A stretch of DNA of 28,915 nucleotides, from positions 1-28,915 of IMG/VR virus record IMGVR_UViG_3300006916_000264, one strand, 5' to 3'. The stretch is from a virus. The notes beneath the pieces are model-generated. The model had not been told where the DNA came from. It did no database searches and was given only the letters and a program-made list of their open reading frames with translations. Positions 1-28,915 of this stretch are shown piece after piece. The position numbers were made by a program, and so were the translations under genes. Every line of letters begins with the position of its first letter. Positions within the stretch are counted from its first letter, which is position 1.

Positions 1-692
1 GTCCCCCCTGTGTCATTGAGGGTCAGTCGTGCACTGGTTGCGTCGGTAAGCGTCACGTTGCCACCATTGACCGTCACATCACCTGCGAAGGTGGTGTTTT
101 GGCTGCTGTCAATTGTAACAGCCGTGCTGCTGGCATTGTCGTCAATACCAGTTGATTCAAAACCGGCAATAATGCCACTCATAGTACCCCCAGACAGTGT
201 TAACTTACCGTCTAACTGAGTTTGAATAGCACTAGTAACACCGTCAACATAGTTTAGTTCAGCAGTGGTGGCAGTAACGCCGTCTAATATATTAAGTTCA
301 GCAGTGGTGGCAGTAACGCCGTCTAATATATTAAGTTCAGCAGTGGTGGCAGTAACACCATCCAGTAGGTTAAGTTCTGTTGCTGTAGCAGTTAGTGTGG
401 TAGTGCCATCATTAAGTGAACCATATACAATAGCATTTGCTTGTAATCCAGCATAACTGCTAATGGTTACGTTACCGCTTGTAGTACCTGTTTCTGTTGT
501 GTTAATAAACACAAACTGATCAGCACTTTCATCATATATTATAGCAGCATTAGTACTATCACCACGTTCTACAACTATACCTACATCTTTAGTAGGAGAA
601 CCTGTTTGACCGCTGTTTAATCTAATAAGTGGGTCAGTTATGTTAGTTACATCAAAATCAATTTGTGCTGCTTTAGGTCTAGTAAATGCCAT
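1..692 (-). CDS. Partial repeat-containing tail fibre/virion protein (C-terminus beyond the left edge)
   Basis: The reading frame opens at an ATG complementary to 690-692 (MAFTRPKAAQIDF...) and stays open for 230 codons to the left edge without a stop, so only the N-terminal part is visible. Residues about 20-80 match a module also found twice in the 1350-residue neighbour: a DPLIRL segment, GIVVERGDSTNA, then DESADQFVF and GNVTISSYA. Residues about 105-155 are 13-residue tandem repeats of the form TTAELNILDGVTA, followed by a Thr/Ser/Gly/Asp-rich stretch typical of beta-structured fibres. Such ELNxLDGVTA repeats are common in marine phage fibre proteins (family knowledge). It lies downstream of a strong intrinsic terminator and so is probably transcribed separately. 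No good Shine-Dalgarno sequence is visible. The virion location is inferred. Confidence 0.85.
   Translation of the reverse strand, partial: MAFTRPKAAQIDFDVTNITDPLIRLNSGQTGSPTKDVGIVVERGDSTNAAIIYDESADQFVFINTTETGTTSGNVTISSYAGLQANAIVYGSLNDGTTTLTATATELNLLDGVTATTAELNILDGVTATTAELNILDGVTATTAELNYVDGVTSAIQTQLDGKLTLSGGTMSGIIAGFESTGIDDNASSTAVTIDSSQNTTFAGDVTVNGGNVTLTDATSARLTLNDTGG
223..378 (-). repeat. 39-bp in-frame tandem repeat encoding TTAELNILDGVTA
   Basis: Two 39-bp units, 262-300 and 301-339, are identical. Diverged copies flank them at about 340-378 (TATELNLLDGVTA) and 223-261 (TTAELNYVDGVTS). Each unit encodes 13 residues in frame, so gain or loss of a unit would change fibre length without a frameshift. 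Confidence 0.9.
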
Positions 693-719
693 ATTTTAAG
701 AATCCTGAATATATGTTAC

Positions 720-727
720 TATTTAGC
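720..727 (-). promoter_or_regulatory. Weak late-promoter-like box (GCTAAATA) upstream of the partial fibre gene
   Basis: The minus strand reads GCTAAATA 27 nt upstream of the start at 692 and just downstream (in transcription order) of the terminator. It differs from the T4 late core TATAAATA at the first two positions, so it is a weak candidate. The same octamer lies on the plus strand at 7318-7325, just before another gene. Confidence 0.3.
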
Positions 728-761
728 AAAAAAAAATAGGGAGGACGAATCCTCCCTATTT
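726..761 (-). terminator. Rho-independent terminator after the 1350-residue fibre gene
   Basis: A perfect 12-bp inverted repeat (734-745 with 750-761) has the loop TTCG on the minus strand and is followed by a run of nine T residues (minus strand). It sits 26 nt past the stop of the 1350-codon gene. The closing stem GGGAGGA/TCCTCCC with a UUCG-type loop is a textbook strong terminator for minus-strand transcription. Confidence 0.95.
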
Positions 762-786
762 CTTGTCTTCAACTAATGCTGTAATA

Positions 787-3700
787 TTACATCATTAGGA
801 TTAGAACTTCGATAACGCCTTCGTCGCCTGTGTGGGTTTCGATTGCTTTACCGATTACTGTGCCTAGTTTTGGATCTGCCTCTGCGCGAGCGCGGCCATT
901 GCCTGCTGCTACGAGTAGATCACCTGCCTGAATTGAACCTGTAACTTTAACTGGAACACGACCAGCAAGTGCTAGGTTTACACCTTCTTGCTTGCTGTTC
1001 ATTAGGTATGCTGGATCAGTTGAAACAACACCTGCTACACTGCGTGTACCGTCAGTTTCGCAAACTGCTACTTTACCTTCACCAACAAACTCAACAACTG
1101 TACCAGCATCAATATAACTGTCACTTGCATAACGTTCTGCAAGGTCAGCGTATTGTGCCTGTGTTGCTGTACCAACAAAGCTACCAGTTGTAAGTGTAAT
1201 ACCACTGGCATCAAATACAGCGATTTCACTTCCGCCTGCGTCAATGCGTACTTTATCTTCGTCTGCACTTTCCTCAGCTTGTACAAGTGTATCACCATCA
1301 CTATCGCTGAGTGCGGTAACTGTGGTTGTGGTTGTGAACTTACGAACTTCAATTAGGTCACCAGTTGCTGGTGCTGTAGTAAATGTAAGCGTTGTGCCAC
1401 TAACACTGTAAACTTCTGTTGGCTGTTGAACAACACCGTTTAGCATTACTAGTAAACCAGCAGTTGTGTAACTGTCTGCCCCACTAAGTGAGCTAAGTGT
1501 AAATGCTGTTGTTGCGCTATCACCGTTAAATGTCTGTGATGTAGCAACTGTGAAGTCTGAGCTTAGGCTAGTCCAGGCGGTGTTGGAATAATACTCTAGG
1601 TTGTTACCTGTTGTATTATAACGGAACATGCCTGTTACTGGTGTTACAGGACGATTACTTGTTGTACCAGCTGGTAATAACATACTATCTGTTGCATCAA
1701 TCTTAAGTGTTACACCAGTTGTTGGTGTTGCACTACCAATGATTGCTGTACCAGTTGTACTAATGTTACCAGTTGTATTTGCAACAACAAACGCACCATC
1801 AACATCCATACCACCATCTAGTTGAGCTAGACCGCTTGCAGTAAGTGTTGTAACAGTAGCCGCTGCCGCTGTGTTAGCACCTAGGATACCATCAATATTT
1901 GTAGTTGTAACAGTACCTGCTGCAAAGTTACCACTTCCATCACGAACAACTGCTCTACTTGCAGTGTTTGTTGATGTAAAGATGTTTGTGTCAGCTAGAT
2001 CAACTGCAACTGTTGGATCACTACCTTCTCCTGGTGTATGTGTAACAGTAATACCTGCACCGCCAGTAATATCATCAACGTAGTTACCAGTTGTGTCTGT
2101 ACCTAGTGCAACTGAGTTAGCTGCAATTGTTGTAGAAATAGTAATACCTGCACTACCATCAAAGTTAGCAGTACCAGTTACATCACCACTTAGTGCAATT
2201 GCTCTTGCAACAGCAAGAGCTGATGCTGTACTTGCGTTACCTGTAACATTAGCTGCTGCTAGTGTGTTTGTACTTGGGTTCCAAGTTAGTGAAATATCTG
2301 TTTCAATATCCTGTGCGCCACTTTGACCATCAACAAATGTTAGATATACAGTTTCGTTTGTAGCATCATTTGCTGTTGCAGTAACTTGTGTTGCAGTACT
2401 TGCAGTACCAGTTAGGCTTGCTGTAATTGTGCCAGCACTAAAGTTACCACTGCCGTCTAGGACAACCGCTGTACTTACTGTACCATCACTGTTAAACACT
2501 GATGTATCAGTTAGGTCAACACTCAAGCTGTGAGCAATGCTCTCGCCTGTTGTTGCACCACTTGAAGCAATACCAGCACCACCTGTAATAGTAGCAACGT
2601 AGTTACCAGTTGTGTGTGTGCCAAGTGTTACAGCATTGTTTGCTAGTGCGATTGTTGCTGCACCACCTTCTGCTGTGCCATTTGTGATAGTAAACTGTGA
2701 ACTACCTGCGTCTGCAATGCTTTGTACATAGTTGCCAGTAGTATCTGTGCCTAATGCAACACTATTAGCAGCAATTGTTGTAGAAATAGTAATACCTGCA
2801 CTACCATCAAAGTTAGCAGTACCAGTTACATCACCACTTAGTGCAATTGCTCTTGCTGTTTGAAGTGCTGATGCTGTACTAGCATTACCTTCTAGAGCTG
2901 CTACAAGTGTACCACTAGTGATTGTTAAATCGCCTGTACTTGCACCTGTCGCTGATGTTGTACCAAGTGTAAACTTGTCTGCACTCTCATCCCAAGCAAA
3001 CACAGCATTGTCACCAGTTGAACCACGCTCGAAAATCAAGCCCAAGTCGTTAGCATTTGAAGTTGCTCCTGAGTTAAGTTCGATAAGTGCGTCACTGACT
3101 ACTGAGTTTGTAGTTGAAAGTGTAGTTGTTGTACCATTAACTGTTAGGTTACCAGCAACTACTAGGTTATTACTAATATTAACATCACTTGCTAGTCCAA
3201 TTTGTACTTGGTTATTTGTTACAGTAGTTGCTACTTCGTTAGCAGTACCAGCAAAAGTAAATGTATCTGTACCAACTGTAACTGTGTCTGTACCACTGTC
3301 ACCAGCAATAGCTAGTGCTGAACCACTAGATACTTCGCTATCAACATATGCTTTAGTAGCAGCGTCTTGTGCTGAAACTGGATCTGCTACGTTAGTGATC
3401 TTGTTTGCACCTGCATTAAGTGTCTGACTTGCTGCAACTGTAAAACCGCCATCAAAGTCTGCACTCTGTGTAAATGTAGCAGTGCCTACGATTGCAATAG
3501 CATCACCTGATGCATCACCTAGATTAACTGCACCATTTAGGTTAGTTGTTCCACTTGCAGTAAGGGTTGTAAATGTACCTGCTGCAGGTGTGTTTCCACC
3601 AATGATACCATCAATATTTGCAGTAATTGTACCTGCACTAAAGTTACCACTTCCATCACGAACCACTGCTCTACTTACAGTGTTTCCTGATGTAAAGATG

Positions 3701-4839
3701 TTTGTGTCAGTTAGGTCAACACTTAGGCTATGAGCAATGCTCTCGCCTGTTGTTGCACCACTTGAAGTAATACCATTGCCGCCTGTGATTGTAGCAACAT
3801 AGTTGCCAGTTGTATCTGTACCTAGTTCAACACTGTTTGCTGCAATTGTTGCATTTAGAGTAGCATTTGCTAGATCTGTAATTGTTACACTACCTGTTAG
3901 ATCGCCGCCTAGTGTGATTGTGAAATCATCAACGTTGAGATCGATGTCGTGTGTTGCATCCTGATATGTTACAGTAATACCACTTTCTGTGTTAGTAGTA
4001 GTAAACATTGCACCAACAATATCTTGAATTCTTTCTGGAACAACGTCAAGTGTTACTGCTGCATTTTCACTGCCACTGTTTGTAACTGTGATAGCACTGT
4101 TGCCTGCGTCAGCAATAGTAGCAACATAGTTACCAGTTGTGTCTGTACCTAGTGCAACACTGTTAGCAGCAATAGTTGTTGTAATACTTGCTGTGTCGCC
4201 AGCACTTGTAAATGTAGCACTACCTGTTACATCACCTGATAGTGCAACTGTAACTGAACCACTAAGTGCTGATGCTGTTGAAGCATTGCCTGTTAGTGGG
4301 CCGTTAAATGCTGTTGCATAAACTGTGCCTGCAACACCAACACCACCATCAACAATAAGTGCACCTGTTGATGTGCTTGAAGATGCAGTTGTGTCATCAA
4401 TGTTTACTGCGCCACTTGCTGTAATACTTGTTGATGTTAGTGCACCCATTTGTACTGGTGCATAACTTGAAATACTTACGTTACCTACTGTGTCTCCATC
4501 TTCTGAGCCTACATCAGCAAGTACGAACTGGTCTGCTGATTCGTCCCAAAAGAATGCTACGTTACTGCTTGATCCGCGGTCAATTAGTAAGCCTGAATCT
4601 TCAGATGGAGACCCGCTTGTTCCCTGTGCTAATACGAGCAGGGCGTCATCAACTCGTGTGTTAGTTGTACTAACCGCTGTGGTTGTACCGCTAACAGTAA
4701 GGTTTCCAGAAACAGTAAGGTCAGAACTATATGTAAGACTGTTTGCTAGTTTACCACCAGTAATGGTAGCATTAGCAATCTTATCATTAGTAACTGCCAG
4801 GTCTGTAATCTGGTTAGTCTTAATGCGTGTTATAGCCAT
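787..4839 (-). CDS. Large modular tail fibre protein, 1350 residues
   Basis: A Thr/Ser/Gly/Asn/Asp-rich protein of repeated beta-type modules, probably a trimeric long-fibre or appendage protein (inferred). Two copies of a DALLVL/DALIEL...ERGS...DESADxF module lie near residues 60-110 and 580-640. Repeats of ALSGDVTGTANF...TIAANSVALGTDTTGNYV and of GESIAHSLSVDLTDT...VVRDGSGNFSAGT fill the centre. A KITNVADPV...DAATKAYVDS segment is near residue 495. A collar-like segment (LLPAGTTSNRPVTPVTGMFRY) near 1050 is followed by a DSATTAFTLSSL...SGTTLTFTTAPATGD domain. The last 120 residues (YADLAERYASD, AGVVSTDPAYLMN, LALAGRVPVKV) form a distinct C-terminal domain that I recall from many marine phage fibres. 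A good ribosome site (GGAGG) lies about 10 nt before the ATG, and a terminator follows the stop. Receptor and attachment point are unknown. Confidence 0.85.
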   Translation of the reverse strand: MAITRIKTNQITDLAVTNDKIANATITGGKLANSLTYSSDLTVSGNLTVSGTTTAVSTTNTRVDDALLVLAQGTSGSPSEDSGLLIDRGSSSNVAFFWDESADQFVLADVGSEDGDTVGNVSISSYAPVQMGALTSTSITASGAVNIDDTTASSSTSTGALIVDGGVGVAGTVYATAFNGPLTGNASTASALSGSVTVALSGDVTGSATFTSAGDTASITTTIAANSVALGTDTTGNYVATIADAGNSAITVTNSGSENAAVTLDVVPERIQDIVGAMFTTTNTESGITVTYQDATHDIDLNVDDFTITLGGDLTGSVTITDLANATLNATIAANSVELGTDTTGNYVATITGGNGITSSGATTGESIAHSLSVDLTDTNIFTSGNTVSRAVVRDGSGNFSAGTITANIDGIIGGNTPAAGTFTTLTASGTTNLNGAVNLGDASGDAIAIVGTATFTQSADFDGGFTVAASQTLNAGANKITNVADPVSAQDAATKAYVDSEVSSGSALAIAGDSGTDTVTVGTDTFTFAGTANEVATTVTNNQVQIGLASDVNISNNLVVAGNLTVNGTTTTLSTTNSVVSDALIELNSGATSNANDLGLIFERGSTGDNAVFAWDESADKFTLGTTSATGASTGDLTITSGTLVAALEGNASTASALQTARAIALSGDVTGTANFDGSAGITISTTIAANSVALGTDTTGNYVQSIADAGSSQFTITNGTAEGGAATIALANNAVTLGTHTTGNYVATITGGAGIASSGATTGESIAHSLSVDLTDTSVFNSDGTVSTAVVLDGSGNFSAGTITASLTGTASTATQVTATANDATNETVYLTFVDGQSGAQDIETDISLTWNPSTNTLAAANVTGNASTASALAVARAIALSGDVTGTANFDGSAGITISTTIAANSVALGTDTTGNYVDDITGGAGITVTHTPGEGSDPTVAVDLADTNIFTSTNTASRAVVRDGSGNFAAGTVTTTNIDGILGANTAAAATVTTLTASGLAQLDGGMDVDGAFVVANTTGNISTTGTAIIGSATPTTGVTLKIDATDSMLLPAGTTSNRPVTPVTGMFRYNTTGNNLEYYSNTAWTSLSSDFTVATSQTFNGDSATTAFTLSSLSGADSYTTAGLLVMLNGVVQQPTEVYSVSGTTLTFTTAPATGDLIEVRKFTTTTTVTALSDSDGDTLVQAEESADEDKVRIDAGGSEIAVFDASGITLTTGSFVGTATQAQYADLAERYASDSYIDAGTVVEFVGEGKVAVCETDGTRSVAGVVSTDPAYLMNSKQEGVNLALAGRVPVKVTGSIQAGDLLVAAGNGRARAEADPKLGTVIGKAIETHTGDEGVIEVLILMM
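2123..2208. repeat. 86-bp perfect direct repeat, copy 1 (partner 2771-2856)
   Basis: This segment is identical to 2771-2856, both inside the 1350-codon fibre gene. It encodes part of the ALSGDVTGTANFDGSAGI / STTIAAN module. Synonymous positions are conserved as well, which points to recent duplication or gene conversion rather than only selection on the protein. Confidence 0.85.
2771..2856. repeat. 86-bp perfect direct repeat, copy 2 (partner 2123-2208)
   Basis: Second copy of the 86-bp identity, 648 bp from the first. The spacing is a whole number of codons (216), so recombination between the copies would delete one module in frame. Confidence 0.85.
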
Positions 4840-4999
4840 ATTTTAATTCCTCCAAGAATACATATGTATTACAGTTATTTACCAAATATTTCATGTTTTT
4901 AAGTATGTGCGCTTTATTCAGCAGAATACACTGCATAAAAAAACATTATGACAGCTATGATAAAAGGGAGATTTTTACGAGGGAGTTCGCTATTTAAAT

Positions 5000-6664
5000 T
5001 TATTTATCTTCTATAAACGTTTCGCCAGTGAGTTCTTCTAATTTTCTAATCATGCGTTCCATGTTCACACGAACTGTTTTACCAGTTCTTTTGTTTACAC
5101 TGTAATACTCCCATTCTCCGGCATCATTGTGAGGAGATATTTTAGTGACGTTTCCAGCACCATCCATAACGTGTACTTCAGCGCCCGCATCATTTTTAAC
5201 ATATACATATCCACTACTTGAGTCAGTTGTTGGATCTCCTAACTGTGTAGTCATTCTGATGCTACTGTCAACTACAACATTTCCTGTCCCTGCAGGAACA
5301 AAAACAAGGTCTGCGTTAGTTGTATTTGTAGTAATATTGTTGTCATTTATAGTAATACTGTCTACTGTAAGTTGACTTGCTGTCACACCCCCAGTAAAGT
5401 TTACTGCTGTACTAGTACTACTACCTCTTCCAGTGACTAGAGCAAGAGTATCTGAACTACTAATTGTGAGTGTGTCGTTAGTAGTTACGGTACTAACACC
5501 GCTGCCACCAAGAATAGCTAGATTTTCTCCTCTACCAATGGTTGTTGCTGTGCTCGTGTCGTCTACAAGTACCCAATTCGTTGCGTCTACATATGATTTT
5601 GTTGCAGCATCACTACCACTAACTGGTGTTGCTAGTTGTGTAATAAGGTTACTGCTAGCACTAATATTACCAGCGGGATTTAATAGTAAATCACCACCAC
5701 TTGTGCTTATTGTTTGTGTATTAATATTAATAAGATCTACATTTATTTCAGTAAACGTTCCTGTTGCTGGGGTTGTAGCGCCAATGGGTGTAGAATCAAT
5801 AGCACCACCATTTATATCAACTGTAGTAAATGTACTTGTTCCACTACTTGTAATATTTCCTGTTACGTTGCCCGTAACATTGCCAGATAAAGCACCTGTT
5901 ATTGTATCAGCATATACATTTGCCCAGGGTTTTCCCGAACTACCTATGTCATATGTACTTCCAGCATTTGGAATAATATTGCTGGTAAGGTCAGCACTAA
6001 TACTGATGCTATCTGTATCACTGTCACCAATTGTAATGTTACCGCCAATGGTAACATTGCCAGTAACATCAATATTACCACTAAAATTACCATCTTGAGC
6101 GTATATGTCTCGCCAGCGTAAACTGGCACTACCAATGTCGTTTGTTTCTGTACTGCTGGGTACAAGACTACTATCAAATCTACCAGTCACTGTTACAGTG
6201 TCTGCTGTACTATCACCAATATCAACGTTGCCTTGAAGATCTGTGTTTCCTTGTACTGTTATGTTACCAGTATATGTTCCGCTGCCTGCGCTGACGCTGG
6301 TTATAACTAATGCTCCAAGTGTAGTTGTTCCAGTAACTGCTAGAGTACCTGTTAAACTGGTGTTACCATTTACGGCCAAATTTGTTTGAATAGTAGCATT
6401 GCCAGTTACAACAGTGTTTCCAACAAACAAACTATTACTTTCTACTCTAACTTGTCCTGTTCCGTTAGGATTTAATATAAGATTACTGTTAGTAATATCA
6501 GTTGTAATAGTACTACCACTAAAGCGCAGATTACTTAAACTATCACCACCTACTTCGTTATAGAGTTCACTAAAGTTACTGTTTATTTTTTGAAAAGCAA
6601 CTCTTAGTAAATCACCTGTACCATCATCTTGGTTGGTGCCAATGTTAATTGTTTGTTTAGCCAT
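5000..6664 (-). CDS. Fibre/virion structural protein with a GTGDxLRxAFxKINxNFxELY N-terminus, 554 residues
   Basis: The N-terminus ([18 protein letters not shown], then LRVAFQKINSNFSELYNEVG) is shared with the next upstream gene, so the two are paralogues at their N-termini, which may be the particle-attachment end (inferred). The middle is beta-repeat sequence with GNVTIGGNITIGDS-like and STYDIGSSGKPWANVYADTI-like segments. A DAATKSYVDATNW segment is near residue 350, and LILNPNGTGQVRV / LVFVPAGTGNVVVDSS modules occur early and late. The C-terminus is different in character: WEYYSVNKRTGKTVRVNMER and a short charged helix. AAGGAG lies just before the ATG and overlaps the stop of the upstream gene, implying translational coupling. 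Confidence 0.8.
   Translation of the reverse strand: MAKQTINIGTNQDDGTGDLLRVAFQKINSNFSELYNEVGGDSLSNLRFSGSTITTDITNSNLILNPNGTGQVRVESNSLFVGNTVVTGNATIQTNLAVNGNTSLTGTLAVTGTTTLGALVITSVSAGSGTYTGNITVQGNTDLQGNVDIGDSTADTVTVTGRFDSSLVPSSTETNDIGSASLRWRDIYAQDGNFSGNIDVTGNVTIGGNITIGDSDTDSISISADLTSNIIPNAGSTYDIGSSGKPWANVYADTITGALSGNVTGNVTGNITSSGTSTFTTVDINGGAIDSTPIGATTPATGTFTEINVDLININTQTISTSGGDLLLNPAGNISASSNLITQLATPVSGSDAATKSYVDATNWVLVDDTSTATTIGRGENLAILGGSGVSTVTTNDTLTISSSDTLALVTGRGSSTSTAVNFTGGVTASQLTVDSITINDNNITTNTTNADLVFVPAGTGNVVVDSSIRMTTQLGDPTTDSSSGYVYVKNDAGAEVHVMDGAGNVTKISPHNDAGEWEYYSVNKRTGKTVRVNMERMIRKLEELTGETFIEDK
5001..5008 (-). promoter_or_regulatory. Candidate T4-type late promoter (GATAAATA)
   Basis: The minus strand reads GATAAATA, overlapping the stop of the 554-codon gene and about 160 nt upstream of the 1350-codon gene. 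It fits the NATAAATA pattern seen elsewhere in the window. The long leader makes it less certain than the other sites. Confidence 0.4.
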
Positions 6665-6674
6665 TGGTCACTCC

Positions 6675-7262
<588 letters not shown>

Positions 7263-7288
7263 TCATAGATCTCCTGGAACATTTTATA

Positions 7289-7296
7289 TATTTATT
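7289..7296 (-). promoter_or_regulatory. Candidate T4-type late promoter (AATAAATA)
   Basis: The minus strand reads AATAAATA 30 nt before the start of the 194-codon gene, at a spacing suitable for a short leader. The intergenic stretch 7260-7330 separates this minus-strand unit from the divergent plus-strand pair. Confidence 0.55.
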
Positions 7297-7330
7297 TACA
7301 TTTCAATCTAGCAGTGTGCTAAATATTTTT

Positions 7331-7624
7331 ATGTTGATTGGAACTGAAAGATATTTGGGTACTTTTACTAGAACTAGAAATGGTAAAAAAGAAACTGTAA
7401 AAACTATAGGTACAAAATATATTCTACGCTGTAATTCTTGTAATATAGAATTTAAGAGAACAAGCAAGGAGTACAAAAGAGGTTCTGATACACACTACTG
7501 TAAAGACTGTTATAATAAAAATCTAGCACAATCAAAAAGTGCGCTGGCAAGGAAAATAAACAATTATGTTGAAAAAATTGATGCTAGTAGTAGCAAGCCT
7601 CTGGGTAGTTTTACAATCAAGTGA
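7331..7624 (+). CDS. Small Cys-rich (zinc-ribbon-like) protein, 97 residues, unknown function
   Basis: From the ATG at 7331 the product is a basic 97-residue protein (MLIGTERYLGTFTRTRNGKK...). It has one CNSC pair near residue 36 and one CKDC pair near residue 58, a spacing that could bind a single zinc ion. The central segment YILRCNSCNIEFKRTSKEY resembles zinc-finger parts of phage DNA-binding proteins or HNH nucleases, but no HNH catalytic motif is present. The frame stays open further upstream to 7229, but that would overlap the divergent virion gene, so 7331 is preferred. There is no clear Shine-Dalgarno sequence. Its 3' end overlaps the protease gene by 59 nt in another frame. It could be a regulator or a nuclease remnant; I do not recognise it. 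Confidence 0.6.
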   Translation: MLIGTERYLGTFTRTRNGKKETVKTIGTKYILRCNSCNIEFKRTSKEYKRGSDTHYCKDCYNKNLAQSKSALARKINNYVEKIDASSSKPLGSFTIK

Positions 7625-8612
7625 TCTTTTTGGTCATAGTTTTTCTAACACTATAGAACATGTAAAAAAAAGTGTTTGTATAGTAACATTTCAACCTGGT
7701 ACTGTAGTAATAGACAGTAAAGGTGATAAAATTTTAGAAAATCCTTTTGAAGATTTTTTGAAAAAGAAAAACCAATTGGAAGGAAGTGGATTAGGTAGTT
7801 GTTTTATAATTGAAGTTGAAAATAAAAAATATATTATTACAAATGATCATGTAGCAAATAGTAGTGCTAATAGTATACTCTATATAGTTTTCTACAACGA
7901 TTTAAAAGAATACAAAGCTAAACTAGTAGGTACTGATAAAGTAAGTGACATAGCAGTGCTAGAAATGGAGGATGCCCAGGGTAAGATAAAATTGGAAACT
8001 GTACCACCTTTAGAATTAGGAAACAGTGACTTATCAAGACAGGGTGATCAAGTTTTTGCTATAGGGCATCCCATAGGACAACAATGGACAGTAACACAGG
8101 GCATAGTAAGTGCCATAAAAAAAAGAACATCAAACACCTGGCAAGAGGTAATACAAACTGACGTTAGTATTAATCAAGGAAATAGTGGTGGTCCTCTTTT
8201 TAACTCCAATGGAGAAGTTGTTGGTATCAATAGTTTTATAATAAGTCCAACAAGATCAGGCGGAAATGTTGGTATAAATTTTAGTGTTACTAGTAATAGT
8301 GCAAAATATATTATTAATACGCTAATTAAAGAAGGCAACGTTGCTAGAGGTAGATTAGGAGTAGCTTTTTCAGTAGATGTAAAACGAGGTGTTATCATAA
8401 TCAAGGACATAATAAAAGATAGCCCTATGGACAAATCAGATTTTAAAGTAAATGACATTCTGGAAAAAATTAACGGAATAGAAATAAAAACTTTAGCTGA
8501 TGTTGGTGTAGCTATGGATTATGTTAAACCCAAACAAGAAGTAGAAGTTCAGGTTTTACGAGGAGACATTAATATATTAACCACCATTGTTACAGACGAG
8601 GTTAAGTTTTAA
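7566..8612 (+). CDS. Secreted HtrA/DegP-type serine protease with a PDZ domain
   Basis: A chymotrypsin-fold serine protease of the HtrA type, 348 residues. The N-terminus (MLKKLMLVVASLWVVLQ, then SSDLFGHS) looks like a Sec signal peptide, so the product should be exported to the host periplasm or be membrane-tethered (inferred). The catalytic triad is visible: H95 in ITNDHVAN, D128 in VSDIAVLEM and S207 in GNSGGPLFN. Residues about 262-345 form one PDZ domain (GRLGVAFSV, SPMDKSDFKVNDILEKING). Classic DegP has two PDZ domains; one PDZ is DegS-like. AAGGA lies 13-14 nt before the ATG. The gene is on the plus strand inside a minus-strand fibre cluster, and its stop overlaps that of the convergent fibre gene. 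A cell-derived origin is likely. Targets could be host envelope proteins, capsular proteins or phage fibres. Confidence 0.92.
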   Translation: MLKKLMLVVASLWVVLQSSDLFGHSFSNTIEHVKKSVCIVTFQPGTVVIDSKGDKILENPFEDFLKKKNQLEGSGLGSCFIIEVENKKYIITNDHVANSSANSILYIVFYNDLKEYKAKLVGTDKVSDIAVLEMEDAQGKIKLETVPPLELGNSDLSRQGDQVFAIGHPIGQQWTVTQGIVSAIKKRTSNTWQEVIQTDVSINQGNSGGPLFNSNGEVVGINSFIISPTRSGGNVGINFSVTSNSAKYIINTLIKEGNVARGRLGVAFSVDVKRGVIIIKDIIKDSPMDKSDFKVNDILEKINGIEIKTLADVGVAMDYVKPKQEVEVQVLRGDINILTTIVTDEVKF

Positions 8613-9754
8613 TGAAAATCTACCCACACACCGTTTGCATAACCTTGAAACTTATGGGTTGTAGTATTATATATAACGTCACCATTGCTAGAACTTAATG
8701 CATCCCTGGCACTAGTTGTATAACTAGCAAACTTACTTGCTGGTGCTAAATTTGCGCCACTAAAAAAGTTACGCACTTGTATCTTATCGCCACTTGCAGG
8801 TGCTTCATTAAATGTTAATGTAGTTCCGCTAATAGAATAGGTATTTGTTACTTCTTGAACGGTACCATTTATGCTTACAAGGGCAGAACCGGCTGTGGCT
8901 GTTTGACTTAAGGTAAATGCCGTAGTACTGTTGTCACCATCAAATTCATCAAAAGTAACTGTGTTTACTGCGCCTACACTTACCCAACTAGTTCCATTAT
9001 AAACTTCAACTTGGCTATCAGTGCTGTTAAAGCGTATCATACCAGTCTGTGCTGTTGGACGTTCACCTGTTGTTCCTACTGGAATAATAAGTCCAGTGGT
9101 ACTATCAATAGCAACATGGCCGGTACCAGCAGGTTCAAGTATAATTTCTTCGTTAGTAACAGTTGTTCGTATTCTGTTGTCTGTAAATGTAAAGGCACCA
9201 AGTTCACTAGCGTCTGCACCAACGCCAAATGTGCCTGTGTATCTAGATCCTGCAATATAGACACTCTTGCCTGAGAAACTTATGCCATTAGGTAAGTTTG
9301 TGCCAATAAAATGTAGTGTGCCTGACTGATAAGCAAAATACCATTCATCATCATTGCCTGAACCAGTAGCAAATACTTGTGTTCCACCGCTTGCAGCGGT
9401 TCCAGCACTACCACTGGTATGAATATAAACTTTAGCCTGATATGTTGAAGCAATTTCTGGTGGTATCCAGTATGTTTGTCCTGTTTTCCAAGTTCTATTT
9501 GCTGTGGCTGTACCGTCAAGTGTACATTCAATAGGACTACTTGTGGGGTAGACTGTTACAACACCAGTACTTGATCCTGGCTGAATAGCAGGAATACTGC
9601 TTGCTTGTTTCCAAACTTTGTCGCCACGCAATAATAGGGGGCTTGAAATAGCTTCGTTAGGTGCTTTTTTGTTAGCATTGGTATCTGTTTTAGTTGCACC
9701 AAAGCCTAGTTTTTTCCATAAGAAGTCAACTTTTTGGGTATCTGTAATAGCCAT
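8609..9754 (-). CDS. Virion structural/fibre protein with MAITDTQKVDFLWKKLGFG N-terminus, 381 residues
   Basis: The N-terminus (VDFLWKKLGFGATKTDTNAN, PNEAISSPLLLRGDKVWKQ) matches a family I recall in marine T4-like phages, usually annotated only as virion structural protein. The middle (about 70-165) contains Trp-rich beta segments (WIPPEIASTYQAKVYIHTSG; NDDEWYFAYQSGTLHFIG). Residues about 200-215 carry EEIILEPAGTGHVAIDS. A collar-like segment GLIIPVGTTGERPTAQTGMI leads into VYNGTSWVSVG and then the DGDNSTTAFTLSQ...SGTTLTFNEAPASGDKIQV domain shared with two other fibre genes here. The C-terminus GDVIYNTTTHKFQGYANGVW is a further short collar-like strand pair. The stop overlaps that of the protease gene, and the start is adjacent to the stop of the 1184-codon gene (TAATGG). 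Confidence 0.8.
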   Translation of the reverse strand: MAITDTQKVDFLWKKLGFGATKTDTNANKKAPNEAISSPLLLRGDKVWKQASSIPAIQPGSSTGVVTVYPTSSPIECTLDGTATANRTWKTGQTYWIPPEIASTYQAKVYIHTSGSAGTAASGGTQVFATGSGNDDEWYFAYQSGTLHFIGTNLPNGISFSGKSVYIAGSRYTGTFGVGADASELGAFTFTDNRIRTTVTNEEIILEPAGTGHVAIDSTTGLIIPVGTTGERPTAQTGMIRFNSTDSQVEVYNGTSWVSVGAVNTVTFDEFDGDNSTTAFTLSQTATAGSALVSINGTVQEVTNTYSISGTTLTFNEAPASGDKIQVRNFFSGANLAPASKFASYTTSARDALSSSNGDVIYNTTTHKFQGYANGVWVDFH

Positions 9755-12700
9755 TAACTTGCAACTCCTACGCTAAGTGCTGTTACACTTTGCCCACTTG
9801 TTAGTGCAATACGCACCAGCACAACATTGCCTGTTGCGTTAGTACCGTTTTCACTACCTAATGTCATTGTGTAACCTCCACTAAGTGAAGTGCTTGTTGC
9901 TATTCTGTCACCTGAAGTAAACGCACAACCATCACTGCCGTTACCACCGTTGCCTGTATTACTTCCTGGTACACCACTGCCGCCGTATGTTGTACTTGCA
10001 TCTAACCAACCATTAAGACCACTTGCACTGTCAATAGCAGTGCCAGGCGCTGCAATCCAAAGTCCTGCAATGCCACTGCTTGTAATGTTAATATCAAAGT
10101 TAGCCATTGTAGTTCTACGGAATGCAAATGTAAAGTATTGTGTTCCTGTATCAGCACTGCGATCTGGACCTACTGGCAGGAAGCCTGTGCTATAATCTGT
10201 TACATCATATTTAAGAACACCCAATCTAATAGTTGCTTCTTTGGTTCCTTCAACACCTGGATCTGCACTTTCAGTATAAGGACTGTTTGTGTAGAAGTTT
10301 GTAGCACCATTGAATGTTGGTGTATCTGTAGTTGCTGCATTAAAGTCAAATATGCGAACACCGTCGTCATCAAATCCAGCACCTAAACTATCGCTTACTG
10401 CAATAGCAATTTCACTAATACCGCTCTGCGCTGCGGTATGCACTTGAACTTTTCCAGTAATATTAGCATAACTACCAATGCCGTTAGCGTTTCTTGCACG
10501 AATTTGTAATTGCTCAACTGTTCTTACACTAGAGCTTGTTACAGGAATACTCAAGTTACCAATAGCATATGCTGAACTCACGCCAGTGTCTACATTTGGA
10601 ATACCATCTGTAAGCATACTACTAGCACCATCAATGTCAGCATATGTATAATCTTGTCCAGTAATTGCTGCGCTGCTTGTCCCTTCGGCATTTGTGCCAC
10701 TGTCAATCTCAACGATATTTGTTTGGTTAGTGTATGCTTGACCTGTCAAATCATCTATTGTTGTACCAGCAAGTTGTAGTGTAGGCGAACCTGTGTTGTA
10801 ATAAGGAATACCTGAAATATAACGCTTGCTACCACCCGAACTTTCCGTAAGTGTGCCGCTGTCAGCAATATTTGGTGTTAATGTAACATCATCATGCAAA
10901 ACATGTACATAGTTTGTATTGCCTGTTGCGTCATGTGTTAATCGTTGAGCGTTTAGACCTACACTATAACCTGTTAATGCTTTTGTAATTTTAGCATCAA
11001 ACACCTGGTAAAAATTACTTGGGTAACTTCCATTGATGCTGTTGTAATCAACTTGCTGTGAAACTACAAGGCTTGTAAATGTTCCTGTTTCCCCAGTGGT
11101 AGTAGTAAATGTTTTTGTGCCATCATTTACAGCATTAATTTCTGCTGCTAGTGTACCACTTGCACCATTGTAAGCATTGTCAACTGTACTTGTGTCAATA
11201 GTACCGCTAGTGTAACGTCTAGCTGTTGATGTGTTAAGAGCAGTGCCTGCTGTCAGTGTACTTGCTGCACCAGTATTGTCATCAAATCCTGCACACAATA
11301 CTGGCAATGTTCCTTGAGCAGCATCGCTAAGTGTTATACTCTTTGTGCTTAGGTTTGCAGGTGCACTTGGTGTTGCTTTTAAAGTAAATGTAATGCTAGT
11401 ATCTACATCTGTTTGTGCAGTTATGTCTGGAGTTCCATTTGCTGTAAATGATAGATTGTAAGTGCTTGCACTTTCACCTGCATAATCATGATCTAGTGTA
11501 GCACCTATACTGCCAGGACTTGATCCATCTTCACTTGGTGTATCGTTTGTGCTGCCGTCTGCCCAGTTGTATACATAATCATCTGCATTTTGAGAAGTGT
11601 TTGTAGCACGAACTAGAGCACGGTTGTTGCCAAGTAAATCAGTAAAGTCATAAATTGTATACTGATTATCGCTGCTACCATTACTCACTGTCACTGCGGT
11701 ACCAGCAATGTTTGCCCTTACATCTGGTTCAACATGTACTGTAAAGTTAGAACTAATAAAAGGTGAACTTGTGTGACTACTAATAACTCTCAAGTTACCA
11801 GTGTAGTCAACTGCTACACCGTTTGCTTGGTTAGAAGAGCTAAGTGTATACGTGTGTGCTATAGTATTACCAGTATCACCACTGCTACCAGATCCAACGT
11901 TTACAGTTGTATTACTTGTACCATCACCCCATTGATACTGATATTGTAACCCATATGTTGCAAAACTACCAATGGTTGCTTCTGTATTATTTGTAAAGGT
12001 AACAACGTGTCCGCTGGTGCCTTCTTCGTTCACACCACTGTTATCGTCTAGTGTCACGCTTGGAGTATGTGTGTCATATATAGTATAGGTGTTAGTTGTG
12101 TTTGTAGGTGTTACACCAGGCGTTGCTGTACTGTGACTATCCAGCGTAAGTCTTACGGTACGCTGTACATCTGTTTCAGAGCTACTTGTAAATGTATGAG
12201 CAAGTCTTGCGCCAGCTGTACCGCCTGCTGAACTGTCATTTGTAATTACATCGTCGCTTTCGCTATCACCCCAGTCCCAGGTAAACTGAATTGTTGCACC
12301 ACCAATGTTTGTTGTATTGTTTTGGAAGTATACAGTATCGCCGTCGTCCCATTGTGTAATAGGAGAACCGCCACTTGAGGCTGCATATGCTGCAAAACTT
12401 ACTACAGGATTTGCAGTGTAAATTGTAATATAACTTGCTCTAGTTTTACTTGCTTCACTGCCAGTACCACTACCGCCATTGTTGTATGCTCTAACAGTTA
12501 CATCAAAAGGTGAACCAACATTTGTACTATATGTGTGAGTTGGTGTGCTATCTGTTGTGCCTGTGGTAACACTTCCATCGCCCCAAGTAATATCATATCT
12601 ATTAGGATTGCCGACACTGGTAATAGTAAGTGTTACTACCAAACCAGCACCACCTGTTGTTTGATCTGCTGTAAAATCCGTGCTTTTAACAAAGGTATTA

Positions 12701-13308
12701 TTACGAACATTCTCAACCATTTCATTGAGATCATCAATAGCATCTGTTACTTTTACGCTGCTTGTCCAGCCTGTATAGGCTGCTGGACTTGTGAGATCGC
12801 TATCAGTCGGAGTACCTAGTGTAATCTGCATACCAGTGCTAATAGCACCGCCACTTACTTGGCTGTCTACATATGCCTTCGTTGTAAGGTCTTGAGCATT
12901 AGTTGGATCAGCAGCATTTACAACCTTGCTGCTATTAACATTAACATTACCAGTTCCACTAGCAACTAGAACAATATCGTCATTACTCCTTGTAGCAGTA
13001 ATTTTATTATCTGTAAGTTGTAAACCATCAACAGTAAGAGCACTGCCATCAAATGTAAGCAGAGCACTATCTTGTAATTCCCCACTAGCACCAGCATATA
13101 CAACTCTTGTATTTGTTAAGTCTGTAACATTAAGACTAGTAAGTTGTCCTTGTCCGTCTACTGTGAATAATTGGGAAGGGTTGGTTGTACCAATACCGAT
13201 ACGGCTGTTGGTGTAATCAACTACTAGGGTATCTGTATTAAACGCAAGATCTAAGTCTCGTTCTAGATTTGCTCTAAGAGCCTTGCCGCCAATACGACTA
13301 ATAGCCAT
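9754..13308 (-). CDS. Giant fibre protein with four PKD-like domains, 1184 residues
   Basis: The N-terminus (MAISRIGGKALRANLERDLD, SRIGIGTTNPSQLFTVDGQG) is a fibre-type module also common in marine phages. It is followed by LTDNKITATRSNDDIVLVAS, then GTGNVNVNSS and a DLTTKAYVDSQVSGG segment near residue 145. Four PKD/Ig-like repeats follow: YDITWGDGS...THTY, FTWDWGDSESD...LAHTF, YQYQWGDGTSN...IAHTYT and YVYNWADGSTN...LDHDYA (about residues 240-640). The remaining 540 residues are Thr/Ser/Gly-rich. They end in a Gly/Asn-rich domain (GLNGWLDASTTYGGSGVPG; NTGNGGNGSDGCAF) with a single Cys, then a terminal beta segment VVLVRIALTSGQSVTALSVG. GGAG lies about 10 nt before the ATG, with a CATAAATA late box upstream. 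It probably forms a long adhesin; carbohydrate binding by the PKD domains is inferred only. Confidence 0.82.
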   Translation of the reverse strand: MAISRIGGKALRANLERDLDLAFNTDTLVVDYTNSRIGIGTTNPSQLFTVDGQGQLTSLNVTDLTNTRVVYAGASGELQDSALLTFDGSALTVDGLQLTDNKITATRSNDDIVLVASGTGNVNVNSSKVVNAADPTNAQDLTTKAYVDSQVSGGAISTGMQITLGTPTDSDLTSPAAYTGWTSSVKVTDAIDDLNEMVENVRNNTFVKSTDFTADQTTGGAGLVVTLTITSVGNPNRYDITWGDGSVTTGTTDSTPTHTYSTNVGSPFDVTVRAYNNGGSGTGSEASKTRASYITIYTANPVVSFAAYAASSGGSPITQWDDGDTVYFQNNTTNIGGATIQFTWDWGDSESDDVITNDSSAGGTAGARLAHTFTSSSETDVQRTVRLTLDSHSTATPGVTPTNTTNTYTIYDTHTPSVTLDDNSGVNEEGTSGHVVTFTNNTEATIGSFATYGLQYQYQWGDGTSNTTVNVGSGSSGDTGNTIAHTYTLSSSNQANGVAVDYTGNLRVISSHTSSPFISSNFTVHVEPDVRANIAGTAVTVSNGSSDNQYTIYDFTDLLGNNRALVRATNTSQNADDYVYNWADGSTNDTPSEDGSSPGSIGATLDHDYAGESASTYNLSFTANGTPDITAQTDVDTSITFTLKATPSAPANLSTKSITLSDAAQGTLPVLCAGFDDNTGAASTLTAGTALNTSTARRYTSGTIDTSTVDNAYNGASGTLAAEINAVNDGTKTFTTTTGETGTFTSLVVSQQVDYNSINGSYPSNFYQVFDAKITKALTGYSVGLNAQRLTHDATGNTNYVHVLHDDVTLTPNIADSGTLTESSGGSKRYISGIPYYNTGSPTLQLAGTTIDDLTGQAYTNQTNIVEIDSGTNAEGTSSAAITGQDYTYADIDGASSMLTDGIPNVDTGVSSAYAIGNLSIPVTSSSVRTVEQLQIRARNANGIGSYANITGKVQVHTAAQSGISEIAIAVSDSLGAGFDDDGVRIFDFNAATTDTPTFNGATNFYTNSPYTESADPGVEGTKEATIRLGVLKYDVTDYSTGFLPVGPDRSADTGTQYFTFAFRRTTMANFDINITSSGIAGLWIAAPGTAIDSASGLNGWLDASTTYGGSGVPGSNTGNGGNGSDGCAFTSGDRIATSTSLSGGYTMTLGSENGTNATGNVVLVRIALTSGQSVTALSVGVAS

Positions 13309-13372
13309 ACTTGTTCTCCGCTATCTTGCGCTCACCATGCTAACATCCGAGGTGACAGGGTGCTGTTAAGTT

Positions 13373-13380
13373 TATTTATG
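13373..13380 (-). promoter_or_regulatory. Candidate T4-type late promoter (CATAAATA)
   Basis: The minus strand reads CATAAATA in the 84-bp gap before the 1184-codon gene. A TCACC/GGTGA inverted repeat lies between it and the ribosome site and could form a leader hairpin. Confidence 0.6.
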
Positions 13381-13392
13381 TTATATTGGACT

Positions 13393-13824
13393 TTATCCAG
13401 ATGTTACAGAATCATATCCGTGAATAACAGTAATAGTTTCTGCTGCGCCAGGAGGACTTGTAAAGGTAATAGTTGTTCCGCTAAGTGTATAAGCACTGGC
13501 TGGATTCTGATAAACGTTGCCAACCGCAACTACGATACGTTGGGTTTGGTTGCTGGTTACACTTGTGCTCATTGTAAATGCTACAGTTGATCCGTCGCCT
13601 GTAAATGAGTCTTGTGTAATACTCGCAAAGCCTGTGTTTGCTACACTAACAAATGACGTTCCATTATAAACTTCTAAACTGCTTGTATCTAAATTAAAAC
13701 GTAGTTCACCAGCTACAGGAACATTACTTCTCTCTGCTGTTGTTCCTACTGGGACACTTAACCCGCCGCCGTCAAGTGCCTTTACACTAAAAGTTGGATC
13801 TTTTACTTTAACAAATCTAGGCAT
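13393..13824 (-). CDS. Small fibre/collar-domain protein, 143 residues
   Basis: A compact version of the C-terminal modules of larger neighbours. Residues about 20-60 are a collar-like segment (LSVPVGTTAERSNVPVAGEL, LEVYNGTSFVSVA). Residues about 65-140 are the GDGSTVAFTMSTSV...YTLSGTTITFTSPPGAAETI domain. The same pair occurs in the 381- and 1350-residue proteins, here free-standing. It starts two nucleotides after the stop of the 102-codon gene (TAATCATG), so the two are probably co-translated. It may be an accessory fibre tip or a donor cassette for module exchange; both are inference. Confidence 0.75.
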   Translation of the reverse strand: MPRFVKVKDPTFSVKALDGGGLSVPVGTTAERSNVPVAGELRFNLDTSSLEVYNGTSFVSVANTGFASITQDSFTGDGSTVAFTMSTSVTSNQTQRIVVAVGNVYQNPASAYTLSGTTITFTSPPGAAETITVIHGYDSVTSG

Positions 13825-13826
13825 GA

Positions 13827-14135
13827 TTAGATACCTACATAACTTACTGTAGCGTATATACTGTTTATAGCACTAGCTGTTGCTTGAATAGTGTCACCAT
13901 TTGATAACACAATTTTTTCAATGTTTAAAATATAGGTATCAGCAGCATCAATACTTAAATTTTTAATAATCTGTGTTGATGTGCCTGCACTGCCGCCGTT
14001 AGGCACAACATAAACGTCTAGTGTTCTTGCACTAGCGTCATTATTCATAAAGAAAATAACAGTAGTAGCACTACTGCCACTTGATGTATAAATTGTAGTT
14101 GCTGAATTTGAAACTAGTTGTTGCGCTATAGCCAT
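13827..14135 (-). CDS. Small virion structural protein, 102 residues
   Basis: A single predicted beta-sandwich-like protein: MAIAQQLVSNSATTIYTSSG, TTVIFFMNNDASARTLDVYV, STQIIKNLSIDAADTYILNI, LSNGDTIQATASAINSIYAT. The alternating hydrophobic pattern and absence of Cys fit a small head or tail decoration protein. I recall similar short proteins next to fibre genes in T4-like marine phages, but no function. An AAGGAT ribosome site is 9-10 nt before the ATG, overlapping the end of the upstream gene. Confidence 0.7.
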   Translation of the reverse strand: MAIAQQLVSNSATTIYTSSGSSATTVIFFMNNDASARTLDVYVVPNGGSAGTSTQIIKNLSIDAADTYILNIEKIVLSNGDTIQATASAINSIYATVSYVGI

Positions 14136-14147
14136 TATATTTAATCC

Positions 14148-14786
14148 TTAAAATATTAATCCATAAACGATGGCTTTACTTTTACTTACCAGTTCGTCAC
14201 TAGTGCTACCATCTACAAAAAACAATCCGGTGCCACCGCCACTGGCTGTGTCCGCATAAAGAATAGTTGAGCCAACTGCACTACTGGGGGTACTTGCTTG
14301 ATCATTTAATTTAAGTGGCCCTGCGGCAGTAACTCTGCCTGATCCGTTGGGTATCAGCTGAATGTCTTCATTGCTATTAGCACTGACTATGTTAAAGTTA
14401 TTTACTTCTAGATCACCACCTAGTTGTGGTGATGTATCATCAACTACTTCACTTCCGCCGCTTACAGATGTTGCTACTATTGCAAACGTAGACCCACCAT
14501 CGTAGCTGATTTTCCACTTGTCATCATTTTCATCAAATACTAACCAAGAATTGCTAGTACTTCCACGTTCAACTTCTAACCCACTGTATCTACCAGTGAC
14601 ACCAGCACCAGATTCACCATCATTTAAAATAATCTGACGATCGGAAATAGCAGTATTTGTAGTAGTAACAGTCGTTGTTGTTCCTGTTACAGTTAGGTTT
14701 CCTGTAATCTCAGTATCAGCCAAAACAATAAAGTCACCGGAGGGATCCAGTGTTAAGTTTCCTGTTACTCGCTGAGTTCTAGCCAT
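14148..14786 (-). CDS. Fibre-module protein, 212 residues
   Basis: Starts MARTQRVTGNLTLDPSGDFI. It then carries the shared fibre module: GNLTVTGTTTTVTTTNTAIS, DRQIILNDGE, SGLEVERGSTSN, DENDDKWKISYDGG (residues about 30-100). A DTSPQLGGDLEVNNFNIVSA segment, often seen in phage fibres, leads into NEDIQLIPNGSGRVTAAGPL and a closing GGTGLFFVDGSTSDELVSKS region. A GATAAATA late box is 30 nt upstream of the start. Virion role inferred from the modules shared with the 1350-residue fibre. Confidence 0.75.
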   Translation of the reverse strand: MARTQRVTGNLTLDPSGDFIVLADTEITGNLTVTGTTTTVTTTNTAISDRQIILNDGESGAGVTGRYSGLEVERGSTSNSWLVFDENDDKWKISYDGGSTFAIVATSVSGGSEVVDDTSPQLGGDLEVNNFNIVSANSNEDIQLIPNGSGRVTAAGPLKLNDQASTPSSAVGSTILYADTASGGGTGLFFVDGSTSDELVSKSKAIVYGLIF

Positions 14787-14810
14787 AGATTATACCTGTT
14801 CTATACGATT

Positions 14811-15392
14811 TTAAATATTTATCATAGATTTAAACTTGTCTACAGATTGTATTTCAAAATTAGGATATGTTTTCCAGATTTCAGGCGTATACATTAAAAG
14901 TGGATTAACATGAACTATCCTTGTAGTGGGAAATTCTTGTATGATTTCTTGTATTTGTCCTTCCCAGTTACCATGAAATGTGGGTTCACTATTGCTAGCT
15001 TTGTAGTTTAGTGTATCAGCATACAAATTGTTTATATACATACTGTCACTGACAAGGTCCATGCCTATCATAAAACAATAAGCAAACCCATCAATACAAG
15101 CCTGTGCTAGTGCATTACTACCGCTGCTATATCCTTGCCATCTAGAACTTAGCGCCCGACTTTTTACACCAGGTTTAATGTTATTTTCTCTAGTGTAGTG
15201 AATATGATTATCTGGGTATCCACTGGCTATTATTTCACTGCTTATTCCAGGGTCTGTACTTATTAATACATCTACTTGTTCAGTACGATAAACAGCATTA
15301 CAGGCATATACTGATCCCCGATTTCTCAGATCAGAAATGTTAAAAGCTCTGCGTGTTTTTCCGTTACCAAGTATAAAAGCAAATTCAGTCAT
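14811..15392 (-). CDS. Rossmann-like protein of unknown function (sialyltransferase- or MptE/DUF115-like pattern)
   Basis: A 193-residue soluble protein with none of the fibre repeats. FAFILGNGKTRRAFNISDL at the N-terminus looks like a nucleotide-binding strand-loop-helix. SVYACNAVYR near residue 30, DVLISTDPGISSEI near 45 and FCFMIGMDLVSD-type strands (YCFMIGMDLVSDS) near 110 follow. The combination GNG...CNA.Y...D.L...DPG resembles sialyltransferase-like (GT42) and MptE/DUF115-like Rossmann proteins, and I recall related unannotated proteins in marine phages. The assignment is by pattern only. The ATG follows directly after an intrinsic terminator and has no visible ribosome site, so its expression is unclear. 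It could modify virion or host glycans; this is speculation. Confidence 0.6.
   Translation of the reverse strand: MTEFAFILGNGKTRRAFNISDLRNRGSVYACNAVYRTEQVDVLISTDPGISSEIIASGYPDNHIHYTRENNIKPGVKSRALSSRWQGYSSGSNALAQACIDGFAYCFMIGMDLVSDSMYINNLYADTLNYKASNSEPTFHGNWEGQIQEIIQEFPTTRIVHVNPLLMYTPEIWKTYPNFEIQSVDKFKSMINI
14816..14823 (-). promoter_or_regulatory. Candidate T4-type late promoter (GATAAATA)
   Basis: The minus strand reads GATAAATA, overlapping the 3' end of the Rossmann-like gene and 30 nt upstream of the 212-codon gene. Confidence 0.55.
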
Positions 15393-15398
15393 ATCATT

Positions 15399-15436
15399 AA
15401 AAAAGGTTACAATACATTATACTGTAACCTTTTTTT
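15399..15436 (-). terminator. Bidirectional-looking intrinsic terminator after the 157-codon gene
   Basis: A perfect 13-bp inverted repeat (15399-15411 with 15423-15435) has an A/T-rich 11-nt loop and is flanked by A-runs and T-runs on both sides. For minus-strand transcription it follows the stop of the 157-codon gene by about 26 nt. Its T-run ends 7 nt before the start of the Rossmann-like gene. Confidence 0.85.
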
Positions 15437-15461
15437 GTTTGTCAAGACTTAATACTTGAAC

Positions 15462-15935
15462 TTATGCAGTTACAATGATAAATCTACCTGGCTGATTAAC
15501 ATCACCAATAGCATATGTACTGGTGTCAATTGCAACAGCTGATTCACCTGTATTAACCCACTGTACACGATCGCCTACTGCAACCTGTGAACCTGTGCCT
15601 AGAGCGCCAATTTCAATCCAGTTAGGACTAACACGGCTTACAAAGTAAGTGCCGCTTGCACTGTCTGTTGCTGTTAGCTGGCACTCGCCTGCAGCCAGTG
15701 AGCCACTGGCTAGTGGACGAAGTGTGCATGTGCCTGTACCTTGTACAGTTGTGACACGAAAACGGTGTGTACCTTTTTGTTTTACAACTGATGTGTTTAC
15801 TGCACTACTGCCGCCATCTGCTTCAGGAATATAAGCAATCATACGAATCTGCTGACCTGTGCCGGCATCTGCACCAATTGCGCCTGTGTGAAAGTTACCA
15901 TCAACTGTTTCTGCTGTTCTTAATGGTCTACCCAT
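15462..15935 (-). CDS. Virion structural protein, 157 residues
   Basis: Starts MGRPLRTAETVDGNFHTGAI. It contains QQIRMIAYIPEADGG, GTHRFRVTTVQGTGTCTLRP, YFVSRVSPNWIEIGALGTG and GDRVQWVNTGES, an alternating beta pattern ending in QPGRFIIVTA. I recall short MGRPL-type proteins next to gp23 in marine T4-like phages, usually annotated as structural. A decoration or head/tail accessory role is an inference. It forms a one-gene transcription unit: a TATAAATA late promoter about 80 nt upstream, a leader with a CCTGG/CCAGG hairpin (15963-15977), an AGGAG-type ribosome site and a terminator downstream. The dedicated strong promoter suggests high expression. Confidence 0.75.
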   Translation of the reverse strand: MGRPLRTAETVDGNFHTGAIGADAGTGQQIRMIAYIPEADGGSSAVNTSVVKQKGTHRFRVTTVQGTGTCTLRPLASGSLAAGECQLTATDSASGTYFVSRVSPNWIEIGALGTGSQVAVGDRVQWVNTGESAVAIDTSTYAIGDVNQPGRFIIVTA

Positions 15936-16017
15936 TTGTTTTCTCCTTTCAAGAAGTCCGATCCTGGTTCTACCAGGTACGCGGTGGTGTCCGCATAAGT
16001 CTAGTTTATAGACAATG

Positions 16018-16025
16018 TATTTATA
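16018..16025 (-). promoter_or_regulatory. T4-type late promoter, exact TATAAATA core
   Basis: The minus strand carries the exact T4 late core TATAAATA between the gp23 terminator and the 157-codon gene. No other minus-strand gene lies between, so it should drive that gene alone. Confidence 0.75.
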
Positions 16026-16050
16026 GACTTTGCAATATAATTTTAGTCAA

Positions 16051-16078
16051 CAAAAAGGGGAAGCATTTCTGCTTCCCC
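16051..16078 (-). terminator. Rho-independent terminator after gp23
   Basis: A perfect 9-bp GC-rich stem GGGGAAGCA/TGCTTCCCC (16057-16065 with 16070-16078) has a GAAA tetraloop on the minus strand and is followed by TTTTTG. It lies about 50 nt past the gp23 stop and closes the head operon. Confidence 0.95.
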
Positions 16079-16128
16079 AGTCTGTTTTTGAGCTTACGTT
16101 TAGGTAAACTGCAATGCTTTTTTTTTTA

Positions 16129-17325
16129 TTAGCTAAAGCTAATATTTTGCATGGCAACTTCGCCAACGTAATCACCAGCATTACCAAGTGATGATGCAGT
16201 GTTTGACAACTCCACATATCCATACCTGGTCATAAAGCTAACTACTGGCTCAAATGTTGCTGGATCTAGTACTGTACCAGAGCTCATTAGTGGGACGTAT
16301 GGGCAATAGAATGCTGCTGCGTCTGTTTCACTTTGACCCTTGTAACCAACTAGTACTGCTTTACTGTCGCCGGCATAACCGTCAACATAAATGCGCATTG
16401 CACCGTTGAGTGTACCAACGAACTTGGTGTTTGTTGGTGCTTCGAAAGTACCTTCAGTTGTACGAGCAAAAGCTGAAGTGCTTGCACTCTGTAGAACTGT
16501 TAGTGCTTCCTGGCTAACAACTGCCCAGTTACCTGCACCACGACGTGTGCGCTGTGCAATCTTGTTGGCTGTGCGGTTGATTAGCACTGCTAGAGCAGCA
16601 TGCTCATCACCAACGTATGTGGCTGTACCACTTACTGCGGCCTGGTTGAAGGTTTCTTCTGTGGCAGCTAGGCTGCGTAGAGAAGCTAGAACTTCCTGGT
16701 CGATTTCTGCGGTGATTTCCTGAGCAAGAGCGGCCATGATTTCGGCTTCAACGTCGATACCATGCATGCTCTGTGCGTCTTGAGCTGCCTCGAATGTCCA
16801 GCGAGCTTGTAGCTTTCTGGTCTTGGCTTCAACAGGCTGCTTTAGGATCTGGATGCTGATCTTGTTACCACCATCACCTTCCATGGCGGCTGTTGCGCCG
16901 GCACGACCTGTGCTTGAAGTAGCTGATACAGTACCAGAATATGCTGTAGCAATTTTGAATGGGCTAAGAGCTTCATCACCTGCTACTGTATCTGTTCCGA
17001 GGTCACCAGTTGCTGTTGAAGTAACTGCTTCTGCGTAACGAACACGTAGAGTGTGGATCTGGCCAACTGGGCCCTGCATTGGTTGAACACCAACGATTTC
17101 GTTGGCGATAACTGTTGGCATAACACGGCGGATAACTGGTAGAATAACACGGTTAAGTGTAGCTACGTTACCTGCTGCGGTTGCGCCGGTAGATGCAGAT
17201 TCTGATAGATACCGCTTGGTATTTTCAAGAATTACTGCCATGCTGCTGCGGCGATTGCCTTCTAGACCTTCTAGAAGAGCATCTTTTGTTTCGCCCCAAC
17301 GGCTTTCTAATAGTACGTTTGACAT
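16129..17325 (-). CDS. 23: Major capsid protein gp23
   Basis: Forms the hexameric shell of the T4-type head. The 398-residue product has the marine T4-like gp23 signature: MSNVLLESRWGETKDALLEG at the N-terminus, TAAGNVATLNRVILPVIRRV and ANEIVGVQPMQGPVGQIHTL before the core, and FKIATAYSG, IQILKQPVEAKTRKLQARWT and FYCPYVPLM further on. T4 gp21 cleaves after (L/I)xE. Such sites occur at residues 5-7, 17-19, 32-34 and 40-42, and cleavage after LSE at residue 42 would release a leader and leave SASTGATAAG as the mature N-terminus (inferred). It is shorter than T4 gp23 (521 residues), as expected for this group. GAGGAG lies 7 nt before the ATG. It is last in the head operon, directly before a strong terminator. 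Confidence 0.97.
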   Translation of the reverse strand: MSNVLLESRWGETKDALLEGLEGNRRSSMAVILENTKRYLSESASTGATAAGNVATLNRVILPVIRRVMPTVIANEIVGVQPMQGPVGQIHTLRVRYAEAVTSTATGDLGTDTVAGDEALSPFKIATAYSGTVSATSSTGRAGATAAMEGDGGNKISIQILKQPVEAKTRKLQARWTFEAAQDAQSMHGIDVEAEIMAALAQEITAEIDQEVLASLRSLAATEETFNQAAVSGTATYVGDEHAALAVLINRTANKIAQRTRRGAGNWAVVSQEALTVLQSASTSAFARTTEGTFEAPTNTKFVGTLNGAMRIYVDGYAGDSKAVLVGYKGQSETDAAAFYCPYVPLMSSGTVLDPATFEPVVSFMTRYGYVELSNTASSLGNAGDYVGEVAMQNISFS

Positions 17326-17344
17326 TTTTGTCTCCTCTAGTACT

Positions 17345-18445
17345 TTATTTTAAGCCTGCCAACTTGCGAAGCTCAACAATATTACTTGTATCAGCCTCTA
17401 CAGGTTGTGGTGTTTTTACTTCTTTGTTTCCAGTTTTTGCTACACGACTTTCAGCTACCATCTTCTTTTCAGTTTTTGGTGCTTTGCCGTCTAGTACAAC
17501 TGGAAGATAACGATCATATGCAGCTTGTAGCTTGCTTGTTTGAACGCTTTCTAGAAGGTCACGCATTACTGCGCCTTTTTCTTTATTGAGTGGCTTCATG
17601 AGATTTGCCATAATTTCTTTGCGCAGGGCAGATTCGTTAATAGCTTCAATTTCATGCTCTTTGCTCTCAATAATGTGTGATTTCTCAGCGATTGCAACTT
17701 TTGCTTCTGTTAGTGCTTGCTCTTTTTCTTCAATTGAACGTTTTAAATCTTTAATTTCTTGATTTTCATTGAGATAACTTACACTAAATTCACTTGCAAA
17801 TGCTTCGAAAATTTTACGACCAAAGTTATTTGCTTTGGCTGCTTCGATATCTTCACGTAGTTGAGTGATCTCAGCATTTAGATTATCAGTAACTGCTTCT
17901 TTGACAAGTTTGCTGCTATTGTCAATAAACTTTGATTTAATCTCATCAAACTTGCTACGTGCTTCTTTTACAAGACGAACCTTGGTTTCAACAACATCTT
18001 GGCGATCTTCTTGGAACTCAATGATCTCTTTGGCAAGTGCTTCTGTAATAAAGGCTTCTATCTTTGCTACATGTTCTGCTTGCTCTGCACGATCTGCTTG
18101 AAATTCTTGAATTTCTTCAGCAAGTTGATTTACTAGAAACTTATCAAAACTTCCGGAAGTTTCCTGCATACGTGCTACAAACTTAGCACGGTCTTCTGCA
18201 AGACGCTTCTTTTCTTCCTGAATAAGTTCTAGTTCACTTGTTAGATTTTCAGTTACCATACGATCCAAGGCTTCAACCATTACACTCTTATCGTGCTCAT
18301 AGCGTTGAGCAAATTCCTCACGGAGCTCTACTCTGACCTGTTCTTTAGTTTCTGTTAACTTTGATTCCCAGGCTTCTTCTATTTGAGTGCGGGTCTCTTC
18401 GTTGATCAGGTCGCTATCCAATAATGGTTTGATAGCATCTAGCAT
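17345..18445 (-). CDS. 22: Prohead core scaffolding protein gp22
   Basis: A 366-residue, highly charged, largely helical protein lying between the prohead protease and the capsid gene, the T4 position of the main scaffolding protein. Nearly the whole chain (about 5-300) has a Glu/Lys/Arg/Gln/Leu-rich coiled-coil pattern (RVELREEFAQRYEHDKSVMV, ELIQEEKKRLAEDRAKFVAR, NQEIKDLKRSIEEKEQALTE). The C-terminal third (MKPLNKEKGAVMRDLLESVQ ... RYLPVVLDGK) is conserved-looking. It ends NIVELRKLAGLK. Many LxE/IxE tripeptides fit its degradation by gp21 during maturation (family knowledge). It is longer than T4 gp22 (269 residues). AGGAG lies before the ATG, and 19 nt separate it from gp23. Confidence 0.93.
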   Translation of the reverse strand: MLDAIKPLLDSDLINEETRTQIEEAWESKLTETKEQVRVELREEFAQRYEHDKSVMVEALDRMVTENLTSELELIQEEKKRLAEDRAKFVARMQETSGSFDKFLVNQLAEEIQEFQADRAEQAEHVAKIEAFITEALAKEIIEFQEDRQDVVETKVRLVKEARSKFDEIKSKFIDNSSKLVKEAVTDNLNAEITQLREDIEAAKANNFGRKIFEAFASEFSVSYLNENQEIKDLKRSIEEKEQALTEAKVAIAEKSHIIESKEHEIEAINESALRKEIMANLMKPLNKEKGAVMRDLLESVQTSKLQAAYDRYLPVVLDGKAPKTEKKMVAESRVAKTGNKEVKTPQPVEADTSNIVELRKLAGLK

Positions 18446-18454
18446 CTTTGTCTC

Positions 18455-19078
18455 CTAGATCTTTAGGTCCTTGATAAGACGAACTACTTCGTCTTTCAAG
18501 TATTTTTGTACTTTAGCATTGCCATTTGCTTCTCTGGCAATCTCAAGGACATTGTGCCCATGGTGCATATTAAGTAAGCCTTCGTATATGGCTTTAGGAT
18601 ATGCATTTGGAGCACTGGGTTGTGCCACAACGTCAACTGTGACAATCTCGAAGTCGGAAACATCACCAGTAGATTCTGCAACGTTGCCGCTGCCTCTACT
18701 ACTAACGCCCAACTTTACCCCACTTTCTAACATGGTCTTAACTAACTGACCCATTGGAGTGGGTAAAACTTTTAATTTTCCATAGCCGTTTGGGCCGTCC
18801 ATCCACATTTCAGTAATCATGTGGCTAACACGATCTAAATTAATCTTTAAGTCGTCTGGATGATCAACTTCACCAAGAACACTGTTTCCTGATGTAATTT
18901 GATCGTTGAGCTGCTTAACGGCATTGGAAATTTCAGTGACAGGGTAAACACGCTGGTTGGCGTTCTTTACCCCGCCCTGAATACAAATGCCTTTCATATA
19001 GAGATCCTTGCCCTCGTTAGCAGTTTCTGTAACCATACGAGCTTGATCGAAGGTAAGGTGTTCTCTTAGGTAGTTCAT
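18455..19078 (-). CDS. 21: Prohead maturation protease gp21
   Basis: The 207-residue serine protease cleaves capsid and core proteins inside the prohead. It has the herpesvirus-assemblin-like prohead protease pattern: GICIQGGVKNANQRVYPVTE near 30-50, GEVDHPDDLKINL with the likely catalytic His73, GVKLGVSSRGSGN with the likely catalytic Ser at 126 or 127, and FEIVTVDVVAQPSAPNAYPK around Asp149. The C-terminal helix (NAKVQKYLKDEVVRLIKDLK) may be removed on activation. Length agrees with T4 gp21 (212 residues). It lies between the acidic core protein and gp22, as in T4, with AAGGTAGG before the ATG. Confidence 0.96.
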   Translation of the reverse strand: MNYLREHLTFDQARMVTETANEGKDLYMKGICIQGGVKNANQRVYPVTEISNAVKQLNDQITSGNSVLGEVDHPDDLKINLDRVSHMITEMWMDGPNGYGKLKVLPTPMGQLVKTMLESGVKLGVSSRGSGNVAESTGDVSDFEIVTVDVVAQPSAPNAYPKAIYEGLLNMHHGHNVLEIAREANGNAKVQKYLKDEVVRLIKDLKI

Positions 19079-19092
19079 ATATTGTACCTACC

Positions 19093-19791
19093 TTATGCCT
19101 TTTTCATAGTTGCGCCTTTTGGATTGGCTGCATCTGTTTGAACTTTTGGCTTCTGTGGTGTAACTTTTTCACCGTCTCCGCCTTGATTAAGGTTTTTAGC
19201 ATTAGCGGCATTACCAATTGGGTTTTTACCAGCAACTGGACCGGATTTGCCGTCACCTTCTTCTGAATTGGAAGGAGGTGAAACTTTTTCCTTGTACTCG
19301 CGAACCATTTCATCAGCCATCTCATCTTCTGACTCGTCGTCCATGTCATCCATGTCCATGTCTGACTCATCGTCGTCCATGTCCACTTCTTCATCATCCA
19401 TGTCCATGTCCATTTCTGGTTCGTCATCGTCACCAGCCATAATTCTTTCAAATTCTGCTTTGAGTTCGTCAAGAGCGTCTTCGAGATCAACAACACGATC
19501 CTCTAGCTCTTCATCGTCGTCGTCGTGACCTTCGATAGCAAGACCTTGTTCGTCTGCTTCGATGTCGTCGATGTCGTCGATCATGTCATCAGCAGCATCG
19601 CCACCTAGCTCTGCTTCATCAAAATCATTCTCTTCAATTTCTTCTTCCGCCTCATCGACTACTTCTTCTTCGTCTAGGGCTTCATAAATTTCACGGCTCT
19701 TTTCCACTACGATTTCATGAAAAAGATCTCTTGCTTTATCACTTTCTTCACTAATGATAAGCTCAATAAGTTCATTAAATTTGTCGCTCAT
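19093..19791 (-). CDS. Acidic prohead core protein (gp67/gp68-type)
   Basis: A 232-residue protein in the T4 gp67/gp68 slot between portal and protease. The N-terminus MSDKFNELIELIISEESDKA, RDLFHEIVVEKSREIYEALD is helical and resembles the N-terminus of T4-type core proteins. Residues about 40-160 are extremely acidic, with an Asp/Met-rich tract (MDMDMDDEEVDMDDDESDMD) of low complexity at about 125-160. The last 65 residues switch to Pro/Asn/Gly/Lys-rich sequence and end in KGATMKKA. T4 core acid proteins are internal scaffold components degraded to acidic peptides during maturation (family knowledge). It is longer than T4 gp67 and gp68. A CATAAATA late promoter and an AAAGGAG ribosome site precede it. 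Confidence 0.78.
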   Translation of the reverse strand: MSDKFNELIELIISEESDKARDLFHEIVVEKSREIYEALDEEEVVDEAEEEIEENDFDEAELGGDAADDMIDDIDDIEADEQGLAIEGHDDDDEELEDRVVDLEDALDELKAEFERIMAGDDDEPEMDMDMDDEEVDMDDDESDMDMDDMDDESEDEMADEMVREYKEKVSPPSNSEEGDGKSGPVAGKNPIGNAANAKNLNQGGDGEKVTPQKPKVQTDAANPKGATMKKA

Positions 19792-19841
19792 AAATAGGGC
19801 TCCTTTATGTTAAGGCATTTAGTTTATTTAACTACACACTT

Positions 19842-19849
19842 TATTTATG
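19842..19849 (-). promoter_or_regulatory. Candidate T4-type late promoter (CATAAATA)
   Basis: The minus strand reads CATAAATA, 51 nt before the acidic core gene and inside the 95-bp gap after the 76-codon gene. It could drive the core-gp21-gp22-gp23 run. Confidence 0.65.
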
Positions 19850-19886
19850 TGTAATTAAGAGCATTTTTTGAGTCAAAAAGGAGATT

Positions 19887-20117
19887 TTACTGGGCTGGGG
19901 CGGCAGGAGCAGAAAATTGTTGCTTGATTTTTTTAATATTTTGCTGATATTCAGAAATTTTTACATCATTAAGTACACGCAAACGATTAATCTGCTCTAG
20001 AGTAAGGCGGGTTTTTCTGGTATCTGTTTTTTCAGCTTTGCTAGCATCAGAATTCTGATCATGAAGTTTATCTTCTGTTTTTGTATCAGATTCTTTAATA
20101 AAGTCTTTAACGTACAT
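19887..20117 (-). CDS. Small conserved protein at the gp67 position, 76 residues
   Basis: From the ATG complementary to 20115-20117 the product is MYVKDFIKESDTKTEDKLHD...; a TTG four codons upstream (20129) is rejected because it contains the GGAG ribosome site that lies 6 nt before the ATG. The N-terminal half is charged. Residues about 35-65 (KTRLTLEQINRLRVLNDVKI, SEYQQNIKKIKQQF) form a basic amphipathic helix, and the end is SAPAAPAQ. I recall small proteins with a RLTLxQINxLRxLND motif next to gp20 in marine T4-like phages. The T4 neighbour in this slot is gp67, which is strongly acidic; this one is not, so equivalence is uncertain. Confidence 0.7.
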   Translation of the reverse strand: MYVKDFIKESDTKTEDKLHDQNSDASKAEKTDTRKTRLTLEQINRLRVLNDVKISEYQQNIKKIKQQFSAPAAPAQ

Positions 20118-20132
20118 AACTATCTCCAAGTA

Positions 20133-20140
20133 TATTTATG
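20133..20140 (-). promoter_or_regulatory. Late-promoter-like box (CATAAATA) at the end of gp20
   Basis: The minus strand reads CATAAATA across the gp20 stop codon, 15 nt before the ATG of the 76-codon gene. A transcript starting here would have a leader of only about 10 nt. It supports the downstream ATG over the TTG start but may be weak. Confidence 0.4.
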
Positions 20141-21869
20141 TACTGGGAACTTCTGTAGGCGGTGGCGTTCCTGGAATAGGACTTTGTGGTGCTCCAGTTG
20201 GGCCACCAGGCTCACTTGCTCCAAGATCAGCTTCACCTTCAGCACCTTCACCTTCGGGTGTTTCAAGATCAGGTGGCATAAAGTTTTCTAAGTCAGTTTC
20301 TAATCCACCTGGTGTAATACCAACACTACGCATGTTTGGCATATCTGCTTCAACATCATCTAGATTCTCTTCTCTCCAGAGCTTAGTGTTTTCTGACATT
20401 TCTTCTTCACTGAGACCCAGGAAGCGTTGTAGTAAGAAACGTTTACTCAAATATGGATAACCTTCCAGGCTGGTAAATGTATTAATTCTGGTTCCATCCA
20501 TTTCAACTTCACGATACTTGCTGAAGTTTTGTGGTTCGTTAAAGCGTAGCTCAAAACTACTATTATCCAGTTCAAAACCTCGCCACTTTAGAAACATTTT
20601 AAATTCTCTGTCAAATGTTTCTGCAATTAAACGCTGAAGTCGTTTACAATACTCATTAAAACGATACTCTTGAATCAGAGCGGTACCAACTCTGCCATCA
20701 GTGTAACCAGCTGGTGATTCATCAGGTCCGGTAGGCAAGTAACTGCTGGGTATTCTTAGTCCACGATATAGTTTGTTGGTAAAGTATTTCAAATCATCAA
20801 TTTCACCAAGATTAGTTCCACCTGGTAGTGTTTCAACTTTTGACCCTCGACCTTCTGCTGTTTGTGGAAAGAAGTAATCTTCATTAATACTAAGTGGATT
20901 ATAAGTTGTATCCATGATGTTAGCGCCGCCGCCTGTTTGACTAGGAATACGACGCTGATGAATTTCATTTTTAACACGCTCAACAAAGGCCATAGCCATG
21001 TGTGCTGGCATATTACCAACATCAACATAAAATACTCTACGCTCTGGAGCTCTTTGGATACGGTAGATAATAATAGCATCTTCAAGCAGTTCTTTTTGCT
21101 TGTAAACTTTAAAAATATTTTCTAGTATACTATTACCAAAAGGCCAGTTAGCGTCCAGACCTTCTGTTAAACTACAATGTACAATGTGTTCTGCTTCTAC
21201 CGCAGTTTCATTTACACTGCGATCAAATCTTCCCTGACTACTGCTCTGGCTTGTATATATGTTACTGGGCTGTATATAACCACTTTGTTTGTGATCGCCT
21301 GATCTGTGAAAATCATCGCTGTAGTTTAACTGAGTTGCTGTAAGATTTTCAAAGTTAGGATTTATATCTTTGAGCACATACTGCTCAGGCTTTTTGCCTT
21401 CGCTCTCATTAACAATCACTTTAGTGACTTTTGTCATCTCTACCCAGAACCATTCAAAAGTTTCTGGGTCTCTGATAAACACCTGATCACCGTACTTTAG
21501 AACGTTCCGGAAAATCTTGAATGTTCGTTTGTCAAATTCGTTTAAGTTATTCCAGTTTACAAGTTGTTTTCTGATAGTTTCTATTTCACTGTCACTGGGA
21601 TCTTCGTGGAAGTGAACATCAAAAACTGTGCCATTTTCTACATTTGTTTGTGTACAGAATTCAGCAATAATATCCAGCGCAGCGTTTACTTCACTGTCGA
21701 CATCCATGTTTTCATACTGGGCATAACGAGTAATACGATTTGCATGACCAACGTAAACTTCAGGTAGATGACTAGCATAATGACTGTATTTTAGATCTGA
21801 ACTATTACCAGGCCCTGCGTTTGTCAGGGGGCTGGCATTCACAGTCTTAAAATATTTTTTCCACGACAT
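20136..21869 (-). CDS. 20: Portal vertex protein gp20
   Basis: Forms the dodecameric portal through which DNA is packaged and to which the tail joins. The 577-residue product shows the gp20 pattern: MSWKKYFKTVNASPLTNAGP, RITRYAQYENMDVDSEVNAA, LDIIAEFCTQTNVENGTVFD, KIFRNVLKYGDQVFIRDPET, FGNSILENIFKVYKQKELLE, YRIQRAPERRVFYVDVGNMP, MDTTYNPLSINEDYFFPQTA, GTNLGEIDDLKYFTNKLYRG and RIPSSYLPTGPDESPAGYTD. It is close to T4 gp20 (524 residues), with a longer Pro/Gly/Glu-rich tail ending PGTPPPTEVPST. GGAAGGAA precedes the ATG. The 118-bp gap upstream has a weak CGTAAATA box but no clear terminator for the 698-codon gene. Confidence 0.97.
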   Translation of the reverse strand: MSWKKYFKTVNASPLTNAGPGNSSDLKYSHYASHLPEVYVGHANRITRYAQYENMDVDSEVNAALDIIAEFCTQTNVENGTVFDVHFHEDPSDSEIETIRKQLVNWNNLNEFDKRTFKIFRNVLKYGDQVFIRDPETFEWFWVEMTKVTKVIVNESEGKKPEQYVLKDINPNFENLTATQLNYSDDFHRSGDHKQSGYIQPSNIYTSQSSSQGRFDRSVNETAVEAEHIVHCSLTEGLDANWPFGNSILENIFKVYKQKELLEDAIIIYRIQRAPERRVFYVDVGNMPAHMAMAFVERVKNEIHQRRIPSQTGGGANIMDTTYNPLSINEDYFFPQTAEGRGSKVETLPGGTNLGEIDDLKYFTNKLYRGLRIPSSYLPTGPDESPAGYTDGRVGTALIQEYRFNEYCKRLQRLIAETFDREFKMFLKWRGFELDNSSFELRFNEPQNFSKYREVEMDGTRINTFTSLEGYPYLSKRFLLQRFLGLSEEEMSENTKLWREENLDDVEADMPNMRSVGITPGGLETDLENFMPPDLETPEGEGAEGEADLGASEPGGPTGAPQSPIPGTPPPTEVPST

Positions 21870-21987
21870 TTTTAAATTTTCCTTCCACTGATGGTGGGAG
21901 TATCTTTATCACAAAAGATAATTTTAATGCCGTTATTGTACCATCTGTTCATAATATATTATAGCACCTTTATACTATTTACGCAAA

Positions 21988-24084
21988 TTAAGCTACGGCC
22001 CGTTCTATTTTCTTGTTACCGTCTTCTATTGTTTGGGTCATTATTTTGAGTAATTCATTATTCTCTTTTAAAGCATATAATAAATCATTATTCCCGGTAT
22101 TTTGTTCGTTTAAGTTTTTGTCTGTCCCTGCTTTTATTGATTGAGCTAAAACACGTAAATCTTGTAAAACTTCTTGGTTAGCATCACCAAAAGTATTTTT
22201 ATTTGACAGTTCAGCTTTTGCTTCTTCCAGATTTGCTACAGGTTTAATAACTTCCATGCCATGAAATTTTATTTTTCCTACTGCACCTGACATTGGTGCA
22301 TTAATAATTCCACCGCGGGCGGCACTGCCGTCTTCTTCGGATTGGTCACTACCTGGCATCTGGCTACCCGTCCCAACGCCGCCGCGGGCAGCACTGCCGG
22401 CTGGATTGGATTGGTCACTACCCAAAAAATTAGATTTAAACCAATCCGAAATAAATTTACCTGCTTTTTCAATTCTTCTAGTAGGTTGACTTTTACCGCC
22501 TATGCCTACTGCTTGAGCAAACTTCTCCACTGCTGTTTCAAAGGTACCAGTACTACTTGATAATTCAGTAGTAAAAGTTTGCAAAGCACTAGTTAAACCA
22601 GCAGTCTTGTTCGCGATGTCTCCGAGAATTTCATTTGATGCCCCACTATTTGTTAAAGCAACGGTACCTTGTTCCAAGGCCGTTTGTGCAGCTTGACCAA
22701 AGTTTCTCAGTTCATTAGTTATTTTTTGCATACCTGAGACGTCGTCACTTAATCGTGCCATGTCTTCTCTAATTTTCGCTACGCCTTCATTTCTAAACTG
22801 GCCAACTGTATCAGCAATCTTTGGCAAACTGTCTTTAATTGTGTTAATATAAGCATTACTGTGAGCAACACCAACCATTTGTGCTGCTAATTTAGCGTTT
22901 TGTTGCATCTCTGATTGGATGCGATCATCTTTTTCCATGTTTGCAAACATCTGGCTTACGCCGTCCGCACTAGCAGCACCAGCTCGCAAGTTAGTAGTTA
23001 ATCCTTGTAAATGCCCAAAAGCAGCCTGATTCTGATCTGCGAACATTAAACCTTCTTTGCTTACAACTTGACCATGTGCTATTAACTCGCGGATTACTTG
23101 GCCTGCTGCCGGCCCAAACTTTTCAGTAGCAGTAGTTATAGATTGCAATGCTATCTGCTGCTGATCTTTGTTTAGAGTCATTATTGCTGCACGGCTATCA
23201 GCATTCATCATTTCTTGTTTCTGTAACTGTCGTTGCTGATCAATGGTTGTGCCTGTCATTTGGGATAGTGTTTTAAGTTCTCTCTGATAACTGGCCATGC
23301 CTATAACTACGTCATTTGTATTCAACTGATCTATTTTAACACCTTGCCTGGCTAACATCCCAGTGTAGTCTGCCATGGCAATTGCTTGATCTGTAATACT
23401 CATACCCATTCGCATTAGATCTTTTGAAAAATTGCTTTGTCTTAATCCATTACTAAATCTTGCAAAATCCTGACTACCTCTAAGCGTAGTACCACCAAAT
23501 TTACTTAACCCTTCGCCTGCTTTGTTGGCTACCTCTGCCAGTTGACCAAAAGTTAAACCAGACTGTCCTGCTATTTCTCCAAATTTGCCTATATCATATC
23601 CAAAACTAGCACCAGATTTTTGAGCAGTATCAAAAGCATCTACCATATTAGCAATGTGACCAGTAATAGCGCCAGCTGCTACTCCTGCAACACTACCTAA
23701 TAAAGGTATACTTTTTACAGCAGAACTAAATGCACCACCAACAGCAGTTAATCTTGAACTTAACGTGTCGCCAGAAGTACTTAAAGCCCTGCCCATGCTA
23801 GCACTAGCTGCCCGCATATTTTTACTTGCTTCGTTTGACCACCTCTGAACAGCGGCGACGCTGTTTTCCATAGCACTTGCGCTCATACCAGCAGCGTTAG
23901 CTACAGTTTTTAATGCCCCTGCTGCTTTTCCAGCAGTTGCGTTGGCATTCCTCAATCCTGTTAAATTATACCCTGCGGCTTTTCCCAGCTGTGACAGATT
24001 ATTATTAATAGCTTGAAGCGTAAACTCTTCAGCAGCATTATTAAGCGTAATGGGTTGCCCACCTAAATCTCCAGTTACAGCCAT
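21988..24084 (-). CDS. Putative tail tape-measure or baseplate-hub protein, 698 residues
   Basis: A mostly helical, Ala/Gln/Asn-rich protein with the composition of a tape measure. Residues 1-125 are helical (LQAINNNLSQLGKAAGYNLT...). A hydrophobic Gly/Ala segment at about 126-147 (IPLLGSVAGVAAGAITGHIA) could be the membrane-active part that such proteins use at injection. A long helical middle (about 150-540) includes GLTFGQLAEVANKAGEGLSK and TGTTIDQQRQLQKQEMMNAD. A flexible linker near 555-600 repeats GSDQS...GSAARGG twice, and the end (NNDLLYALKENNELLKIMTQ) is a short coiled coil. It is divergent from gp26 and gp51, which act in tail hub assembly. T4 gp29 (590 residues) is the functional analogue I would test; I do not see convincing sequence identity. 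No good ribosome site is visible. Confidence 0.6.
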   Translation of the reverse strand: MAVTGDLGGQPITLNNAAEEFTLQAINNNLSQLGKAAGYNLTGLRNANATAGKAAGALKTVANAAGMSASAMENSVAAVQRWSNEASKNMRAASASMGRALSTSGDTLSSRLTAVGGAFSSAVKSIPLLGSVAGVAAGAITGHIANMVDAFDTAQKSGASFGYDIGKFGEIAGQSGLTFGQLAEVANKAGEGLSKFGGTTLRGSQDFARFSNGLRQSNFSKDLMRMGMSITDQAIAMADYTGMLARQGVKIDQLNTNDVVIGMASYQRELKTLSQMTGTTIDQQRQLQKQEMMNADSRAAIMTLNKDQQQIALQSITTATEKFGPAAGQVIRELIAHGQVVSKEGLMFADQNQAAFGHLQGLTTNLRAGAASADGVSQMFANMEKDDRIQSEMQQNAKLAAQMVGVAHSNAYINTIKDSLPKIADTVGQFRNEGVAKIREDMARLSDDVSGMQKITNELRNFGQAAQTALEQGTVALTNSGASNEILGDIANKTAGLTSALQTFTTELSSSTGTFETAVEKFAQAVGIGGKSQPTRRIEKAGKFISDWFKSNFLGSDQSNPAGSAARGGVGTGSQMPGSDQSEEDGSAARGGIINAPMSGAVGKIKFHGMEVIKPVANLEEAKAELSNKNTFGDANQEVLQDLRVLAQSIKAGTDKNLNEQNTGNNDLLYALKENNELLKIMTQTIEDGNKKIERAVA

Positions 24085-24111
24085 ATTTCTAAAAACCCTA
24101 TTATATGCGTA

Positions 24112-24119
24112 TATAAATA
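24112..24119 (+). promoter_or_regulatory. T4-type late promoter, exact TATAAATA core, for gp26-gp51
   Basis: The plus strand carries TATAAATA 44 nt before the GTG of gp26, in the 78-bp divergent gap. Confidence 0.7.
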
Positions 24120-24141
24120 CAATATACTACATTTATACTAG

Positions 24142-24149
24142 TATTTATT
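24142..24149 (-). promoter_or_regulatory. Candidate T4-type late promoter (AATAAATA) for the 698-codon gene
   Basis: The minus strand reads AATAAATA 58 nt before the start of the 698-codon gene. With the plus-strand box at 24112-24119 this makes a compact divergent late promoter pair whose transcripts would overlap. Confidence 0.5.
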
Positions 24150-24162
24150 AGGAGAAAAAGCA

Positions 24163-25044
24163 GTGAACGAACCTGTTAATCCAAATCTAGAAGCGGCAGT
24201 GGATCCCAGACAAGCATTATCTAGATATATTAGACAACCTCAAATTTATATTACACTACCCAGTGGTGGCAAGTATTGGCCAGCTGGTAGCTTGGAAATG
24301 CCTATTAACGGTGAAATTCCCGTATTAAGTATGAGCAGTTATGATGAGCTTGTTTTAAAGACACCAGACGCACTGATGAATGGGCAGAGCGTTGTAGATA
24401 TAATACAAAGTTGTATTAGGAATATCAAGGACGCATGGGCAATGCCTGTTGTAGATTTAGATTATTGTTTAATTGCTATACGTATTGCTAGCTATGGTGA
24501 AAGCATGGGATTTACCAGCACCTGCACCGGCTGTGGTGAATGGAATGAATACAACATTGACTTAAAAAATTTTTTAAACTTGCCAGTTGATATGGCACGT
24601 TATGAAAAAATTGTAGAATATGATAACAATTTAAAGATTAAAATTAAACCTAGATCTTATAGAGACGCAAACCAGGCAAATCTGGAAGTTTTTGAACAAC
24701 AAAGAATTGTTAACATAGTCCAGGACGATAGCATGGATGAGCAGACTAAACAGCAAAAGTTTAATGAAGTTTTTAAACGTTTAACTAGTTTAAGTTTAGC
24801 AAATATAATAGGCAGCGTAGAATACATTGAGATCGATGGTACAAAAGTTACACAAAAACCTATTATTGAAGAATTTATAGCAAACACTGACCTAAAAGTG
24901 TACAGAAAAATACAAGAACACCATAACATTACACAGGAAGTTATACCAGATAAGACTGTAAAAACTACTTGCCCAGAATGTAATCATAGCTATGAAATAC
25001 CATTTACATTTGATCACGCAAATTTTTTCGCATTAGCCTCTTGA
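24163..25044 (+). CDS. 26: Baseplate hub / tail assembly protein, T4 gp26-like
   Basis: A 293-residue protein that starts with GTG 8 nt after AGGAG. It fits the T4 baseplate protein family to which gp26 belongs: a conserved front segment (PQIYITLPSGGKYWPAGSLE, VLSMSSYDELVLKTPDALMN, GQSVVDIIQSCIRNIKD), a central IAIRIASYGESM helix and a Cys cluster. Cys121/Cys124 (CTGC) and Cys270/Cys273 (CPEC) could together bind zinc. The stretch about 165-220 is charged and helical. T4 gp26 has 208 residues, so this form is longer. In T4, gp26 is needed for hub assembly, and its exact particle role is uncertain. The stop TGA overlaps the TTG start of gp51. The frameshift possibility is described under findings. 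Confidence 0.8.
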   Translation: MNEPVNPNLEAAVDPRQALSRYIRQPQIYITLPSGGKYWPAGSLEMPINGEIPVLSMSSYDELVLKTPDALMNGQSVVDIIQSCIRNIKDAWAMPVVDLDYCLIAIRIASYGESMGFTSTCTGCGEWNEYNIDLKNFLNLPVDMARYEKIVEYDNNLKIKIKPRSYRDANQANLEVFEQQRIVNIVQDDSMDEQTKQQKFNEVFKRLTSLSLANIIGSVEYIEIDGTKVTQKPIIEEFIANTDLKVYRKIQEHHNITQEVIPDKTVKTTCPECNHSYEIPFTFDHANFFALAS

Positions 25045-25259
25045 GTCAGAGCAACAACGATATTATAAAAACTCTTGAAGGCATGGATCAAGAGGCTAAA
25101 GATTACAAAAAAAGATTACTTGAACTCTGCTGGTGGATGCGGGGCGGAATTAGTTATACCGAAATGCTAGAATTAGCTGTTTCGGATGTTGCTGTTCTAA
25201 GTGATATTATTAAAAGTAATTTAGAGACTACTAAAAAAACCGGTGTTAATTTTATTTAA
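25041..25259 (+). CDS. 51: Baseplate hub assembly protein, T4 gp51-like
   Basis: A 72-residue protein whose most likely start is the TTG at 25041, which overlaps the gp26 stop (TTGA). MDQEAKDYKKRLLELCWWMR, GGISYTEMLELAVSDVAVLS and DIIKSNLETTKKTGVNFI match what I recall of gp51-like proteins in marine T4-like phages (a CWxMRGG segment, then a KKTG ending). T4 gp51 is longer (249 residues) and acts catalytically in hub assembly. An ATG at 25083 is a possible internal start. No ribosome site precedes the TTG, so translation must be by coupling or by -1 frameshifting from gp26. Its stop overlaps that of the convergent 60-codon gene. Confidence 0.7.
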   Translation: MSQSNNDIIKTLEGMDQEAKDYKKRLLELCWWMRGGISYTEMLELAVSDVAVLSDIIKSNLETTKKTGVNFI

Positions 25260-25438
25260 TCTTTTTTAATGAAATCTTTGGGGTCAAGCGTAACTTTCCC
25301 ATTCATACTATGTGGGGATTCACTTTCATGGTGAAGTTCAAGTACACTTTTCCACTCAAACTTATATCCTAAATCTTGAGCAATATTGCAAAATTCGAGA
25401 AATGCACTTTCTAATTCTACTACTTCTCTTTTGTTCAT
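25256..25438 (-). CDS. Hypothetical protein, 60 residues
   Basis: Starts MNKREVVELESAFLEFCNIA and ends TLDPKDFIKKD. A GGAG ribosome site lies 8 nt before the ATG. The sequence is acidic with a mixed helix-strand pattern and no motif I recognise. It is convergent with gp51, and the two stop codons overlap within TTAA. It lies downstream of the non-coding segment at 25439-25903. Confidence 0.65.
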   Translation of the reverse strand: MNKREVVELESAFLEFCNIAQDLGYKFEWKSVLELHHESESPHSMNGKVTLDPKDFIKKD

Positions 25439-25530
25439 AATTATATCTCCATTACCCTTAAGAGTAAGAGTATTTAATATCTGATATCACAGTTATTATA
25501 AGTTATTTTTATTATTTCTGTCAACCAGAC

Positions 25531-25590
25531 ACGGATGAACTTCGTTCATCCAAACACTCACTATCGTTCGTGTTTATTTTTTTTTGTTTT
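25531..25590 (+). terminator. Intrinsic terminator for the plus-strand gp26-gp51 unit
   Basis: A perfect 8-bp stem GGATGAAC/GTTCATCC with a 3-nt loop (25533-25551) is followed directly by a second stem AAACAC/GTGTTT (25552-25557 with 25570-25575) and a run of nine T residues (25577-25585) on the plus strand. It lies about 270 nt past the gp51 stop, beyond the convergent 60-codon gene. Confidence 0.75.
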
Positions 25591-25614
25591 GATATTCACC
25601 AGAAGTTCTAGTCA

Positions 25615-25639
25615 GACGGAACCAACTCTGGGTTCCGTC
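25615..25639. repeat. Perfect 9-bp inverted repeat in the non-coding segment
   Basis: GACGGAACC pairs with GGTTCCGTC across a 7-nt loop. No T-run follows on either strand, so it is more likely part of a folded RNA or a protein-binding site than a terminator. Confidence 0.8.
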
Positions 25640-25740
25640 GCTAAAAAGACATTCACCGTCATTATCTAGCCGAGCAGAAGTAGGTATTTGTAGCACTCCA
25701 GGGACTCTGACCTTTTCCCACCTACATCGATAAACAACGT

Positions 25741-25784
25741 AATCTTGGTGTTACATTATTAGTGATTAATGTAATACGATGATT
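25741..25784. repeat. Long imperfect hairpin in the non-coding segment
   Basis: TTACATTA (25751-25758) pairs perfectly with TAATGTAA (25767-25774) across 8 nt. The pairing continues outward with two mismatches to AATC/GATT, giving a stem of about 18 positions. Confidence 0.75.
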
Positions 25785-25903
25785 ACTTTGCTCCTGCATC
25801 CTCGTTCCCTTTGACACAGTGTTTAGGAGTATTGCCTGCAACTCGCCAGATCTAGCCGCAATTACGCTGCTTCAAGGCGTTGATTCAAGGTTGCTATGTG
25901 AGC

Positions 25904-26341
25904 CTATTTGTTTGATTCATTAATTATGTGCTGGCTTTGATGAACACGAACTCTTATGTGTCCGTTGTAGTATTCATCTGATTCCAAAACACGGTGCCTG
26001 AACTGTTCTCTTGCTTCAAGGTAACTGCACTCTGCCTTGCTGTAACAATAGTAGAGTATTTCACGCTTGAAACGTTCTGTGCCTAGTTGTTTTATGTCTG
26101 CCAATAATGCGTCTGATGAGCCGTAGTATGTTTGCCAGTCTGAGTCTACTTTTTCTCTGATACGTTTTTTCTTCTTTGTGCCATTTTTAAGTGTTACCAT
26201 ACGATACTTGGTTTTTGCAAATTTTGCAAGTTTTTTTCCAATATATTTTCTGCCTGACTCAAGATTAGTAATAATGTAGACAAAGCCCACGCAATCTTCT
26301 GGTAGTTCTAGGATAGGGGTGTCTTTGTAGTACCATGACAT
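25904..26341 (-). CDS. GIY-YIG family endonuclease
   Basis: A 145-residue nuclease of the GIY-YIG superfamily. The GIY-equivalent strand is VGFVYIITN (residues 18-26) and the YIG strand is RKYIGKKL (31-38). A basic insertion (KNGTKKKKRIREK, about 52-64) precedes SDWQTYYGSSDALLADIKQL. The probable catalytic Glu is in SYLEAREQF (E109 or E112), and the conserved Asn is in YYNGHI (N126). I recall short proteins of this type in many T4-like phages. They may be free-standing homing-type endonucleases or DNA-repair/host-DNA nucleases; the short length with no DNA-binding tail leaves this open. No ribosome site is visible before the ATG; a TATATAAT sequence just upstream could be a host-type -10 box. 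It directly precedes the structured non-coding segment. Confidence 0.88.
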   Translation of the reverse strand: MSWYYKDTPILELPEDCVGFVYIITNLESGRKYIGKKLAKFAKTKYRMVTLKNGTKKKKRIREKVDSDWQTYYGSSDALLADIKQLGTERFKREILYYCYSKAECSYLEAREQFRHRVLESDEYYNGHIRVRVHQSQHIINESNK

Positions 26342-26411
26342 GTATATTATATAGCATGCGTTTTTCTAATCTCAGTGTTTTTTGAATCATCTACGAAAAT
26401 ACAAATTAAGA

Positions 26412-27257
26412 CTATTTTAATTGAACTTCTCTCTGCCATTGGCTCTTAAAACTATTTGTTTTAGCTGAACATGTTTCATAACAAATTTTATTAGGACTAT
26501 TGGTGTTCCAAGTTTTTTTAACATCAGACACCTGTAGCGTATTATCTAATTTATTACCTAACCAACAACAGCCATGCATATTTCCCCTGGCGTCAATATA
26601 TATACTCTGTTCTTGTTCTGCCATACAAAAAATTTCACCACGATCAACTATAGGATTAGTCCACCCAGATGGAAATTCTAAGCCAGCAATATAAGGACGC
26701 TTGCTAACTTTTGCCCTAAACCAAGTAAAACCAAGATCTTTTGCTAGCTGTTCACAAGCATAAACCTGGTGTTGATTATGTTTATAAACCAGCATATCCC
26801 AGTGTGCACTGCCGCCTGCATTAATAAAAGAAGCGCAGTTCTCCATGAGCTTTTGCCAGTTAATGTTACGTCTATAAATGTGATTAGTATCCTCCAATCC
26901 ATCAATACTAAAAACGACATAGTCATAGGTTTGGTTAAAGATGCAAGCCAGCCTATACCACCAATCTGGAGATTGCAAACCGGCATTGGTATTCATGCCT
27001 AGGACTATTCCTGTATTAATATTTCTAAAATATTCATAAATTTCCAGTGTATGCTTTCCAGCAGCGGGATCACCATAATTTCCACACATAAACATTTTTT
27101 CCAGTTTAGAAATACTGTCAACCGATAGCAATTTAGATATTTTTTCAATGGTTAAATGATTATGTTCTTTTTTATTAAATTTTGGATTTGTTTCCCTAGC
27201 ACACAGCGGACATGCTAATTGGCAAACATCGGTAGACTCTAGATGTAAAACCTTCAT
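26412..27257 (-). CDS. Radical SAM protein with C-terminal Cys cluster (SPASM-like)
   Basis: A 281-residue radical SAM enzyme. The 4Fe-4S site is C12-xxx-C16-xx-C19 (CQLACPLCA). A GNYGDPAAG motif near residue 60 corresponds to the GGE/GDP region that contacts SAM, and VVFSIDGL near 115 is the typical strand motif. The C-terminal part has additional cysteines (IFCMAEQE, MHGCCWLGN, ICYETCSAKT) as in SPASM-type auxiliary cluster domains. The substrate is unknown; SPASM relatives modify peptides, and some marine phages carry similar genes without assigned function. The ATG overlaps the gp46 stop as ATGA, so the two are translationally coupled, which hints at expression with recombination/replication genes rather than with late structural genes. 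Confidence 0.88.
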   Translation of the reverse strand: MKVLHLESTDVCQLACPLCARETNPKFNKKEHNHLTIEKISKLLSVDSISKLEKMFMCGNYGDPAAGKHTLEIYEYFRNINTGIVLGMNTNAGLQSPDWWYRLACIFNQTYDYVVFSIDGLEDTNHIYRRNINWQKLMENCASFINAGGSAHWDMLVYKHNQHQVYACEQLAKDLGFTWFRAKVSKRPYIAGLEFPSGWTNPIVDRGEIFCMAEQEQSIYIDARGNMHGCCWLGNKLDNTLQVSDVKKTWNTNSPNKICYETCSAKTNSFKSQWQREVQLK

Positions 27258-28915
27258 ACCACTTCTACATCCGTATCGTAACTAGTATAGCCGTTTTCCT
27301 TGATGACTTTGAGTATATTATTAACCCTGCCAGCAAGTTCATCCTTGTGACTAACAAGCCATACGCTCTTGTTACGATCACGGCTCATCTTCTTAAGGGC
27401 AGCAAGTGCGTTTTCAACACCACTAGCATCCATACCACTGTCTACAACCTCGTCGATAAACAAGAGATTGATAGGATGGTATAGGCTTTCCCAGACGTCC
27501 CTAAATGCCCAGCTCAAACTTAGTATAAGTCTGTTACGCTCACCTCTGCTCAAGTTATCAAAGTCCAAGTCACGGCCTAGTTCTTGTATTTCTACACCCA
27601 AATCATTCATAAAACGAACACTGTGAGGCAAGCCCATGCGTCCCAAATAGTATGTTAGTCTTGTGTTAAGGAACTGTAAGTTCTGATCAATGATACGTTT
27701 GCGTATAAAACTGTCTTTGTTTGTTAAAAGTTTGAGAAGAAAATCCTGGTGTTCTTTAACCTTTGTAAGGCTGTTAATAGTTCCCCAATCCACTTCCTGA
27801 ACTGCGGCCGTTTCCATTTCCTGGATTTGATCCTGGTATGGGTCACGTTCACCTCGCTTATTTTGTAATTGTGATTCCAGGGTTGCCAGTGTTGACTTAT
27901 GTCCGTGTGCTTCATCGACATTGTCATAAAATGTACTGGGCTGTTTACCAATGTCATCTTTTTCTCCAACAAGTCTTTCTTTTTCTGCTTGTAGTTCTCC
28001 AAAGAAATTATTTGTGTCATTATACTCTGCCTCCATTTCAACAATATGCTGTTTATGACTAGACAAGTGTTCTGTACTCTGTCCACATGTGCCACACTTG
28101 CCCAATTTAGCAGAATCCAAACTATGATTAATTCGGTCTAAATCTCTAGTAGCTCGTGTTAATTGTACTTCTATTTGTGCTAGATCTTTTTCAAGTTGAT
28201 CTTGTACAGTTTTCTTTTCTAACCAAACCTTAAGTTTATTGTGTGCTAGTAGCTCTGCTTCAATGTCTACGTGACTCAAATCATCTATAGCCTGACCTAG
28301 TTCAGCAATATCATCATCACGCTTTGAAGTCCATAACCGCTGTCGCCGCTGCATAGATTCGATTTGCTCTTGTATTTTAGCGTTTGCTTCTTGTATAGCC
28401 TTGATACGATATTCTTCTTCAGTAATCAGTTCACGAGTTTGTTTATTTTGTTCTTTTAAACGTTCTGCCTTTTCACTTAGCAGTGTAATGCCCAGCATCT
28501 GTTCAATGATATCACGTTGATCATTAGCACTCAAACTAAGAAACGGCTGTGTATATGTGTTAAGAGCAACAAGGTGTTTGAACATTTCGTGACTCATGTT
28601 CAACTGTTTTTCAATGGCAGACTGTGTTTCTCTGCTATCGCCCTGTTGTTCTTCTGCTTCTACCTCACCAACTTGATACTTGAGAACATTAGGTTTACGT
28701 CCACGCTCGATGTGATAGCGTTCACCATTGAGCTCAAAGTCTACTGTGACCAACATCGCCTTACCGTTAGTCTTGTTAATCAAGTTGTCACGTTTGATGT
28801 TAGTAAGAGCTTGACCGTAGAGAGCATAACTTAGTGCATTGATGATTGTGGTTTTACCCGTGCCATTTCTGGCGCCAGAATCATCACCTCCTTGATCTAA
28901 GTTTTCACCAAGCAC
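27254..28915 (-). CDS. 46: Recombination endonuclease subunit gp46 (Rad50/SbcC-like), N-terminus beyond the right edge
   Basis: The ATPase subunit of the T4 gp46/gp47 nuclease complex, which resects DNA ends for recombination-dependent replication. The frame is open to the right edge, so about 30-40 N-terminal residues are missing. Visible are the Walker A motif GARNGTGKTT, a long coiled coil, a zinc-hook CGTCGQ (CxxC) in its middle, a second coiled-coil arm, the ABC signature NLSRGERNRLILSLSW, Walker B NLLFIDEVVDSGMD and the closing switch His in VSHKDEL. The total would be close to T4 gp46 (560 residues). LVALNTYTQPFLSLSANDQR aligns with the T4 protein in the same place. The gp47 partner is expected just upstream, outside the window. 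Confidence 0.96.
   Translation of the reverse strand: MLGENLDQGGDDSGARNGTGKTTIINALSYALYGQALTNIKRDNLINKTNGKAMLVTVDFELNGERYHIERGRKPNVLKYQVGEVEAEEQQGDSRETQSAIEKQLNMSHEMFKHLVALNTYTQPFLSLSANDQRDIIEQMLGITLLSEKAERLKEQNKQTRELITEEEYRIKAIQEANAKIQEQIESMQRRQRLWTSKRDDDIAELGQAIDDLSHVDIEAELLAHNKLKVWLEKKTVQDQLEKDLAQIEVQLTRATRDLDRINHSLDSAKLGKCGTCGQSTEHLSSHKQHIVEMEAEYNDTNNFFGELQAEKERLVGEKDDIGKQPSTFYDNVDEAHGHKSTLATLESQLQNKRGERDPYQDQIQEMETAAVQEVDWGTINSLTKVKEHQDFLLKLLTNKDSFIRKRIIDQNLQFLNTRLTYYLGRMGLPHSVRFMNDLGVEIQELGRDLDFDNLSRGERNRLILSLSWAFRDVWESLYHPINLLFIDEVVDSGMDASGVENALAALKKMSRDRNKSVWLVSHKDELAGRVNNILKVIKENGYTSYDTDVEVV

Follow-up and report, generated by a model that had tools for sequence, protein, structure and literature searches.

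The gene-free segment at 25439-25903 of the window (the whole stretch of DNA analysed, a virus record of 28,915 bases) was found to carry a structured RNA. As judged from sequence comparison, the region spanning approximately 25585-25903 on the minus strand is a diverged copy, altered at its 5' end, of a new family of structured RNAs that is previously undescribed and absent from Rfam 15; positions 25439-25580 lie outside the RNA. The RNA is probably a non-coding RNA carried by phages in single copy, transcribed from the minus strand and acting in trans, either alone or with a host factor. That the segment might hold a new phage ncRNA was among the options listed in the original prediction, and this option is now strongly supported by covariation among homologues. 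The element and its surroundings in the window are as follows:

25904-26341, minus strand: gene encoding a SegE-family GIY-YIG endonuclease, the upstream neighbour of the RNA (PF19835, E 7.1e-34)
25585-25903, minus strand: structured ncRNA, whole element, with ends deduced from conservation and the 3' end lying near X2, at about 25585-25600
25524-25495, minus strand: promoter of perfect sigma-70 consensus (TTGACA-18-TATAAT), located shortly after the RNA and ahead of a 60-aa ORF at 25256-25438
24163-25044, plus strand: convergent T4 baseplate gene (PF12322), after which comes a 72-aa ORF

On neither strand does 25439-25903 contain an ORF reaching 60 aa, in agreement with the earlier remark that 465 bp are here devoid of a gene, and the segment was seen to abut the stop codon of the SegE-type GIY-YIG ORF, likewise as described. 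Upstream of this gene, a gp46/SbcC-like gene (PHROG 77) and a radical-SAM gene are found. The nested inverted repeats reported by eye were recovered at 25615-25623/25631-25639 (100%), 25735-25758/25767-25790 (83%) and 25677-25685/25720-25728 (89%), as were the direct repeats ATCTAGCCG, ATTCACC and TTCAAGG. Folding of the single sequence was only modestly better than that of shuffled versions (z -2.1 for the minus strand and -2.9 for the plus strand), such that comparison with relatives is what decides. When 25439-25903 was compared with Rfam 15, as had been proposed, no family was matched at the gathering cut-off and none explained the segment convincingly at E<=5, where the best result was a chance snoRNA match (E 2.4). 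Eight relatives of the RNA similarly yielded only chance matches at gathering and permissive thresholds. ARAGORN predicted no tRNA or tmRNA gene in the window. A survey of the open-licence literature returned no published description of this RNA.

Within the window, the nhmmer profile of the family matches 25592-25887, and covariance model R1 matches 25611-25836 on the minus strand with a score of 95.9 bits (E 1.9e-20, E-values of R1 and of the second model, R2, being rough). The related locus L002 shares 73.7% identity with the window over some 430 bp. Members of the family are usually about 390-430 nt in length and were detected by nhmmer at no fewer than 294 loci besides the window, nearly all in IMG/VR contigs, which are often fragments. 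Three pattern searches of IMG/VR converged on these loci. A pattern describing only the bare hairpin GACGGAACC-N4-12-GGTTCCGTC returned loci of which 114 of the 118 listed match one profile, and 98 of the 101 loci listed for an independent pattern taken from the 5' domain match that same profile. A third pattern, built without the hairpin, contributed 62 new loci to the 64 that carry numbers from L338 upward, every one of which matches the profile; the total of 294 is a lower bound. The family models detect a single copy in each phage, also in genomes as large as 382 kb; of 29 viral records considered with R1, 11 contained a match, one each. No coding signal was detected inside the RNA. An antisense ORF of 59 aa (39 cases, cluster 9) was considered and rejected, as it overlaps the 5' domain and is explained by conservation of the RNA. 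In three loci (L358, L364 and L391), the profile matches only the 5' end and is followed by a longer and different middle domain that is missed by R2; these possibly represent a sister class of RNA.

The fold was deduced from covariation. When 146 unique members were scanned for mutual information, long-range Watson-Crick pairs ranked at the top. Pairing was counted on alignments made from sequence only, with partners slid by 1-3 columns serving as control. In the core (57 sequences, 42 pairs), 91.1% of cells are paired, as opposed to 30.5-42% upon sliding, and the covariation score is 0.360, as compared to at most 0.070 upon sliding; none of 500 shuffles attains 0.360. In the 5' domain (65 sequences, 28 pairs), 95.1% of cells are paired versus 30-47% in the slid controls, with a covariation score of 0.517 versus at most 0.133. 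A deep alignment that includes members in which the stem of hairpin H10 is wholly different (ACGGCACTC/GGGTGCCGT, AAGACATCC/GGGTGTCTT and AAGGAACC/GGTTCCTT are examples) gave 94.3% paired cells versus 30-45%. In each of these alignments, the covariation among homologues that had been proposed as a check was seen by a wide margin. Those parts of the fold that could be placed in the window are listed here in the 5' to 3' direction of the RNA, together with the two repeats discussed below:

25839-25882, minus strand: clade-specific 5' domain containing a CAACGCC/GGCGAGTTG stem recognized by eye, in place of the usual H0, H1, H2 and H4
25826-25830, minus strand: 5' strand of H13, ACTCC, paired with 25695-25699 (H13a 96% paired, 4 of 4 pairs changed on both sides; among the top covariation signals)
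25794-25819, minus strand: helix H6, with the conserved loop GGAACGA(A/G) at 25800-25808 (alignment A2: 7 of 7 pairs changed on both sides, 89% of cells paired)
25738-25790, minus strand: variable hairpin H7, corresponding to the large inverted repeat first noticed (63% of cells paired in the family; length very variable)
25726-25728, minus strand: 5' strand of H14, GAT, paired with GTC at 25709-25711 and crossing H8 and H15 (95% paired, 3 of 3 pairs changed on both sides)
25720-25725, minus strand: 5' strand of H8, GTAGGT, paired with ACCTAC at 25680-25685 and crossing H13 as a pseudoknot (96.5% paired, 4 of 6 pairs changed on both sides)
25717-25719, minus strand: 5' strand of H15, GGG, paired with CCC at 25701-25703 (92.5% paired)
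25695-25699, minus strand: 3' strand of H13, GGAGT, partner of ACTCC at 25826-25830
25648-25657, minus strand: X1, the first concerted direct repeat (GGTGAATGTC), placed by the rule that X1 and X2 are identical
25615-25639, minus strand: hairpin H10, GACGGAACC-N7-GGTTCCGTC (98.8% paired; other complementary stems in divergent members)
25591-25600, minus strand: X2, the partner repeat of X1 (GGTGAATATC), close to the 3' end, placed by the same rule

Helices H13 and H8, H8 and H14, H14 and H15, and H0 and H5 cross one another, with H0, at the 5' end of the RNA, pairing with the loop of H5; the fold thus contains several pseudoknots. The pseudoknotted core also contains near-invariant unpaired nucleotides. 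On the strand chosen, 96 cells hold G-U as compared to 44 holding A-C, and this excess of wobble pairs and the covariation together place the RNA on the minus strand of the window. The common 5' domain is absent from the window, from L002 and from L157/L140. Two further pairings were considered and discarded, namely GGTCAGA/TCTGACC, because GGTC pairs locally in H14, and H12 (TGTGA/TCACA), for which the covariation signal is absent. A role for H10 as an antisense terminator was also rejected, since the T-run is not kept in the members read.

The ATTCACC repeat previously noted in the window is not a chance occurrence but one version of a family-wide concerted pair, X1 and X2, of 7 nt each, with X1 preceding and X2 following H10. 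The two are the same within a phage and different between phages; GGTGAAT is found in the window, and ACATGAA, ACATAAT, ACAGGAA, ACAGAAA, ACGTGAA, GCATGAA, GGATAAT, AACTTCAA and TCAGAATG are found elsewhere. Among 36 members less than 70% identical elsewhere, X1 equals X2 in 32, as compared to a mean of 9.4 and a maximum of 17 in shuffles, and in members with a minority version of X2, X1 matches in 15 of 19. Divergent members read by eye also obey this rule, with GGATGAA, AGCAAA, AACAAA and AGATGAG. The two repeats are separated by some 50-60 nt that include a strong hairpin. Within the RNA, no column behaves as a covarying complement of X, nor did complements of X in the flanks show consistent placement, such that neither region offers a partner for X1 and X2. 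Identity that persists despite drifting sequence is what would be required either by a process of copying or re-annealing or by a single shared partner. We infer that X1 and X2 would both engage the same partner in trans. The repeats offer a direct experimental handle, as their identity can be broken and then restored with another sequence. In the RNA of the window, CGGCTAGAT also occurs twice, at 25664-25672 and 25850-25858, with GCTGGAT occurring twice in L002; this is perhaps a second concerted repeat in the clade of the window, although it is broken in L157.

The genomic surroundings of the RNA change between lineages. In T4-like phages, the order is a gp46-like gene, a small gene, the SegE GIY-YIG gene, in some cases another small gene, the RNA, variable genes and then the convergent 72-aa and gp26-like genes. 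In a siphovirus-like lineage, the RNA lies near a homologue of the terminase small subunit and the large terminase gene, with a long tail-type protein encoded upstream in some. Divergent members appear in other large viral records, for example of 354 kb and 217 kb. The RNA is carried by at least two unrelated phage lineages with different neighbours, in addition to the divergent large records. One of the latter, a viral record of 216,704 bases (G031/L384), contains ORFs of cellular appearance when read by eye (rubrerythrin-like, porin-like, OmpA-like and tripartite-tricarboxylate-transporter-like). BLAST detected no protein family common to the siphovirus-like records and the remaining RNA-bearing records considered; several of the siphovirus-like and large records are fragments in which a shared protein could be missed. 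When the isolate phages of INPHARED were searched with seven subfamilies using blastn in 'distant' mode, no member was found; R1 and R2 at E<=0.1 gave no match in Melnitz, C48C1, V45v66, ACP17, HTVC202P, HTVC111P or DSL-LC06, nor did R2 in HTVC008M. A pattern scan of bacterial genomes gave three matches, none fitting the family profile, and the one that was read is an ordinary hairpin-T terminator. In 299 Pseudomonadota genomes considered with R2 under strict filters, the one match is a terminator behind a TonB-receptor gene. What emerges is a large RNA class of at least 294 loci in uncultured phages of aquatic type, with no counterpart in Rfam 15 or, to the extent that blastn and the models can show, in isolated phages.

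Since the RNA is kept by lineages that share no detectable protein family, it most likely functions alone or with a host factor. Its source would probably be the transcript of the upstream DNA-metabolism genes, by excision or by read-through. The fold combines an exchangeable 5' domain with a compact core that holds several pseudoknots. This core would present the conserved H10 flanked by X1 and X2, both of which would meet the same partner in trans, and the RNA would act during infection, as is supposed for the ornate phage RNAs GOLLD and ROOL (PMC12286853). Discrete transcription, the ends of the RNA, action in trans and the partner are all parts of this model that we infer. Several observations count against it. 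No conserved promoter was found directly upstream of the RNA, such that part of the conservation could belong to the 3' UTR of an mRNA; the near-fixed gp46 - GIY-YIG - RNA order in T4-like phages would also suit a local role; and neither the RNA itself nor its flanks yielded a partner for X1 and X2.

Such a local role, in which the RNA would serve the SegE GIY-YIG gene as an operon or 3'-UTR element, or would be paired with the nuclease by controlling it or being bound by it, is unlikely. In its favour, the gene terminates no more than 300 nt before the RNA, in the same orientation, in 143 of 173 loci, and the RNA begins at or near the stop codon. By contrast, no GIY-YIG gene lies within 1.5 kb in 28 of the 173 loci, siphovirus-like phages included, an intervening gene is often present, and 66 of 80 close relatives of the nuclease are without the RNA in the fetched flanks of up to 4 kb. 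The gene is thus a usual but inconstant neighbour outside the RNA, and the obligate nuclease-RNA pair entertained at the outset is disfavoured. The presence of a GIY-YIG gene is also typical of mobile introns, and, together with the compact pseudoknotted core and its near-invariant unpaired nucleotides, could point to a self-cleaving, self-splicing or recombining ribozyme, possibly an intron remnant, with X1 and X2 as reaction sites. This we regard as improbable, given that even permissive thresholds give no match to a ribozyme family, whether group I, group II or another, no interrupted gene was seen and no internal guide covaries with X1 and X2. Rfam offers no group I or II core, and the RNA is intergenic in every context read, lying between complete ORFs with changing neighbours, which speaks against the degraded intron earlier envisaged. 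The proximity of the RNA to terminase genes in the siphovirus-like phages and the direct repeats flanking a palindrome could instead fit a site for replication, packaging or recombination that acts as DNA and folds by chance, also proposed originally. This explanation is very improbable: many helices show covariation, among them pseudoknots that require a single strand, wobble pairs favour one strand, and the genomic position varies from lineage to lineage.

The most interesting alternative to a trans-acting RNA is that of a template for iterative copying, in which a host reverse transcriptase or a phage polymerase would copy the stretch from X1 to X2, with the end of the new strand, complementary to one repeat, re-annealing to the other to give a tandem-repeat product. 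We consider this rather unlikely, as we do the particular version in which a phage-encoded template directs repetitive DNA synthesis by a host (defence) reverse transcriptase or by an unrecognised phage polymerase. A template would best explain why X1 equals X2 under drift with no covarying partner in cis, as the partner would be the copy itself. Moreover, identical repeats that change together are a pattern otherwise known from the RNA templates of antiviral reverse transcriptases: DRT10 RNAs keep an A-B-A' arrangement despite variation in primary sequence, and in DRT2, copying jumps between the matching motifs ACA-1 and ACA-2 at a stem-loop (PMC12632851, PMC11100668). In these ncRNAs, of which that of DRT2 is pseudoknotted like the new RNA, the copied region is surrounded by matching repeats whose identity rather than sequence matters (PMC11100668, PMC12632851, PMC12039810), an arrangement that X1 and X2 may resemble. 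Unlike them, the new RNA is encoded by phages and has no reverse transcriptase nearby, whereas known DRT RNAs adjoin theirs; RVT_1 (PF00078) is absent from all 14 RNA-bearing phage records considered, of up to 382 kb; and the spacing of X1 and X2 is much larger than that tolerated by DRT10, in which a B of 20 nt abolished repeats. Were the RNA a template, the phage would make its own tandem-repeat DNA, or would hijack or decoy the DRT immunity of its host.

As a trans-acting RNA, the new family most recalls GOLLD and ROOL, which are also encoded by phages, and have intricate folds with multiple pseudoknots and no known protein partner; in GOLLD, moreover, conservation is stronger in the 3' region than in the 5' region (PMC12286853), as seen here. 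The new RNA differs in showing no sequence or Rfam match to either, in being about half their length or less, in not lying beside tRNA genes and in possessing the concerted X1 and X2. Pseudoknotted RNAs of this kind without a shared protein are rare, GOLLD and ROOL being examples. Structured RNAs beside nuclease genes in mobile elements are also represented by TnpB reRNA and IscB omega RNA (HEARO, RAGATH-18). Here, however, the neighbour is a GIY-YIG gene, no Rfam match exists, each genome holds one copy and the TnpB domain (PF07282) was found in none of 26 RNA-bearing records. The cyanophage RNAs manA and wcaG are likewise structured and come mainly from marine metagenomes and T4-like phages (PMC2864571), yet are regarded as cis elements that belong to metabolic genes, whereas the new RNA has neither a constant downstream gene nor an Rfam match.

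Other elements were observed in the window and its relatives. Sigma-70 promoters as perfect as that following the RNA in the window occupy the same place in L008, L009, L140 and L143. On the plus strand, 25533-25585 holds two hairpins (GGATGAAC/GTTCATCC and AACAC..GTGTT) and then a run of nine T, which by eye form a terminator for the convergent baseplate-side genes. An ORF of 698 aa on the minus strand (21988-24084) has no Pfam or PHROG match. Finally, the same record contains an Rfam match to freshwater-2 (RF02980) at 15933-16014 on the minus strand, with a score of 71.2 bits.
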